The notes beneath the pieces were generated by a model that saw only the letters and a list, made by a program, of their open reading frames with translations, ran no database searches and was not told where the DNA came from. The position numbers were made by a program, and so were the translations under genes. Positions 1 to 64,000 of a stretch of 64,000 nucleotides of DNA are shown here, one piece after another (the first letter of the stretch is position 1; each line of letters opens with the position of its first letter). This DNA is from Prolixibacteraceae bacterium (GTDB lineage: Bacteria; Bacteroidota; Bacteroidia; Bacteroidales; Prolixibacteraceae): positions 62,001 to 126,000 of the forward strand of contig JAFLKN010000041.1 in assembly GCA_019163175.1 (NCBI GenBank). Reading direction: 5' to 3'.

Positions 1-618
1 TTTGCCGCTTCCGGAGCTGGCAAGTTTAATGCGAATACCCAGATTTGGCTTAACTTTCAACCGATTGGCAGTCTTGATGATTAATTTCAGTTCATTCAGT
101 TTTTCGACCACCAGATAAATGCGTCGTCCCATTTTCTGAGCCAGCAAAGCCAATTCGATGTAATCTTCGTCTTTGTAGCCGTTGCAAATAATTAGTGAGT
201 CGTTGTCGGTGTTGATGGCAATTACAGCATGCAATTCTGGTTTTGAACCAGCCTCTAGTCCGATATTGAATTTTTTGCCATGACCCACTATTTCTTCCAC
301 CACCGGGCGCATTTGATTCACCTTGATGGGATATATAATAAAGTTTTGAGCTTTGTAATCGTACTCTTCGGCAGCAACTTTAAAGCAGCTTGCCATTTTT
401 TCAATACGGTTATCCAGAATGTCGGGGAAACGCAGCAGCATGGGTGCTGAAACATCCCGAAGTTGAAGTTCTTCAACCAATTCGTGCAGGTCGATCTGTA
501 TTCCGTTTTTCTTTGGAGTAACGGTTACATGACCTTTTTCGTTGATGGAAAAAAAGTTGATCCCCCAACCATTGATGTTGTAGAGTTCAGCCGAGTCTTC
601 AATACGCCATTTTCTCAT
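1..618 (-). CDS. speA: Biosynthetic arginine decarboxylase, 5' part (cut by window edge)
   Basis: The first 206 codons of a PLP-dependent arginine decarboxylase run off the left edge. The enzyme turns arginine into agmatine, the first step of the plant and bacterial putrescine/spermidine route, in the cytoplasm. The protein starts MRKWRIEDSAELYNI from the ATG at 618. The motif FIIYPIKVNQ carries the lysine that forms the Schiff base with PLP, and it continues into the alanine-racemase-like barrel (NIGLEAGSKPEL, then LGIRIKLASSGSGK at the edge). SpeA proteins are usually about 630 residues, so roughly a third is visible. It lies 320 bp downstream of an ABC exporter on the same strand. I found no perfect TAnnTTTG element upstream. 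The assignment is firm; only the C-terminal part is unseen. Confidence 0.93.
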   Translation of the reverse strand, partial: MRKWRIEDSAELYNINGWGINFFSINEKGHVTVTPKKNGIQIDLHELVEELQLRDVSAPMLLRFPDILDNRIEKMASCFKVAAEEYDYKAQNFIIYPIKVNQMRPVVEEIVGHGKKFNIGLEAGSKPELHAVIAINTDNDSLIICNGYKDEDYIELALLAQKMGRRIYLVVEKLNELKLIIKTANRLKVKPNLGIRIKLASSGSGK

Positions 619-938
619 TAAGGAAAAGTTAATTGTTTGTTTATACTCATTTTTACTGCCTGAATCCAGACAAATTACTCGCTTTTCTTGCTTGAAAAAC
701 CAAGATCGAAATAGATCAGGAACAGGTCAGTTTTAGGTACGAATTTCAGTCTTAAAAAATAAAACATAAAATACTGCTATAAACCGCGCCAGTCCTATTT
801 TATCAATGATTTTTCAGGCGGGGTAAATGTAATAAAATATTGAAAGTGATTTCGTTTTTTTTGAATGGTTGAAACACGTCAGCAAATAGAGTTGTATTAA
901 CACTTTTGCCTTTTTACTTTTGCTTTTTGACTTGACTT
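619..938. other. 320-bp intergenic gap between the ABC exporter and speA
   Basis: I see no gene, tRNA or convincing hairpin terminator here. The gap is AT-rich and must hold the speA promoter, since speA reads leftward from 618, but no exact TAnnTTTG element is present on the minus strand. The end next to the exporter stop codon is a T-rich tandem tract, listed separately. A short GC-rich pair of arms near 784-823 (CGCGCC and GGCG) is too imperfect to call. Confidence 0.6.
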
Positions 939-940
939 TT
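902..940. repeat. T-rich tandem tract with 7/14-bp period
   Basis: ACTTTTGCCTTTTT (902-915) is followed directly by ACTTTTGCTTTTTG (916-929) and a partial third copy ACTTGACTTTT (930-940). The period is 14 bp, itself two related heptads. The last copy runs into the stop codon of the ABC exporter. Similar heptad tracts occur at 60637-60678 and 63769-63793. No function is known to me. Confidence 0.55.
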
Positions 941-2759
941 AAAACATCTGCATACTATGCAAGCGCTTGTAACGGCCATCCAGTTCAATCAATTCGTCAT
1001 GAGTTCCACGTTCAATAATTTCCCCTTCATGGAAAACGCAGATCAAATCGGCATTGCGAACAGTTGATAAACGGTGTGCTATCACAACTGAAGTACGGTT
1101 TTTCATCAGGTTTTCCAAGGCATCCTGAACCAGTCGTTCCGATTCGGTGTCGAGGGCGGAAGTAGCTTCGTCGAGAATCAAAATTGGTGGGTTTTTCAGG
1201 ATTGCACGGGCAATGCTTAGTCGCTGCCGCTGTCCACCTGAAAGTTTACTTCCACGATCACCAATCACCGTGTCGTAGCCATGTTCGGTTTCAATGATAA
1301 AGTCGTGCGCATTGGCCACCTTGGCTGCTGCAATAACTTCGGGCATGGATGTATTTTCAACGCCGAATGCTATGTTGTTGAAAATGCTATCGTTAAACAG
1401 TATGGCTTCCTGATTTACATTGCCCATCAAATCGCGCAAATCGTGAAGTTTCAGATCGCGAAGATCAACACCATCGATCAGAATTTGGCCGTCGTTCACA
1501 TCATAAAATCGGGGTAGCAGATCAACAAAAGTTGTTTTTCCGCTTCCGGATTGACCCACCAAAGCAATGGTTTTTCCTTTTTCAATTTTGAGCGATACGT
1601 TGTTTAATACAACTTTCTCGTCGTAGGCAAAGGTCACATTGCGGTATTCAATTGAATCTTTCAAAGTGCTTACTGGCTTTGCAGCCGGAGTTTGCGGAAT
1701 AGTGACATCGGCCATTAGTATTTTATCGATCCGATCCATAGAAGCCAATCCTTTTTGAATGCTGTAAAGAGCCGTTGTAAAAGCTTTCGCCGGGTTAATG
1801 ATTTGGTAGAAAATGCCCAGATAGATAATAAATTCAGGACCTGAAAGTTCGCTGTTTTTATCCAAAATTAACGAACCGCCATACCACACCACGATGATTA
1901 TCACAATAGTTCCAAGTAATTCGCTCAAAGGGTGAGCCAATTCCCGGCGACGCATTAGGCGGTTCATGATTGATTTGTAATCGTGAAGCTCCGAATTGAA
2001 GCGGGCATTCATTTTCTTTTCGGCATTGAATGCTTTGATGATGCGCAGTCCGCCAAGAGTTTCTTCAACAACAGTTAAAATCATTCCCATTTTATCCTGG
2101 CCTTCACGGGAGACTTTCTTTAGTGATTTTCCAACTTTTCCAATGATAAAACCAGCCACCGGAAGCACTAAGAAGATAAATAGAGTCATGCTTGGACTCA
2201 TGATCAACATAGATGTAAGTAAGACAAGGATAATAACCGGATTCTTTAGGAACATATCGAGCGAAGACATGATCGAATTCTCTACTTCCGTAACGTCGCC
2301 AGTTATTCGAGAAATGATATCGCCCTTGCGTTCTTCTGAAAAGAAGGGAAGAGCAAGCTTCAGGATTTTTCCATAAATCTGTTCACGTATGTCTTTCACC
2401 ACCCCATTACGAATGAAAATCGCTTCGTAAGCTCCCAGATAATAAAAACCTACTTTAAGCATCGTAGCAATGATTACGAAAAGTCCAACAAATAAGAGCG
2501 TTAACCCGGCTCCATTCGCATTTTTGAATACGGTTAGATAAAAGTACAGGTTGTGAACAATTGCATCTTTGGTCATTTGCCACGGTACCAAATCGGCAAC
2601 ATCTTTTGATGTCCCGAACAGTATTTCCAGCATCGGACTCATCATGGCCATCGAAAAAACTGTGAACACTGCTGATAAAAAGTTGAACAGAAAATTGAGG
2701 ATTAACTGCTTTTTGTATGGTGGAATAAAGCGCTTTAAAATCTGAAAAAATTCCTTCAT
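939..2759 (-). CDS. ABC exporter, fused permease-ATPase (MsbA-like)
   Basis: A 606-residue half-transporter of the type that dimerises in the inner membrane to export lipids, peptides or drugs. The N-terminal 320 residues carry about six membrane helices (starting near residues 20, 80, 175, 190 and 285). The C-terminal ATPase domain has Walker A GQSGSGKTT, Q-loop region VNQEAILF, signature LSGGQRQR, Walker B ILILDEATSALD and the H-loop VIAHRLST. Length and order match the MsbA/LmrA family. It follows purB by 66 bp on the same strand and may be co-transcribed. Substrate cannot be read from sequence; lipid A-core flipping by an MsbA orthologue is one possibility, but Bacteroidota carry many such exporters. 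Confidence 0.9.
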   Translation of the reverse strand: MKEFFQILKRFIPPYKKQLILNFLFNFLSAVFTVFSMAMMSPMLEILFGTSKDVADLVPWQMTKDAIVHNLYFYLTVFKNANGAGLTLLFVGLFVIIATMLKVGFYYLGAYEAIFIRNGVVKDIREQIYGKILKLALPFFSEERKGDIISRITGDVTEVENSIMSSLDMFLKNPVIILVLLTSMLIMSPSMTLFIFLVLPVAGFIIGKVGKSLKKVSREGQDKMGMILTVVEETLGGLRIIKAFNAEKKMNARFNSELHDYKSIMNRLMRRRELAHPLSELLGTIVIIIVVWYGGSLILDKNSELSGPEFIIYLGIFYQIINPAKAFTTALYSIQKGLASMDRIDKILMADVTIPQTPAAKPVSTLKDSIEYRNVTFAYDEKVVLNNVSLKIEKGKTIALVGQSGSGKTTFVDLLPRFYDVNDGQILIDGVDLRDLKLHDLRDLMGNVNQEAILFNDSIFNNIAFGVENTSMPEVIAAAKVANAHDFIIETEHGYDTVIGDRGSKLSGGQRQRLSIARAILKNPPILILDEATSALDTESERLVQDALENLMKNRTSVVIAHRLSTVRNADLICVFHEGEIIERGTHDELIELDGRYKRLHSMQMF

Positions 2760-2825
2760 TGAAGTTGAAATGATCAGTAGATATATGGTGTGTAAAACTT
2801 TAGAATAGAACTGTTTATTGTGCTA

Positions 2826-4172
2826 TCAGAAGATCCCGGTGTAATTCTGCGGTGTAATCTTTTTAAGTTCCGTTTTTAAAGCGTCAGTAATGTCAAGCGT
2901 ATCAATAAATTCATGTATTACTTCCTGATCAATCTTGCGGTTGACACGAGTCAGGTTGCGGAGGGCTTCGTAAGGATTTGGATAACCTTCACGCCGTAAA
3001 ATGGTTTGAATGGCCTCGGCAACGACCGGCCAGTTTTTTTCCAGATCAGCGTCGATAGCATCAGCATTTAGCAGAAGTTTATTTAATCCACGCATGGTTG
3101 AATTGACTGAAATAAGTGTGTGTGCAAACGGAACTCCGATGTTACGCAAAACAGTTGAATCGGTGAGGTCGCGTTGCAAGCGTGACACCGGCAGTTTAGC
3201 CGACAGATGTTCGAAAATGGCATTGGCGATACCGATGTTGCCTTCCGAATTTTCGAAGTCAATCGGGTTTACTTTATGCGGCATAGCCGAAGAACCTACT
3301 TCACCGGCTTTAATTTTTTGCTTGAAATATTCCATCGAAATGTAGGTCCACATATCGCGGTTCAAATCCATGATCACATTGTTGACGCGTTTCATGGCAT
3401 CAAAAATTGCGGAATGATTGTCGTAATTGGCAATCTGAGTGGTGTACTGAGCACGTTCGAGGCCCAGGTATTTTTTAAGAAAATGGTTGCCAAATGCTTT
3501 CCAGCTTATTTCGGGATAAGCAAGGTGATGTGCATTAAAATTACCGGTTGCACCACCGAATTTTGAGTCGCATGAAATGGCTTTCAATTGCTCCAGCTGG
3601 CCTTTAATTCGCTCAGAGAATACCCGGATTTCTTTGCCCAAATTGGTTGGTGAAGCGGGTTGTCCGTGTGTTTTGGCAAGCATCGGGATGTTTTTCCATT
3701 CGTCGGCAAGTTCGTCTAATTTGTCAACCAAATCGTTTATGGCCGGGAAATATTCGTTGTCCAATGCATCGTGAATTGACTTCGGAACAGCTGTATTGTT
3801 AATGTCTTGAGAAGTCAGTCCGAAATGGATAAACTCTTTGTATGCCTGAATGTTCAATTTGTCGAATTCTTCTTTCAGGAAATACTCGACAGCTTTTACA
3901 TCATGGTTGGTTACTTTTTCGATGTCTTTAATGCGTTGGGCATCTTCCAGCGAAAAGTTGGTAACCAGTTGGCGCAGCGCTCCAAACAAATTCGTATCGA
4001 AAGAAGCCAGTTGAGGCAAAGGCAGTTCGCACAAAGCAATAAAGTATTCAACTTCAACCAAAACCCTGTATTTTATAAGGGCAAACTCAGAAAAATAGAG
4101 CTGAAGATTTTCAACTTTTGAACGGTAGCGGCCATCAATAGGCGATATAGCTGTGAGTAAACTTAGTTCCAT
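2826..4172 (-). CDS. purB: Adenylosuccinate lyase
   Basis: 448 residues. The enzyme acts twice in purine synthesis: it splits SAICAR to AICAR plus fumarate, and adenylosuccinate to AMP plus fumarate. The fumarase/aspartase superfamily signature SSAMPHKVNPIDFENSEGN lies near residue 295 and contains the mobile catalytic-loop serine. KTHGQPASPTNLGKE near residue 165 is the second conserved block. The family residue pattern and length match the E. coli-type enzyme. It sits 104 bp downstream of a GH29 gene on the same strand. A TAAAGGTA box (4196-4203) resembles a -7 element with one mismatch and could give purB its own promoter. A housekeeping gene; nothing odd. Confidence 0.95.
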   Translation of the reverse strand: MELSLLTAISPIDGRYRSKVENLQLYFSEFALIKYRVLVEVEYFIALCELPLPQLASFDTNLFGALRQLVTNFSLEDAQRIKDIEKVTNHDVKAVEYFLKEEFDKLNIQAYKEFIHFGLTSQDINNTAVPKSIHDALDNEYFPAINDLVDKLDELADEWKNIPMLAKTHGQPASPTNLGKEIRVFSERIKGQLEQLKAISCDSKFGGATGNFNAHHLAYPEISWKAFGNHFLKKYLGLERAQYTTQIANYDNHSAIFDAMKRVNNVIMDLNRDMWTYISMEYFKQKIKAGEVGSSAMPHKVNPIDFENSEGNIGIANAIFEHLSAKLPVSRLQRDLTDSTVLRNIGVPFAHTLISVNSTMRGLNKLLLNADAIDADLEKNWPVVAEAIQTILRREGYPNPYEALRNLTRVNRKIDQEVIHEFIDTLDITDALKTELKKITPQNYTGIF

Positions 4173-4276
4173 GTTTTGATATTTTTTTCGAGCCGTAAAG
4201 GTAGAAAAAATTGTGATTGAGAGGGCGGAATGTTTATTTGCAGGGTGGCTCAGAGCCGCCTGGCGAATTTAAGAAA

Positions 4277-5776
4277 CTATCTTTTTTCAAAATCGATCAC
4301 GTTAAATTCATAGATGGACGGGGGAGCAGTTGCCTTTAAAACATTTAACCTGATTTTGGTTGTTTGATACGAATTTGGAAATCGGATAACCTTGCAATCG
4401 CCCATCGATTCTTCGCCGTGGTAAATGGTTAACCATTCATTATCTTTCCAGATATCGATGTTATACGATTGAATGCGGTTAAACCGGTAATTGGTAAAAT
4501 AGTCTTTCGGGTCGTTGCCTTTTTTCGTGTCCTGATATTCGAAAATGCTGATTTTATTGAACTTATCGGTTGGATTTAATTTCACAACCAAATCGGTTAA
4601 GGTATCTTTAGCAGCCCAGCGGGTTTGCATTCCGCCATCAACTGCAAACTGAGCACCGAATTTTTCGTTTTCCTGATTGTAAACAGAACTGGCATTTGCC
4701 GGTTTGGCCAGTGAAATAAACTGACCGTTTTTAGGCAATGGTTTTTCTTTTTGAATATTTAATCGTTTGCCTAAAGCAATTGCAGTGTTGGCTTCATGCT
4801 CAAATAGTTTACCTGATTTTGCCGGTGGAATATCTACTACCAGCGAATTCTGATTGGCGGTACACCAGTAAAAAAGTTCTTCGAGCTCGTCAAGATCGCG
4901 CACCGGAACTGGGTTTGCTTTCTGAAACCAGGTCCATTGTTTACTAATGCAGATGGTGTGTTCGAAAGGCATGTAATAAGATTTGCCGTTGTGCAGATAT
5001 TGCTTTTTGTCAGAAAGGTGAGCAATCTTCGGATCCCACAAACGGAAATCTCCCGGAAAGTATTGGAAATAATATTTGTTGTCGGCAATCATGTCATCCG
5101 GAATTACGAAATCGCGTTTACCTTCTTCGTAAACAATGGTGTGATTGACCCCAAAGGCGCAATTTGGCTGATACTTTTTTACCAAGGCGTAAAGTTGTTC
5201 AATGCCCCACTGATCTTGTTTCTTAGCCCATCCGCCATCAAGCCAGAGTTCACAAATTTCTCCGTAATTGGTAAAAATTTCGGTCAACTGGTTCAGCATG
5301 TAGTCAATGTATTTTTGCGGATCAGCTTCTTTGTGCAGCGGTTCGTGCCGATCCCAAAGCGAATAATAAACGGCAAATTTTAATCCGTACTTTTTGCAGG
5401 CTTTCGAAACTTCGGCTACCACATCGGTTTTTACTGGCGACGAGGCCACATCGTAATTGGTAAATTTACTATCCCATAAACAGAACCCATCGTGATGTTT
5501 GGTGGTGAGTAATACATAGCGAAATCCGGCATCGCGGGCAATCCGCACCCATTGGTCGCAATCGAGTGAAGTTGGATTGTATTTTTCCGCCGGAATCGTT
5601 CCATCCGACCATTCCACTTCGCCAAATGTATTGATGCCGAAGTGTATAAACATGCCATATCCTCTGTCAATTAACAGTTGCTGTGTTTTATTGGGGCTGG
5701 TGGAAGGCGATATTAACTGTGCTGATGAACTTCCACAGAAGATTAAAATAAGGGTAATGACGATTAAGTTTTTCAT
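4277..5776 (-). CDS. Secreted alpha-L-fucosidase, GH29, with C-terminal discoidin-like domain
   Basis: 499 residues from the ATG at 5776, which puts a signal peptide (MKNLIVITLILIFCGSSSAQ) at the very N-terminus; an ATG six codons upstream is less likely. The GH29 barrel shows GYGMFIHFGINTFG, TTKHHDGFCLWDSKFTNYDV and ELWLDGGW, in which Asp180 is the expected nucleophile. Residues from about 350 onward look like an F5/8-type C (galactose-binding-like) beta-sandwich (FAVDGGMQTRWAA), common in GH29 enzymes that act on branched fucosides. It should release L-fucose in the periplasm or outside the cell. It trails the ABC permease gene by 49 bp on the same strand. A second, differently built GH29 lies at 37355-38680. 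Confidence 0.9.
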   Translation of the reverse strand: MKNLIVITLILIFCGSSSAQLISPSTSPNKTQQLLIDRGYGMFIHFGINTFGEVEWSDGTIPAEKYNPTSLDCDQWVRIARDAGFRYVLLTTKHHDGFCLWDSKFTNYDVASSPVKTDVVAEVSKACKKYGLKFAVYYSLWDRHEPLHKEADPQKYIDYMLNQLTEIFTNYGEICELWLDGGWAKKQDQWGIEQLYALVKKYQPNCAFGVNHTIVYEEGKRDFVIPDDMIADNKYYFQYFPGDFRLWDPKIAHLSDKKQYLHNGKSYYMPFEHTICISKQWTWFQKANPVPVRDLDELEELFYWCTANQNSLVVDIPPAKSGKLFEHEANTAIALGKRLNIQKEKPLPKNGQFISLAKPANASSVYNQENEKFGAQFAVDGGMQTRWAAKDTLTDLVVKLNPTDKFNKISIFEYQDTKKGNDPKDYFTNYRFNRIQSYNIDIWKDNEWLTIYHGEESMGDCKVIRFPNSYQTTKIRLNVLKATAPPSIYEFNVIDFEKR

Positions 5777-5825
5777 CGGTTTTGGTTTTATCATAGCTGA
5801 AGGTAGTGAATTTTTAAAAATTGAT

Positions 5826-7499
5826 TCACGAGTAGATATTTACCTTATCAACGGCTTTCCATGTTATCTTTTTATATACAAATGTTCGGTTCACGTAAAA
5901 GATTGCAGCTGAATAAAACGGTATTAGAATCAGAGCTGCAAAATCGAACCAATGAAGTAAAAATTTGTGCAAGAATCCAAGAGCTACAGTCATGGCCATC
6001 AGCCCCATAATTTTTATGAAAACGGTTCCTCCCTGACCAGCCAATTTTTCTGATGCAAACGGAAAGTTTGGACTTTGAAAATAGTAGAATACCAGTGTAA
6101 ACAGATAAATGGCCATGAGTGCAATGGCAACATCGGGTAGCACTTTTATTCCCCAGATTACACAAATGGTAATAGTTAAAACGAGGTAAAAAGGTAAAAA
6201 AAATCGCGCAAAGGCAGCTTTAATAAAGCCTTTGAAATAGGGGGCAGGAGAGTCTGAAGGTAGTGTTTTGAACACCCATGTGGCATGTTGATTATTTCCG
6301 ATAAGCAGAGCCCCGGGCAGCGTAGCTCCAACAAAAATGAAAATATACAGGATCAGCAAATACCGGTCGGATTGAATCAATTCACTGTAATTAAACGATT
6401 TACCGAAGAAAGGTACGATCATCATAATCACAATATATCCGAGTGATGGCAGAAAAGTTTGTTTAAAAAGCCGCTCACGTCCGGTCATTTTCCACATCAG
6501 CTTAAATGGCGCTTTTTCTTCTTGCCTGTGTATAAATAGCGATGACATCATTCTGAAATAAAGGCTGTTGCGCGAAGTTTCAATTCTGACTTTCGATACC
6601 CGATCACCCTGTTCCAAATCCATCAGTTTCCGGTTGAAAACGGGGGTCAGATATTTCCCGGTCAGGTAAATGGCTATAGGTGGAATTAGCAATGCTTCGG
6701 CAATAAAAATGAGATGTTGCAGGTCAAACAGCCAGGTGCTGAGTGCTTCAACCAATCCGGAAAAGAAAGCTGGCGGGGCAAGGAAGGTGTACCAGTGAAC
6801 CGGCAAAATCATATCCTGAATTTTAGTTTTATCCACCATGTTCAAGCCAAACTGATAGGCAGACATAAACAGAATCGCAATCACAATCTGAAAATACATC
6901 AGGAGGTTTTTTAGCTTCTCTCCGCTCGCCAGGCGCATAAGGCCCAAATACAGCACATTGGCCAGAAATAGGGTAAACAGTACATTCAGGAATATCGAAA
7001 AGAGAAAAATCATTCCTGAAACAATTCCAAATTTGAACATGGCAACTACAATGGAAAGCACAGAAAGATTAAACGCCATCATGGTCAGATAGAGAAAAAC
7101 ATGTGCATTACGGGCCAGACTGATCGTGTTTCCTTTAATCGGGAGTGGTTGAATGATCACATTTTCGGAGGTATCAAACAGGATGGTAGTGAATTCAGAA
7201 ATGATCATCATCGCCATCATAACCATCAGAAATGTATGGGCAAAATAATAATACGTAAACGGCGATTTAACCAGAAGAAGGAAAATGGCAAAGAAGATTC
7301 CAAAGAATATCTGCGAAAAGGATTGTTTCATCAGGGCGTTTTCAGTAGCCTTCTTCGAATTGTTGCCCAAACCTTTCAGGCGCCGGTCGTCCATGGTTAG
7401 TTTCAGTTGTAAAATGCGGATAAACTGAGTATAATCGGCACCCATTTTTTCGATGAACCAACGGAAAGGAACAAAAAGTGAAAGTAGAAATCTGATCAT
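5826..7499 (-). CDS. DUF5687-family ABC transporter permease
   Basis: 557 residues, strongly hydrophobic, with about 12 predicted membrane helices and no signal peptide. The opening (MIRFLLSLFVPFRWF, then DYTQFIRILQLKLTMDDRRLKG) and overall pattern fit DUF5687, a Bacteroidota-specific family of large integral membrane proteins found beside ABC ATPases. The ATPase gene ends 5 bp upstream of this start, so the two are almost surely one transporter in the inner membrane. Cargo is unknown. The family name is from memory of its features; the transporter role is inferred from the partner gene. Confidence 0.75.
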   Translation of the reverse strand: MIRFLLSLFVPFRWFIEKMGADYTQFIRILQLKLTMDDRRLKGLGNNSKKATENALMKQSFSQIFFGIFFAIFLLLVKSPFTYYYFAHTFLMVMMAMMIISEFTTILFDTSENVIIQPLPIKGNTISLARNAHVFLYLTMMAFNLSVLSIVVAMFKFGIVSGMIFLFSIFLNVLFTLFLANVLYLGLMRLASGEKLKNLLMYFQIVIAILFMSAYQFGLNMVDKTKIQDMILPVHWYTFLAPPAFFSGLVEALSTWLFDLQHLIFIAEALLIPPIAIYLTGKYLTPVFNRKLMDLEQGDRVSKVRIETSRNSLYFRMMSSLFIHRQEEKAPFKLMWKMTGRERLFKQTFLPSLGYIVIMMIVPFFGKSFNYSELIQSDRYLLILYIFIFVGATLPGALLIGNNQHATWVFKTLPSDSPAPYFKGFIKAAFARFFLPFYLVLTITICVIWGIKVLPDVAIALMAIYLFTLVFYYFQSPNFPFASEKLAGQGGTVFIKIMGLMAMTVALGFLHKFLLHWFDFAALILIPFYSAAIFYVNRTFVYKKITWKAVDKVNIYS

Positions 7500-7504
7500 G
7501 GCGT

Positions 7505-8284
7505 TTACTTTTCGAATGCGTTGATGAATGCTTCGGCTTTTTCGCCATGATTGGTGTTTCCGGTCAAACGGGTAAACATCTTCTCGAGATTTTCGTCATT
7601 CGAAAGTTTGTTCAACTCGTCAAACGATCCGTCAGCAATCACTTTCCCCTGATCGATGAGAATGATGCGGTCTGATATTTTCTCGACCACATCCATAATG
7701 TGAGAGCTGTAAAACACAGTTTTCCCTTCGCGTGCCAAATGTATCAGCATTTCTTTGACCATGATCACCGAATTGGCATCGAGTCCAGAAAGCGGTTCGT
7801 CCATAAATATCAGGTTCGGGTTGTGCAGTAAGGCCGAGCAAATCATCACTTTCTGACGCATACCTTTCGAAAAGGTCGAAATTCGTTGATTCAGGTTGGC
7901 TTTCATCTCAAAAATATCCATCAAAGCTTCGGCTTTCGCACGGGTTTGTTCGGTTTCCAAACCGCGCATTTCGCCAATAAACTCCATAAATTCCATCGGA
8001 GTTAACGATTCATACAAAACGGCATTTTCAGGAATATAACCGACTTGTTTTTTGATTTCGAGGGTTTGCGTGCGCAAGTCTTTGCCAAAAATGGTGACAT
8101 CGCCTGTAAATTCGCTGATTAGGCCGCAAAGAATTTTTACAGTGGTAGATTTACCTGCACCGTTTGGTCCAATGTAACCGATAATTTGTCCTGAAGTAAT
8201 TTCCAGGTTAATGCCATGAAGTACTTGTTTCTGTCCGTATTTTTTCTGAAGGTTCCGTATTTCAACGATAGTTTGATTGTACAT
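7505..8284 (-). CDS. ABC transporter ATP-binding protein (partner of DUF5687 permease)
   Basis: 259 residues, a stand-alone nucleotide-binding subunit. Walker A is GPNGAGKSTT near residue 40, the Q-loop is GYIPENAVLYESLTPMEF, the signature is FSKGMRQKV (a Ser-Lys-Gly variant common in CcmA/NatA-like ATPases), and Walker B is LIFMDEPLSGLD. The NatA/CcmA subclass usually pairs with a separate membrane permease, here the next gene 5 bp on. A promoter -7 box lies 33 bp upstream of the start. The gene is divergent from the lipocalin operon. Confidence 0.9.
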   Translation of the reverse strand: MYNQTIVEIRNLQKKYGQKQVLHGINLEITSGQIIGYIGPNGAGKSTTVKILCGLISEFTGDVTIFGKDLRTQTLEIKKQVGYIPENAVLYESLTPMEFMEFIGEMRGLETEQTRAKAEALMDIFEMKANLNQRISTFSKGMRQKVMICSALLHNPNLIFMDEPLSGLDANSVIMVKEMLIHLAREGKTVFYSSHIMDVVEKISDRIILIDQGKVIADGSFDELNKLSNDENLEKMFTRLTGNTNHGEKAEAFINAFEK

Positions 8285-8316
8285 GATGAGGATGGCTTTT
8301 TTTGATTTTTGATTAA

Positions 8317-8324
8317 CAAATATA
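8317..8324 (-). promoter_or_regulatory. Candidate -7 element for the ABC ATPase/permease genes
   Basis: The minus strand reads TATATTTG, an exact match to the Bacteroidota -7 consensus TAnnTTTG, 33 bp upstream of the ATPase start codon. No clear -33 TTG is seen at the usual 17-23 bp spacing, so the call rests on the -7 box and position only. Confidence 0.5.
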
Positions 8325-8399
8325 AATTTAATATGAATGCTTATCGAACATATTTCTGAATTTCAGACTGAAAATGAAGTTTTTGAGTTGTTTATTAAG

Positions 8400-8407
8400 T
8401 AAATTTG
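8400..8407 (+). promoter_or_regulatory. Candidate -7 element for the lipocalin/lipoprotein/radical SAM operon
   Basis: TAAATTTG matches TAnnTTTG exactly and lies 22 bp before the lipocalin ATG, implying a very short leader. A TTTG at 8382-8385 is the nearest -33 candidate, although its spacing (14 bp) is short. Confidence 0.5.
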
Positions 8408-8429
8408 AACAACTCAAAATAGCTTGGTC

Positions 8430-8966
8430 ATGCATTACTCTCGTTTGTTGCTGATATTAAGTTTCTTATTCAGTTTAAGCTGTACTAAAACCAATAGTCA
8501 GATGATTGATAAAACCACCGTAAAAGAACTCGACCTGAACCGATATCTCGGAACCTGGTACGAAATTGCACGTTTTCCTCATTCGTTCGAGAAAAATCTG
8601 GTGGGCGTCACAGCTACTTATAGCTTGCGCGAAGATGGTAAAATAAAGGTGTTGAATCAGGGCTATAAAAATACGCTGGATGGAGAACTTTCGGTGGCAG
8701 AAGGAAAAGCAAAAATTCCGGACAAATCGCAACCCGGAAAACTGAAAGTTTCTTTCTTCTGGATTTTTTATGGCGATTACAATGTGCTGGAACTGGAAGA
8801 GAATTATCAATATGTGATGATCGGAAGTTCGACGCCAAAATATTTCTGGATATTGAGCCGTACACCGCAAATGGATGCAACTACCTATGAGATGTTGCTA
8901 GAAAAAGCCCGGAATCGTGGATATAACCTGAAGAAATTGTATAAAGTTCCACAAAAGCTGAATTAA
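8430..8966 (+). CDS. Lipocalin-family lipoprotein (Blc-like)
   Basis: 178 residues from the ATG at 8430; a TTG six bases upstream is in frame but less likely. The N-terminus MHYSRLLLILSFLFSLSC is a lipoprotein signal with lipidated Cys18. The lipocalin signature follows: NRYLGTWYEIARFPHSFEK with the Gly42-x-Trp44 motif, then the eight-stranded barrel pattern and YFWILSRTP. Blc-type lipocalins are outer-membrane-anchored carriers of fatty acids and lysophospholipids. The stop codon is one base from the next start, so it is the first gene of a unit with the small lipoprotein and the radical SAM enzyme. That tight link is unusual for a lipocalin and suggests a shared envelope role, which is inference. 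Confidence 0.88.
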   Translation: MHYSRLLLILSFLFSLSCTKTNSQMIDKTTVKELDLNRYLGTWYEIARFPHSFEKNLVGVTATYSLREDGKIKVLNQGYKNTLDGELSVAEGKAKIPDKSQPGKLKVSFFWIFYGDYNVLELEENYQYVMIGSSTPKYFWILSRTPQMDATTYEMLLEKARNRGYNLKKLYKVPQKLN

Positions 8967-8967
8967 A

Positions 8968-9333
8968 ATGAAACGAAATTGGACACGAAAACTTATAGGA
9001 GGTTTGAGTTTTACATCTGCGATGTTTGTGTTTCAGGCCTGTTACGGAACACCACAGGATTTTGGACTCGATATTCTGATTGAAGGTCAGGTAAAATCAA
9101 AGGGAACAGGCTTGCCAATAAAGGGAATTAAAGTTTCGGTTGACGAGAACATGCAATACGATTTTACCAATGATGAGGGCAAGTTTTCGTTTTATACCGA
9201 GCCGGGTAATGGCTTGAAAATTAAGTTCGAAGATGTCGATTTTGCTCAATATGGCACTTTTGTGAATAAGGACACCATTCCTGCGATTACTGACAAAAAG
9301 GTTTATTTGAATATTGCACTGGACTCCAAATAG
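8968..9333 (+). CDS. Small lipoprotein associated with a radical SAM enzyme
   Basis: 121 residues. A signal peptide ends at a lipobox-like site with Cys25 in FQACYGTPQD. After the anchor, residues 37-119 look like a small regulatory beta-sandwich of the carboxypeptidase-regulatory type (GTGLPIKGIKVSV, NDEGKFSFYTEPG). The ACYGTP stretch after the signal and the radical SAM gene starting at the next base match what I recall of the Bacteroidota 'rSAM/lipoprotein' pair (TIGR04134-type lipoprotein with TIGR04133-type enzyme). Known of the family: the pairing is conserved and the function is unknown. Inferred: this protein is the substrate or partner of the enzyme. No modified residue can be named; the mature part has no cysteine beyond Cys25. 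Confidence 0.8.
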   Translation: MKRNWTRKLIGGLSFTSAMFVFQACYGTPQDFGLDILIEGQVKSKGTGLPIKGIKVSVDENMQYDFTNDEGKFSFYTEPGNGLKIKFEDVDFAQYGTFVNKDTIPAITDKKVYLNIALDSK

Positions 9334-10410
9334 ATGAATCAAATCATCAGAAAGCATATTTTTCGGCGATTCAAGAAATCAGAAACGAAGATTCATGAAT
9401 TAAATTATCTGTTTTGGGAATGTACAAGCAGGTGTAATTTGAGCTGTTTGCATTGTGGCAGCGATTGTTCGAAAGATAACTCTATCGGCGACATGCCTTT
9501 GGGAGACTTTCTAAAAGCTCTCGATACCATAGAATCCAAATCAGAAAACTTTATTGTTGTCCTTACCGGTGGAGAACCGCTTTTGCGCAATGACATTGAA
9601 ATTTGCGGTCGCGAAATCAGAAGTAGGGGAGTGCGCTGGAGTATGGTAACCAATGGTTATTTGTATAACGAGCAAAAACATATTTCGCTGTTAAATGCTG
9701 GTTTGGGCGCATTAACAATTAGTTTGGACGGATTGGAAAGTACGCATAACTGGCTGCGAAATAAAAAGGATAGTTTTTCTAAAGTCGATCGGGCCATTGA
9801 TTTGGCCACAAGTTCATCGCGGCTGATTTTTGATGTGGTAACCTGTGTAAATAGTCGTAACTGGCACGAACTGCCTGCTTTGTATTCATATTTGATTGAG
9901 AAAAGAGTAAAGGCTTGGCGCTTGTTTACGATTGTTCCGATTGGTAGGGCAAAAGATAATCCGGAGTTGTTCCTGACTGATCTTCAGTATAGAGAAATGA
10001 TGGATTTTATCAGCGAAAAGCGAAAACTGAAGGTAATGGATGTCAAATTTAGTTGCGAAGGCTATGTTGGATCGTACGAATCGAAAGTTCGGGATCAGGC
10101 TTTTTTTTGCAGGGCAGGAATTAATATTGGTTCAATTTTAATTGATGGATCAATATCAGCTTGCCCAAATATTGACAGGAGCTTTGCTCAGGGAAACATT
10201 TATCAGGATAACTTTGCTGACGTATGGGAAACCAAATATCAGGCATTTCGTAATCGGAGTTGGACTAAACGCGGACAATGCTCAGAATGTGCTGATTATA
10301 ACGATTGTCAGGGAAATGGATTGCATAACTGGCACGAAAACAAAGAAAATGTATTAATTTGCCACAAGGGAAAAATCGAACGAGCAACAAAATCTAATTC
10401 ATATCTTTGA
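9334..10410 (+). CDS. Radical SAM/SPASM enzyme of the lipoprotein-linked type
   Basis: 358 residues, starting immediately after the lipoprotein stop codon with no spacer. The radical SAM cluster motif is Cys34-x3-Cys38-x2-Cys41, flanked by further cysteines at 30 and 45. The SAM-binding motif VVLTGGEPL follows at 76-84. A C-terminal SPASM-like region supplies Cys259, 277, 316, 319, 325 and 343 for auxiliary iron-sulfur clusters, with the typical GNIYQDNFADVWE stretch between. SPASM enzymes generally modify peptides or proteins. The enzyme has no signal peptide and should act in the cytoplasm, so any action on the lipoprotein would have to precede its export. The overall fold is certain; substrate is inferred from the gene pair. 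Confidence 0.88.
   Translation: MNQIIRKHIFRRFKKSETKIHELNYLFWECTSRCNLSCLHCGSDCSKDNSIGDMPLGDFLKALDTIESKSENFIVVLTGGEPLLRNDIEICGREIRSRGVRWSMVTNGYLYNEQKHISLLNAGLGALTISLDGLESTHNWLRNKKDSFSKVDRAIDLATSSSRLIFDVVTCVNSRNWHELPALYSYLIEKRVKAWRLFTIVPIGRAKDNPELFLTDLQYREMMDFISEKRKLKVMDVKFSCEGYVGSYESKVRDQAFFCRAGINIGSILIDGSISACPNIDRSFAQGNIYQDNFADVWETKYQAFRNRSWTKRGQCSECADYNDCQGNGLHNWHENKENVLICHKGKIERATKSNSYL
10402..10409 (+). promoter_or_regulatory. Candidate -7 element for the NfeD-type protease gene
   Basis: TATCTTTG matches TAnnTTTG and overlaps the stop codon of the radical SAM gene, 52 bp before the NfeD start. It would let the protease gene be transcribed on its own. No well-spaced -33 TTG was seen. Confidence 0.4.
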
Positions 10411-10460
10411 AAACATTCTAGTCACCCGCTGACTAATTCTGACAATCAAAAATACTCAAA

Positions 10461-11867
10461 ATGAAATCAGGAATAATTATCACCGTAATCTTCAGTTTAT
10501 TATTTAGTTTTTCAGATGGCTATAGTCAAGATAAAAAACCGAAAACGGAGAAACTGGTTTACAAGTTTAACATCAAAGAGAATATTGCTCCGGCCATCTG
10601 GAGACAAACCAAGCAGGCTTTTGCAGCAGCCGATAGTATGAAAGCCGACCTGTTCCTGATCCACATGAATACTTATGGCGGAACGGTAGTCGATGCAGAT
10701 TCAATTCGTACCAGAATTCTGAACAGCAAAATTCCGGTGGTCGTATTTGTCGACAACAATGCCGCATCAGCAGGTGCTTTGATTTCGCTGGCTTGCGATA
10801 GCATTTATATGCGCACAGGGGGATCTATGGGTGCAGCAACCGTAGTTAACCAAACAGGCGAAAAAATGCCTGATAAGTACCAGTCGTACATGCGGGCAAC
10901 CATGCGCGCCACGGCCGAAGCTCATGGAAAAGATACGATTATTTCTGATCAGGACACCACTTACAAATGGAAACGTGATCCGTTGATTGCCGAAGCGATG
11001 GTTGATGAACGCGTATATATTCCAAATGTAATTGATTCGGGCAAAATACTGACTTTTACACCTGCCGAAGCTATGAAGAATGGCTATTGCGAGGGTATTT
11101 GCGAAAATGTGAACGAAGTGTTGAAACAGAATAAAATGGAAGATGCCCGAATTGTAGAATACAAACCAACAGCACTCGAAAAGTTTATTGGGTTTATGGT
11201 AAATCCAATTGTTTCCGGTATTTTAATCATGCTGATTTTAGGTGGAATTTATTTTGAAATGCAATCGCCCGGAATTGGCTTTGCTTTACTTGTAGCCATT
11301 GTTGGCGCAGTATTGTATTTTTCGCCACTCTACCTTGAAGGTTTGGCCGCCAACTGGGAAATTTTGATTTTTGTTGTCGGTCTGATTTTGATTGCACTCG
11401 AAATATTTGTCGTGCCGGGATTTGGAATCACTGGTATTTCAGGAATTACACTCGCTTTTTCGGGATTGGTGCTGAGTCTGATCAAGAACGTTGATTTTAC
11501 ATTCGACGGGGTGAAAAACAGCGATTTACTTATTGCAGTATCAACAGTTTTGGTTGGTTCAATTGGCGGAATTGGTTTAGCTATTTATCTGAGCCAAAAA
11601 ATGTTTACAACTGATACGGGCAGGTTTTCACATCTGTCATTAAAAGAAGTGATGAGTAAAGAAGATGGTTATCTGGGAGTTGATCCTGAAATACTTCAAT
11701 TAAAGGGTAAACGTGGAATAGCGATTACTACTTTGCGTCCTTCCGGAAAAGTTAGTATTGAAGGTAAAAACTACGACGCTTTGGCCGAATCGGGAATGAT
11801 TGACAAAGGGACGAAAATTATAGTTACCCGTGTTGAAACTGCTCAGCTTTATGTAGATGAGGAATAG
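10461..11867 (+). CDS. NfeD-family membrane-bound serine protease (ClpP class)
   Basis: 468 residues. A signal segment (residues 1-22) is followed by a ClpP/SppA-like protease domain with DNNAASAGALISLACD, where Ser103 is the likely nucleophile, and GGSMGAATVV. A basic residue later in the domain (Lys in the GKDTIIS region or nearby) would complete a Ser-Lys dyad, as in archaeal PH1510. Residues 235-370 hold four to five membrane helices, and residues 405-468 form the OB-fold NfeD domain (GKRGIAITTLRPSGKV). These long NfeD proteins are linked to membrane-protein quality control beside SPFH/stomatin proteins, but no stomatin gene is in view. It follows the radical SAM gene by 50 bp. Confidence 0.88.
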   Translation: MKSGIIITVIFSLLFSFSDGYSQDKKPKTEKLVYKFNIKENIAPAIWRQTKQAFAAADSMKADLFLIHMNTYGGTVVDADSIRTRILNSKIPVVVFVDNNAASAGALISLACDSIYMRTGGSMGAATVVNQTGEKMPDKYQSYMRATMRATAEAHGKDTIISDQDTTYKWKRDPLIAEAMVDERVYIPNVIDSGKILTFTPAEAMKNGYCEGICENVNEVLKQNKMEDARIVEYKPTALEKFIGFMVNPIVSGILIMLILGGIYFEMQSPGIGFALLVAIVGAVLYFSPLYLEGLAANWEILIFVVGLILIALEIFVVPGFGITGISGITLAFSGLVLSLIKNVDFTFDGVKNSDLLIAVSTVLVGSIGGIGLAIYLSQKMFTTDTGRFSHLSLKEVMSKEDGYLGVDPEILQLKGKRGIAITTLRPSGKVSIEGKNYDALAESGMIDKGTKIIVTRVETAQLYVDEE

Positions 11868-11896
11868 CTTTTGGCTGCAGCGATAACGCAATAGAA

Positions 11897-12613
11897 TTAA
11901 TTTCCAAAACGTTTACTAGCATCCTCCATCATGGTAATGGTTGCAGTTGCTCCACACCGTGTGCATCCGGCAGCCTGAACGGCAATAAGTTGGTCAAGTG
12001 TTCGGACACCACCGGCAGCTTTAACTTTTACTTTTGGACCAACACTTTTTTTCATCAGTTCCAAGATGGGAATGGTCGCTCCGACATAGTTGTAGTCACC
12101 ATTTGCCTGTTTCACAAAACCAAATCCTGAGGAAGTTTTCACATAGTCGGCGCCCACTTCGGTGCAAATCTGGCAAAGTTTAACGATATCGTCTTCTTTA
12201 GTAAGGTAGTCAGTTTCGAAAATCACCTTTACGATTGCACCGTGGTTGTGGCATGCATCGGTGACCGATTTGATTTCTTCAGCAATATAAGCCCAATCGC
12301 CCTGCAAAGCTTTGCCAATGTTGATGACCATGTCGATTTCAACCGCTCCGTCTTTGCATGCATTGTCAGCTTCAAATACTTTTACGGCAATGGCCGAATT
12401 TCCGGCAGGAAAGCCAATTACACAACCGACCAACACATCACTGCCTTTTAGAATTTCAACAGCCTGTTTTACCGCATAAGGTTTCACACACACCGATGCT
12501 ACATCATATTTTTTTGCTACACCGCATTCTCTGCGCAAATCTTCGTCGGTCATTGTTGGATGAAGGATCGAGTGATCGATCATTTTTGCCAGTTTGTAAA
12601 CTATTTCGTTCAT
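11897..12613 (-). CDS. deoC: Deoxyribose-phosphate aldolase
   Basis: 238 residues. The class I aldolase splits 2-deoxyribose 5-phosphate into glyceraldehyde 3-phosphate and acetaldehyde in deoxynucleoside catabolism. YVKTSSGFG carries Lys159, the Schiff-base lysine; VKVKAAGGVR carries the second catalytic lysine, Lys198; EIDMVINIG carries the conserved Asp94. Length is normal. A single-gene unit, convergent with the NfeD gene 29 bp away and divergent from the Lgt-like gene. No other deo gene is nearby. A cysteine-rich tail (AAGCTRCGATATITMMED) is present. Confidence 0.94.
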   Translation of the reverse strand: MNEIVYKLAKMIDHSILHPTMTDEDLRRECGVAKKYDVASVCVKPYAVKQAVEILKGSDVLVGCVIGFPAGNSAIAVKVFEADNACKDGAVEIDMVINIGKALQGDWAYIAEEIKSVTDACHNHGAIVKVIFETDYLTKEDDIVKLCQICTEVGADYVKTSSGFGFVKQANGDYNYVGATIPILELMKKSVGPKVKVKAAGGVRTLDQLIAVQAAGCTRCGATATITMMEDASKRFGN

Positions 12614-12658
12614 GGTGTTGTTAGTTAATCTAAAGTATAGGATTCAGTTATATCCTGA

Positions 12659-12666
12659 CAAATATA
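12659..12666 (-). promoter_or_regulatory. Candidate -7 element for deoC
   Basis: The minus strand reads TATATTTG, an exact TAnnTTTG match 46 bp upstream of the deoC start. No good -33 TTG at standard spacing. Confidence 0.5.
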
Positions 12667-12785
12667 GGAATCAAAAATTCGGTAGATAAGCAGATGTTAA
12701 AAAATACATCAGTATTTTAACAGATTTAAAATTAGTTTCGTATAAAATAAAAATCTATTTTTTGTTTAACTCAAACCGATGACAA

Positions 12786-14567
12786 ATGATACTAAAAATT
12801 GACCAACCCCAGTTTTTTTACGATTTGTTTTATCAGTTATCCTTATTGATTGTAGTTCTGATCTTTTTAATTGAAGGCACACGTAGAAATTTGCCCTGGA
12901 TATCTTTATTGCTTGTTATCGTTACAACACGGTTTTTCGTTATTGCCGGTTCAAAACTGGCCGGTATCAATTCCGATGATCTCAACTTTTTCATTCAACA
13001 CTTTAGTTTTCCTCCGGAACATACTAAGAACATGGCCGGCGCTTTGCTTTTTGGCCTCATCGGATTGGGACTTGCAAAACTTGCCTTACGAATAAAGTAC
13101 CCAATATTAGATGTTTTTGCGATTGCAGCACCCTTTGGAATGGCCATTCAGCGAATCGGTTGTTTGTCTGCGGGTTGCTGTTTTGGCATCGAGACTCATT
13201 CTCCATTAGGCATTCAATACGGATCAAATACGCCTGCCTTTTTTCATCAGCTTTATGCTGGCCGCATCGACTTTGCCGATGAGCTTTCGCAACATATCCA
13301 CCCGGTTCCGCTTTACTTTATTTTAAGCAGCTTGTTGATAGGAATAATCTTGCTTAAGTTCAGAAATTACTGGAAAAGACCTGGAAATCTGGCCTTGTCA
13401 GGCTTGGTTTTAATTTTGCTAAGCTGGTTTAGTATCGAATTTTTTAGAGATCCATTTTCGAACGGAACTTTTTTGGGTGCTCAGTTTCTAGGTATTAAAC
13501 GTATTCAGATTATTTACCTGATTTTCATTCCGATATTGATTTCTGTCATTCTCTACCGCGAAAAACATAGCGTTCAGAAAGTTTATCAAGTTCAGGAAAA
13601 TCATCCCATTCATAATTCTCTTTATTTGGCGTTACTGGCATCATTAATTTTCATCACACGTGGTTGGTTTACTTTCATTGAATTTACTGTTCTTTTATTC
13701 GTGCTTATTCCTGTGTCTATTGGCGTTATAATCCAAATAATCAAACACTTTTATTCGCCACGAGTAAGGGTGAGTGTTGCATTTATTACACTTCTTTCTT
13801 TCATTTTAATGAGTCAAACCCTGCCTGAAAATGAAAAGAAGGTTTACCAATCGATAAAGTTTGGATATTCCGGAGGAAACTTCGATACTTACCATGATAT
13901 CGGAACAGGCCAGGGTTGCGACAGGGTGAGTCAATCGCAGGACTTTCATCAAAAATTTAAAATGATGGGAATTGGCTATTCAAAAACCACAGAGCAAAAC
14001 AATAAAGTTCTGGAATATGGATTGAACGGGTATTTTGGTTCTCATCACGAACTTGCCAGGACAAATAGAACAGAGATTGATGAGGTAATATTGGGGTTAA
14101 ATCCATTTGTGAAATATGATATGACATGGGTTGGAGTCGGTGGTGGATTGCATATTGGTGATTTGAATTATTCGCCTGCAAACTGGGTCGAGCAAAAACA
14201 ATCGAAATTTCCAACTACAGGAACTAAAAAGAGTCCGGTCTGGCCCCAGTTTTATTTCCGCATAGGTCCAAAGCACATTGCTTATTTCAGTTATAAATAT
14301 GCCGATCAGTTTCCATCACCTTTTCCCGGAATGTTTCAAAATATGGAAATTGGCTCTGGCTTTGGTCAAAAGACCGGGTTAGATCTTCGTTTCGGAACCT
14401 TTTTGCATGGGAGTTACCTCGCCGCTACTATTCCGATAAAAAACAGATTTTATATTGAGCCACTCTACGAATGGATAAGTACTTCAGATACAGAATTCTC
14501 AAATCCAAATCAAATTTCACTCGGATTGAAATACCGTTTTGGGCATAAAACAACTGTAGCGAAGTAG
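12786..14567 (+). CDS. Lgt-like membrane protein with a long beta-rich C-terminal extension
   Basis: 593 residues with three visible parts. Residues 1-260 have about seven helices and resemble prolipoprotein diacylglyceryl transferase (Lgt): QRIGCLSAGCCFG at 122-134 aligns with the Lgt GRxGNFxNGE block, HPVPLY at 172-177 with HPSQLYE, and FFRDP at 219-223 with the FFREPD block. The conserved Asn of the first block and the Glu of HPSQLYE are not kept. Residues 277-345 add two or three helices. Residues 350-593 are soluble-looking, rich in alternating aromatic/polar strands, ending ISLGLKYRFG, as in outer-membrane barrel proteins. Function is unknown: it is probably not the housekeeping Lgt. 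The gene stands alone, divergent from deoC. Confidence 0.7.
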   Translation: MILKIDQPQFFYDLFYQLSLLIVVLIFLIEGTRRNLPWISLLLVIVTTRFFVIAGSKLAGINSDDLNFFIQHFSFPPEHTKNMAGALLFGLIGLGLAKLALRIKYPILDVFAIAAPFGMAIQRIGCLSAGCCFGIETHSPLGIQYGSNTPAFFHQLYAGRIDFADELSQHIHPVPLYFILSSLLIGIILLKFRNYWKRPGNLALSGLVLILLSWFSIEFFRDPFSNGTFLGAQFLGIKRIQIIYLIFIPILISVILYREKHSVQKVYQVQENHPIHNSLYLALLASLIFITRGWFTFIEFTVLLFVLIPVSIGVIIQIIKHFYSPRVRVSVAFITLLSFILMSQTLPENEKKVYQSIKFGYSGGNFDTYHDIGTGQGCDRVSQSQDFHQKFKMMGIGYSKTTEQNNKVLEYGLNGYFGSHHELARTNRTEIDEVILGLNPFVKYDMTWVGVGGGLHIGDLNYSPANWVEQKQSKFPTTGTKKSPVWPQFYFRIGPKHIAYFSYKYADQFPSPFPGMFQNMEIGSGFGQKTGLDLRFGTFLHGSYLAATIPIKNRFYIEPLYEWISTSDTEFSNPNQISLGLKYRFGHKTTVAK

Positions 14568-14616
14568 TTTCTTATTTTTTAGTGAGTTGAAAAAAATGTT
14601 GGCGATTTGAAATTCT

Positions 14617-16092
14617 CTAGGGTAAACGCAATAATTTCAACACCAAATCTTCATCAAAATCAGGGCAAGAGATCGCAATTTTACCATTATTGCTGGTTAA
14701 ATTTTCAGTTTTTGTTTTAATTCCGGAAACAGGATTCAGCCATTCTGCATAGAATTTACCATTGGAAATGGCTAATTCAATCGAGGCGCTTTTCGCCTTT
14801 TCAAAATAAATGGCATATTGCTTTCCTGTTTCAGCCAGAACCTGAAAATCTGTAATGTTCCCTTTGATTACCTGTAAAATGGAATTGTCGGGTTTCATCC
14901 GAATGAAGTCAAAACTCTCGATAAAATTCTTCATGATTTTCAATTGTTTCCGGTATTCCGGATGGCCCCATCCGGGAGTTATGGTATCAATAACATATGT
15001 TCCATCCTCTTTTCCAACAATAAATGAATAGTCGAGATTATTGTACAAAGCGCCACCGGCCAGCATAAATTCCCAAGCTTGAGAACGGTATAAAATATCC
15101 TGATGAGGCATAAATCCGGTTTCGTCGAGTCCGATCACTTTGTTTAAATACAAGTTTTCGTAAGCAGCTTCAGGATAAGCGTAATGAAAGTTAAAAATGG
15201 AAATATTCGGATCAGGAGTCTCAATTTTATTCCTGAAATTGCTGATGTTCTGAGCAATAAGATGCGTGTTGGGCAGCTGAGATTCCTCCTCCGCAATAAT
15301 TTGAGCAATTTTATTTTGCCATTCAAGCGATTCGGGTTTGGCTGTTTCTACAATTTGCTGCCAATTGGCAGGTAGTGTATCAGTGCTGCTAATTTTTTCA
15401 GCAAAGAGTGGATTGTCAGACCAAGGCTCATTCTGAATTTCAAAAAACACATTTCCAAATTCATTCAGTTCCTGAACGACTTTGTGCACATACTTTTCCT
15501 GAATTTCCATCAAAGCGCCATTGTTGATGGTATTGACTTGCTTGAAGGAAATGGAATCGAATCCCTGGATATTGTTTTTAGGGTTAAACGGACTGGTTGA
15601 CCATTGATGATTGGTGTAATAGGAAGTAAAAAGAGTGACTTCCACGACGATTCCGTTTTTGTCAGCTTCATTGATGTATGATTTCAGACGGTCGAAAAAA
15701 ACAGAGTTCCATTGGGTTAGGTCGTATTTTCCCGATTCTGTATTTTTAATCCACGGAGTTAGCCAGCTTTCAGGTTTTGGATTCATGGTATTGTTGCTGA
15801 TTCCAAAAGTATTATCGCCAACTTCGGAATAAGGGCCGAGAAAAATTCGGGTGTAATTTAGTCCATCATTTTTGAGTGTCAGCAAGTACTTTTCGTAATC
15901 AAAATCAGCGTTCATAACCGCTCCGTAATGTTCGCCCGAAGTTACCAAAATGGTTGGTTTGCCATTGTAAAGGAAATAATTCGGGTTTTCAGGATGTAAA
16001 CTGAGCACAGTTTGTTTTACTGGTAATTTGGTTTGGCAGCCAGTAAGTAGCGCTAATAGTAGCGCAAATAGTAGGTTGGTTAGGTTTTTCAT
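14617..16092 (-). CDS. Lipoprotein glycoside hydrolase, clan GH-A-like
   Basis: 491 residues. The N-terminus MKNLTNLLFALLLALLTGC is a lipoprotein signal with Cys19. The body reads as a TIM-barrel glycosidase: YNGKPTILVTSGEHYGAV near the start, LNYTRIFLGPY, then FFEIQNEPW with Glu222 as likely acid/base (Asn-Glu-Pro pattern) and GLDETGF with Glu324 as likely nucleophile about 100 residues later, the spacing expected in clan GH-A. A C-terminal beta-domain (residues 400-491) resembles the collagen-binding-like domain seen in such enzymes. The exact GH family is uncertain (GH5-like or an unnumbered relative). Last gene of an operon with the HAD and LamG genes, 11 bp after HAD. Confidence 0.75.
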   Translation of the reverse strand: MKNLTNLLFALLLALLTGCQTKLPVKQTVLSLHPENPNYFLYNGKPTILVTSGEHYGAVMNADFDYEKYLLTLKNDGLNYTRIFLGPYSEVGDNTFGISNNTMNPKPESWLTPWIKNTESGKYDLTQWNSVFFDRLKSYINEADKNGIVVEVTLFTSYYTNHQWSTSPFNPKNNIQGFDSISFKQVNTINNGALMEIQEKYVHKVVQELNEFGNVFFEIQNEPWSDNPLFAEKISSTDTLPANWQQIVETAKPESLEWQNKIAQIIAEEESQLPNTHLIAQNISNFRNKIETPDPNISIFNFHYAYPEAAYENLYLNKVIGLDETGFMPHQDILYRSQAWEFMLAGGALYNNLDYSFIVGKEDGTYVIDTITPGWGHPEYRKQLKIMKNFIESFDFIRMKPDNSILQVIKGNITDFQVLAETGKQYAIYFEKAKSASIELAISNGKFYAEWLNPVSGIKTKTENLTSNNGKIAISCPDFDEDLVLKLLRLP

Positions 16093-16103
16093 ATTTTAAG
16101 GTT

Positions 16104-16793
16104 TTACAGCAGGTTTAATGTTTCACGAATCGACGATACCGTAATAAAATCATGATTCTCCGATGATTCATGGTGGGTTTCGTGTTGCCAGGTGACCTCA
16201 AACGGAACATGAATGGCTTTTGCCCCAATGTTCAGTACTGGTAAAATATCGGATTTAACAGAATTGCCAACCATTAGAAATTCGTGGGGCTGAATGTCGA
16301 GATGGGAGAGTAGTTTTTTATAGTTGTTCTCGTGTTTGTCGCTCATGATCTCGATGTGATGAAAATAGCCGATCAGTCCTGATTTTTGCAGTTTTCGTTC
16401 CTGATCGAGCAAATCGCCCTTGGTGGCCAAAATCAGTTTGTATTTTCCCTGAAGTTCTTGCAATACATTTTCAACACCATCGAGTAGCTGAATCGGCATA
16501 GTTAAAAGTGTTTTGCCAATATCGAGTATGCAACTGATTTCGTACGAAGTAATTTTGCCCCCGGTGACCCGAAGTGCGGTTTCAATCATGGCTAAAATAA
16601 AGCCTTTGGCTCCATAACCATATATTTCAAGATTCTGCATTTCAGTCCTGAAAAGTTCTTCGGAAGTTTCTTTCGTTGACAGGTAAGGTGTCATAATTTG
16701 GCAGAACTCTTTCTCCACCGACTGGTAAAATGGTTCATTCACCCAAAGGGTGTCATCGGCATCGAAGCCTATAACTTTGATAGAATGGATCAT
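16104..16793 (-). CDS. HAD-superfamily hydrolase (phosphatase)
   Basis: 229 residues. Motif I is FDADDTLW with Asp11 (nucleophile) and Asp13; motif II lies around LATKGD; motif IV is MVGNSVKSDI. A helical cap occupies residues 20-95. This layout matches phosphoglycolate phosphatase-like or YjjG-like HAD enzymes that dephosphorylate small metabolites in the cytoplasm. Its start codon overlaps the stop of the LamG gene by four bases (ATGA type), so translation is coupled. Its place between two secreted carbohydrate proteins suggests work on a sugar phosphate, but that is only context. Confidence 0.85.
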   Translation of the reverse strand: MIHSIKVIGFDADDTLWVNEPFYQSVEKEFCQIMTPYLSTKETSEELFRTEMQNLEIYGYGAKGFILAMIETALRVTGGKITSYEISCILDIGKTLLTMPIQLLDGVENVLQELQGKYKLILATKGDLLDQERKLQKSGLIGYFHHIEIMSDKHENNYKKLLSHLDIQPHEFLMVGNSVKSDILPVLNIGAKAIHVPFEVTWQHETHHESSENHDFITVSSIRETLNLL

Positions 16794-18775
16794 AAATTAA
16801 TGTTAATTGTTGTTGATTTAACCGATTGATATTGAATGAATAAAACTGTTTTATCCTGATCCATGCCATCAATATTTCCAATTTTAAAATCCACATGCTT
16901 GCCATTTATTTTCAATTTCGGATTAGATAAACTCCAGTTTTCGATGACAATGGACAGATTCTGAACCGGTGAATTTTCGGATCCCTCAATCCTGAAAGAA
17001 AGTTGTTTTGAATTCGGATTTGTAGCTTTAATCAGGTAAGCGCGTTGGTATTTGTCGTAACCTTTACTGATGAATTCAGGTGAATTTAAAACTAAAGCTG
17101 CCGGATAATTCCACGATTTGGCCAATGGTAATAAGGATTCGATCGGTTTGGTAGTCATCCCAATTAGCGAAGAAGCCTGATAACTGTTATTTGGGCCTTT
17201 TTCAACAATCTGAATTGATCCGTTGGATTCGGTTAGGGAGGAATGGCTGGGTTTATCTGATACTACCACATTCCGCCCGTCACTGGGAGTTTGTTGAACA
17301 GGCCAGTGGTTCCAACATGGAAAGGTTGAATAATCGGGCATGAAACCAAACCAGAATGGGCGAGTGATTCGCTTCGGGTCGTAAATCGAAAATGGTTTGT
17401 ATTGCGATTTGAAATTTACCAATTGAATAGGCTGATATTCGGGTTGATCGAATTTTTTTGGAATTCCTTTCTCCCAGGAATAGCTTGCTTTATGGCCTTC
17501 CAAGTCGCAAAAAATTATTGCTTCAAGATTGACATTATCCTGAGGCCTGGTTCCGGGTTGATTGAAGAAAATGGTTTCCTGAAACTGGTAGGTTCCAAAA
17601 TCCCTGCTGTAGTTTTTCGACCATAAAACCTGCTTCCGAACGGCAACGCCATCCGGGTAAATGGTCCAGTACTCATCGCACCAGTCGCCCCAGCCCGATT
17701 CATTTTCATTCAAAATTTCATGTTTAATCGATGCAAGCGCATATCGCCAGTGAATCACACAGCGTGCCGGAGTGTTTTCAATAATCCGCACGTGCGAATA
17801 GTGCGCTTGTTTGTCACCCATCGCTTCGAAGCATTCACCAGGTCCCCAGCTTTCCAAACTTTGATCGGTCATCCAGATTCCGTTTTCTGAAACCACCGCC
17901 GGAATATAACCAGTTCCCCGCCAAAAAACGTAGCGTACCGGACTGTCTGGAAAACGCACCACGATATCAGGATAATCACTGCCTTCCCAGAGTTTGTCCC
18001 AGCCGGGTGCATATTTTAACTTGCAGTAGTAAGCTCCAAATGTTCCTGTTTTTCCATCTCCGGAAGGCATTTTGCGATAAGTGAGCGGCTGCTGATCTTT
18101 AATTTTAACCGATTCAAATTTTGAACGTATCGTGTTTTCTTCCAAAACTCCGTTGTATATGTATAGTTCGTCGATGAGGCCGTCAAAGCGATTTTGGACC
18201 TGAATCGCCTGACTGGTCTTTCGTTCAGTGTTAATGGCTTGTTGTTTGGTTTGTGTCTTCCCGATGCTTATTTTACAATCCGGACATAAATTTAGGTTTC
18301 CATTGAAGGTGATTTCGCCAACTTTTATTCCATTCAAAAACAATTGAATACCTTTTTCAGGAGCAATAATCATAACTGTATGAGACCATTTCAGTAAGTC
18401 TACTGCAATTGTGGATATACATCTTTTCCATTCTCCATTCACTGAAACTGCTCCAACCAAGTGGCCGAAATTGTCGATTCCAAAAAAATATCCTGAAGAA
18501 AAATCTTTCTCACGATCGACAATCGCTGCGGTATTCAGTGCAAATTCCTGAGGAGCAATCCAAGCCTCAACAGTAAATCCTTGTTCTGATTCGTGAAAGA
18601 GATTGGAAGTCAGCTCGTTTTCAGTGAAATATCCGTCGAATACTTTTGCCTTACCGATTACTCCTGAAATGGTATCATTATCAAAAGATTCGTGAAAAAG
18701 GACTTTTTGAGCAGAAAGTCTCAAGCATATGCTAAGCGAGATCAGAAAGAATAGAGAGAAGACATTTCTTTTCAT
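16790..18775 (-). CDS. Secreted LamG-domain protein with unrecognised C-terminal half
   Basis: 661 residues. A signal peptide (MKRNVFSLFFLISLSICLRLSAQ) is followed by a concanavalin A-like/LamG jelly roll at about 30-220 (FTVEAWIAPQEFAL, GYFFGIDNFGHLVGA, LIDELYIYNG). Residues 225-661 are one large domain rich in Trp and Tyr (VFWRGTGYIPAVVSENGIWM, GWGDWCDEYWTIYPDGVAVRK, PFWFGFMPDYSTFPCWNHWP) that I cannot name. It resembles a carbohydrate-active beta-fold more than a TIM barrel. It leads an operon with HAD and GH-A-like genes, behind its own -7 box. Probably a glycan-binding or glycan-cleaving exported protein; the function is open. Confidence 0.7.
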   Translation of the reverse strand: MKRNVFSLFFLISLSICLRLSAQKVLFHESFDNDTISGVIGKAKVFDGYFTENELTSNLFHESEQGFTVEAWIAPQEFALNTAAIVDREKDFSSGYFFGIDNFGHLVGAVSVNGEWKRCISTIAVDLLKWSHTVMIIAPEKGIQLFLNGIKVGEITFNGNLNLCPDCKISIGKTQTKQQAINTERKTSQAIQVQNRFDGLIDELYIYNGVLEENTIRSKFESVKIKDQQPLTYRKMPSGDGKTGTFGAYYCKLKYAPGWDKLWEGSDYPDIVVRFPDSPVRYVFWRGTGYIPAVVSENGIWMTDQSLESWGPGECFEAMGDKQAHYSHVRIIENTPARCVIHWRYALASIKHEILNENESGWGDWCDEYWTIYPDGVAVRKQVLWSKNYSRDFGTYQFQETIFFNQPGTRPQDNVNLEAIIFCDLEGHKASYSWEKGIPKKFDQPEYQPIQLVNFKSQYKPFSIYDPKRITRPFWFGFMPDYSTFPCWNHWPVQQTPSDGRNVVVSDKPSHSSLTESNGSIQIVEKGPNNSYQASSLIGMTTKPIESLLPLAKSWNYPAALVLNSPEFISKGYDKYQRAYLIKATNPNSKQLSFRIEGSENSPVQNLSIVIENWSLSNPKLKINGKHVDFKIGNIDGMDQDKTVLFIQYQSVKSTTININL

Positions 18776-18829
18776 GAATTTAGGTTTTTCAGTCTAGTAA
18801 TTTGAGATTTAGGTAGGTTTTTCAAAAAC

Positions 18830-18837
18830 CAAATATA
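18830..18837 (-). promoter_or_regulatory. Candidate -7 element for the LamG-HAD-glycosidase operon
   Basis: The minus strand reads TATATTTG (TAnnTTTG exact), 55 bp upstream of the LamG gene start. A TTG on the minus strand at 18851-18853 is closer than the usual -33 spacing (13 bp). Confidence 0.5.
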
Positions 18838-18902
18838 GTGATTTTCATACCAACGGGAACAGATTCCCACGATATCACATAGCAGGTTGCTGTTTCACGA
18901 AA

Positions 18903-18948
18903 CAAAAAAAAGAGGATATTACCGCAGCGAACCGGGCAATATCCTCTT
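18903..18948 (-). terminator. Rho-independent terminator after the GH94 gene
   Basis: A perfect 11-bp stem AAGAGGATATT / AATATCCTCTT (18910-18920 with 18938-18948) closes a 17-nt loop. On the minus strand it is followed by a run of T (complement of 18903-18910). It lies 17 bp past the GH94 stop codon. Confidence 0.9.
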
Positions 18949-18964
18949 CCGAAATTCTATTAAT

Positions 18965-21403
18965 TTATCCCAATTCTACAACAATAATGTGTTTAGATCC
19001 GTCGGCGAAGATTGGTAATACATTCGACTGCTGCTGTATTCCATCAACAGTTACCAAATTAACACCTTTGCTGACATGGTTCGGATTAATCACCTTGATT
19101 TGATAAGTTGCCCCCCTGAATTTGCGGGTAATTTCAAACCCATCCCATTTGGCCGGAATACACGGATCAACTTTCAGCCCATCGTAGTCAGGTTGAATAC
19201 CCAGGATGTACTGGCTGATAGCATAAAAATTCCAGGAAGCGGTACCGGTTAACCATGAATTTTTGGCCTCACCCGGCTTATATGAATCTTTCCCGGCTAC
19301 CATCTGAGCATAAACGTAAGGTTCAGTTTTGTGTAATTCACTAATGTTCTCCAAGTAAGAAGGGCAAATCTTCCGGTAATATTCCCAGGCCTGATCGCCA
19401 CGACCAAGAACAGTTTCCCCAATCATGATCCACGGATTGTTGTGGCAGAAGATACCCGCATTTTCTTTATATCCAGCCGGGTAGCTCGATATTTCGCCGT
19501 ACTCGATGTAATATTTGGTAAAAGCAGGATTATTTAAAACAATTCCGAATTCAGTGTCCATGCGTTCTTTCACCGAATCAAGCGCTTTCTCGCACAAACC
19601 TTCTTCGATTCCGATTCCGGCCATGGTGCACCATCCGTTCGATTCAATAAATATTTTGCCTTCCTCACATTCGTTGCTCCCTATTTTACGTCCGTAGTAA
19701 TCGTATGCACGCAGAAACCAATCGCCATCCCAACCGTGTTGTTTGATTGCCTCAATCATTTGGTCAACATCTTTTTGAGCGCGGGCAGCTTCTCCTGTTT
19801 TTTTCAACTTGTTACAAAGTTCAACATAGTCGCGTCCGTAAACAACAAACAAACCGGCAATCATCAGTGATTCAGCTTTTGATCCTTCGGTTTTATTTTC
19901 AGTTGTTTGGAAGGACTCGTTTGGATCGTTCGAGAAGCAATTCAGATTCAGACAATCGTTCCAATCTGCGCGGCCAATCAAAGGCAGACCGTGAGGACCA
20001 AGATTGTTTACCACATGATCGAACGAAACGGTGAGATGATCAAACAACGTTCGGGCCACGCTCATGTCGTTGTCGAATGGAACCATTTCATCCAGGATTG
20101 AGAAATCGCCTGATTCTTTGATGTAGCTTATTGTTCCGAGAATCAGCCACATTGGATCGTCGTTAAATCCGCCGCCAATATCGTTATTCCCGCGCTTTGT
20201 AAGTGGTTGGTATTGGTGGTAGCAGCCCCCATCCTGAAATTGGGTAGATGCAATATCGATAATTCGTTCGCGGGCACGCTCCGGAATTTGATGAACAAAG
20301 CCAATCAAATCCTGGTTCGAATCGCGGAAACCCATTCCACGGCCAATGCCGCTTTCGAAAAACGAAGCCGAACGCGAGAAGCAGAAGGTAATCATGCACT
20401 GGTATTGGTTCCAGATGTTGACCATTCGGTCGAGCTTTTCTTCACCCGATTTTAGCTGATAAACGCTTAGTAAATTGTCCCAATATTTCCGCAAATCAGC
20501 AAATGCAGCATCCACCTTTTCTGCCGTATCAAATTTTTCAATGGTAGCTTTAGCTTTGGTTTTGTTGATTACCCCTTTTGATTCCCATTTTTCATCTTCT
20601 GCATTTTCAACATAGCCCAGAACGAAAACAAAATCTTTCGATTCGCCGGGCTGAAGTTCAACCTCAATGCAATGCGATGCAATAGGAGACCAACCATGAG
20701 CAACGGTATTTGTTGGATTTCCGTCAGCAACAACCTGCGGTTCCTCAAATCCGTTGTAAAGTCCGAAGAACGTTTCGCGGTCTGTGTCGAATCCTTTTAT
20801 TGGAGCGTTTACTGAATAAAAAGCGTAATGGTCGCGGCGTTCCTTGTATTCTGTTTTGTGGTAAAGAACCGACCCTTCAACTTCCACTTCACCGGTCGAA
20901 AAGTTTCGCTGGAAATTTTCCATATCGGCAGCAGCATTCCACAAACACCATTCAGTAAACGAGAAAAGTTTAAGCTTCTTTACTACTTCAGAATTGTTGG
21001 TTAGCGTAAGTTTTTGCACTTCTGCCCACGTTTTCAGCGGAACAAAGAACAAAACTTTTGCACTTACTCCATTTTTCACACCTTCAATCGAAGTGTAATT
21101 CATTCCATGCCGACATTCGTATTTATCGAGCGGCGTTTTGCATGGTTTCCATCCCGGCGACCATACCGTTTCTTCATCTTTGATATAAAAATAGCGGCCA
21201 CCACTGTCCATAGGCACGTTGTTGTAACGGTAGCGGGTAAGTCGGCGGAATTTGGCATCTTTATAAAATGTGTAACCACCAGCAGTATTCGAAATAAGGG
21301 AGAAAAAATCCTCGTTTCCCAAATAGTTAATCCAGGGCCATGGGGTCTGAGGATTTGTAATCACATACTCTCTTTGTGAATCGTCAAAAAAACCGAATTT
21401 CAT
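18965..21403 (-). CDS. GH94 phosphorylase, cellobiose phosphorylase-like
   Basis: 812 residues from the ATG at 21403 ([15 protein letters not shown]); an in-frame ATG 14 codons upstream only adds a non-homologous lead. No signal peptide, so cytoplasmic. The N-terminus through [16 protein letters not shown] and [11 protein letters not shown] is typical of cellobiose phosphorylases. [11 protein letters not shown] near residue 478 holds the general-acid Asp. A GH94 enzyme splits a beta-linked disaccharide with phosphate, giving glucose 1-phosphate plus glucose for cellobiose. Length matches the family (about 810-825). Specificity for cellobiose rather than laminaribiose or chitobiose rests on resemblance only. 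It needs a disaccharide importer, for which the MFS gene at 24383 is one candidate. Confidence 0.9.
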
Positions 21404-21503
21404 ATTGTAGTTTTTTAAATTTTCTTCTTGTTGTAAAAATAACAAAAAGTAAGCAGTTGAAAAAATAATAACTACTCATTCTCATAAAATAGTGATATAA
21501 AAT

Positions 21504-21535
21504 AAAACGGGGAAATTTTTGAAGTTCCCCCGTTT
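21504..21535 (-). terminator. Terminator after the serine hydrolase gene
   Basis: On the minus strand, arms AAACGGGGGAA and TTCCCCGTTT pair with one bulged G around a 9-11-nt loop, followed by TTTATTTTA. It sits 23 bp downstream of the serine hydrolase stop codon and upstream of the GH94 start. Confidence 0.7.
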
Positions 21536-21557
21536 ATACTTATGCAATCATTAGTTC

Positions 21558-22856
21558 TTAATCGTCAATGGTTTGACCAACCAATTGCCGAAATTTCCAG
21601 CCCGTTTCGTCATTTACAGGTCCTTGTGTTTGTTTCATCAGAATGCCAATCACTTTTTCTTTTGGATCGGCAAAATACTGCGTATTGAAATAGCCACCCC
21701 AATCGAATGTTCCTTCGCTGCTTAAACCGCCTTTTTCTTCTCCTTTACGGGTGAGAACCGAAAATGCCAGCCCATAAACTTTGTCCGGATTTTCGCCCCA
21801 GATGTTGCCAATTTGGTTGCCCATAATCGCTTCAATAGTAGTTCTGCTAAGCAGTCGGATCCCATTCAGTTCGCCTCCATTCAAGTACATTTGGAGGAAG
21901 GTTGCATAATCTTTAGCCGTACTCGAAAGCCCAGCTCCTCCGGCAAAATATGTTTTGGCACCTTTAATCGGGTAATCAGTATCGTAGAAAGTTGTGGGGT
22001 ATTTTTCCCAGTTTCCATTTACTTTTTGCTGCACAGCAACCAGTCGTCCTGCCTTTTCTTCAGGCAAATAAAAACGGGTGTCGTTCATGCCCAGCGGATC
22101 GAAAATATGAGTCTTCAGAAACTGATCGAAAGGCATACCAGAAACAATTTCGATGAAATAGCCCAATACGTCAAGACCTTCACTGTAGGTAAATTTCTCG
22201 CCCGGATTGTGATGTAGTGGCAACTTGGCAAGCTTTTTAATGTTTTCTCCAATCGTAAGGTTTGCTGTGGTAAAAGCATCAGTAATACCAGCTTTGTGAT
22301 AAATCATTTTCATACGTTCGTCGGAATCAATTACACCATAGCCAATGCCTGAAGTGTGTGTGATCAGGTGACGAATAGTAATCTCTGACTTGGCGGGTTC
22401 GGTGGCGTAGGTAGTGTCGCTGTAGGTGAAAGATTTAAGTACTCTGGGATTTTTAAACTCCGGAATGTATTTCGAAATCGGATCGTCAAGCTGAAATTTA
22501 CCTTCTTCCCAAAGCATCATCACAGCAGTTGCAGTAATGGCTTTTGTTTGACTTGCGATGCGGAAAATATCATCGCGTTTTAGTACTCTTCCTTCCTGAT
22601 TGTTTGCCATTCCGTAGGCTTTCCAATGTACGATTTTACCATTCCGGGTAACCAGTGATACAATTCCGGGAAGGTCGCCCTTTTTTACTGCATCGGCGCA
22701 CATTTGGTCGATTCGGGCAATGCGTTCGCTCGAAATCCCAACACTTTCAGGAGCAGCTTCGGCCAATGCCGGCGATTTTCTTATTGATTTTGTTTGGGCT
22801 ATTCCAATACTGAAGCACAAAATGAAAAATACAAAAAGAAGATTAAGCTTTTTCAT
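21558..22856 (-). CDS. Beta-lactamase-fold serine hydrolase (class C/EstB-like, S12)
   Basis: 432 residues with a signal peptide ending near Ala20-Gln21. The catalytic Ser102-x-x-Lys105 lies in FRIASQTKAITATAV; the Tyr motif is FTYSEGLDVLGYFIE; GGYFNTQYFADP near the end aligns with the third box. This family contains esterases, D-aminopeptidases and penicillin-recognising hydrolases. In Bacteroidota glycan clusters, such proteins are often taken to be esterases that remove acyl groups from sugars, but sequence does not prove it. It lies between GH94 and a GH140-like gene on the same strand, 63 bp after the latter, and ends in a terminator. Confidence 0.82.
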   Translation of the reverse strand: MKKLNLLFVFFILCFSIGIAQTKSIRKSPALAEAAPESVGISSERIARIDQMCADAVKKGDLPGIVSLVTRNGKIVHWKAYGMANNQEGRVLKRDDIFRIASQTKAITATAVMMLWEEGKFQLDDPISKYIPEFKNPRVLKSFTYSDTTYATEPAKSEITIRHLITHTSGIGYGVIDSDERMKMIYHKAGITDAFTTANLTIGENIKKLAKLPLHHNPGEKFTYSEGLDVLGYFIEIVSGMPFDQFLKTHIFDPLGMNDTRFYLPEEKAGRLVAVQQKVNGNWEKYPTTFYDTDYPIKGAKTYFAGGAGLSSTAKDYATFLQMYLNGGELNGIRLLSRTTIEAIMGNQIGNIWGENPDKVYGLAFSVLTRKGEEKGGLSSEGTFDWGGYFNTQYFADPKEKVIGILMKQTQGPVNDETGWKFRQLVGQTIDD

Positions 22857-22919
22857 AGTAAGAGGTTTAATGTGTTAATTTTTATAGGATTAAATGTATT
22901 AATTGCTTGCTAAGTCTGA

Positions 22920-24371
22920 TTAATAATCACTTTCAAGCACTAGCACCCAGTCGCAGCCTCTGCCTGATTTTAGCCAGGCCAGTTCTTTGGACATGCCTGG
23001 AACTTCAAAACTTTTTTCTCCCAAATTTTCGAATTCCCCAATAGGAGTTGTTAGCCCGGTGCGTGGATCAAACCATGAAGCTTTTACTTTTCCCCCGGAA
23101 ATGATACCCATTTTTATTGTGATTTTGTTACCAGTCGGAATATAGACAAAAGCATGTGATTTTCCACGGATAGCAATCGAATAGCTTCCACATTCGCCTT
23201 GTCCTGCTGCGATTAGTGACTGATCGGGAACCAAATTTGTCATTGGTTGCGATTCCATCAGCTTTTTCAGAAAACCAACCTGTGAAGCTCCGGGAAGTTC
23301 CATTCCTTCCTGCCAGTTCATAAATGTTTTTGATGAGAGTTTTTTACGTGATTGATCGGTAAATTGCCAGATAGGTTGCGCACCGTATGTAAACCCGGCA
23401 GCGCCTGAAAACACACTCCAGTAGGCAGCCAAACGCACATCGGTTGAAGTGAAAACGCCATTATCGTCTAAAGCATAGTTAATTCCATGTCCTTCATAGC
23501 AAGGTTCAGAATTAAGTGTTGGCTTTGGATTTGGTAAATTCCAGTCGGCAATAGCAGCTTTATACGAGATGGTATTATTTATTTCGGCATGATATGAACC
23601 CCAGGTGTGAAAATCTATCCATGGGTCGGTGTGAAACCAATTTGAAGATGAAAGGAAAGAATGGTGAGTCATTAGAGTTGTTGAGTAATCAGCCTTTCCA
23701 TCCATTTTTCGGTTGTTGTTTGTTCCATCGGCAATTCCTTCGGCCGTGGCCCGCCACAAAGCCAAACCATTTGATTTTTCATCGGGGTGACGATCGCCCC
23801 CTAAAATCCAGATAATATTAGGACTGTATTTATAGCGGTTTCCCAAAAACCAACCATAAGCGTAAGCCTGTTCTTTGGTATTGAAAATTGCTTGGTCGGT
23901 TCGAGGAGTAACCCACTCTCCCCAACTTGGAACCAAAGCAAGATAAAGTCCTTTACTTTCAGCCAGTTTAACAGCAAAGTCAACGTGATCCCAAAAATCA
24001 TACTCTGCGGTGTTTTCAATATTATTTCCGGGAGTAACCAACGGTTTTTCAGGATTGTCCTGGCTAAAAATGCTGTCGCCATAAAAATTGGTGGCTTTAT
24101 CCATGTGGATAAACTCGCTGATAATAACCGTTTGAATCACATTGAAACCTTTGGCCCTGCGATTCTCCAGATAAGTTTCAGTTTCCGCTCGGTTCAGGCG
24201 GTGCAACATTTCCCAGCCTGTATCGGCCAGCCAGAAGAATGGTGCTCCGTCCTCATGGGTTAGGTAGTGAGGGTTTTCTTTTGAAACCTGAATTGGCCCA
24301 GGAGTTTTCCAGGACTGGGCCAGTGAATGAATTGCAAATAAACTTGTTACTATGATTAAAGCGATTTTCAT
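22920..24371 (-). CDS. Secreted GH140-like (DUF4038) glycosidase
   Basis: 483 residues with a signal peptide (MKIALIIVTSLFAIHSLAQS). The DUF4038 barrel is recognised by APFFWLADTGWEMLHRLNR, RRAKGFNVIQTVII and IIWILGGDRHPDE, with Asp193 and Glu289 (TLNSEPCYEGHG) as the likely catalytic pair. A C-terminal beta-domain (about 395-483, WFDPRTGLT) is the putative collagen-binding-like domain that accompanies the family. Characterised GH140 enzymes are apiosidases acting on rhamnogalacturonan II side chains. Apiose as the target here is an extrapolation. It is 11 bp downstream of the MFS gene, the last member of a crcB-led operon. Confidence 0.82.
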   Translation of the reverse strand: MKIALIIVTSLFAIHSLAQSWKTPGPIQVSKENPHYLTHEDGAPFFWLADTGWEMLHRLNRAETETYLENRRAKGFNVIQTVIISEFIHMDKATNFYGDSIFSQDNPEKPLVTPGNNIENTAEYDFWDHVDFAVKLAESKGLYLALVPSWGEWVTPRTDQAIFNTKEQAYAYGWFLGNRYKYSPNIIWILGGDRHPDEKSNGLALWRATAEGIADGTNNNRKMDGKADYSTTLMTHHSFLSSSNWFHTDPWIDFHTWGSYHAEINNTISYKAAIADWNLPNPKPTLNSEPCYEGHGINYALDDNGVFTSTDVRLAAYWSVFSGAAGFTYGAQPIWQFTDQSRKKLSSKTFMNWQEGMELPGASQVGFLKKLMESQPMTNLVPDQSLIAAGQGECGSYSIAIRGKSHAFVYIPTGNKITIKMGIISGGKVKASWFDPRTGLTTPIGEFENLGEKSFEVPGMSKELAWLKSGRGCDWVLVLESDY

Positions 24372-24382
24372 AGGAATACTCG

Positions 24383-25579
24383 TTATTTTAGATTTTGTTT
24401 GACAGACGTTTGTTCAAATTGTCTGAAAGCGATTAGAAAATAGAGTATAACAAAAATAGTGATTATTGAAGTCGAAAAAAAAGCAGCTTCGGCACCAAAT
24501 TTATACCAAATGAGTCCTGCTACTGAACTGGCTACCATTGCTGCCAAACTTTGAAAGCCAGCAAATGATCCGATGGCGGTTGCAGTATCTTTTTTATCGG
24601 TAATGTTGCTGATCCAGGCTTTGGCAATACCTTCAGTGGCAGCGGCGTAAAGTCCGTAAAGGAAGAATAAAATTAAGTACACCTTAAAGTCGGAGGTGAC
24701 AGCCATTCCGAAATAAACAACGGCAAACAAACTTAGCCCAATTGTAAATACGGTTCTTAGACTGAACTTATCGGCAATAATTCCCAAAGGGAATGACGAA
24801 AGTGCATATACAAGGTTGTAAAAAATGTACAGCCCAATCACATTGGTGTCGTTTAATCCCGATTGCTTGACTTTCAGTAAAAGCAACATGTCGGAACTGT
24901 TGAAAAGTGCAAATGCCAACAACCCAACTACCACTTTTCGGTACATGGGCGGACTTACTTTCCAGTATTTCAGGAACGAAAAGAATGGTGTTGATACTTT
25001 TGCAGGTGCTTGATTTCGTTTTTTATCTTTAAGCAAAAAGGTCGTCAAAATAGCCGCCAGTCCGGGTAAAAAGGCAATCAGAAATAAGGTTTTGTAGTCG
25101 TTTGGGCGAAAGTAAAGAAAAACCAGAGCAGCAGCTGGCCCCAAAACTGCACCGAAAGTGTCCATCGATCGGTGGAATCCGAAAACTTTTCCTTTGGTTT
25201 GTGGCGTAGCTTCGTCTGATAGCATGGCATCACGCGCTCCGGTGCGTAATCCTTTCCCAAAACGGTCGACTGTGCGGGCAAAGAAAATCCAGACTGGCCA
25301 AACGAAAAAGGTCATCATGGGTTTTGAAATGGCGCTCAGCGAATAACCCAACTGAATAAATGGTGCACGTTTACCCGAATTGTCCGAAAGTTTTCCGAAG
25401 TAGCCTTTGCATAGTCCTGCAGTTGCCTCGGCAATTCCTTCAAGTATGCCTATTAGAACAACAGAAAATCCGATACTTTGCAGAAAAACGGGCATAACCG
25501 GGTAGAGCATTTCACTGGCCGTATCAGTAAATAAACTAATCAGCGATAAAATCCAGACCGTTCGGGTTATGGTTTTCAA
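24383..25579 (-). CDS. MFS transporter
   Basis: 398 residues, 12 predicted helices. The N-terminal half has DTASEMLYPVMPVF and the inter-helix motif GKLSDNSGKRAPF after helix 2, then DRFGKGLRTGARDAML, typical of major facilitator permeases. The start is TTG (25577-25579, minus strand): a TGA lies two codons upstream and the next Met (residue 24) is inside helix 1. It is 10 bp after DUF190 and 11 bp before the GH140-like gene. The substrate is unknown; the glycosidase next door suggests a sugar or sugar derivative, whereas the crcB-DUF190 side suggests ion or drug tolerance. Confidence 0.85.
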   Translation of the reverse strand: MKTITRTVWILSLISLFTDTASEMLYPVMPVFLQSIGFSVVLIGILEGIAEATAGLCKGYFGKLSDNSGKRAPFIQLGYSLSAISKPMMTFFVWPVWIFFARTVDRFGKGLRTGARDAMLSDEATPQTKGKVFGFHRSMDTFGAVLGPAAALVFLYFRPNDYKTLFLIAFLPGLAAILTTFLLKDKKRNQAPAKVSTPFFSFLKYWKVSPPMYRKVVVGLLAFALFNSSDMLLLLKVKQSGLNDTNVIGLYIFYNLVYALSSFPLGIIADKFSLRTVFTIGLSLFAVVYFGMAVTSDFKVYLILFFLYGLYAAATEGIAKAWISNITDKKDTATAIGSFAGFQSLAAMVASSVAGLIWYKFGAEAAFFSTSIITIFVILYFLIAFRQFEQTSVKQNLK

Positions 25580-25589
25580 TTTTCAGGAA

Positions 25590-25955
25590 TTAGAGATCAG
25601 ATATCCTATGGGTTCCCGACCGGTAAAGCAAAATGTCGGCCTTGGCAAGTGTTACAAGGCTACCGTATTTAATTGCTTCAAGTTGTGGACGGATACCTTC
25701 ATAAAACTCCCGGATTTTGCTTTCTTCGTCAATCATCTCGACTACTAGCGGAACTTTTTCGCTTACCTCCCAAAATTTATAGGAATGAATTACCGAACTG
25801 GCTCCAAATCCCATGATTCCTTTGGTTACAGTTGCACCTGCAATCCCTTTCTTTTTGGCCTGAAGAACCAGGTATTCATACAGCGGTTGCTGGTTGAACT
25901 GATCGGTTGATCCAATGTAAATCCGCAAAATACAAGCTTCTGAGTTGTTTTCCAT
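25590..25955 (-). CDS. DUF190 (COG1993) protein, PII-like
   Basis: 121 residues from the ATG at 25955, one base after the crcB stop; a longer start at 25988 would overlap crcB. The pattern RIYIGSTDQFNQQPLYEYLV, KKKGIAGATVTKGIMGFG and VPLVVEMIDEESKIREF is the DUF190 ferredoxin-like fold, related to PII signalling proteins. DUF190 genes sit next to crcB in many bacteria and are presumed to bind or tune the channel; the mechanism is not established. Cytoplasmic, no signal peptide. Confidence 0.85.
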   Translation of the reverse strand: MENNSEACILRIYIGSTDQFNQQPLYEYLVLQAKKKGIAGATVTKGIMGFGASSVIHSYKFWEVSEKVPLVVEMIDEESKIREFYEGIRPQLEAIKYGSLVTLAKADILLYRSGTHRISDL

Positions 25956-25956
25956 C

Positions 25957-26334
25957 TTAGAAAAGTTTAGTGATGAAACGTCCGGCATAAACTGCCATTA
26001 ATCCCAGAAAAAAACTGAGCGAAGTGTAGAGGGCAAAACGAAACCATTCCTGCTGACGAAATAGCAAAAAAGCATCGTTTGAAAAGGTCGAGAAAGTGGT
26101 AAATCCACCGCAAATGCCTACTGCCAAAAAAAGTCGTACTTCAGGACTAAGAAAATTGCCTTTTTCTGAGAGTCCGAAAATAATTCCGATCAGCAGACTT
26201 CCGATAATATTTACAGTAAACGTACTCCATGGAAAAACGGTTGCATAATTTAACTGAAAATATCTCGAGACCAGGAAGCGCGCCACCGAGCCAATAAATC
26301 CGCCTGTTCCGACTAAGAGAATTGATTTTAGCAT
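25957..26334 (-). CDS. crcB: Fluoride-specific ion channel CrcB/Fluc
   Basis: 125 residues from the ATG at 26334 (MLKSILLVGTGGFIGSVARF); upstream codons add only a non-conserved lead. Four helices, with NYATVFPWSTFTVNIIGSLLIG in the second block and the signature GGFTTFSTFSNDAF in the third. This is a normal-length single-domain Fluc subunit that would dimerise in the inner membrane and let fluoride leave the cell. First gene of a tight four-gene run (crcB, DUF190, MFS, GH140-like). A -7 box lies 37 bp upstream and leaves no room for a fluoride riboswitch in the leader. Confidence 0.93.
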   Translation of the reverse strand: MLKSILLVGTGGFIGSVARFLVSRYFQLNYATVFPWSTFTVNIIGSLLIGIIFGLSEKGNFLSPEVRLFLAVGICGGFTTFSTFSNDAFLLFRQQEWFRFALYTSLSFFLGLMAVYAGRFITKLF

Positions 26335-26370
26335 TAGAATTTGAATTATAGAGTGTGAAATTGCTATACA

Positions 26371-26378
26371 CAAATATA
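26371..26378 (-). promoter_or_regulatory. Candidate -7 element for the crcB operon
   Basis: The minus strand reads TATATTTG, exact TAnnTTTG, 37 bp upstream of the crcB ATG. This implies a leader of about 30 nt. Confidence 0.5.
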
Positions 26379-26539
26379 GGAATATGCAGAACGACTTATC
26401 CTGAAATACTATTAATTTATGGAAGTAATTAAGAATGAGTCCAAATTAGTTGCACCGAAGGGGCAACAGGTTAAATTGTATATTTTTACATTGAATCGTT
26501 GAAAACCTGAACCTTTACCAAATCTGAAATTATCTGCTT

Positions 26540-27802
26540 ATGACCTCCAAAGAACGATTTGATATGACTATTAACCACAAGCAACCCGACCGTATAGTGG
26601 TTGATTTAGGTGGAACTGCGGTAACAGGAATCCATGTTCTGGCTGTTGAAAACCTCAGAAAATATTATGGGCTGGAAGCCAGGCCGGTTCGCGTTATCGA
26701 ACCTTATCAAATGCTTGGTTTGGTTGATGATGAATTGATAGAAATGATGGGTATTGATGTTGTTGGTGCCTGGGGCAAAAACAACATGTTTGGTATTTAC
26801 AACCACGAACCGATGAAGGAACTGAAGACTTTTTGGGGTCAAACAGTGCTTGTTCCTGAAGGTTTCAACACAACATACGATGAAAAAGGTGATTTGCTGA
26901 TTCATCCTGAAGGAGATTTGTCAGTACCAGCCTCCGCCCGCATGCCAAAAGCAAGTTATTTTTTCGATGCGGTTATCAGGCAGGAACCCGTTGACGATGA
27001 AAATCTTGATGTCCAGAATAATCTGGAAGAATTTGGTTTGATTACTGACGGTGAATTGCAGTTTTGGAAAGATGCAGCTCAAAATGCTCGCGCTACCGGA
27101 AAGGCAGTTATTGCCGGATTGGGAGGAACAGCCTTGGGTGATATTGCCTTGGTTCCCGGTTTGCAGATGAAACATCCGAAAGGTATTCGCGACATTGCAG
27201 AATGGTATATGAGTACTGTTTTGAGGCCTGATTACGTTCGGTCAATTTTCGACCGGCAGAGCGAGATTGGACTTGAAAACTTCCGTCGCTTGCACGAAGT
27301 AATTGGCGATAATATCGATGCCGTTTTTATTTGCGGAACCGATTTCGGTACTCAGGATTCAACATTTTGTGCACCTGAGCAATTTGACGAATTGTGGTTA
27401 CCGTATTACCGGCGCATAAACGATTGGGTACATTCAAATACTGGTTGGAAAACATTTAAACACTCTTGTGGCGCGGTTGAAACGTTTATGTCGCGTTTTA
27501 TTGATGCTGGTTTCGATATTATTAATCCGGTGCAGGTTGCAGCCAAAGGAATGGATCCGGCCCACCTGAAAAATGCCTATGGCAAAGATCTCGTTTTCTG
27601 GGGTGGAGGTATCGATACGCAAAAAACACTGCCATACTCTACTCCGGAACGGGTGCGCGAAGAAGTCCTTTATTTGTGCGAAATATTTGCTAAAGACGGT
27701 GGATTTGTGTTCAACACGGTTCACAATATTCAAGCTAATGTGCCGGTTGAAAATATTGTAGCTATGGTTGATGCGATTAAAGAATTTAACGGAAGAAACT
27801 AA
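26540..27802 (+). CDS. Uroporphyrinogen decarboxylase-family protein (methyltransferase-like)
   Basis: 420 residues, cytoplasmic. The UroD/MtaA-type barrel is indicated by MTSKERFDMTINHKQPDRIVVD at the start, GTDFGTQ, KTFKHSCGAVETFM and FWGGGIDTQKTLPYSTPERVREE. The HSCG site is where MtaA-like enzymes bind zinc and activate a methyl acceptor; true heme-pathway UroD lacks this set and is shorter (about 345 residues). Many such paralogues sit in carbohydrate clusters of Bacteroidota and allied phyla with no known reaction. It is 25 bp upstream of the GH120 gene and surely co-transcribed. Methyl-group handling on methylated sugars or aglycones is conceivable but unproven. Confidence 0.82.
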   Translation: MTSKERFDMTINHKQPDRIVVDLGGTAVTGIHVLAVENLRKYYGLEARPVRVIEPYQMLGLVDDELIEMMGIDVVGAWGKNNMFGIYNHEPMKELKTFWGQTVLVPEGFNTTYDEKGDLLIHPEGDLSVPASARMPKASYFFDAVIRQEPVDDENLDVQNNLEEFGLITDGELQFWKDAAQNARATGKAVIAGLGGTALGDIALVPGLQMKHPKGIRDIAEWYMSTVLRPDYVRSIFDRQSEIGLENFRRLHEVIGDNIDAVFICGTDFGTQDSTFCAPEQFDELWLPYYRRINDWVHSNTGWKTFKHSCGAVETFMSRFIDAGFDIINPVQVAAKGMDPAHLKNAYGKDLVFWGGGIDTQKTLPYSTPERVREEVLYLCEIFAKDGGFVFNTVHNIQANVPVENIVAMVDAIKEFNGRN

Positions 27803-27827
27803 CATCCCAATTTAAACCTGACTAAAA

Positions 27828-29768
27828 ATGATAAAACTAAAGTCCAAATTGCTGTCGCTATTGTTGTTGATAGCAATTACCGGTTCAGCCAAAGAGTATC
27901 ATGTTTCTGTAAACGGTAATGATCAGAACGAAGGTTCTGTCGCAAAACCATTCCGAACCATCAATTTTGCGGCACAGCTGGCTCAGGCCGGTGATGTTAT
28001 AACCGTTCATGCCGGAACATACCGGGAGCATATCAATCCGGCCAGAGGTGGTGAAAACGATTCCAGGCGAATTATTTACAGGGCAGCTTCCGGCGAAAAA
28101 GTTTCTATCAAAGGTTCTGAGGTGATTACAGGATGGAAAAAGGAAAAAAGCGGAATCTGGAAAGTAGTTATTCCGAACACATTCTTTGGCAATTACAATC
28201 CATACAAAGATTCAATCAATGGCGACTGGTTCAATAATCATGGACGGATTCACCATACCGGAGAGGTTTTTCTGAACGGAAAGTCGCTCTACGAAAAAGA
28301 AACACTCGAAAAAGTTGTCAATCCAGTGGCTGATACTAAAATTCAGGATGTGGAGGGATCGACTTATGCCTGGTACTGCAGTAGTGATAACATGAATACA
28401 ACCCTTTGGGCCAATTTTCACAGTCATGATCCGAACAAGGAATTGGTTGAGATCAGTGCCCGCCCTACTTGCTTTTATCCTGAAAAAATGCGATTAAATT
28501 ACATTACAATTCAGGGATTTAGCATTAGTCAGGCGGCAACGCAATGGGGAGCGCCAACAGCCGAACAGGTGGGTATGATTGCGGCACATTGGTGCAAAGG
28601 CTGGATTATCGAAAATAATGTGATCAGCGATTCCAAATGTTCGGGCATCACACTCGGGAAAGAGCGTGGAACCGGTCACAATGTTTGGTCGGCCGATCAG
28701 GAAAATATTAATCGCGATGGAAACATTCACTACATCGAAGTCTTGTTCAGGGTGCTTCGGAATGGATGGAACAAAGAAAATGTTGGTTCGCACATTGTGC
28801 GTAACAACACCATTTTTAATTGTGAACAGACTGGTATTTGCGGAAGCATGGGAGCAGCATTCAGTACCATCGAAAACAACCACATTTATAACATTTATAC
28901 AAAACGACAATTCTCAGGAGCCGAAATTGGCGGCATTAAATTTCATGCTGCTGTCGATGCACAAATTAAAAATAACCGTATACACCATACCGGAAGGGGC
29001 ATTTGGCTCGATTGGATGACACAGGGAACTCGGGTTTCCGGTAATCTGTTTTATGGGAATGATATGGAAGATATTTTTCTGGAAGTGAATCACGGTCCGT
29101 TTATCGTCGATAATAATATTCTTTTGTCTCCGGTTTCTATCCGCACACAATCAGAAGGCGGAGCTTACTTGCATAACTTGGTTGCAGGTGCTGTTTTTAC
29201 CTGGCCCGATCTCAACCGCTTTACTCCATACTTTTTGCCGCACTCAACCGATATAGGTGCTTTAACAACCGTTCTCGGGGGAGATGACCGCTTTTACAAC
29301 AATATTTTTGTAGGGCAGGGAAATGATCTTTCGAATGATACTTCTAACATCGTAAATCCGTGGGATTCAAAAAACAAATACAGATTTGGGTTGGCTGGTT
29401 ATAATCAGGCGAAAGCACCAGTTTGGATAAGCGGAAATCTATATTATAACGGAGCTAAACCATCGAAAAAAGATTTGAATCAACTTGTTGAACCAGCGTT
29501 CAATCCAGGCATTAATCTGACCGAAGAAGGTGATCATGTTTATCTGAGCATGGCATTTAATCAAAGTTTTACTGGAGTGAAAACACAAATGATTACAACT
29601 GAAGTGCTGGGAAAAGCAAAAATTCCAAAAGCAAGATTTGATAATCCCGATGGCTCACCATTAAAAATTGATATCGATTATTTGGGAAAGAAACGCTCCG
29701 AAACCAATCCATCGGCCGGACCTTTTGAAAAACCGGAGACGGGAGAATTAAAGTTGAAGCTTTGGTAA
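27828..29768 (+). CDS. Secreted beta-xylosidase, GH120 (right-handed beta-helix)
   Basis: 646 residues with a signal peptide ending near Ala21. The start KEYHVSVNGNDQNEGSVAKPF and the repeated beta-helix turns (GWIIENNVISDSKCSGI, SHIVRNNTIFNCEQTGI) give a parallel beta-helix. The order of blocks (KGSEVITGW, FFGNYNPYKDSINGDW, CFYPEKMRLNYITIQGF, RGIWLDWMTQGTRV, FLEVNHGPFIVDNNI) matches my memory of the GH120 beta-xylosidase XylC of Thermoanaerobacterium. The two catalytic acids align to Asp395 (IWLDW) and Glu419 (FLEVNHGP). It would release xylose from xylo-oligosaccharides in the periplasm or outside. Length fits the family (about 640). Paired with the UroD-family gene. Confidence 0.85.
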   Translation: MIKLKSKLLSLLLLIAITGSAKEYHVSVNGNDQNEGSVAKPFRTINFAAQLAQAGDVITVHAGTYREHINPARGGENDSRRIIYRAASGEKVSIKGSEVITGWKKEKSGIWKVVIPNTFFGNYNPYKDSINGDWFNNHGRIHHTGEVFLNGKSLYEKETLEKVVNPVADTKIQDVEGSTYAWYCSSDNMNTTLWANFHSHDPNKELVEISARPTCFYPEKMRLNYITIQGFSISQAATQWGAPTAEQVGMIAAHWCKGWIIENNVISDSKCSGITLGKERGTGHNVWSADQENINRDGNIHYIEVLFRVLRNGWNKENVGSHIVRNNTIFNCEQTGICGSMGAAFSTIENNHIYNIYTKRQFSGAEIGGIKFHAAVDAQIKNNRIHHTGRGIWLDWMTQGTRVSGNLFYGNDMEDIFLEVNHGPFIVDNNILLSPVSIRTQSEGGAYLHNLVAGAVFTWPDLNRFTPYFLPHSTDIGALTTVLGGDDRFYNNIFVGQGNDLSNDTSNIVNPWDSKNKYRFGLAGYNQAKAPVWISGNLYYNGAKPSKKDLNQLVEPAFNPGINLTEEGDHVYLSMAFNQSFTGVKTQMITTEVLGKAKIPKARFDNPDGSPLKIDIDYLGKKRSETNPSAGPFEKPETGELKLKLW

Positions 29769-29920
29769 GTAAAAAGAGTTTTAGGTTTGCATGTAAAATC
29801 AGTCTTGTTAGATTTCAGAATTAGGACAGGACACTTTCTCATGTTGAATTTAGAAAATGGCTTTTTAATTCATAGCGGAATTCCTTCTTTTGCACCTACT
29901 ATAAATTACTCTAAAAATTT

Positions 29921-30700
29921 ATGAAGTCTACAAAACAAATCTGGCAGAAATGGTCAACCACCGTAAAAGTATTGCCACTTATTTTATTAGTCGCGTTTTT
30001 AAAGCTTCTTTCGCACAAGTTTGGGTTGGAAGTTATGGAGCTAAATGCACTATTTACCAGTCTTGTTGCCGGTACAATCTTTCTTATCGGTTTTCTGATT
30101 AGCGGAGTACTTTCTGACTACAAGGAAAGTGAGAAAATACCCAACGAATTAACTGCTTCGATAAAATCGTTAACTGATGATGCCTATACCATCTGGAAAA
30201 GCAAAAATTCAGCAACAGCTCGCGAATTTATTGATTTCCAAAAGGGATTTCTGGACTCCGTTATTATGTGGTTTTATAAAAAGGAACGGACAAAAACCTT
30301 ATTGGAAAAAATCAGTCAGATGAATGATTTCTTTGTTGAGTTGGATAAAGAAGGAATCATTCCGGCTTATATAGTCAAAATGAAAAATGAGCAAAACAAT
30401 ATACGGAAACTTATTCTTCGGGTTGATACTATTCGGGATACGGACTTTATTGGTTCTGCTTATGCTATTGTTGAAACAATGGGTTTCCTGACCGGATTGG
30501 GTCTGATCATGATAAAGATAGAGCCATTTTATGCATCACTATTTGTTACTTTGTTGGTTACATTTTTGATGTCTTATATGGTTTTTCTGATTATCGACCT
30601 CGATAATCCGTTTGACTATTCAACTAAGGGCGAAAGCGGTACTGAAATCTCATTGAAACCACTTCATGATTTAGATTTGGTAATGAAGGATTTTAATTAA
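29921..30700 (+). CDS. Bestrophin-like (DUF4239-type) membrane protein, tentative
   Basis: 259 residues. Two helices at about 18-62 and two at about 185-222 flank a 120-residue charged, helical cytoplasmic part (ESEKIPNELTASIKSL, RTKTLLEKISQMNDFFVELD). The stretch SGVLSDYKESEKIPNE after helix 2 and the exit IIDLDNPFDY resemble DUF4239/bestrophin-like proteins, putative anion channels. No signal peptide and no partner gene: it stands alone 152 bp after GH120 and ends at a strong terminator. The family is a resemblance, not a certainty. Confidence 0.55.
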   Translation: MKSTKQIWQKWSTTVKVLPLILLVAFLKLLSHKFGLEVMELNALFTSLVAGTIFLIGFLISGVLSDYKESEKIPNELTASIKSLTDDAYTIWKSKNSATAREFIDFQKGFLDSVIMWFYKKERTKTLLEKISQMNDFFVELDKEGIIPAYIVKMKNEQNNIRKLILRVDTIRDTDFIGSAYAIVETMGFLTGLGLIMIKIEPFYASLFVTLLVTFLMSYMVFLIIDLDNPFDYSTKGESGTEISLKPLHDLDLVMKDFN

Positions 30701-30703
30701 AAG

Positions 30704-30740
30704 CAAAAGAGGCTGATCCCAAGTGGGTCAGCCTCTTTTG
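30704..30740. terminator. Bidirectional terminator between the bestrophin-like gene and citrate synthase
   Basis: CAAAAGAGGCTGA / TCAGCCTCTTTTG (30704-30716 with 30728-30740) plus CCC/GGG inside, with one bulged T and a 4-nt loop. T-rich on both exits. It sits between convergent genes and can serve both. Confidence 0.88.
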
Positions 30741-30759
30741 ATATCTGAAAGAATCAGTT

Positions 30760-32076
30760 TTATTCTGATCTTGGAATGCCTGCTTTGTTCAGGAACCATT
30801 CCATTGTTTGTGAGTTCGGACGTTCAATAGGAAGTCCGTACACACGGTCGAAAACCAATGAGGACAGTACACCAAGTGAGCGTGAAACTCCAAACAGAAC
30901 TGTGTAGAAATTAGATTCGGTGATGCCGTAATGATTGAGTAATGCACCACTAAATGCGTCCACATTTGGCCATGGATTTTTAATTTTTCCTGTTGCATCA
31001 AGAATTGGCGGAGCAACCCGATAAATGGCATTTACAGTATTAATCAACTTGTCGTTTACAATGTATTTTTCGGCAAATTGCTGCTGAACTGTGAAACGTG
31101 GATCGGTGATACGCAAAACAGCATGTCCGTAACCAGGAACTACTCTTCCCTGAATCAGAGTCTGTTCGATGTAATTTGCAATCTGCTGATCTGTAGGTTC
31201 ATCAGTTCCAATTTGTTGGAGCATTTCTGCTATCCAATCCATTACTTCCTGATTGGCAAAACCGTGCAATGGACCTGCTAATCCAACCATTCCGGCAGCA
31301 AAAGCATAATAAGCATTGCTTAAAGCAGAACCTACCAGGTGAGTGGCATGTGCTGAAACATTTCCTCCTTCATGGTCGGCATGAATTACCATGTACAAGC
31401 GCAGAAGACGTTTCACTTCAACTGAATCGTGACCCATCATATGAGCAAGGTTTCCTGCCCAGTCAAGAGTTGGGTTTGGCTCAATATGATTTCCATTGTG
31501 GTAAATACGGCGATAAATATAAGCCGCAATACGAGGCAGACGAGCAATTAGGGTCATCACATCTTCGTACATGAAATCCCAATAGAATTTTTTATTTACT
31601 CCAGCACGATACGCTTTCATGAATACAGAATCGTATGCCATTGAAAGGATTGCTGTACTAAATTGGGTCATTGGACGACTGTTTTTAGGCAAAGCATCGA
31701 TCACATCGAAAACGTGTTGTGGTACGTGCGCACGGGTTGCCCAGTCTTTCGAAATATTGATTACATCTTCCTTTTCAGGTATTTCACCAATCATCATCAG
31801 GTAAAACAATCCTTCAGGAAGTGGTTCTCCGTCTTTATCAAGTTTTGGGAGTTTTTCCTGTAATTCAGGCAGTGAGTAACCACGGAAACGGATACCTTCA
31901 TTTGCATCAAGTTTTGATGTCTCCGTTAACAAGGCAGGTATACCTTTCATGCCCGAAAGTACCTGGTCAATAGTTACCTGACCAAGAACAACATCACCAT
32001 GATCTTTTCTAAGTTTTTGAATATCAACCATGCTTTTCATGGCTTTTTCATAGAACCTGTTTTTAATGTATTCCAT
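30760..32076 (-). CDS. gltA: Citrate synthase, mitochondrial-like type I
   Basis: 438 residues. Condenses oxaloacetate with acetyl-CoA to citrate. The catalytic His-His-Asp set is present in GGNVSAHATHLVGS, VPGYGHAVLRITDPR and NVDAFSGALLNHYG. HADHEGGNVSAHATHLVGSA and GLAGPLHGFANQEVMDW are nearly word for word those of eukaryotic mitochondrial citrate synthase and differ from the usual hexameric bacterial enzyme. It is the last gene of the acn-icd-icd-gltA cluster, 45 bp behind the second isocitrate dehydrogenase, and ends in a bidirectional terminator. Mitochondrial-like TCA enzymes are known from Bacteroides, so this is a phylum trait rather than a local transfer. Confidence 0.95.
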   Translation of the reverse strand: MEYIKNRFYEKAMKSMVDIQKLRKDHGDVVLGQVTIDQVLSGMKGIPALLTETSKLDANEGIRFRGYSLPELQEKLPKLDKDGEPLPEGLFYLMMIGEIPEKEDVINISKDWATRAHVPQHVFDVIDALPKNSRPMTQFSTAILSMAYDSVFMKAYRAGVNKKFYWDFMYEDVMTLIARLPRIAAYIYRRIYHNGNHIEPNPTLDWAGNLAHMMGHDSVEVKRLLRLYMVIHADHEGGNVSAHATHLVGSALSNAYYAFAAGMVGLAGPLHGFANQEVMDWIAEMLQQIGTDEPTDQQIANYIEQTLIQGRVVPGYGHAVLRITDPRFTVQQQFAEKYIVNDKLINTVNAIYRVAPPILDATGKIKNPWPNVDAFSGALLNHYGITESNFYTVLFGVSRSLGVLSSLVFDRVYGLPIERPNSQTMEWFLNKAGIPRSE

Positions 32077-32121
32077 AATATATAGGGTTTTTAAATTTTA
32101 GTTGGAATAAACTTTCCTAAA

Positions 32122-33387
32122 TTAATGAATATTTCGGATTATCTCGTCTGCAAAATCCGAAGTCGATAATAAAGTTGCACCTTCCATCATACTAAACAAA
32201 TCAGAAGTAACTTTTCGTTTCGAGAATGTATGTTCCATAGCATCGTAAACATGTTCAGCGGCCTTATACCAACCTAAATATTCGAGTAGCATGGCTCCTG
32301 AAAGGATAAGCGATCCGGGATTCGCTTTTCCGGTTCCGGCAATATTAGGTGCTGTCCCATGGGTCGCTTCAAAAATAGCGTAACCGCTGTTGTAATTGAT
32401 GTTAGCTCCTGGCGAAATTCCAATACCACCAACCATTGCTGCCAATTGATCCGAAACGTAGTCGCCATTCAGGTTTAATGTAGCAATTACCGAATGGTCA
32501 AACGGATGCAATAAACTTTCCTGAAGAAAGGCATCGGTGATACAATCTTTAATGATCACTTTCCCAGATGCTTTTGCAGCTTCCATCGAAGCATTTGCTT
32601 CTGCTTTGCCCAATTGCTTTTCGATTTGCTGATATTGTTTCCAGGTAAATGTATGGTCGGCAAATTCAGTTTCGGCTAAGTCGTATCCCCAGTTTTTGAA
32701 AGCTCCTTCGGTAAATTTCATGATATTACCTTTATGAACGATCGTAACTGAAGGAAGTTCGCGTGCTATAGCATATTGGATAGCTGCTTTAATAAGCCGT
32801 ACCGAACCTTCTTTTGAAACAGGTTTTACGCCGAAGGAACTGGTTTCAGGGAAACGAATTACCTCGACACCCATTTCGTTGATCAGAAAATCGCGGAACT
32901 TGATGGCCTTTTCAGTGCCTGTCATAAATTCAATTCCGGCATAAATATCCTCGGTATTTTCTCTGAAAATATGCATGTCGACCAATTCCGGATACCTGAT
33001 AGGTGAGGGGACACCCTTGAACCAACGGATAGGACGGAGGCAAACATACAAGTCTAACGTTTGGCGAAGTGCTACATTAAGAGAGCGGATACCATCGCCA
33101 ACTGGTGTTTCGAGCGGACCTTTTATTCCAACCAAATACTCCTGAAAAGCTTCAAGCGTTTCGTCTGGCATGTATGTTCCGGTTAGTTCAAAGGCTTTTT
33201 TACCAGCCAGAACTTCTTTCCAGACGATCTTCTTTGAATCACCATACGCTGCTTTTACAGCAGCATTAATAACCCGCTGGCTAGGTTCAGTAATGTCTTT
33301 CCCGATTCCATCCCCTTCAATAAATGGAATAATTGGCTGATCAGGGACGATTAACTGGCCATCTTTAAACTGTATGTTTTGACTCAT
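32122..33387 (-). CDS. icd: Isocitrate dehydrogenase, bacterial type, with NAD-type cofactor pocket
   Basis: 421 residues, E. coli Icd-like throughout ([20 protein letters not shown] with substrate-binding Ser102; [18 protein letters not shown]). Oxidatively decarboxylates isocitrate to 2-oxoglutarate. At the cofactor site it differs from NADP-specific E. coli Icd. Aligning [17 protein letters not shown] and [13 protein letters not shown] gives Tyr336 for Cys332, Asn348 for Lys344, Ile349 for Tyr345, Ala355 for Val351, Ser395 for Tyr391 and Ser399 for Arg395. Four of these are exactly the changes used to switch E. coli Icd to NAD. I infer NAD preference. It lies directly downstream of a eukaryotic-type NADP enzyme, separated by a palindromic element. 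Confidence 0.92.
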
Positions 33388-33404
33388 AATTTACTGATTT
33401 ATTT

Positions 33405-33514
33405 TCAATGTCATTGATAGTCATTAAGTCATTCAATTGTCAGCATTTAACTTCGATTCGATATTTTACTATGAATGACGTGAAACAAATGACTACAAAT
33501 GAAAGTAGTCACTG
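33405..33514. repeat. Palindromic element of iterated GTCATT/AATGAC words
   Basis: The left arm carries three GTCATT words (33410, 33420, 33428). The right arm carries two AATGAC words (33474, 33488) plus AATGAA. The whole can fold into a long imperfect hairpin around an AT-rich centre. It fills the 154-bp spacer between the two isocitrate dehydrogenase genes. A second element of the same design is at 39764-39915. Confidence 0.6.
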
Positions 33515-33541
33515 CATAAACTATTGAATTCAGACCACTTC

Positions 33542-34771
33542 TTAGTTTAACTTCTTCTGGAGATTGGCGTCGATCGCATCCAAAAATCCTTCAGTCGTCA
33601 GGTAATTTTCTGTTTTTAAATCATCACCATAAACAATCAAAGCTAAATCTTTGGTCATTTTACCTTCTTCAACAGTTTCAATACAGACTTGTTCCAGAGC
33701 CAATGAAAAATCAATCAAAGCCTGGTTACCATCCAATTTCCCACGGAAAGCCAAACCACGTGTCCATGCATAAATTGATGCAATCGGGTTGGTCGAAGTT
33801 GGTTTGCCTTGTTGGTGCATCCGGTAATGCCGGGTCACTGTACCATGAGCTGCTTCAGCTTCCATTGTTTTTCCGTCAGGAGTAATCAAAGTTGAAGTCA
33901 TTAATCCGAGTGAGCCAAATCCCTGTGCGACGGTGTCCGATTGAACATCGCCATCATAGTTTTTGCAGGCCCAAACAAATCCACCTTCCCATTTCATACA
34001 GGCAGCTACCATGTCATCGATCAAACGGTGTTCGTAGGTAATTCCGGCGGCATCAAAAGCTGATTTAAATTCAGTATCAAATACATCCTGAAAAATATCT
34101 TTGAAACGTCCATCGTATTTTTTCAGGATGGTGTTTTTGGTTGAAAGGTAAAGTGGCCATTTTTTAGCCAACGCCTGATTCATACAAGCACGCGCAAAAC
34201 CAGTGATCGATTCGTCAGTATTGTACATGGCCATCGCCACGCCATCACCTGCAAAGTCGTATACTTCGAACGAAGATTCCTTGCTGCCATCTTCGGGTGT
34301 GAATGTAATGGTGAGTTTGCCTTTTCCTTTGGTCACAAAGTCGGTTGCACGATATTGATCTCCAAAAGCATGACGACCGATGCAAATGGGTTGTTTCCAA
34401 CCTGGCACCAGACGTGGAATATTACTGATGATGATAGGTTCACGGAAAACAGTGCCATCCAGAATGTTGCGGATGGTTCCGTTTGGTGATTTCCACATTT
34501 TTTTCAATCCGAATTCAACAACACGCGCTTCATCTGGAGTAATGGTGGCACATTTGATACCAACGCCATATTTTTTGATTGCATTAGCTGCATCAATAGT
34601 TACCTGATCGTTTGTTTCATCACGGTATTCCATCCCCAAATCGTAGTATTTAATATCTACATCGAGGTAAGGAAAAATCAGTTTCTCTTTAATGAACGAC
34701 CAGATTACACGGGTCATTTCATCCCCATCCAGCTCAACAACCGGGTTTGCTACTTTGATTTTTTGTTTCAT
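33542..34771 (-). CDS. NADP-dependent isocitrate dehydrogenase, eukaryotic (type II) form
   Basis: 409 residues from the ATG at 34771 ([20 protein letters not shown]); an upstream ATG adds ten unlikely residues. The sequence closely follows human IDH1/IDH2: [20 protein letters not shown] with the arginine equivalent to IDH1 Arg132, GDQYRATDF, and [17 protein letters not shown] with the Arg-His pair that binds the NADP 2'-phosphate, then [16 protein letters not shown]. It therefore makes NADPH while decarboxylating isocitrate. It follows aconitase by 89 bp and precedes the NAD-like paralogue. Both are intact, so neither looks like a decaying copy. Confidence 0.95.
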
Positions 34772-34784
34772 TTTTTTAGAATTT

Positions 34785-34850
34785 TCACCACATAGGCACA
34801 TAGGTCACATAGTTCTAATTATTCTATGTGTGCTATGTGTCTATATGGTT
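34785..34850. repeat. Palindromic element of iterated CACATAG words
   Basis: Three CACATAG words (34789, 34797, 34806) face two CTATGTG words (34824, 34833) and a variant CTATATG (34841) across an 11-nt loop (34813-34823). The arms pair over about 27 positions with five mismatches. It occupies nearly the whole spacer between aconitase and the NADP isocitrate dehydrogenase, so it is transcribed with the operon. Confidence 0.75.
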
Positions 34851-34860
34851 GTTTTTATGA

Positions 34861-37122
34861 TTATTGGTTTTGTTTACGGATTAAATCCAAGGCTGAACCA
34901 GCTTTAAACCAGTCGATTTGCTGTTGGTTGTAGGTGTGATTCAACAGAATTGTATCTTTGGTTTGATCGGCATGAATAATTTCCAAAGTCAATGGTTTGC
35001 CAGGGGTAAATTCTTTCAGGTCAACAAAATTAAAGGTGTCATCTTCCTGAATTTTATCGTAGTCTGCTTCGTTGGCAAAAGTCAGCCCAAGCATTCCCTG
35101 TTTCTTCAAATTGGTTTCGTGGATACGGGCAAACGATTTCACAATTACAGCTTTTACGCCCAAATGACGAGGTTCCATAGCAGCATGTTCGCGTGATGAA
35201 CCTTCTCCGTAATTCTGATCACCCACAACTACTGAAGAAACACCTGCGGCTTTATAGGCTCGCTGGACAGCGGGGACTTCACCGTATTCGCCAGTTAACT
35301 GATTTTTAACTTTGTTTGTTTCTTCGGTGAAAGCATTTACAGCACCAATCAACATGTTGTTCGAAATATTATCGAGATGGCCGCGGAAGCGTAACCAAGG
35401 GCCAGCCATGGAAATGTGGTCGGTAGTACATTTTCCTTTAGCCTTGATAAGCAATTTGGCACTCAGAAGGTTTTCACCATCCCATGCAGCAAAGGGCTGA
35501 AGCAATTGCAGACGTGATGAATCTCCGGCAACTTTAACAGTAACTGAAGAGCCATTTTCAGCTGGGGCCTGATACCCTGCATCTTCCACATCAAATCCTC
35601 TGGCAGGTAGTTCCTGTCCGGTTGGAATATCCAGTTTTACTTTTTCTCCATTTTCATTGGTCAGATAATCAGTCAACGGATTAAATGCCAGATCGCCGGC
35701 AATGGCCAAAGCAGTAACAATTTCAGGAGAAGCTACAAATGCATGTGTATTTGGGTTTCCATCGGCACGTTTTGAGAAGTTCCGGTTGAACGAGTGAATA
35801 ATTGTATTCTTTTCACCTTTTTCAGCTCCGGGGCGCGACCATTGTCCGATACATGGTCCGCAGGCATTGGCAAATACACTGGCGCCAATTTGGTTAAATG
35901 TATCGATGAAACCGTCACGTTCGATGGTGTAACGAACCAGTTCAGATCCGGGTGTAATCGTAAATTCTGCTTTCGATTTCAGCTTTTTATCTACAGCCTG
36001 CTGAGCGAGAGAAGCTGCTCTTGAAATATCTTCGTAAGATGAGTTGGTACACGAACCAATCAAACCCACTTCAATTTTGGTTGGCCATCCGTTTTCTTTG
36101 GCAACTTCAGCTATTTTTGAAATTGGGGTAGCACGGTCAGGCGTAAATGGACCATTGATATAGGGCTCTAGTTCGTCCAGATTTATTTCAATAACCTGAT
36201 CGAAGTATTTCTCTGGTGAAGCATAAACTTCGGGATCGGCAGTCAAATGTTCCTTTACTCCATTAGCTAAATCAGCTACGGCTGCACGGCCGGTGGCGCG
36301 TAGGTAACGTTCCATCGATTCATCGTATCCAAATGTGGATGTTGTTGCACCAACTTCGGCGCCCATGTTGCAAATAGTTCCTTTTCCGGTACATGAAATC
36401 GATTGTGCACCTTCGCCAAAATATTCTATAATAGCACCTGTTCCACCTTTCACGGTGAGGATTCCGGCTACTTTCAAAATAATATCTTTTGGGGCAGTCC
36501 AGCCATTCAATTTGCCTGTTAGTTTGATTCCGATTAGCTTTGGAAATTTCAGTTCCCAAGCCATTCCAGCCATCACATCAACCGCATCGGCACCGCCAAC
36601 ACCGATAGCAACCATGCCCAAACCGCCAGCATTTACGGTGTGCGAGTCGGTTCCAATCATCATTCCACCCGGAAATGCGTAGTTTTCGAGTACCACCTGA
36701 TGGATAATCCCAGCGCCTGGTTTCCAAAATCCGATTCCATATTTGTTGGAAACTGATTCAAGAAAATCATAAACTTCCTTATTAATTTTAATTGCATCTT
36801 CCAAATCGGCTAAGCCATTTTTGCTGGCCTGAATGAGGTGATCGCAATGTACTGTTGACGGAACTGCAGTTTTGCTTTTTCCTGAATTCATAAATTGTAG
36901 CAAGGCCATTTGGGCAGTGGCGTCTTGCATGGCAACGCGGTCAGGAGCAAAATCAACGTAATCAGTACCGCGTTTAAACTCGCGTACTGGCTGATCCTGA
37001 TACAAATGAGCATAAAGAATTTTTTCAGAAAGGGTTAACGGTCTGTTTAAATGCTTTTTAGCTTTTTCAATTTTAGCACTTAATTCCTGATAACTTTTTG
37101 TAATTAAATCCAGATCAAACAT
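34861..37122 (-). CDS. Aconitate hydratase, mitochondrial-like
   Basis: 753 residues. Isomerises citrate to isocitrate through an exposed 4Fe-4S cluster. Cluster ligands are in [11 protein letters not shown] and [61 protein letters not shown] and [20 protein letters not shown] closely track mitochondrial aconitase (about 755-780 residues), not the longer AcnA or swapped AcnB. First gene of the TCA cluster; the 232-bp upstream region holds a -7 box and a leader of about 95 nt. Loss of the cluster under oxygen would stop the whole arm, a usual control point. Confidence 0.95.
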
Positions 37123-37222
37123 ATTTTTGGTTTTTTGATATTGTCGGTTAAAACGCTTTTAATAAATCAAAATAGTTAACAATGCCTCAGCAGTTTTGTT
37201 TTTCGAAAGCAGCCGAATATAT

Positions 37223-37230
37223 CAAAAATA
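37223..37230 (-). promoter_or_regulatory. Candidate -7 element for the acn-icd-icd-gltA cluster
   Basis: The minus strand reads TATTTTTG (TAnnTTTG exact), 101 bp upstream of the aconitase start. The region between also contains TTAAAACGCTTTTAA (6-bp arms, 37148-37162), which might be an operator. No -33 TTG at ideal spacing. Confidence 0.4.
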
Positions 37231-37293
37231 TCAGATAAAATATGTAGATATGTGTATAAATTCTTGTTATACATATTTCTGATTTTTTACTTC

Positions 37294-37330
37294 AAAAAAA
37301 CAAAAAAGCTGCCCGGATTCGGACAGCTTT
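37294..37330 (-). terminator. Terminator after the second GH29 gene
   Basis: On the minus strand AAAGCTGTCCG pairs with CGGGCAGCTTT (one T-G wobble) around a 4-nt loop, followed by TTTTGTTTTTTT. It lies 24 bp past the fucosidase stop codon and upstream of aconitase, so it also insulates the two. Confidence 0.88.
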
Positions 37331-37354
37331 CGATTATAATGATTTGATAATGTT

Positions 37355-38680
37355 TTACATTTCTAACTGGATGATCGTATCGACTGATTTCTTTTTGGCA
37401 TCGGGTATATTCATGATGATACCAAACTCTGTTTCTTTAAATTTTGCAACCGATTGATCATCAAAGAACTTGGCTGATTTCAATTTTTTTGGAAGTTTGC
37501 CAATAAACAGGTTTTCTTCTTTGCAATTCAGAACATGAAGCCATACTTTATCCCCTTTTTGCGTTGAAGCTCCCCATGTACTTGGATTGATCGGACCTTT
37601 GCGCGTTCCATAAATGGTTTCGCCGTATTTTTCGAGCCATTTGCCCATCACGGCCAGTGTGTCAACATTTTCGGGCTGAATTTTTCCGTTTGGCATCGGG
37701 CCTGTGTTCAGCAGAAAGTTGGCACCGTATCCGGCCGATTTGATTAATGTTTGAAGCAATTGTTTGGTTGATTTGTAGCTGTTGTCGGCCAGGTTGAATC
37801 CCCATGAGCCATTCATGGTTTCGCACATTTCGAGCGGTAAATCAGACATAGCGCCAGTGTGATTAAATCCCATTGAATTTTCGCCCGGAAGGTCGCGTTC
37901 GTACATCTGGAAATCTTCGCCAGGGAACGGGAATTTGTGGTGATTGCTTCCGATTAATGCTCCTGACTGAAGTTTGTGGATTAAAGCATAGGTTTCGTCT
38001 AAACGCCATGGTGCATCCCATTTGTCCCACATTCCATCGAACCAGATACCACCAATTTCGCCATAGTTGGTCAAAAGTTCCGAAAGTTGTGCATTCATGT
38101 AATCAATGTACTTGTTCCAGTCACCTTTTTCAGGACGGCCGGTAAAACCTTGTCCGGTATTTCCTCTCGGAAAATAATCGGGATGATGCCAGTCGAGTTG
38201 AGAATAGTAGAAGAAAAGTTTGATGCCTTGTTTGTCACACTCGTCTTTCAGCATTTTAATAATATCCTTGCCATAGGGAGTGCGTTTTACAACGTTGTAA
38301 TCGCTCACTTTCGAATTATACATGGCAAAACCTTCGTGGTGCTTGCTGGTAATGGTAATGTATTTCATACCCGCTTTTTTGACCATTGCAACCCATTCGG
38401 CCGGATTAAAAGCTATAGGATTGAAGAAGTTAGGTAGTTTTTCGTATTGGGCAATCGGAATTTTTTTTTGATTCATAATCCATTCGGCAATTCCCTGATC
38501 GCCACCGCCAGCCATCTGGCAATACATTCCCCAGTGAATAAAAAGGCCAAATTTGGCATCCTGAAACCATTCACGATTTTGCAGATTTTTCTCTGATGGT
38601 TTATAGTCTGGCTGAGCAATAAGGCTGCTGCTTAGAAAAATGAAAAGTACAAGTACAGTAAATCCAATTTTTAGTCTCAT
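37355..38680 (-). CDS. Secreted alpha-L-fucosidase, GH29, catalytic domain only
   Basis: 441 residues with a signal peptide (MRLKIGFTVLVLFIFLSSSLIAQ). GH29 blocks: WFQDAKFGLFIHWGMYCQ, ITSKHHEGFAMYNSKVSDYNV and EIGGIWFDGMWDKW, in which Asp215 is the expected nucleophile. The C-terminus is a short beta-domain; there is no discoidin module, unlike the GH29 at 4277-5776. The different opening and the WFDG rather than WLDG nucleophile block place the two in different subgroups. A monocistronic unit: own -7/-33 boxes and own terminator, placed between argF and aconitase. Confidence 0.92.
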   Translation of the reverse strand: MRLKIGFTVLVLFIFLSSSLIAQPDYKPSEKNLQNREWFQDAKFGLFIHWGMYCQMAGGGDQGIAEWIMNQKKIPIAQYEKLPNFFNPIAFNPAEWVAMVKKAGMKYITITSKHHEGFAMYNSKVSDYNVVKRTPYGKDIIKMLKDECDKQGIKLFFYYSQLDWHHPDYFPRGNTGQGFTGRPEKGDWNKYIDYMNAQLSELLTNYGEIGGIWFDGMWDKWDAPWRLDETYALIHKLQSGALIGSNHHKFPFPGEDFQMYERDLPGENSMGFNHTGAMSDLPLEMCETMNGSWGFNLADNSYKSTKQLLQTLIKSAGYGANFLLNTGPMPNGKIQPENVDTLAVMGKWLEKYGETIYGTRKGPINPSTWGASTQKGDKVWLHVLNCKEENLFIGKLPKKLKSAKFFDDQSVAKFKETEFGIIMNIPDAKKKSVDTIIQLEM

Positions 38681-38723
38681 AATTATTACGTTTAGGTTTT
38701 GTTGCTGTGCTGCATTGTGCTGA

Positions 38724-38731
38724 CAAATATA
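38724..38731 (-). promoter_or_regulatory. Promoter (-7 with -33 candidate) for the second GH29 gene
   Basis: The minus strand reads TATATTTG 44 bp upstream of the fucosidase start. A TTG on the minus strand at 38752-38754 lies 20 bp away, within the 17-23 bp spacing described for Bacteroidota promoters, which makes this the best-formed promoter seen in the window. The -33 box falls in the 3' end of argF. Confidence 0.6.
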
Positions 38732-38746
38732 TAAGAATCATCAATA

Positions 38747-39745
38747 TTATCCAATTGTGGCAACCATAACTGCTTTAATTGTGTGCAATCTATTTTCAGC
38801 CTGATCAAAAACGATTGATGCTTCGCTCTCAAAAACCTCTTCCGTAACTTCCAGTCCGTCTAATCCGAATTTGTGGAATATTTCTTCACCCATTTTAGTT
38901 TCCCGGTTGTGAAACGCCGGTAAACAATGCAGGAATTTTACATTTGGATTTCCGGTTAGTTCCATAGCTTTTGGATTGACCTGGTAGGGTAGGAGAAGCT
39001 TAATCCGTTCTGTCCAAACTGAATCGGGTTCGCCCATCGATACCCAAACATCGGTGTACAAGAAGTCACAATCTTTTAAGGCTTCGGCTAAATTTTCGGT
39101 GATCAATAGTTTAGCACCGGTTTTTGCAGCAACTTCGCGGCAGGTATGCTGCAATTCTTCGGTTGGCTGGCAACTGGCCGGTGCTGCTGCACGAAAATCC
39201 ATCCCAAGCAGGGCTGCACCAACCATTAGCGAATTTCCCATGTTATTGCGGGCATCGCCCAGGTAGCAGAATTTGATTTCTGACAAAGGCTTGTCTGAAT
39301 GTTCTTTCATGGTCAGGAAATCGGCTAAAATCTGGGTCGGGTGAAATTCGTCGGTCAGGCCGTTCCAAACCGGAACTCCGGCATATTTGGCCAGTTCTTC
39401 AACGATGCTTTGTCCGTATCCCCTATATTCAATGCCATCGTACATCCGGCCTAAAACGCGGGCAGTATCTTTAATCGATTCTTTGTTTCCGATTTGCGAG
39501 CCGGTTGGTCCCAGGTAAGTTGCATGGGCACCCTGATCGAAAGCTGCTACTTCAAAAGCGCATCGTGTGCGGGTCGAGGCTTTTTCAAAAATCAGCGCTA
39601 TATTTTTCCCACCCAACATTTGCTCTTCCAAACCATTCTTTTTAGCCTTTTTTAGTTTCGAAGCAAGTTTTATCAGGTAAAGAATTTCATCGGCAGTGAA
39701 ATCGAGTAATTTCAGAAAATGCCGGTTTTTTAAATTGATTTCCAT
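38747..39745 (-). CDS. argF: Ornithine carbamoyltransferase
   Basis: 332 residues. Carbamoyl-phosphate site [26 protein letters not shown]; ornithine-side loop [21 protein letters not shown]. The SMG loop marks true ornithine (not putrescine or acetylornithine) specificity, and the length and C-terminus match catabolic ArcB-like and anabolic ArgF enzymes alike. Many Bacteroidota use an N-acetyl- or succinylornithine transcarbamylase for arginine synthesis, so this copy, one gene from carbamate kinase, may work in the citrulline-to-ATP direction. No arginine deiminase is in the window. Confidence 0.93.
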
Positions 39746-39763
39746 AGTTCTACGGTGTTATTG

Positions 39764-39915
39764 TGTTGTCAATAGTTGTATTTGTTGTAAATTGTTCTCA
39801 TAGATAGTCATTTATTGGCAGTTGTTGTCATTAATTGTTAGTTGCAGCAATTAACAACAAATGACCATTTAATGTCGCATAGCAAATGACAATGAATGAC
39901 AGTTCAATATTGCGA
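39764..39915. repeat. Palindromic element of iterated GTCATT/AATGAC words, second copy
   Basis: The left arm has GTCATT at 39807 and 39827 within TTG-rich repeats. The right arm has AATGAC at 39860, 39885 and 39895. CAATTAACAACAA (39848-39860) can pair with TTGTTGTCATTAATTG on the left. It fills the spacer between argF and carbamate kinase with the same design as the element at 33405-33514. Confidence 0.6.
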
Positions 39916-39926
39916 CTGAAAACTGA

Positions 39927-40886
39927 TCACTTTGTATCGTATTCCATCGTTATTTTCGACCCATACGATTTGTCTTCCAGTTTTTTTGCTTCGGTAATCA
40001 CGCTTTTTTTACCGCCATTCTGAATAAAATAAAGGCAAGCTTTAATTTTCGGAGCCATTGTTCCTTCCGAAAAAGTTCCTGCTTCCAGATATTTCACGGT
40101 ATCGGCATAATTCAAAAATTCAAGCTTTTCCTGAGTCGGCTTTCCGAAATCTTTGTAAATAAAGGAGACATCGGTCAGGATATAAAATTCGTTTGCTTTT
40201 ATTTTTGAAGCCAGAAGCGCCGAAGCCAGATCTTTATCAATTACTGCATCCAGTGTTCGCAGATCGTTATTCTCATCGTAATAAACCGGAATTCCACCTC
40301 CACCGGCAGCAATTACAATGTTTCCTGCACGAACCAGTTTCTCAATGATTTCGCGGTTAATAATGTCGATGGGCTGCGGCGACGAAACCATTCTGCGCCA
40401 TCCTCCATGGGCTTTCGACGATGGTTTAAAAATCCAGCCTTTTTCGTCCTGAAGTTTCTTTGCTTCCTCTTCCGAATAGATTTTGCCAATTCCTTTAGTC
40501 GGATTGCTAAATGCCGGATCGTTGGGATCAACAATACTCATCGAAACCATCGTGATTACATTTTTATGAATGCCATGTTTACGAAGTACATTACGAATCA
40601 TCCGTTCGATCATATAACCGATTCCACCTTGAGAATCGGCCACGCAAATATCCAGTGGCATTGGGGCGATGTCGTACATTTGCTGGCCGGCATCGTTGCG
40701 CATCAATATGTTCCCGACTTGAGGCCCGTTTCCATGCGTAATCACGAGTTCAAAACCTTCATTCAGCAGAAATATCAAATTTTCAAGCGTTTCGGTAGTG
40801 TTGGTTTCCTGTTGTTCAATGGTTCCCTTTTCATTCTCACGCAAAAGGGCATTGCCACCTAAGGCTACAACTGCAATTTTCTTCAT
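39927..40886 (-). CDS. arcC: Carbamate kinase
   Basis: 319 residues. Makes ATP from carbamoyl phosphate, or the reverse. The family is recognised by VVALGGNALLRENEKG, VITHGNGPQVGNILMRND, MPLDICVADSQGGIGYMIE, RRMVSSPQPIDIINRE and IVIAAGGGGIPVYYD. Length is standard. It lies upstream of argF on the same strand across a 181-bp spacer that holds a palindromic element, and has its own -7 box. Together the two enzymes form the last two steps of the arginine deiminase pathway. Confidence 0.95.
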   Translation of the reverse strand: MKKIAVVALGGNALLRENEKGTIEQQETNTTETLENLIFLLNEGFELVITHGNGPQVGNILMRNDAGQQMYDIAPMPLDICVADSQGGIGYMIERMIRNVLRKHGIHKNVITMVSMSIVDPNDPAFSNPTKGIGKIYSEEEAKKLQDEKGWIFKPSSKAHGGWRRMVSSPQPIDIINREIIEKLVRAGNIVIAAGGGGIPVYYDENNDLRTLDAVIDKDLASALLASKIKANEFYILTDVSFIYKDFGKPTQEKLEFLNYADTVKYLEAGTFSEGTMAPKIKACLYFIQNGGKKSVITEAKKLEDKSYGSKITMEYDTK

Positions 40887-40909
40887 GTTTTTTATCGATC
40901 AGTTCCGAG

Positions 40910-40917
40910 CAAACTTA
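40910..40917 (-). promoter_or_regulatory. Candidate -7 element for carbamate kinase
   Basis: The minus strand reads TAAGTTTG (TAnnTTTG exact), 24 bp upstream of the start codon. No -33 TTG at usual spacing. Confidence 0.45.
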
Positions 40918-41095
40918 AAAAAAGGATCGGATTATAATCATGATTAACATTGGTTGCAAAATTAGAAAAGGATGCTATAAAACAGCCGGTAAATGATTTT
41001 GTACAAGTTAATAATCGAATAAGTTTTTATTTCAAATTTCTGAAATAAAGTACTGTTTAGCTGAGCATATAAAATATATGATAGGCAAAAATCGT

Positions 41096-41103
41096 TAACT
41101 TTG
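41096..41103 (+). promoter_or_regulatory. Candidate -7 element for ftsK-lolA
   Basis: TAACTTTG followed by C, matching TAnnTTTG, 21 bp before the ftsK ATG. This gives a very short leader. No clear -33 TTG. Confidence 0.5.
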
Positions 41104-41123
41104 CGCACGAATTATCAATCCGA

Positions 41124-43622
41124 ATGGCAAAAAAAGTTAAAAAACCAGTAAAGGAACCCGTACCTGCAAAACCTTGGGGTATTGTGCGTTTTTTTAAGAG
41201 CAATCAATTCAGGTACATACTTGGATTTTTTCTTTCAGTATTTAGCGGATATTTGGCTGTCGCCTTTGTTTCCTATGCTTTTTCAGGAAAGGTAGATCAA
41301 AGTAAGCTGGATTTACCTTTGAGCGATTTCTTTTTCGACCCTTCGGTTGAAGTGCAGAACATTTCAGGAAAAGCTGGTGCATATCTGAGCGAACAGTTTA
41401 TTAATCTGGGCTTTGGATTTCCATCTTTCTTTTTTCTCCTCATCTTTTTTGTAGGCGCCCTACATTTATTCGGCTACAAAGAAATTCGTTTCTTTAAAAC
41501 ACTGCTCTTCTCATTTTTATGGATGATTTGGTTCTCCATTGCGCTTGGTCTGGCATTGGCAGCTACTTCCAGCGATCAGTTTCTTTACATTGGTGGGATG
41601 TACGGTTTTATTCTTTCCAGCTTATTGTCTTCATTGTTAGGTGGTTTTGGTGCCACATTAATATTGATGTTTATTTTATTTGTCTTGCTCATTGTAACAT
41701 TTAAACAGTTCATTCCCTGGTTAACAAAGGTTTTTGCAAGGAAGGAAAAAGTTGCTTTAGCTACAGACAGTTTGGCTCCTGACGCTTTACCTGAAATTGC
41801 AGTACCTGCGCCAATTCAGGAAATTTCTGATCCAACAATTTCAAAGATTATTACTGAAGATGATCGGATTCAAGCTGTTTTTGATCCGGATTCGAAAGAT
41901 GTAGATTTGGACGAAGAGCTGAACGAAGAACTGGATGAAGATTTCGAAATTGAAAATACAATTAAAAAGAGTGATGTTGAATTAAGCATTGAGGATATGC
42001 TTTTTTCTGATGCTCCGGCTCCAAAGAAGGAAAGCTCGAAAAAGAAAGAGCCTGAGTTGGTCATTGAGAATAAACTAATCCACGATGACTCTGAAGACAT
42101 GGAAATGCCACCCATGGCAGATTATGACCCAACGCTGGATTTGTCATCGTATAAATATCCGTCTGTCGATTTGCTCGACGATCATGCATCTGGCAATGCT
42201 GAGGTTAGTAACGAAGAGCTAATTTCGAATAAAAATAAAATTGTAGAAACGCTTCGTCACTACAAAATTGAAATTACCAAAATTAGGGCGACCATTGGTC
42301 CAACCATTACTTTGTACGAGATAGTTCCGGCACCCGGTATTCGTATTGCCAAGATTAAAAATCTGGAAGATGATATTGCTTTGAGCCTTTCAGCTTTAGG
42401 AATTCGAATCATTGCTCCAATTCCGGGCAGAGGAACAATTGGTATTGAAGTTCCAAATCAAAAGCCTGAAATAGTTTCGATGCGATCAATTATTGCTTCC
42501 AAAAAATTTCAGGAATCGACAGCCGAACTTCCGATTGCATTGGGAAAAACAATCTCGAACGAAACATTCATGGTTGATTTGGCCAAGATGCCGCATATTT
42601 TGGTTGCAGGTGCTACCGGTCAAGGTAAATCAGTTGGGTTAAATGCCATCATCACTTCATTGCTGTATAAAAAACATCCTTCGCAGCTGAAATTTGTCTT
42701 GGTTGACCCCAAAAAGGTAGAGCTCAATTTATATTCGTCGCTCGAAAAACATTTTCTGGCCAAAATGCCCGATGAGGAAGATGCTATTATTACCGATATT
42801 CAGAAAGTGAAAAATACGCTGAATTCAGTAAATATTGAAATGGATAGCCGTTACGACTTGCTTAAAAAGGCTCATGTTCGCAATATTATTGAATACAATA
42901 CTAAATTTATTGGTAGACGACTGAACCCGGAAAAGGGTCACCGCTATTTGCCTTATATTGTTGTGGTAGTTGACGAATTTGCCGATTTGATTATGACAGC
43001 CGGAAAAGAGGTTGAATTACCTATTGCCCGTATTGCCCAGCTTGCCCGTGCAGTTGGTATTCATATGATTATAGCAACCCAGCGTCCGTCAATTAATATT
43101 ATTACCGGAGTAATTAAGGCCAACTTTCCAACCCGAATTGCATTTAAGGTGGCTTCAATGATTGACTCCCGCACCATTTTAGATACTCCCGGAGCTAATC
43201 AGCTGATTGGTAAAGGAGATATGCTTGTTTCTTCTGGGAGCACGATGACCCGTGTGCAGTGCGCATTTGTTGATACTCCTGAAGTTGAACGTATTTGTGA
43301 GTTTATTGCAGACCAACGTGGTTATCCAACTGCATTCCTTCTGCCTGATTATGTTGGCGACAATGAAAATGGATCAATTGAAGCTGATTTGGCTAATCGT
43401 GATGAAATGTTTGATGATGCTGCACGCATGATTGTTGGCAATCAAATGGGTTCCACATCAATGATTCAGCGTAAGTTTTCTATCGGTTATAACCGAGCTG
43501 GTCGTATCATGGATCAATTGGAAGCAGCCGGAATTGTTGGTCCAAGCGAAGGCAGCAAGGCACGTCAGGTTCTTATTCAGGACGAATATTCTTTGGAACA
43601 ATTATTGAATGGATTAAAATAG
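41124..43622 (+). CDS. ftsK: DNA translocase FtsK/SpoIIIE
   Basis: 832 residues. The septal ATPase pumps DNA toward dif and activates XerCD resolution of chromosome dimers. Four or five N-terminal membrane helices (about 30-200) are followed by an acidic, low-complexity linker (about 215-360, e.g. DVDLDEELNEELDEDFEIE), then the alpha/beta motor with Walker A GATGQGKSVG at about residue 495, Walker B VVVVDEFADLIM, and the winged-helix gamma domain at the C-terminus (FSIGYNRAGRIMDQLEAAGI) that reads KOPS sites. Complete. LolA follows 22 bp later. Confidence 0.96.
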   Translation: MAKKVKKPVKEPVPAKPWGIVRFFKSNQFRYILGFFLSVFSGYLAVAFVSYAFSGKVDQSKLDLPLSDFFFDPSVEVQNISGKAGAYLSEQFINLGFGFPSFFFLLIFFVGALHLFGYKEIRFFKTLLFSFLWMIWFSIALGLALAATSSDQFLYIGGMYGFILSSLLSSLLGGFGATLILMFILFVLLIVTFKQFIPWLTKVFARKEKVALATDSLAPDALPEIAVPAPIQEISDPTISKIITEDDRIQAVFDPDSKDVDLDEELNEELDEDFEIENTIKKSDVELSIEDMLFSDAPAPKKESSKKKEPELVIENKLIHDDSEDMEMPPMADYDPTLDLSSYKYPSVDLLDDHASGNAEVSNEELISNKNKIVETLRHYKIEITKIRATIGPTITLYEIVPAPGIRIAKIKNLEDDIALSLSALGIRIIAPIPGRGTIGIEVPNQKPEIVSMRSIIASKKFQESTAELPIALGKTISNETFMVDLAKMPHILVAGATGQGKSVGLNAIITSLLYKKHPSQLKFVLVDPKKVELNLYSSLEKHFLAKMPDEEDAIITDIQKVKNTLNSVNIEMDSRYDLLKKAHVRNIIEYNTKFIGRRLNPEKGHRYLPYIVVVVDEFADLIMTAGKEVELPIARIAQLARAVGIHMIIATQRPSINIITGVIKANFPTRIAFKVASMIDSRTILDTPGANQLIGKGDMLVSSGSTMTRVQCAFVDTPEVERICEFIADQRGYPTAFLLPDYVGDNENGSIEADLANRDEMFDDAARMIVGNQMGSTSMIQRKFSIGYNRAGRIMDQLEAAGIVGPSEGSKARQVLIQDEYSLEQLLNGLK

Positions 43623-43644
43623 TTCATACAAATAAAAAAAGGAA

Positions 43645-44295
43645 ATGAAGAAATTATTTTTAGTAGTAACTCTATTAGTTTGCGCCACTTTGGGTTTTTC
43701 GCAACAGGATGCAAAAGCTAAAGAGATTTTGGAAAAAGTAACCAAAACAACTCAATCACTGGTTTCTCTTGATGCAAAGTTCTCTTTTGAAATGAATAAT
43801 AAGGCTCAAAATATTCAGGATAAAAGCAGTGGATCGATTATTCTAAAGGGCAAGAAATACAAACTGAACATCCCACAAATGGGCTTACAGGTGACTTGTG
43901 ACGGAAAAACAATCTGGACCTACATGGTGAATTCAAATGAAGTAACTATTGCCAATTTGGATGAATCAACAGATGAGTTAATGGATCCGGCTAAAATCTT
44001 CACTATTTATGAACGTGGATTTAATTACAAATTCTTCGGAGAATCGGTTGAAGGTGGCATCCCGGTTTACAATATTGACCTCACACCACAAAAACCAAGT
44101 GGTGATATTCAGAAAATCAAAATCATGATCGATAAGCAGAAAATGCTGATCAGGGGAGCGAATATGGTCGGGAAGGATGGAAATAATTACACAGTTTCGG
44201 TCAGTCAGTTTAAAACTGATGGTGTGTACAATGATTCGGATTTTGTATTTGATCCGAAAAAGTATAAAGGAATTGAAATTGTAGATATGAGATAA
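43645..44295 (+). CDS. lolA: Outer-membrane lipoprotein carrier protein LolA-like
   Basis: 216 residues with a signal peptide (MKKLFLVVTLLVCATLGFSQ). LolA-type half-barrel: LVSLDAKFSFEMNNKAQN, SGSIILKGKKYKLNIPQMG, VTCDGKTIWTYMVNSNEVTI, RGFNYKFFGES. LolA ferries lipoproteins from the LolCDE complex across the periplasm, an obvious need in a cell with so many surface lipoproteins. The ftsK-lolA order is common across Gram-negative bacteria. A GGA(A)AATG-like purine run precedes the start. It ends in a bidirectional terminator. Confidence 0.92.
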   Translation: MKKLFLVVTLLVCATLGFSQQDAKAKEILEKVTKTTQSLVSLDAKFSFEMNNKAQNIQDKSSGSIILKGKKYKLNIPQMGLQVTCDGKTIWTYMVNSNEVTIANLDESTDELMDPAKIFTIYERGFNYKFFGESVEGGIPVYNIDLTPQKPSGDIQKIKIMIDKQKMLIRGANMVGKDGNNYTVSVSQFKTDGVYNDSDFVFDPKKYKGIEIVDMR

Positions 44296-44296
44296 T

Positions 44297-44328
44297 AAAA
44301 AAGGGTGTCCATTGGGCACCCTTTTTTT
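44297..44328. terminator. Bidirectional terminator between lolA and transketolase
   Basis: AAAAAAGGGTGTCC / GGGCACCCTTTTTTT, one G-T wobble, 3-nt loop, A-run on one side and T-run on the other. It begins two bases after the lolA stop codon and serves both convergent genes. Confidence 0.93.
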
Positions 44329-44346
44329 ATGAATTGATAATTGTAT

Positions 44347-46374
44347 TTAAGCTAAGATTGCTTTTACCTGGTTGTAAACATTTACAGCTGTAAATCCAAG
44401 CTTTTCATCCAAAACGGTGTAAGGAGCAGAAAATCCGAAAGATTCCAACCCAAATACTTTACCGTCGGCGCCAACTAAACCTTCCAGATTAACTGGCAGA
44501 CCTGCTGTTAACCCAAACTTCTTTATTCCGGCTGGCAATACACTTTGCTGATATGCTACAGGTTGACTGCGGAATAAACCTTCAGAAGGAACTGAAACGA
44601 TGCGACATTTGATGCCCTCTTTTTCCAATAAAACCTGTCCTTCAACCAACGTGGCAACTTCAGAACCGCTGGCCAAAAGAATTACATCTGGAGTACCTTC
44701 AGAATCAGTAACTATATAAGCGCCTTGTGCTGCCTGCTGAGCTTCAGCATAACGATCGACTTTTGCTGGCAGGTTTTTGATGTTCTGACGTGATAAAATC
44801 AACGCAGTTGGTGTATCTGTATTTTCAAGTGCTAATTTCCATGCAACAGTAGCTTCTTCTGCATCAGCAGGGCGAAGAACCAAAGTTGAGTTTTTGCCAT
44901 GATGGTTTTTTAGTTTTTCCATCAGGCGGATTTGAGCTTCCTGCTCAACTGGCTGGTGAGTTGGCCCATCCTCTCCAACGCGGAAAGCATCGTGAGTCCA
45001 AACGTATTTCACAGGCAATTGCATTAGGGCAGCCATACGAACCGCTGGTTTCATGTAATCGGAGAACACAAAGAATGTTCCGCAAACCGGAATAATACCG
45101 CCGTGCAGAGCCATACCGTTCATGATGCAAGCCATGGTCAGCTCGCAAACTCCAGCCTGAAAGAATGAACCGGAGAAATCACCCTTTTTGAAAGCGGTAG
45201 TCTTTTTCAGGAATCCATCAGTTTTGTCAGAATTTGAAAGGTCGGCTGAAGAAACAACCATGTTTTCAACTTCACCGGCAAATGCAGCCAAAACGGTGCT
45301 TGATGCAGCACGGGTTGCTGAACCTGCTTTTTGTACAACTTTGCTGAAGTCAAATTCAGGAGCTGCTTTGCTAAAGAACTTAGCCAATTTTGCAGCCAAT
45401 TCAGGATTTGCTTTTGCCCAAGCTTCTTGTTCTGCTTTTTTCTTAGCAGAAGAGGCAATTAACTCTGCTTTACGGGAATTGAATAGGGCCTGAACATCAT
45501 CGAAAACTACGAATGGGTTTTTCGGATCGCCACCCAGATTTTCGATTGATTTTTCGAAAGAAGCACCAGCTTCACCCAGAGGCATACCGTGAGTTTCACA
45601 ACGACGTTCGTAGCTTGAACCATCGGCTTTCAAAGCGCCTTTACCCATGATTGTTTTACCAATAATCAAGCTTGGTTTTTCTTTTTCGGATTGGGCTTCC
45701 TTTAGTGCAGCACGGATTGCATCAGCATTGTTACCTTCAATCGTAACTACTTTCCATCCCCATGCTTCGTATTTTTTTGCAGTATCTTCAATGGTAACAT
45801 CTTTTGTTTCAGTAGAAAGCTGGATGTCGTTTGAATCGTAGAACATGATCAGGTTGTTCAATCCAAGGAACCCGGCAATACGTCCGCCACCCTGAGAAAT
45901 TTCTTCCTGAACGCCACCGTCTGAAATAAAAGCGTAAGTTTTGTGCGCCATCCATTCGCCAAAACGCTGAACCATGAATCGCTCAGCAATTGCTGCTCCA
46001 ATGGCCATTACATGACCCTGACCAAGCGGTCCTGATGTATTTTCAACACCTCTTGCAGGCTCAACTTCAGGGTGTCCGGGTGTTGGGCTTCCCCATTGAC
46101 GGAAATTTGCCAGTTCATCCATGGTGTAATTTCCAGTCAATGCCAGAATCGAGTATAGCATTGGAGACATGTGTCCCGGATCCAGGAAGAAACGGTCACG
46201 GTTGATCCAGGTCATATCGCTTGGATCGTAATTCAGAAATTCAGAATACAGTACAGTTATAAAGTCAGCACCACCCATTGCACCGCCGGGGTGGCCAGAT
46301 TTGGCTTTTTCAACCATTGATGCCGACAATATCCGGATATTATCGGCTGCTTTCGTTAACAGGGTTTTTTCCAT
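44347..46374 (-). CDS. tkt: Transketolase
   Basis: 675 residues, cytoplasmic. Transfers a two-carbon unit between ketose and aldose phosphates in the pentose phosphate pathway using thiamine diphosphate. KSGHPGGAMGGADF near the start; the TPP/Mg region AFISDGGVQEEISQGGGRI followed by FYDSNDIQLS; the central pyrimidine-binding part (WTHDAFRVGEDGPTHQPVEQ); the C-terminal domain (VILLASGSEVATLVEG). Full length and unbroken. Its likely -7 box lies inside the serA terminator loop. Confidence 0.95.
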   Translation of the reverse strand: MEKTLLTKAADNIRILSASMVEKAKSGHPGGAMGGADFITVLYSEFLNYDPSDMTWINRDRFFLDPGHMSPMLYSILALTGNYTMDELANFRQWGSPTPGHPEVEPARGVENTSGPLGQGHVMAIGAAIAERFMVQRFGEWMAHKTYAFISDGGVQEEISQGGGRIAGFLGLNNLIMFYDSNDIQLSTETKDVTIEDTAKKYEAWGWKVVTIEGNNADAIRAALKEAQSEKEKPSLIIGKTIMGKGALKADGSSYERRCETHGMPLGEAGASFEKSIENLGGDPKNPFVVFDDVQALFNSRKAELIASSAKKKAEQEAWAKANPELAAKLAKFFSKAAPEFDFSKVVQKAGSATRAASSTVLAAFAGEVENMVVSSADLSNSDKTDGFLKKTTAFKKGDFSGSFFQAGVCELTMACIMNGMALHGGIIPVCGTFFVFSDYMKPAVRMAALMQLPVKYVWTHDAFRVGEDGPTHQPVEQEAQIRLMEKLKNHHGKNSTLVLRPADAEEATVAWKLALENTDTPTALILSRQNIKNLPAKVDRYAEAQQAAQGAYIVTDSEGTPDVILLASGSEVATLVEGQVLLEKEGIKCRIVSVPSEGLFRSQPVAYQQSVLPAGIKKFGLTAGLPVNLEGLVGADGKVFGLESFGFSAPYTVLDEKLGFTAVNVYNQVKAILA

Positions 46375-46424
46375 TTTATGTAGTTTGAATAAATTTATTT
46401 TATTGCGACTTGTCTATACAAGAT

Positions 46425-46470
46425 AAATGCCCGGCAAATATAGTAATTACACTAAACTTACCGGGCATTT
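46425..46470 (-). terminator. Terminator after serA
   Basis: AAATGCCCGG (46425-46434) and CCGGGCATTT (46461-46470) form a perfect 10-bp stem with a 26-nt loop; on the minus strand TTTATC follows. It is 27 bp past the serA stop codon. The loop contains a TATATTTG promoter box. Confidence 0.75.
46435..46442 (-). promoter_or_regulatory. Candidate -7 element for transketolase, inside the serA terminator loop
   Basis: The minus strand reads TATATTTG, 61 bp upstream of the transketolase ATG. The box starts at the first loop base after the stem, so the downstream arm of the stem would become the first transcribed bases. Confidence 0.45.
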
Positions 46471-46496
46471 TATTATTTAAGTCTTAAGAATTAACA

Positions 46497-47669
46497 TTAC
46501 CTCGGAGGAAGTATGCGCACCATAATTACTCCGTCAATTTCCGAAATCATGTCTTTAATTCCTGAAGGAACGTCACCGTCGATGTCAATAATATTGTAGG
46601 CGATTTCGTCTCTGTTTTTATTTAGCATGTTGGAGATATTCAGACCTTCGTGCGCTAATAATGCTGAAATCTGGCTTACCATTTTCGGAATATTTTTGTT
46701 GGCAACAACAATTCGTGTTCCACCATTGCGTTCCATCTCTGCTGTCGGAAAATTTACCGAATTAACGATATTTCCGTTTTCCAGATAATCAATGGTTTGA
46801 TTTACAGCCATTATAGCGCAATTGGTTTCCGATTCTTCGGTTGACGCACCAAGGTGAGGAATGGCAATGATATTTTTCACTCCAATCAATTCATCTTCAG
46901 GGAAATCGGTAACATACTTTCCAACTTTTCCTGATTCAAGAGCTTCTATCATATCCTGATTGTTTACCAATCCGCCGCGCGCAAAATTCATGATCTTCAC
47001 CCCGTTCTTCATCATTTTCAGTTTGTCTTTGTTGATGAAGCCTTTGGTTTCAGGCATTTGAGGAATCTGTAGTGTAACAAAATCAGCATTTGACAGCAAC
47101 GATTCCAAACCTTCGGCTTTCTTTACATTGCGGCTAAGTTTCCAGGCGTGGGCAACTGAAATATAAGGGTCATAACCCAATACATTCATTCCAAGAGCCT
47201 GAGCAGCATTGGCCACGATAACTCCGATAGCACCCAATCCAATAACCGCAAGTGTTTTCCCACGAATTTCAGTTCCACCAAAATTGGTTTTGCCTTTTTC
47301 AACCAGAGCAGGAACTTCAGCACCTTTGCCTTTTAATGTTTTGGCCCATTCTATTGAGCCTGCAATGTCGCGCGAGGCAAGAAGCATTCCGGCAATCACG
47401 ATTTCTTTTACACCATGCGCATTTGCTCCGGGCGTATTGTAAACAACAATTCCCTTCTCGGTACACTTGTCTATAGGAATGTTATTTACTCCGGCGCCGG
47501 CACGGGCAATTGATAACAAGCTAGCCGGCAACTCCATGTCGTGCATAGCCTGACTGCGAACAATTATAGCATCAGGAGATGCAAACTCACTGGCTATTTC
47601 ATACTGGTCGAGTGGAAAAATCTTTAATCCTTCCGGATCAATCTTATTTAATGTCTGAATTTTAAACAT
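46497..47669 (-). CDS. serA: D-3-phosphoglycerate dehydrogenase with ACT domain
   Basis: 390 residues. Oxidises 3-phosphoglycerate in the first step of serine synthesis. The Rossmann NAD motif is LAVIGLGAIGVIVANAA; the catalytic His lies in IAIPHLGASTEESE, with the Arg in NFARGGLVNN. Residues about 310-390 form an ACT regulatory domain (GLNISNMLNKNRDEIAYNIIDID), suggesting serine feedback. The usual partner serC is not next to it. A TATATTTG-like box with one mismatch lies 55 bp upstream. Confidence 0.93.
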   Translation of the reverse strand: MFKIQTLNKIDPEGLKIFPLDQYEIASEFASPDAIIVRSQAMHDMELPASLLSIARAGAGVNNIPIDKCTEKGIVVYNTPGANAHGVKEIVIAGMLLASRDIAGSIEWAKTLKGKGAEVPALVEKGKTNFGGTEIRGKTLAVIGLGAIGVIVANAAQALGMNVLGYDPYISVAHAWKLSRNVKKAEGLESLLSNADFVTLQIPQMPETKGFINKDKLKMMKNGVKIMNFARGGLVNNQDMIEALESGKVGKYVTDFPEDELIGVKNIIAIPHLGASTEESETNCAIMAVNQTIDYLENGNIVNSVNFPTAEMERNGGTRIVVANKNIPKMVSQISALLAHEGLNISNMLNKNRDEIAYNIIDIDGDVPSGIKDMISEIDGVIMVRILPPR

Positions 47670-47723
47670 GTTGTATTGTTTTTGGGGATTCTTTAATTCG
47701 GTTTTTATATATTAAAAGTATGA

Positions 47724-47731
47724 CAAATATC
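47724..47731 (-). promoter_or_regulatory. Candidate -7 element for serA (one mismatch)
   Basis: The minus strand reads GATATTTG against TAnnTTTG (first T replaced by G), 55 bp upstream of the serA start, in the same context as the exact TATATTTG boxes of neighbouring genes. Confidence 0.35.
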
Positions 47732-48019
47732 AGAATTATATTTAAAATGTGAAGGCTTTCTTTTGAAAAAAGAACGAATAATCAAATATCATATTATCAA
47801 GTTTAATCAGAAGGGATCGTTATTTGGTTAGATTCTAAATTTCATGCTGACATGTAAATTTAATGTGATCCAAATGTTAATAAATGCAAAAAAACATTAG
47901 TTTTATCGCTTGGAAGTTTTTTTCTTAAATTTTCTATGTGAGAACGCTTTTAAAACTAACTGACTATTAACCTAAAATTTCCGCTAATGAGTTGATCATT
48001 ATTTTTTTATGAACTCCAT

Positions 48020-48031
48020 GCAATCGATTGC
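48020..48031. promoter_or_regulatory. LacI/GalR-type operator candidate upstream of SusC
   Basis: GCAATCGATTGC is a perfect palindrome with the central CG and AAnCGnTT-like core typical of LacI-family operators, 90-101 bp before the susC start. Two more half-site words lie between it and the gene. No LacI-family gene is in the window. Confidence 0.45.
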
Positions 48032-48120
48032 TAGTGTTCGCGTGAGCCCCAAGATTGCTATTTTAATGCAATCAATTCATCACAAAAATTTCAAACTTTT
48101 TTTAACTAACAGATCAAACA

Positions 48121-51100
48121 ATGAAAAAAATTCGAAGGTTAGGCTGTTTTCCTTTTGGAAATGGTTCACAAATTCTTTTGAAGATTAAATTACTTTCTGT
48201 CGGTTTGCTATTTGGGTTTGTCTCTGTCGCATCGGATGGCAATTCTCCAAAAACAAATACGGAGCAAGTAATTAATCCCGTTGAGCAGCAAAAGCAGGTT
48301 AGCGGGACAGTTAATGATACCCAGGGTGCACCAATCCCCGGGGCTACAGTTGTGGTTACAGGAACCAGTGTTGGTACTATTACTGATTCTGACGGAAAAT
48401 TCAGGTTAGGTATTCCTACAACTGCGAAATCGCTGACAATTAGTTTTGTTGGTATGGTTGCCAAGGAAGTTACAATTGGCAACAGCACAAGTTTTACTGT
48501 TGTGCTTGCAGAATCAACTGTCGGATTGGAAGAAGTCATGGTTGTGGGATATGGCGTGCAAAAAAAGGAAAGCGTTGTTGGCGCTATTTCTCAGGTTAAC
48601 AGCCAATCTCTGATTCAATCAGGAAACTCGAATGTGACCAACGCAATTACTGGTAAAATGTCGGGCGTTTTAACTATTCAACAAACAGGAGAACCTGGAG
48701 CTAACAATGCAGAAATTGTAATTCGTGGGTTATCCAGTTGGAACAGTTCAGCGCCTTTAGTTTTGGTTGATGGAGTTGAACGTGATTTTAATACGCTCGA
48801 TCCAAATGAGATTAATACAGTGTCAGTATTAAAAGATGCTTCGGCGACGGCCGTATTTGGAGCAAAAGGTGCCAATGGTGTTATTATAGTAACAACAAAA
48901 CGTGGTAAAGTTGGCAAGCCTGTTATGGATTTCTCTGCTTCTTATGGCGTTCAAAAAGCTACAATGATTCCTGATCATATTGATTCATACACCACTATGT
49001 CGATGTTAAATGTTGGCCGTATGAACGGTGCACAGTTTCAAGATTTAATGCCACAGAGTGTTTTAAACGAATATAAAAATCCTTCAACACCGCTTAACGC
49101 GCTTCGTTACCCCAATGTGAACTGGTTTGATACCGTTACACGTGATTTCGCACCAACGCTAAATGCTAACTTTAATGTTAGTGGTGGAACTAATTTTGTA
49201 AAATACTTTTGCTCGTTGGGTTATTTTAATGAAGGAAGCTTTTTTAAAGGTGAGAAAATTGGTTTTTACGATTTGAATTATAATTATGACCGTTTTAACT
49301 ACCGTACAAACGTTGACTTTTCTTTAACTAAAACAACTACACTATCATTTAATTTAGGTGGTGAGACCGGAATTAAGAATTCTCCAAACTCATCTCCCTG
49401 GAGAAACTTATATTCAACTGGACCTGCAAGGTATCCTGCTTATTTTCCTGCCTGGGTACTCGAACAAGTTCCTGACCCCGATTATCCAAATGATTCAGGA
49501 GCTCGTATGGCAATGAATTTTGGTGAATATACCGGTAATCCTTATACTAGTCTTCATACCGGACAATTTAATCAGGATTTGGATTCCAAACTTTTTACAG
49601 ACATGATTTTGGATCAGAAACTTGATTTTATAACTAAAGGATTGTCTTTTGGCGGAAAGGTGGCTTTGAGTACTTATTACCGTAACCGGATTTTAACAGC
49701 CAATCCTTCCTTCCCGGAATATCAGCTCAATTACACTGATATAGGTAAGCCAGGAGTCAATCCATGGTTTAGAAATGGGCAGGGCAATGAATATTATCAG
49801 GTTCAGCCAATTGATATTAATGTAGGTTCACTGGAAGGCGATTTCTATCGTGATTTGTATTATGAGTTTGGATTAAATTATGCCAATACTTTTGGTAATC
49901 ATAGTGTTACTGCACTAGCTTTGATGAACCGTCAGCAAAAAAATAGAGGTACTGAATTCGCTTATTATAACGAGGCTCTGGTGGGTCGTGGAACTTACGA
50001 TTACAGTCACAAATATTTGGTTGAGTTCAACGTTGGTTATACCGGTTCTGAACGTTTTGCACCTGGTAACCGTTTTGGATTCTTCCCATCAGGAGCTATT
50101 GGCTGGGTGATTTCAGAAGAACCCTTCTTCAAGGCTGCAGCTCCATGGGTAAGTAAATTGAAATTGCGTTATTCTGATGGTTTAACTGGTAGTGATGCTG
50201 CCGGTGCCCGTTGGTTATATAACAGCGCATATTATACAGATAACAATAACCTATATCATGAAGATTTAGGCGCCAATACCACTGCTCAGTGGGAAGAAGC
50301 ACGGAAAAAGGATATAGGTATTGAAATGGGCTTTTTCAAAGATGTATTTACTGTAAGTGTTGACTTTTTTGATGAGTTCCGCGATAAAATGTTGTTGACT
50401 CCACGCAGTGTAACCATGTTGGTTGGAAACTCTTTTAAGGATCTGAACCTTGGTAGCCTTAAAAAGCATGGTGTTGAGATTGAAATGGAGTTCAATAAGA
50501 CCACGGCTTCAAAACTGAATTATTTTGTAAAGGGAATTTTTGGATACAATGAAAACAGAATCATTTTCAAAGATGATCCGCAGTATGCTCCGGATTACAC
50601 TAAAAACGAAGCAAAACCTTTAGGTGCAAAATTAAACGGAGTAATTCTTACCGGTACTGGTTATTATACTTCTGTTGATGATATTCACAACAATCCATCG
50701 CCAATCGATCTTTATAAACTGAACGTTGGGGATTATAAGTTCTTGGATTATATGGTTGATGGTAAAATTTCAAGTCTCGATAAATATCCGGTTAAGGGTA
50801 ATACTTATCCTCCAATTACATTCTCTCTGAGTAGCGGTTTTAATTACAAGAACTTTAGCTTCAATTTCCTATTTACCGGAAATCATGGAAAATATGTTGA
50901 TTACAACCAGACTTACGAGGTAGAATTTATTAAGGGTGACTGGCGTGTGCACAGCTCGCAACTTGATTTCTGGGCACCAAATAATCCAACTTCAAATCAC
51001 TCAACCTTACATTATAGTGGCAGTAGTAGTGCCGATATTTTATTCTGGGGTGGTGGTGAAGCCGATCGTGGTTATGAAATTGCCGTCGAAAACCGTTTTT

Positions 51101-51330
51101 GGAGAAAAGCTGACTACATTCGTTTAAAAGAGGTATATGCTGGTTATCAATTTAAATCAAGATTGTTTAACCGTCTTGCAGGTATTGATAATTTGCAAGT
51201 GTATGCTACCGGAAATAACCTGTGGACTTTAACCAACCTTATTGAAGGTGACCCAGAGCGAAAAGACTTCCAACAGGGATTCTATCCGCAGATGACCACC
51301 TTGAAATTGGGTGTTAAGTTTAATTTTTAA
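48121..51330 (+). CDS. SusC-type TonB-dependent outer-membrane transporter, first copy
   Basis: 1069 residues. A long basic N-terminus and hydrophobic segment (residues 18-38) form the export signal. Residues 58-130 are a carboxypeptidase-regulatory-like domain (VSGTVNDTQGAPIPGATVVV). The TonB box region is LEEVMVVGYG at 137-145, followed by the plug (IVIRGLSSWNSSAPLVLVDG; VLKDASATAVFGAKGANGVI) and a 22-stranded barrel ending TLKLGVKFNF. With its SusD it imports large oligosaccharides. First gene of the uptake operon, behind a long regulatory region. The glycan is not evident. Confidence 0.93.
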   Translation: MKKIRRLGCFPFGNGSQILLKIKLLSVGLLFGFVSVASDGNSPKTNTEQVINPVEQQKQVSGTVNDTQGAPIPGATVVVTGTSVGTITDSDGKFRLGIPTTAKSLTISFVGMVAKEVTIGNSTSFTVVLAESTVGLEEVMVVGYGVQKKESVVGAISQVNSQSLIQSGNSNVTNAITGKMSGVLTIQQTGEPGANNAEIVIRGLSSWNSSAPLVLVDGVERDFNTLDPNEINTVSVLKDASATAVFGAKGANGVIIVTTKRGKVGKPVMDFSASYGVQKATMIPDHIDSYTTMSMLNVGRMNGAQFQDLMPQSVLNEYKNPSTPLNALRYPNVNWFDTVTRDFAPTLNANFNVSGGTNFVKYFCSLGYFNEGSFFKGEKIGFYDLNYNYDRFNYRTNVDFSLTKTTTLSFNLGGETGIKNSPNSSPWRNLYSTGPARYPAYFPAWVLEQVPDPDYPNDSGARMAMNFGEYTGNPYTSLHTGQFNQDLDSKLFTDMILDQKLDFITKGLSFGGKVALSTYYRNRILTANPSFPEYQLNYTDIGKPGVNPWFRNGQGNEYYQVQPIDINVGSLEGDFYRDLYYEFGLNYANTFGNHSVTALALMNRQQKNRGTEFAYYNEALVGRGTYDYSHKYLVEFNVGYTGSERFAPGNRFGFFPSGAIGWVISEEPFFKAAAPWVSKLKLRYSDGLTGSDAAGARWLYNSAYYTDNNNLYHEDLGANTTAQWEEARKKDIGIEMGFFKDVFTVSVDFFDEFRDKMLLTPRSVTMLVGNSFKDLNLGSLKKHGVEIEMEFNKTTASKLNYFVKGIFGYNENRIIFKDDPQYAPDYTKNEAKPLGAKLNGVILTGTGYYTSVDDIHNNPSPIDLYKLNVGDYKFLDYMVDGKISSLDKYPVKGNTYPPITFSLSSGFNYKNFSFNFLFTGNHGKYVDYNQTYEVEFIKGDWRVHSSQLDFWAPNNPTSNHSTLHYSGSSSADILFWGGGEADRGYEIAVENRFWRKADYIRLKEVYAGYQFKSRLFNRLAGIDNLQVYATGNNLWTLTNLIEGDPERKDFQQGFYPQMTTLKLGVKFNF

Positions 51331-51348
51331 ACGCTAAAACAGAGAAAA

Positions 51349-53196
51349 ATGAAAAGATTAATAGTATTACTTAGCATCAGCTTAACAGTCTTTCTTTCAT
51401 CTTGCCTCGAAAGCTATTTGGATAAATCGCCTGAGTCCGGTTTAACTACTGAAGATGTTTTTACGAAGTACGATAACTTCAAGAAATTCTTTAACGCTGT
51501 ATACGATGGAAGGCAATTGGATAATACCACCTGGAGAGATTACAACATCAAGTGTGCTTATCCGCTGTATTTTAATTTCTGGGATCAGAAATATACCTGG
51601 GAAGGAATGACAGATTGCGCTGATATGGGGCGTTACATGGAAGGTCAAACCTTTAAAAGTGGACAGGTTTCGGCATTCGTAAATAAATTCACCTACGACC
51701 GGGCACGTCGCCCTATTCTCGGATCTATGTTTGTGGCTATTCGTACCTCCAACATAGCACTTGCTAACATCAAAATGTTGCAGGCTGATCAGGCTGACAT
51801 CGACGATCTTATTGCACAGGCACACTTTGTGCGTGCGTTTGCTCATTTCGAGTTGTTCCGTATATGGGGGCCTATGCCTTATATTACTAAGGCGCTTGGT
51901 CCAGATGACCAATGGGATGTTAAACGTTTATCGAAATATGAAACCTGTGCTGCTATTGCAGCTGACATGGATACTGCGGTTACTTACTATGCCAAAGCAA
52001 ACCGGATGCGCAGGGATAACCCGGTGCCGGGAGGTGCAGGTCACTTAACTCATGCCGATCAGGCACGTCCAAATGGTGTAGCAGCTAAGGCCTACAAAGC
52101 AAGAGCTTTATTATATGGCGCCAGTCCTTTAAATAATGATAAGGGGCAGAAAGCCTGGGAAGATGCAGCCAAGGCCAACTGGGAAGCCATTGAAACAGCC
52201 AAGCAATTTGGATATGAACTGTTGACACTTGCCAAGTATAAAGACAACATGATCGGGGTAAATTATACCAACGAGCAATTATGGGGTTGGTCGGCAGGTA
52301 CTCAAGCCTATAATGCGGGCAACATTCAGGGTTTTTTGAATGGTGTGTTTGCCGGTGCAAAAACAGGTAATTCGGGCGAATGTCCAACACAAAATTTTGT
52401 CGATAAATTCGAGACGAAATGGGGAGAGCCTCTAAATACTCCAGCCGAACGTGATGCGGCAGTTGCTGCCAATCATTACAACGAGCAGGATCCCTACAAG
52501 GATCGTGATCCTCGTTTTTATATTGACATCATATACAATCAGGCCTCAAATATTTTGGGATGGACCAATGCCAAAGCTCAGATTTATTATGAAATGAAAA
52601 ATGGTGCTGCTGTATATTCACAATTACTTGATCAGACTTATGCCGGAATCTCACGCACTGGTTATTATACTCGTAAAAACTGGGGAGAGCAAAGTGTAAA
52701 CAATAAAGTTTCACCTATTTATACGATGTCCTTAATTCGTTTGGGCGAACTTTATCTGAATTATGCTGAAGCAGTAAATGAAGCCTACGGACCAAATGGA
52801 ACGGCTCCGGGTGCCGATTTAACCGCTGTCCAAGCAGTTAATATAATCAGAGCAAGAGTTGGTCAGCCTGATGTTTTGGCGAAATATACCGGGAGTAAAG
52901 ATGATTTTCGTCCACGAATTCAGAATGAAAGAAATATCGAATTAAGTTTCGAGGGTCATTACTATTTTGATATTCGTCGCTGGAAAACCGCACCTGCTGC
53001 TTATGCTGGTCCTTTAATGGGAATGGATATAGAAAAAGTTCCTGTAAGTGCTACTTATCCGCTAGGTTTCAAACACACCCGCGTTCCACTTTCAGCCGAT
53101 CGCCAAAGTAACTGGAAAGATGCGATGTATTATCTGCCGTTTAATACGGAAGATACTTATAAGATGAAAAATTTTGTATCAAACGAAGTTTGGTAA
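51349..53196 (+). CDS. SusD-type surface glycan-binding lipoprotein, first copy
   Basis: 615 residues with a lipoprotein signal (Cys19 in FLSSCLESYLDKSP). SusD fold: N-terminal YLDKSPESGLTTEDVF, TPR-like helices with AQAHFVRAFAHFELFRIWG, and the C-terminal RNIELSFEGHYYFDIRRWK signature. Lies 18 bp after SusC-1 and caps its barrel on the cell surface. Complete. Confidence 0.93.
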   Translation: MKRLIVLLSISLTVFLSSCLESYLDKSPESGLTTEDVFTKYDNFKKFFNAVYDGRQLDNTTWRDYNIKCAYPLYFNFWDQKYTWEGMTDCADMGRYMEGQTFKSGQVSAFVNKFTYDRARRPILGSMFVAIRTSNIALANIKMLQADQADIDDLIAQAHFVRAFAHFELFRIWGPMPYITKALGPDDQWDVKRLSKYETCAAIAADMDTAVTYYAKANRMRRDNPVPGGAGHLTHADQARPNGVAAKAYKARALLYGASPLNNDKGQKAWEDAAKANWEAIETAKQFGYELLTLAKYKDNMIGVNYTNEQLWGWSAGTQAYNAGNIQGFLNGVFAGAKTGNSGECPTQNFVDKFETKWGEPLNTPAERDAAVAANHYNEQDPYKDRDPRFYIDIIYNQASNILGWTNAKAQIYYEMKNGAAVYSQLLDQTYAGISRTGYYTRKNWGEQSVNNKVSPIYTMSLIRLGELYLNYAEAVNEAYGPNGTAPGADLTAVQAVNIIRARVGQPDVLAKYTGSKDDFRPRIQNERNIELSFEGHYYFDIRRWKTAPAAYAGPLMGMDIEKVPVSATYPLGFKHTRVPLSADRQSNWKDAMYYLPFNTEDTYKMKNFVSNEVW

Positions 53197-53219
53197 CTAA
53201 ACCTATAACATTGAAGATT

Positions 53220-56200
53220 ATGATATTTCATAGTATAGATTATCTGAAATTCAGATACATAGGCCTACTTCTGCTCTGCATGTTATTGTCAGTTTCAATA
53301 ATTGCACAGGAAAAAGCTGAAAAGAAAAAGAAAGCGACTGAAGTGACTATTAAAGTTACCGACGAAACGGGAAATCCTATTTCGAATGCACAAGTTGTAG
53401 TAGGTGAGGGACTTATTCACGCACAGACTGATATTAACGGAGCTTTTACGTTTAAAGGTTTCCCTGATGACTTTGTTTCTGTGGTCACTGCCGGATACGA
53501 CAAAAGCACTTTGCTTGTTGATCAATTGTTGACTGATAATACAATCAAACTGAAGAAATCAAAATTGCAGATGAATTCAGAAGATGATGTTCCACTTCCG
53601 TTTGCCACCAAGAAAAAAAGGTTCGTAACCGGAAATACTTCAGTGGTCTCAAGTTCTCAGTTGGAAAAATATCCAAGTACCGATTTACGAAATGCACTTA
53701 CAGGTCTGGTAACAGGTCTTGAGGTCAGAGAACTTAACGGACAGCCGGGGATGAGTGCGGAAGAATCTTCAAGCAGATTTAATTTCTCTCAAAAAATTAA
53801 TATCGGTGCAAGAGGAAGAAACGTAATGTATATCATTGACGACATACCTACTGATATTACTGAGATGCCTCTGGATCCAAACGAAGTTGAATCGGTATCG
53901 GTTGTAAAAGATATCGTTGGTAAAGCTATGTTTGGTCCGGCTGCTGCTGATGGTGTTATTTTTATTAAAACAAAACGCGGTAAAGTTAATGAGCGCATTT
54001 TAAATGTGAATGTTGAAAACGGAGTTAGTGTAATTGATCGTTTCCCTGAATGGGTGGATGGTGCTGATTATGCCCGTTTAAATAATCAGGCTCGCATAGC
54101 TGACGGACTTCTTCCACGATACACTGAAGATGATATTTCGGCTTATGCGTTAAATGATCCGTATGATCGGGTTCATCCAAGTGTTAATTTCAGGAAAATG
54201 ATGACTAAAAACAGTATGGCTATGCGTCGTATTAATGTTTCATCATCAGGAGGAAATGACAGGGTTCAGTATTTTGCTTATTTGGGTTACGATGGTGAAG
54301 GTGATATCTTCAAAATCGGACCAGTGGCTGACTACAACAGATTGAACACCCGTTCGAATATTGATATCAAGATCAATGACCAGATTAAAGTTCAATTCGA
54401 TTTTTATGGTGGACTTTCTTATCGCCGGTCGGCTAACTACGGTTATAACTCAAACTTTACCAACCAGGATGCTAATACGAATACTGCTTTGTCGGGTTTG
54501 GAATTTAACTCAGCCATTCAGGATATGACCACCATTCCTCCAATTGCATTCCCTGTTTATGCGGTTCCTTATGATCCTGCATCGGGCAACGCTCCATGGT
54601 TTGGTGTAGCTTCCTCAACATTTACTCAAAACCCAATAGGTAACCTTACTAATCAGGGATTCTATACGGAGTCTGGTCGTTCGAGTGCTGCTAATGTTGC
54701 TTTAGAGTACGATTTGCAACATTTGATTAAAGGGTTAAAATCAAGAACATATCTTGGCTTTAATTCATATAACCAGTTACGTATTGGAAAGGCAGAAGAT
54801 TATATTGCCGCCACAGCTATTCCATCTGTTTCTACAAAGACTGGAGCAGATACAATTTTAGTAGCAGTAAGCAGTTCTCATAAAGCCGTTGACCAAACTG
54901 ATTTGGCTCGTCTGAATGATTATTATTATCAGAGAATGGCAATTTATGAAACCTTAAGTTACGATCGGACTTTTGGTAAGCATGATATTCAGTCAACTTT
55001 GACATACTTTCAGTCGAAGGTTGCCAAAAATGAGACTGAAGAGCCACAACGTTTGCAGAATTCCGTTTTTACTGGTATGTATGCCTATGATAACAAATAC
55101 ATTTTGCAGGGAGTTGTGACTTATGGTGGAACTTCAAGTTTTGATGAAGGCAAACGCTATGATATATTCCCTTCAATTGGTGGTGCATGGGTGATGTCGG
55201 ATGAAGGCTTTATGAAGAACGTTAAAGCGGTTAATTATTTTAAATTTCGTGCAGAATATGGTATTTTAGGTTATGAAAGTTTCCTTTCGCCTTTCTCCTA
55301 CCGCGACCGCTGGAACAGCAGCAACAACGGAACTTTGTTTGGACCATCTCCAACCGGTCAATGGTTCGGAAATACAACAGAGACCCTTGTTTATCGTACT
55401 TCTCCAAACCGTACCGGAAATCCTGAAATTACATGGGAAAAACGTAAGGAGTTTAATGCAGGATTCGACGCTATTTTGCTTGATAATAAGTTGACTGTTG
55501 ATGTGACCTATTACAACAATTTAAGAGAAGGTCAAATTTCTCAGGTTAACAGCAGGGTTCCGAATATTGTTGGGGTATCGGGTGCACTTCCCCGTTTTAA
55601 CTTTAACGATACCAGATATTTTGGTTTGGAAACAGGTATTCAATATACCAACAATGATGGAAAACTAAAATATTCATTTGGTGGAAACGCTACCATTCAG
55701 GATTCGAAGTACGAAAAGTTTGATGAACCTGCATATAGAAATGATTATCAGTACCGGACAGGAAAAGCAACCGATGTTATTTGGGGGCAAACCTATCAGG
55801 GGCGTTTCGAAAGCGACGAAGAAGCATTAATCGTGCCTCAGTTGTTTGACGATAAATTGCACAAAGGTGATCTTAAATACACCGATATGAATGGTGATGG
55901 TGCGATTGATAATAATGACCAGAGCGTTATTGGACACGCTACTCCACGTTTATTTTATGCAGTTAATTTTAAACTTAATTATAAAGGATTTGAATTATAT
56001 GCAATGGGTACAGGAAGAGCTTTCTATGATATTGCTCTGACAAACCAGTACTTCTTTAACGGATGGGGCGATAACAACTATTCAAACTTTGTAAAAGATA
56101 ACCTCGGAACTAACTATCCGCCATTAACCTACAATAAAGTAAACAACAACTTTGTTGGATCTAATTTCTGGTTAGTAAAAGGAGGCTTCTTTAAAGTTCA

Positions 56201-56399
56201 GAACGTTGAATTGTCATACACTTTACCAGCGAATACCTTGCATATTTTAGGTGTTAAAGGAGCTCGTTTTTTCGTGAGAGGAGCAAATCTGCTGACTATT
56301 TCGAAAGTTAAAGACGTCGATCCGGAATCAATTGATTCGGGTGTTGAGCGGTATCCATTATTTGGCACCTACACTGCTGGAGTTAAATTAACCTTTTAA
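53220..56399 (+). CDS. SusC-type TonB-dependent outer-membrane transporter, second copy
   Basis: 1059 residues from the ATG at 53220, which puts the hydrophobic signal (YIGLLLLCMLLSVSIIAQ) near the N-terminus; a TTG 30 bases upstream inside SusD-1 is less likely. After a Lys-rich stretch comes a regulatory-like domain (VTDETGNPISNAQVVVGEG), then a TonB-box region of the other SusC class (EDDVPLPFATKKKRFVTGN), the plug (IGARGRNVMYIIDDIPTDI; VVKDIVGKAMFGPAAADGVI) and barrel to the end (YTAGVKLTF). It differs enough from SusC-1 that they are not a recent duplication and likely take different ligands or ligand lengths. Confidence 0.92.
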   Translation: MIFHSIDYLKFRYIGLLLLCMLLSVSIIAQEKAEKKKKATEVTIKVTDETGNPISNAQVVVGEGLIHAQTDINGAFTFKGFPDDFVSVVTAGYDKSTLLVDQLLTDNTIKLKKSKLQMNSEDDVPLPFATKKKRFVTGNTSVVSSSQLEKYPSTDLRNALTGLVTGLEVRELNGQPGMSAEESSSRFNFSQKINIGARGRNVMYIIDDIPTDITEMPLDPNEVESVSVVKDIVGKAMFGPAAADGVIFIKTKRGKVNERILNVNVENGVSVIDRFPEWVDGADYARLNNQARIADGLLPRYTEDDISAYALNDPYDRVHPSVNFRKMMTKNSMAMRRINVSSSGGNDRVQYFAYLGYDGEGDIFKIGPVADYNRLNTRSNIDIKINDQIKVQFDFYGGLSYRRSANYGYNSNFTNQDANTNTALSGLEFNSAIQDMTTIPPIAFPVYAVPYDPASGNAPWFGVASSTFTQNPIGNLTNQGFYTESGRSSAANVALEYDLQHLIKGLKSRTYLGFNSYNQLRIGKAEDYIAATAIPSVSTKTGADTILVAVSSSHKAVDQTDLARLNDYYYQRMAIYETLSYDRTFGKHDIQSTLTYFQSKVAKNETEEPQRLQNSVFTGMYAYDNKYILQGVVTYGGTSSFDEGKRYDIFPSIGGAWVMSDEGFMKNVKAVNYFKFRAEYGILGYESFLSPFSYRDRWNSSNNGTLFGPSPTGQWFGNTTETLVYRTSPNRTGNPEITWEKRKEFNAGFDAILLDNKLTVDVTYYNNLREGQISQVNSRVPNIVGVSGALPRFNFNDTRYFGLETGIQYTNNDGKLKYSFGGNATIQDSKYEKFDEPAYRNDYQYRTGKATDVIWGQTYQGRFESDEEALIVPQLFDDKLHKGDLKYTDMNGDGAIDNNDQSVIGHATPRLFYAVNFKLNYKGFELYAMGTGRAFYDIALTNQYFFNGWGDNNYSNFVKDNLGTNYPPLTYNKVNNNFVGSNFWLVKGGFFKVQNVELSYTLPANTLHILGVKGARFFVRGANLLTISKVKDVDPESIDSGVERYPLFGTYTAGVKLTF

Positions 56400-56410
56400 T
56401 GATTATTAGT

Positions 56411-58243
56411 ATGAAAACGAAGATAATATTATTGGGAGTCCTACTTATTATGGGCGTTTCTTGCACCGATTATCTTGATCCATATCCAAACGGCGACAAA
56501 TCGACCGAAGAAATCTGGAAATACCAGGATATGGTTCAGGGACTGGTAGGACAGTGTTATGACAACATGCCCCGCAATTACGACAACAATGAGGGTGCAT
56601 ACCTTGATTGTGCCACTGACGATGCTGTTTCGACAAGCACGACCCGCGATACACGCCGCATGGCTCTAGGTTCACTTACACCTAGCTCAGATCCTGGAAG
56701 TTCCGATTTATTTGCCAATTACTGGACACGTGCTTACAACTCAATTCGGTTGGTAAACATGTTTCTGAAGGACAGACGTGGCTACAATACCAAGTTTATT
56801 GTACCTAAATTGGTGAATGGCGTGGTTTCAACCCGTTTTAATGACTTGGTGAAAAACCGTTTGCAGGGTGAGGCATTTGCTTTGCGTGCCTGGTTTGAAT
56901 GGGATTTACTCCAAAAATTCGGAGGAAAGGGTATCAATGGTCAGATGCTTGGTTTCCCGATTGTTTTGGAACCTCTTGAAATTGGAGGTGAAATCAATTT
57001 GGCCCGTAACACTTATGATGAGTGTGTGAAACAAATTCTTGCAGATTGTGATTCAGCTTACAAATATTTACCTATTGCACATCGTGACTTTTTGGTTCCG
57101 GATGCTGGCGACCGTGTTTATGCCGGCGGAAAATACTGGGGAAAATTGGATGGTATAACAACACGTGCGATTAAGGCTAATGTTTACCTGACATGGGCAA
57201 GTCCAAGGTTTAATCCGACCAATGATCTTACAAGATGGGACAATGCTGCTAAATTTGCCAAAGAAGTTGTAGATTTCAAATTAACTGTTGACAAGGTTAC
57301 AGGTGGTTTTAATCCGGTAAATGCTGTTAACTGGTTTGATCCTAACTCTCCGGAGATTGTCTTTTCTGCACGTTACAACAATGCAAACGATGCAATGGAA
57401 CGCATGTTCTATCCGGGCGGATTTCAGGGTAATGGAGCAATGGGAGCAACCCAGGATTTAGTTGATGCATTCCCGATGAAAAACGGTTATCCGATTACTG
57501 ATCCTAAGAGTTTATACAATCCAGCTGATCCTTATAAAGATCGCGATCCACGTTTTTACAGCATTATTTGGTACAATAATGCTCAGGCTAAAAAGAACAA
57601 TACTGGGGTCCTTATGTACACTTTCGAGAATTGGGCGAACGGGGGTAAGGATGCTGCTGGTGTAAAATCAACAAACAGTCTTACAAACTACCACATCAAG
57701 AAAAATGTGTATATGGGTTTGAATTGGTCTGATGCAACAATCAACCGCCAACCTCATACCAAAATGTTTATCCGTTGGACACACATGGTTCTTGTATTTG
57801 CTGAAGCTGCCAATAAAGTTGTTGGTCCAACTGATGCAGCGAAATATGGCCTTTCAGCAAAAGCTGCAATGCAATATTTACGTGTTCGTAAAACTTACGA
57901 TGGTGCAGCTTTGTACACTGCAACAACCGATCCTTATTTGGATGTAGTGGCCGCCAATTCCTCGCTATTTGACGAATTTGTTAAGAATGAAAGACGAATT
58001 GAGACTTGTTTCGAAGGCATGCGTTTCTTTGATTTGCGCCGTTGGACAACAAATTTGGCTGATTTAAACAAATCGGTTCGTATGGCAACAATCACAAAGA
58101 AAGACGATGGCACATTTACTTACGATTTCACTCAGGAAGCTGAAAAACGTGCTTATAAATCAGCATATTTGCCAATTCCATACAATGAAATATTGAGGAT
58201 GAGCAATCTGGTGCAAAATGAAGGATGGGAATCCTGGAAATAA
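56411..58243 (+). CDS. SusD-type surface glycan-binding lipoprotein, second copy
   Basis: 610 residues from the ATG at 56411 (MKTKIILLGVLLIMGVSC, Cys18 lipidated); an ATG at 56399 overlapping the SusC-2 stop would add four residues. SusD features: TDYLDPYPNGDKSTEEIW, LQGEAFALRAWFEWDLLQKFGG and the C-terminal ERRIETCFEGMRFFDLRRW. Paired with SusC-2, from which it starts 11 bp on. Not closely similar to SusD-1. Confidence 0.92.
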   Translation: MKTKIILLGVLLIMGVSCTDYLDPYPNGDKSTEEIWKYQDMVQGLVGQCYDNMPRNYDNNEGAYLDCATDDAVSTSTTRDTRRMALGSLTPSSDPGSSDLFANYWTRAYNSIRLVNMFLKDRRGYNTKFIVPKLVNGVVSTRFNDLVKNRLQGEAFALRAWFEWDLLQKFGGKGINGQMLGFPIVLEPLEIGGEINLARNTYDECVKQILADCDSAYKYLPIAHRDFLVPDAGDRVYAGGKYWGKLDGITTRAIKANVYLTWASPRFNPTNDLTRWDNAAKFAKEVVDFKLTVDKVTGGFNPVNAVNWFDPNSPEIVFSARYNNANDAMERMFYPGGFQGNGAMGATQDLVDAFPMKNGYPITDPKSLYNPADPYKDRDPRFYSIIWYNNAQAKKNNTGVLMYTFENWANGGKDAAGVKSTNSLTNYHIKKNVYMGLNWSDATINRQPHTKMFIRWTHMVLVFAEAANKVVGPTDAAKYGLSAKAAMQYLRVRKTYDGAALYTATTDPYLDVVAANSSLFDEFVKNERRIETCFEGMRFFDLRRWTTNLADLNKSVRMATITKKDDGTFTYDFTQEAEKRAYKSAYLPIPYNEILRMSNLVQNEGWESWK

Positions 58244-58261
58244 AAATAAAAACAAAAAGAT

Positions 58262-59230
58262 ATGAAAAAATTACTTATTGTTTTAATGCTTTCGGTAGCC
58301 ATGGTTTCGTGCTATGATGATTATATCGAAGATTTTGATTATGATGGCATTTACTTTCCCTATCAGACCGATGTCCGCACCTTTGTAGTGGGCGAAGGAA
58401 TGAAGATTGAAGTAGGTGCTGCATTAGGTGGTGTACGTGCTAATAACCGGGATCGGATTGTTTCCTTTTCAATTGATAATTCCTTAGTGACTCCATCTAT
58501 CCTGACATTAATGAAGGGTGGCGCCCAATACATAAAGGATGCCCTTACTCCGGTAACTGTATTGTCTCCAATTCCAACAAACTATTATACGCTGAGCGAT
58601 CCGAGTAAAATAGTGATAAAAACTGGTCAACACATGGGGTCTATTGTGCTGAAAGTGGATTCTGCCAAATTTCTGTCAGATACCAAAACGCTTTTTGCCA
58701 ATTATGCACTTCCGTTATCAATCACCAGTGCTGATGCAGATACTGTTTTAGCTCTTAAAAAGTATGCTGTTATTGGGCTCAAATATGAGAATATGCTGTT
58801 TGGAAACTACTGGCACGGTGGTGTTACTACTTATAAAGATGCAACAGGTGCCACTGTAACAATTCCATATTATACGGCGGTTAATCAGCCGGAAAATAAA
58901 GTGTGGAAATTGAAAACAGTAGGTCCGAACCAATTGGTAGCTAACGGGATCAGTGATCAGACTTCGGCTAAAGAAGAAATGCTTCTTACTTTAGATGGAA
59001 ATAACATTACTGTGACTACAAGAGCCGGATCGACTTTCCCAGTTGTAGCAAATGGCGCAAGTACATTTAATCGTGCAAAATTGCTTCAGAACCGCAAAAT
59101 TCTTTTGAATTACAAGTATGTGAATGCTGCCGGTTTTGAATGTACTGCTCAGGATACACTCACCTTCCGTAACCGTGTTCGCGATGGTGTGAACGAATGG
59201 CAGGACGAAAATCCGAATAATTACAAATAG
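58262..59230 (+). CDS. DUF1735/DUF4361-type surface lipoprotein (putative glycan-binding)
   Basis: 322 residues with a lipoprotein signal (MKKLLIVLMLSVAMVSC, Cys17). The opening YDGIYFPYQTDVRTFVVGEG, then VGAALGGVRANNRDRIVSFS, is typical of the DUF1735 (BT_3987-like) N-terminal domain; the second half (GNYWHGGVTTYKDATG, WQDENPNNYK at the end) resembles DUF4361. Such proteins follow SusD in many uptake operons and are thought to be surface glycan-binding proteins. Last gene of the operon, 18 bp after SusD-2 and 22 bp before a strong terminator. Confidence 0.82.
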   Translation: MKKLLIVLMLSVAMVSCYDDYIEDFDYDGIYFPYQTDVRTFVVGEGMKIEVGAALGGVRANNRDRIVSFSIDNSLVTPSILTLMKGGAQYIKDALTPVTVLSPIPTNYYTLSDPSKIVIKTGQHMGSIVLKVDSAKFLSDTKTLFANYALPLSITSADADTVLALKKYAVIGLKYENMLFGNYWHGGVTTYKDATGATVTIPYYTAVNQPENKVWKLKTVGPNQLVANGISDQTSAKEEMLLTLDGNNITVTTRAGSTFPVVANGASTFNRAKLLQNRKILLNYKYVNAAGFECTAQDTLTFRNRVRDGVNEWQDENPNNYK

Positions 59231-59251
59231 TTTTAGGATTATCATTTGATT

Positions 59252-59286
59252 AAAAACGGCTGTTCTCATTGGGAACAGCCGTTTTT
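59252..59286 (+). terminator. Terminator of the SusCD uptake operon
   Basis: AAAAACGGCTGTTC / GAACAGCCGTTTTT is a perfect 14-bp stem with a 7-nt loop, followed by TGTTTTC. It ends the five-gene operon. Confidence 0.95.
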
Positions 59287-59327
59287 GTTTTCAAAAATTA
59301 TTTCCTTTGACAATCAAAATTTTTACA

Positions 59328-59759
59328 ATGCTCCTGAATTTCTTACTGCCACGTGTTTCGAAACAGTATCTGCTTTTAACTGCTGCTTTAGTCTGGACTT
59401 TTGCCGGAGGAATGTTGTTGTTTCGAGGTTTTACGTTTGATGTTGGAACGCCTGAAAATTGGACAATCAAGCTGATTTTAAGTATCTTTTCAGGTTTGGT
59501 GTTTTATAGCCTGCTGTTTACCCGAATATCAAAAAAACACGTCATCCGTATTCAAAATATGGGAATTGAGAAATCGATGATCTTCAGCTTTTTTAACCTG
59601 AAAAGTTACCTGATGATGTTTTCGATGATTACACTGGGCATTACGCTTCGTTTGTCCGGAGTAGTTTCTCCTGAGTTTCTTGCTCTGATTTATATCACAA
59701 TGGGAATTCCGCTTTTGATGTCTTCTTTCCGGTTCTATTATACTTTCTTCAATTCATGA
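59328..59759 (+). CDS. Small membrane protein of unknown function
   Basis: 143 residues from the ATG at 59328 (MLLNFLLPRVSKQYLLL); a TTG seven codons upstream is less likely. Four helices (about 15-33, 45-63, 88-107, 112-135) joined by short loops with KKHVIRIQNMGIEKSMIFSF between helices 2 and 3. I do not recognise the family. No signal peptide. It stands alone between the operon terminator and a convergent methyltransferase gene 22 bp away. Confidence 0.7.
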   Translation: MLLNFLLPRVSKQYLLLTAALVWTFAGGMLLFRGFTFDVGTPENWTIKLILSIFSGLVFYSLLFTRISKKHVIRIQNMGIEKSMIFSFFNLKSYLMMFSMITLGITLRLSGVVSPEFLALIYITMGIPLLMSSFRFYYTFFNS

Positions 59760-59781
59760 AAAGTAAGAATATTGCTTGTTT

Positions 59782-60519
59782 TCAAATTTTCTGGCAAACA
59801 ACAATTAGTGGTAAGCTTGTTTCGGCGAGGGGTTGGCAATTATAACTTCCAAAGAATTCGATCGATTGAAATCCGGCTTCAAGCAATAATTCCTGAAGTT
59901 TATTTTGACGAATGGCATACAGTTTAACCGAATTGGTGATCTCCATATTCGTTGATTTTACATTCAGTCTGGAATCAAAGTCAATAAGTTGGGAGCTTTC
60001 AGTAACCCTGTAGTTTCGTTCGAAGCGGATGTGTTCGTTGTCAATCAATGGAAGCGACTGAATTTGCTGATCAAGAATATACTGGTAATTCAGGATTTGA
60101 ATGGTGAGCTTTCCTTCAGGCGCAAGTACTTTAAACGTGGCTTGTAAAAATCTCAGGATATCATTATCCGACAATAAATGAACCAGTGTATTTCCGAAGC
60201 AAATAACTGTATTGAAATAGGATTCCGGATAACGTTCATCGAGCAATCGCATGTCCAGTTGTTCAAAAACAGGAAACATGGAATCTTCTTGCTTGGCGTT
60301 TTGTGCTATTTCAATCATTTGTGGATCAAAATCGAACGCCCAGGTAGGAAATCCAAAATGTGTAAGTGCAAACGATAAATCGCCAATCGCGCAACCAACG
60401 TCAAGCACTTTGGCTCCATTGTATGGTAAAACATGCCTCAGAAAATCAACTTGTGAGGGGTTGAAGGGAAAAATATGCTGGTAGTATTTGGCTATGCTGG
60501 TATAAAATTCTGTTGACAT
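59782..60519 (-). CDS. Class I SAM-dependent methyltransferase
   Basis: 245 residues, cytoplasmic. Rossmann motif I is AKVLDVGCAIGDLSFAL, the acidic residue closing strand 2 is in AFDFDPQMIEIAQ, and motif IV is YFNTVICFGNTLVHLL. The C-terminal part (NYQYILDQQIQSLPL, FERNYRVTES) fits small-molecule methyltransferases of the Methyltransf_11/25 type. Substrate unknown. Monocistronic, with an exact -7 box 47 bp upstream. Confidence 0.85.
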   Translation of the reverse strand: MSTEFYTSIAKYYQHIFPFNPSQVDFLRHVLPYNGAKVLDVGCAIGDLSFALTHFGFPTWAFDFDPQMIEIAQNAKQEDSMFPVFEQLDMRLLDERYPESYFNTVICFGNTLVHLLSDNDILRFLQATFKVLAPEGKLTIQILNYQYILDQQIQSLPLIDNEHIRFERNYRVTESSQLIDFDSRLNVKSTNMEITNSVKLYAIRQNKLQELLLEAGFQSIEFFGSYNCQPLAETSLPLIVVCQKI

Positions 60520-60565
60520 ATAGGAAATGGTTAATGCTAAATTGTTAAAGGGTAAATTAGTGCTG

Positions 60566-60573
60566 CAAAGGTA
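60566..60573 (-). promoter_or_regulatory. Candidate -7 element for the methyltransferase gene
   Basis: The minus strand reads TACCTTTG followed by C (TAnnTTTG exact), 47 bp upstream of the start codon. Confidence 0.5.
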
Positions 60574-60636
60574 AAAAGTTGAAAGAAACCATTCTATTGA
60601 ATTACAATATTGCCTTTAATAGAATTGCCGAATTAA

Positions 60637-60678
60637 TAATTTACAATTTGTAATTCACAATTTATAATTCACAATTTA
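60637..60678. repeat. 14-bp tandem repeat (six heptads) at the PgpH stop codon
   Basis: Three head-to-tail units: TAATTTACAATTTG, TAATTCACAATTTA, TAATTCACAATTTA. Each unit is itself two heptads of the form (T/C)AATT(T/C)(A/G). The last unit contains the PgpH stop codon (60676-60678). Confidence 0.8.
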
Positions 60679-62739
60679 TTTTGGGTATTCAATCCGTATA
60701 TGGTAAATGCTTACCAGTTTTTCGAGTAATGTATTTTTTAAGATTGTTATTTCGCGCAAGGTCAGGTCGGCATCAATCAGTTGGTTCGATTTTATCTTTT
60801 GTTCAACCAAATTTTCTATCATTTCCCTAAAAGAGGCTGCCGATTTTTCCTTTAAACTATGCGCTGTGGCTTCAATTCCATCGACAAGCATTAATACCGC
60901 CATTTCCTTGCTAAAAGGTAATGGACCGGGATACGAGAAAAGGGTCGTATCAACCTCCATTCCTGGGTTATCTAATTGATACTTCTTGTAAAAATAATTG
61001 GATTGAGTTGTTCCATGGTGCGTAGTGATGAATGAAATCAGAACTTCGGGCAATTTGTATTTTCGGGCTAGCTGTACTCCGTATGTTACATGATCAATAA
61101 TGATGACAGCACTTTTCAAATAGTCCAAACTGTCATGAGGATTCATACCAGCGACCTGGTTCTCGATAAAATAATCCGATTTATATGTTTTTCCGATATC
61201 ATGGTACAGGGCTCCTGCATATACCAGATAAGGATTTCCGCCAATGCGCTGAACAACTGCCTCTGCCAGATTTGCCACCTGAAGCGAATGCTGAAAGGTT
61301 CCGGGAGCTTCTTCAGCGAGTTTCCGCAGTAAAGGCTGGTTGGTATTTGAAAGTTCGATCAAAGTTACGTCAGACACAAACCCAAATATCCGTTCGAAAA
61401 TGTCGATTAACGGATAGGCAATAAATATGAAAAAGCTGCTGATTCCGAACCATTCCAGAGCTTTCCAGTTGATGGTATCAATGCTTCCTTCCTGAACCAT
61501 AGCCATCGACACATAAATTACAGTGTAGGCAATAAAAACAGCAAGAGCCGACAACACCAAATGTGAACGTTTATGCAGCTTATTTAGGGTAAACACAGCC
61601 ATTATTCCGGCTATCATTTGCAAAATAATGTATTCGTAACTGTTTGGTGCAAAATATCCTATCAGCAAGGTAGTTACCATCAATGCAAAGATTGCCGTAC
61701 GCGAATCAAAGAAAATCCGGATCAGGATGGGTAGAATTGCCATCGGAACCATGTAGATGTTCAACGATTTCACTTTGGTGGCAAAACCGGCCATAAAAAT
61801 CATTAATACAATCATCAGTATGATGAATGAAAGTTTTCGTTTATGGTCAAAAAGTTCGCGCCGGTAAAAGAGTAAATAAAGAAACATCAACACAATAAAG
61901 CTCGAAATAATAAGCAGGCGACCTGTAATAACCAGAAAATACTCCATGTTATCGCCCCTTTTGGTTTCATAGGCTTGCTTCAGCGATTCCAGAATCAGGA
62001 ACTTTTCTGAACCCACCAAATCTCCCTGAAAAATAATCCGTTCGCCAGCCTGCACCATTCCTTTAGTTGAGGAAAGCTTATCAAGCAACTGCTTTTTCTC
62101 TTGCTGATTTAGTTTTTCGTCGTAATACAGGTTATCGGCAATAAAATCGCTGAGATTTATTTTCTGAGTGATTTCAGTAAAATGTTTCCCGGTTATTTTT
62201 CGGATGGTATCGTTCAGTTGCTGGTAAGCTGTTTTGATCGAATTTATGCTCGTTACCGGTATTCTTGATGCCTTATTTCCCTTAACCTGCATGATTTCAG
62301 ACTTCCCCTGCAGCTCTTGGTAGGAGTCGACAGCCTGCGGTAAAATGCCGGTTTTGTATATGTTCTGAAGAATTTGAGGAAGGTTCCGGATATTTTCAAT
62401 AGACTTGATCGAAGCATCGGTTTCGGTAAGGTTCGAAAGTGCACTTGTGAATTCTTTAACTTTTACATTTTCGACCAACGAATCTAGGGTGAAATAGGGA
62501 ATGTAAGTTTTTAATGCTGAGTCGGTTTCAAGTTTAAGTTCGGCTTCGGTTTTTAAAATGGCAAAGTTGAATGGAGCAATCAGTGTTTCGTGTTGCCAGG
62601 GACTTCCTTTCTGAAATTCATACTTAAAGCGGCTTTCACCCGGAAATACCAGAAAGATCAATCCAATTCCGGCGATAAAAACCATAGCCAGATAAAAAAG
62701 ATGATAGGAGTGGTTAAGTTGGGTTAATAACTTTTTCAT
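60676..62739 (-). CDS. 7TM-HD phosphohydrolase, PgpH-like (c-di-AMP phosphodiesterase family)
   Basis: 687 residues from the ATG at 62739 (MKKLLTQLNHSYHLF); an upstream ATG would add 35 unconserved residues. A first helix (about 12-30) is followed by a 260-residue extracytoplasmic 7TMR-HDED domain, seven helices (about 275-450) and a C-terminal HD domain with GTFQHSLQVANLAE, GALYHDIGKTYKSDYF and ILIDHVTYG-type blocks. The HD pair in YHDIGK binds metal. In Firmicutes and others, this architecture degrades the second messenger c-di-AMP. Alone on its strand. Confidence 0.88.
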   Translation of the reverse strand: MKKLLTQLNHSYHLFYLAMVFIAGIGLIFLVFPGESRFKYEFQKGSPWQHETLIAPFNFAILKTEAELKLETDSALKTYIPYFTLDSLVENVKVKEFTSALSNLTETDASIKSIENIRNLPQILQNIYKTGILPQAVDSYQELQGKSEIMQVKGNKASRIPVTSINSIKTAYQQLNDTIRKITGKHFTEITQKINLSDFIADNLYYDEKLNQQEKKQLLDKLSSTKGMVQAGERIIFQGDLVGSEKFLILESLKQAYETKRGDNMEYFLVITGRLLIISSFIVLMFLYLLFYRRELFDHKRKLSFIILMIVLMIFMAGFATKVKSLNIYMVPMAILPILIRIFFDSRTAIFALMVTTLLIGYFAPNSYEYIILQMIAGIMAVFTLNKLHKRSHLVLSALAVFIAYTVIYVSMAMVQEGSIDTINWKALEWFGISSFFIFIAYPLIDIFERIFGFVSDVTLIELSNTNQPLLRKLAEEAPGTFQHSLQVANLAEAVVQRIGGNPYLVYAGALYHDIGKTYKSDYFIENQVAGMNPHDSLDYLKSAVIIIDHVTYGVQLARKYKLPEVLISFITTHHGTTQSNYFYKKYQLDNPGMEVDTTLFSYPGPLPFSKEMAVLMLVDGIEATAHSLKEKSAASFREMIENLVEQKIKSNQLIDADLTLREITILKNTLLEKLVSIYHIRIEYPK

Positions 62740-62790
62740 AAGTTCTGAATTTTGAAAACCTCTGCAATTTAGAAAGTAACCGCGAAGTTT

Positions 62791-62798
62791 TATCTTTG
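62791..62798 (+). promoter_or_regulatory. Candidate -7 element for the NlpC/P60 gene
   Basis: TATCTTTG matches TAnnTTTG and lies inside a 17-bp palindrome TTTTATC-ttt-GATAAAA (62788-62804), 104 bp before the NlpC/P60 start. The palindrome may itself be a regulator site. Confidence 0.4.
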
Positions 62799-62901
62799 AT
62801 AAAATAAAATTAGTAAAATCTTCGAAGTTTCGAGCAATCAGCACAATTTACAAGGATTCAGTAAGTCGTTCCGATTGATCACTCTGGTAATACTTTAAGT
62901 T

Positions 62902-63690
62902 ATGAATTACGGCATTTCAGGTTTAAGTATTATTCCTGTGCGCAGGGAACCATCGGAACAAAGTGAAATGATTACCCAAATACTTTATGGTGAACATTTC
63001 GTAGTGAACGAAATCATGATGGGGTGGGCGCATGTGAAACTGGCTTTTGATGGTTACGGCGGTTGGGTCGATATGAAAATGATTACCCCGCTTCCTGAAA
63101 AGTCGTACCAGAAAATTGATCATTCGCCATTTGCTGTGAGTACCGATATTTTCAACATTATTCCGGTAAATGCCGAGCAAACCATGATGATTGTTGCCGG
63201 AAGTACATTGCCTTGCTGGCGCCCTTACCTGAAAGAATTTTCCATTCAATACGAAGTTTTTCGTCATACCGGAAATTTCACCTATAAAAAACCTGCCAAT
63301 ATTCGCAAAGTAATGATCGATCAGGCGCTGAAATATTTTAATGCGCCTTACCTGTGGGGAGGCCGTTCGCCATTGGGAATCGATTGTTCAGGACTTACTC
63401 AGATCATATACAAAATGGCTGGCTATGCAATTCCACGCGACGCAAGTCAACAGGTTCACTGCGGAACAGCCTTAAGTTTTGTTGAAGAAGCAAAACCAGG
63501 CGATCTTGCTTTTTTCGATAATGATGAAGGCCGGATTATACACGTTGGTATCATCTGGGAAAAGAATAAAATCATTCATGCTTCCGGTAAAGTACGCATC
63601 GATAATGTAGATCAGTTTGGTATTTACAATGTTGAAACCAAACGATACACTCACCAAATGCGTGTTATGAAACGAATTGTTAAAGATTAA
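62902..63690 (+). CDS. NlpC/P60 cysteine peptidase with N-terminal SH3-like domain
   Basis: 262 residues. Residues 5-65 form a bacterial SH3-like domain (SIIPVRREPSEQSEMITQIL, GWVDMKMI); a linker/second SH3-like part follows to about 125. The NlpC/P60 domain (135-260) has the triad Cys162 (GIDCSGLTQ), His214 (RIIHVGII) and His226 (IIHASGK). This is the fold of gamma-D-glutamyl-diamino acid endopeptidases that trim or recycle peptidoglycan peptides. No clear signal peptide, which points to cytoplasmic recycling (YkfC-like) or an unusual export route. Confidence 0.9.
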   Translation: MNYGISGLSIIPVRREPSEQSEMITQILYGEHFVVNEIMMGWAHVKLAFDGYGGWVDMKMITPLPEKSYQKIDHSPFAVSTDIFNIIPVNAEQTMMIVAGSTLPCWRPYLKEFSIQYEVFRHTGNFTYKKPANIRKVMIDQALKYFNAPYLWGGRSPLGIDCSGLTQIIYKMAGYAIPRDASQQVHCGTALSFVEEAKPGDLAFFDNDEGRIIHVGIIWEKNKIIHASGKVRIDNVDQFGIYNVETKRYTHQMRVMKRIVKD

Positions 63691-63711
63691 TTATCAATTG
63701 TTACTGGTTAG

Positions 63712-63744
63712 TGTAGATGAAAGCTTGACGTTTGCTCATCTACA
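63712..63744 (+). terminator. Hairpin after the NlpC/P60 gene (possible terminator)
   Basis: TGTAGATGA / TCATCTACA form a perfect 9-bp stem with a 15-nt loop, 22 bp past the stop codon. No T-run follows, so termination would be weak or factor-dependent. Confidence 0.4.
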
Positions 63745-63768
63745 ACTGGAAATTATTTGCCATAAAAA

Positions 63769-63793
63769 ATTCATCATTCATTATTCAAAATTC
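63769..63793. repeat. Heptad tract before the NUDIX gene
   Basis: ATTCATC, ATTCATT, ATTCAAA and a partial ATTC run head to tail with a 7-bp period, ending three bases before the NUDIX start codon. Confidence 0.5.
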
Positions 63794-63795
63794 CC

Positions 63796-64000
63796 ATGTA
63801 TACCTATCAATATCCCCGAGCTGCTTTAACTGTTGATGCTATTCTGATCAGTAAACAAAATTCAGTTTTACTTATCGAACGCGGTCGTGAGCCTTACAAA
63901 GGTAAATGGGCGCTTCCCGGTGGTTTTATTGAAATGGACGAACCTCTGGAGGTGGCTTGTCAGCGTGAACTGGAAGAGGAAACGGGAATCAGGATAGGAG
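63796..64000 (+). CDS. NUDIX hydrolase, 5' part (cut by window edge)
   Basis: The first 68 codons are visible. After MYTYQYPRAALTVDAILI comes the strand-loop LIERGREPYKGKWALPGG and then the Nudix box: GGFIEMDEPLEVACQRELEE followed by ETGI, with the REx2EE metal-binding glutamates intact. Proteins that start this way are ADP-ribose pyrophosphatase/MutT-like enzymes or NrtR-type regulators fused to a C-terminal helix-turn-helix; the missing end decides. It follows the NlpC/P60 gene by 105 bp. Confidence 0.9.
   Translation, partial: MYTYQYPRAALTVDAILISKQNSVLLIERGREPYKGKWALPGGFIEMDEPLEVACQRELEEETGIRIG

Follow-up and report, generated by a model that had tools for sequence, protein, structure and literature searches.

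The gene pair and its families

Two adjacent forward-strand genes at positions 8968-10410 of the window (the whole stretch of 64,000 nucleotides that was analysed) encode a lipoprotein of 121 residues (8968-9333, +) and a radical SAM/SPASM enzyme of 358 residues (9334-10410, +), with no spacing between them: the TAG stop codon of the first (9331-9333) is followed immediately by the ATG of the second at 9334. An earlier note on this DNA had described the lipoprotein, its Cys25 and the zero spacing, all of which are borne out by the coordinates and the translation, but had begun the unit at 8430; positions 8430-8966 are a separate gene upstream of the pair, with an ATG at 8430, that encodes a lipocalin of the Blc type. 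The lipoprotein begins with MKRNWTRKLIGGLSFTSAMFVFQAC25-YGTP. Its signal peptide (residues 1-24; 8968-9039, +) ends in FQA ahead of the lipobox cysteine, and VFQA-C25 matches a lipobox pattern of bacterial lipoproteins like that of PS51257. Cys25 (9040-9042, +), the single cysteine of the whole protein, is the predicted lipid-anchor residue and also the X of an XYG motif, because Tyr26-Gly27-Thr28-Pro29 (YGTP; 9043-9054, +), the predicted splice site, comes straight after it, a motif to which the earlier note did not call attention. The body of this putative substrate has a weak TTR/CarboxypepD_reg-like match that falls under the Pfam cut-offs.

The enzyme, a predicted splicease, matches PF04055 with 63.5 bits and PF13186 with 33.7 bits (cut-off 21.5). 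Its radical SAM cluster motif CxxxCxxC (C34, C38, C41), followed by GS, is encoded at 9433-9456 (+), and its SPASM domain region (10108-10362, +) contains six conserved cysteines (C259, C277, C316, C319, C325 and C343), as had been read previously. A seventh C-terminal cysteine, C241, lies outside these six, is invariant in alignments of 20 and of 37 rows, and shares with G243 the stretch SCEGYVGSYE (10051-10080, +), the GY part of which is common to the splicease-like clade described below. The proposed resemblance of the pair to the NCBIfam families TIGR04133 and TIGR04134 (rSAM_w_lipo and lipo_with_rSAM, 'hypoth_equivalog') holds for the enzyme, which a profile search makes a member of TIGR04133 (469.6 bits against a curated cut-off of 425, residues 5-348), but formally not for the lipoprotein, which scores 26.6 bits (E 5.1e-6) against TIGR04134, below the curated cut-off of 39.8. 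The gene order, with the lipoprotein first, and the TTR-like lipoprotein agree with these families. A second and more typical pair, on another contig of the same genome, consists of an enzyme with 573 bits to TIGR04133 and a lipoprotein that passes TIGR04134 with 117.5 bits. Identity between the two pairs is 53% for the enzymes and 36% for the lipoproteins, which have no longer stretches of identical residues in common than YGTP and GIKV. In the window the Tyr-Gly comes directly after the lipobox cysteine, and in the second pair the Tyr is nine residues past the Cys.

Clustering of the ORFs of at least 100 residues within 5 kb of the enzyme at 221 loci gave as recurrent families the relatives of the lipoprotein (166 of the 221 loci), ABC ATPases (25), an antisense frame (13) and sigma-factor-like proteins (11). 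The co-occurrence is strong, and, with the TIGR04133 score of 469.6, it makes the window lipoprotein and enzyme a real pair rather than a chance adjacency. Neither a PlpY-like partner nor a conserved protease was seen among these ORFs. The lipocalin, whose family occurs within 5 kb at five loci (the window, L156, L164, L168 and L238), and NfeD, which occurs at three (the window, L156 and L164), are rejected as parts of the system.

An AlphaFold model of an in-frame read-through of both window genes has a confident enzyme, but pLDDT stays under 50 in the signal peptide and in Tyr26-Pro29; in a second fusion, with a lipopeptide of 61 residues, the enzyme is also confident and the pLDDT of the motif is at or near 50 or below. 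The top fold matches of the enzyme are anSME, SkfB and SuiB, and the epimerase EpeE is also among the matches. By sequence, the best solved relative of the enzyme is BlsE (E 3.6e-14), and no solved structure is usefully related to the lipoprotein (best E 0.79).

With a threshold of E 1e-60, TIGR04133 has hits in 97 of the 393 genomes sampled from the window's order (87 of them over the cut-off), in 29 of 140 genomes of its family, and in 6 of 395 drawn from its class. TIGR04134 is over the cut-off in 58 of the 393 genomes of the order. TIGR04133 accompanies it in 55 of these, and the three that lack the enzyme (G612, G689 and G751) all belong to one family (f91). The best 80 of 180 named relatives are mostly from Bacteroidales MAGs and include others from Fibrobacter, a Spirochaetaceae, a Neomarinimicrobiota and a MAG labelled Bacillales. 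Outside the Bacteroidota, plasmid pTS1 of Treponema saccharophilum (L186) carries a TIGR04133/TIGR04134 pair with SCYGMP directly beside the gene of an Mpi-family recombinase, which suggests horizontal transfer. Tandem cassettes with two enzymes in a row occur at L112 and L120, where the partner of the upstream enzyme has KYGDI instead of YGxP.

The YGxP motif beside the enzyme and elsewhere

The motif was counted in a sample of 224 distinct TIGR04133-like enzymes (profile score at least 190) from 221 loci, using the ORFs within 700 nt of the 217 enzymes that have at least 400 nt of upstream sequence and leaving out the other seven. An ORF with YGxP on the same strand is present upstream of 182 of the 217 enzymes, downstream of 21, and on either side of 194. 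The corresponding controls are 14 of 217 on the opposite strand, 4 of 139 at 2.5 kb upstream, 8 of 148 at 2.5 kb downstream, and 13 of 2346 other ORFs of 60-250 residues. Among the 23 of 217 enzymes without a YGxP neighbour, some have Tyr-Gly without Pro beside them (L117, L124, L133, L242, L244, L249 and L311), and no candidate motif ORF was seen near others. The 224 motif ORFs, some of which are chance frames (e.g. L018, L265 and one L275 row), contain 257 copies of the motif, up to three per ORF, and the Tyr is most often preceded by Glu (74), Cys (68), Met (38) or Lys (25). A lipobox-like match is found in 191 of these 224 ORFs, and in 63 the lipobox-like Cys is directly before the Tyr, as in the window; the distance from this Cys to the motif is 5-14 or 18-68 residues in other substrates. 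The window enzyme very probably acts on the lipoprotein, whose CYGTP provides the X-Tyr-Gly site expected of a splicease substrate.

At the 169 loci with an adjacent YGxP ORF, the partner is TTR-like in 132 cases and of other kinds in 37; the latter are lipopeptides of 51-90 residues, coiled-coil-like proteins with a pair of VYGSP-type sites, and proteins that have KYGxP in a C-terminal tail. On a tree of 95 rows (all 37 non-TTR partners and 58 of the 132 TTR-like ones), at least 14 changes of scaffold are required, six of which are forced by starred branches; correction of three doubtful non-TTR rows (L239, L287 and L310, of which two were reset to TTR and one was dropped) brings the number to 13. 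The motif thus outlives the rest of the protein across scaffolds, as would be expected of a reaction site. The short substrates, compared by eye, have little in common beyond a signal peptide and YG(x)P. In the window-type group of 39 members, mean identity is 52% in the 22 residues before the Cys versus 37% in the body, and the signal peptide exceeds the body in identity in 681 of 729 pairs with enzymes less than 90% identical, QA being fixed by the selection; as a pattern of sequence conservation, this fits a role of the signal peptide as leader.

Away from the enzyme, 31 TIGR04134-like genes in 29 loci were examined that had been chosen as not beside one, including L230, which does adjoin the enzyme of G630 and is TIGR04134-like with no Tyr-Gly. 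YGxP is present in 10 of the 20 genes from genomes with TIGR04133 (the NYGYP of L227 probably by chance) and in 2 of the 11 from genomes without it (L212 and L221). G612 retains CYGSP and G414 retains CYGTP, on a contig that ends about 600 nt past the gene; the homologues in the enzyme-less genomes G689 and G751 have lost the Tyr. Retention of the motif may thus depend in part on the presence of the enzyme, a pattern that is suggestive only, since several of the weak TIGR04134-like matches are unrelated TTR-like proteins.

Loci L215-L220 encode longer secreted proteins (frames of 262-311 residues) away from the enzyme, in each of which an AxA-like signal cleavage site precedes QYG; YGxP is present in three of the six. 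Their genomes have TIGR04133, and these proteins are possible substrates in trans. A similar protein (L211) is found in a genome without TIGR04133.

Relationship to the PlpX spliceases

The PlpX splicease is described as acting on XYG to excise tyramine and leave an alpha-ketoamide (PMC10533398; PMC11002830; PMC10373908), with PIRPLYGLPI as a working tag and a mass loss at Tyr of 135.0757 Da (C8H9NO) in the ketoamide product (PMC10533398); 27 other characterised and 939 predicted splicease systems are credited to Scott 2022 (cited in PMC10533398). Tetrazines serve in PMC10533398 as reagents for aminopyruvate sites derived from Gly. On a Nostoc plasmid, an enzyme of the PlpX family TIGR04103 (853 bits) starts 77 nt after a Nif11 precursor with the C-terminus ALYGLPPELF, and a small gene is present downstream at the locus. 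Against TIGR04103, which we take to be IPR026482, the window enzyme scores 117 bits, far below the cut-off of 725, and is not a member. Its scores against NirJ2 (129) and AhbD (123) are slightly above the 117 of TIGR04103, and the Nostoc enzyme likewise scores slightly higher against the AhbD profile (154 bits) than against TIGR04133 (152); profile scores by themselves do not decide kinship to the spliceases.

In trees that sampled no AhbD, NirJ2 or PlpX itself, TIGR04133 groups with the PlpX family: its members are monophyletic (100/100), and together with TIGR04103, TIGR03913 and enzymes related to these they are separated from the outgroups NirJ, MftC, TIGR04053 and TIGR04347 (94/91). In a second tree, built without four long-branch outgroup rows and three TIGR04133 rows that were divergent, and with TIGR04133 thinned to 24 rows, the joint TIGR04133/splicease-like group is split from the 14 outgroup rows with 100/99. 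Residues S43, W195 and G243, which are three of seven columns picked for the contrast between spliceases and outgroups, occur in every one of the 14 rows of the splicease-like clade and in 93% or more of the core TIGR04133 rows, versus 27%, 20% and 7%, respectively, of the 15 outgroup rows. A small precursor-like ORF with XYG was seen by eye near the enzyme at 8 of the 14 splicease-like loci (L172, L174, L176, L184, L187, L188, L189 and L191), and no convincing one in the flanking DNA examined at the other six; a DNA-pattern search of the genome contigs for the PlpA2 core gave no matches.

The window system thus resembles that of the PlpX spliceases in its radical SAM/SPASM enzyme, in its XYG (often XYGxP) site, of which a precursor may have several, in the residues in common and in the grouping in trees, but differs in that a signal peptide replaces the Nif11/NHLP leader, the product is a membrane lipoprotein, no PlpY-like gene was seen in the neighbourhoods surveyed, the score is far under the TIGR04103 cut-off, and the enzyme has a longer N-terminus and further invariant cysteines (C30, C45 and C241). 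TIGR03913, the GDL motif peptide maturase family, belongs to the same larger clade as TIGR04133 but has a different peptide partner (DUF1843 peptides in L188 and L189); PYG or LYG is found near the start of a small neighbouring peptide at L172, in one of three peptides at L188 and in one of two at L189, and TIGR03913 may be another group of spliceases.

Other splicease-like loci have distinctive surroundings. In a genome of the window's order (L176), the precursor-like ORF downstream of the enzyme contains six KYGYP repeats. A plasmid of Agathobacter rectalis (L187) has an unannotated ORF of 35 residues ending in GPVMYGTGVRM just upstream of the enzyme, followed after the enzyme by the gene of an MFS transporter. 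On a plasmid of Tropicibacter oceani (L191), the gene of the enzyme has as neighbours those of an M23 peptidase and of a protein with a trypsin-like peptidase domain, and an ORF downstream has LYG.

The predicted reaction and its alternatives

The conservation of X-Tyr-Gly-x-Pro, together with the grouping of the enzyme with a family that excises tyramine, favours one specific reaction over the list of chemistries (C-C, epimerisation or Tyr/Lys) that the earlier note had left open. We infer that the window enzyme performs splicing, and the two genes are probably a self-contained lipoprotein splicease cassette that, in the window type, would place a ketoamide on the anchor cysteine. The enzyme would bind the unexported prolipoprotein in the cytosol via the conserved signal peptide, which would function as a leader of the RiPP type, and would excise tyramine at Cys25-Tyr26-Gly27, such that most of the Tyr is cut out, the chain is rejoined and a ketoamide is left. 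That the enzyme acts ahead of export is something we infer, as was done previously. The spliced protein would then take the normal secretion route of lipoproteins: export by Sec, lipidation on the same Cys25 and cleavage on the N-terminal side of this residue. Cys25 would be no bystander but the X residue of the reaction. The earlier judgement that a sactionine is unlikely holds, the anchor being the only cysteine of the window lipoprotein, and sactionine/ranthionine chemistry (the sactipeptide/ranthipeptide class) is rejected because the mature core has no donor cysteine besides the anchor.

In the predicted product, a ketoamide at the membrane anchor is followed by Gly-Thr-Pro and the TTR-like domain, and one might speculate that this ketoamide captures proteases, or some other nucleophile, covalently at the cell surface. 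Protease inhibition is a plausible role by analogy with the products of spliceotide systems, which are reported to inhibit proteases (PMC11117315). Tentatively, the window protein may represent a class of lipoproteins of the outer membrane whose anchor, here Cys25, becomes a radical-spliced alpha-keto-beta-amino acid and is then lipidated, and whose signal peptide doubles as a RiPP leader; the membrane would thereby carry a tethered, reactive electrophile. We know of no report of splicing with Cys as X.

The same Tyr of YGxP might undergo another reaction (cross-linking of its side chain to a neighbour, chemistry at its C-beta, or cleavage that ends the chain), which we consider unlikely; that Tyr and Gly are the conserved residues would suit such a reaction, and PqqE is a SPASM enzyme that acts on Tyr in a different way. 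MftC, also a SPASM enzyme, is likewise described as acting on Tyr by a different reaction (PMC8326336), and the NirJ2 and AhbD scores are as high as that of TIGR04103. On the other hand, the enzyme groups with TIGR04103 and not with MftC or NirJ, the small likeness among the short substrates leaves few partners for a cross-link, and no fixed partner was seen by eye in substrates down to 51 residues.

A reading in which YGxP is only a docking tag, with the true modification, such as epimerisation, elsewhere in the lipoprotein, would accord with the EpeE fold match and with the habit of RiPP enzymes of keeping recognition and reaction sites apart, but is quite improbable when about 34-37 of 169 loci have kept YGxP in a substrate that is otherwise of a different kind, and when an ORF may have as many as three copies, as reaction sites would. 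Lipoprotein sorting signals lie just past the anchor Cys, at +2 to +5, which is where the window-type motif is found, and two enzyme-less genomes (L212 and L221) keep the motif; nevertheless, it is very improbable that YGxP is a sorting or export signal and the enzyme unrelated to the lipoprotein, given that the motif is further from the lipobox-like Cys in other substrates, follows a non-lipoprotein signal as QYG in L215-L220, and is present in the Nif11 precursor of the related Nostoc enzyme.

The splicease reaction itself is already known. NCBIfam names TIGR04133 and TIGR04134 and gives no reaction for them, and a literature search by titles, beginnings of abstracts and term counts found no paper in which splicing is connected with TIGR04133, TIGR04134 or YGxP lipoproteins; the main survey of spliceases, Scott 2022 (Chem), may already cover TIGR04133, as its title mentions 'peptides and proteins'. 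The splicing of a lipoprotein would give an unexplained enzyme family, which reaches beyond the window's order to Spirochaetota and Fibrobacter, a testable job, with a single mass shift as the test. If TIGR04133 is a family of spliceases, then beta-amino-acid backbones would be expected in lipoproteins of Bacteroidota, including gut and rumen species; the products could be protease inhibitors at the surface, and a splicease that accepts Cys would broaden the choice of sites for protein labelling.

In the window, 2.4 kb downstream of the pair, a gene at 12786-14567 (+) encodes a protein of 593 residues in which a long C-terminal extension follows an Lgt-like domain (PF01790, 45 bits). One ordinary Lgt (242.6 bits) is encoded elsewhere in the genome, and an additional lipoprotein diacylglyceryl transferase in the vicinity of an unusual lipoprotein would be noteworthy.
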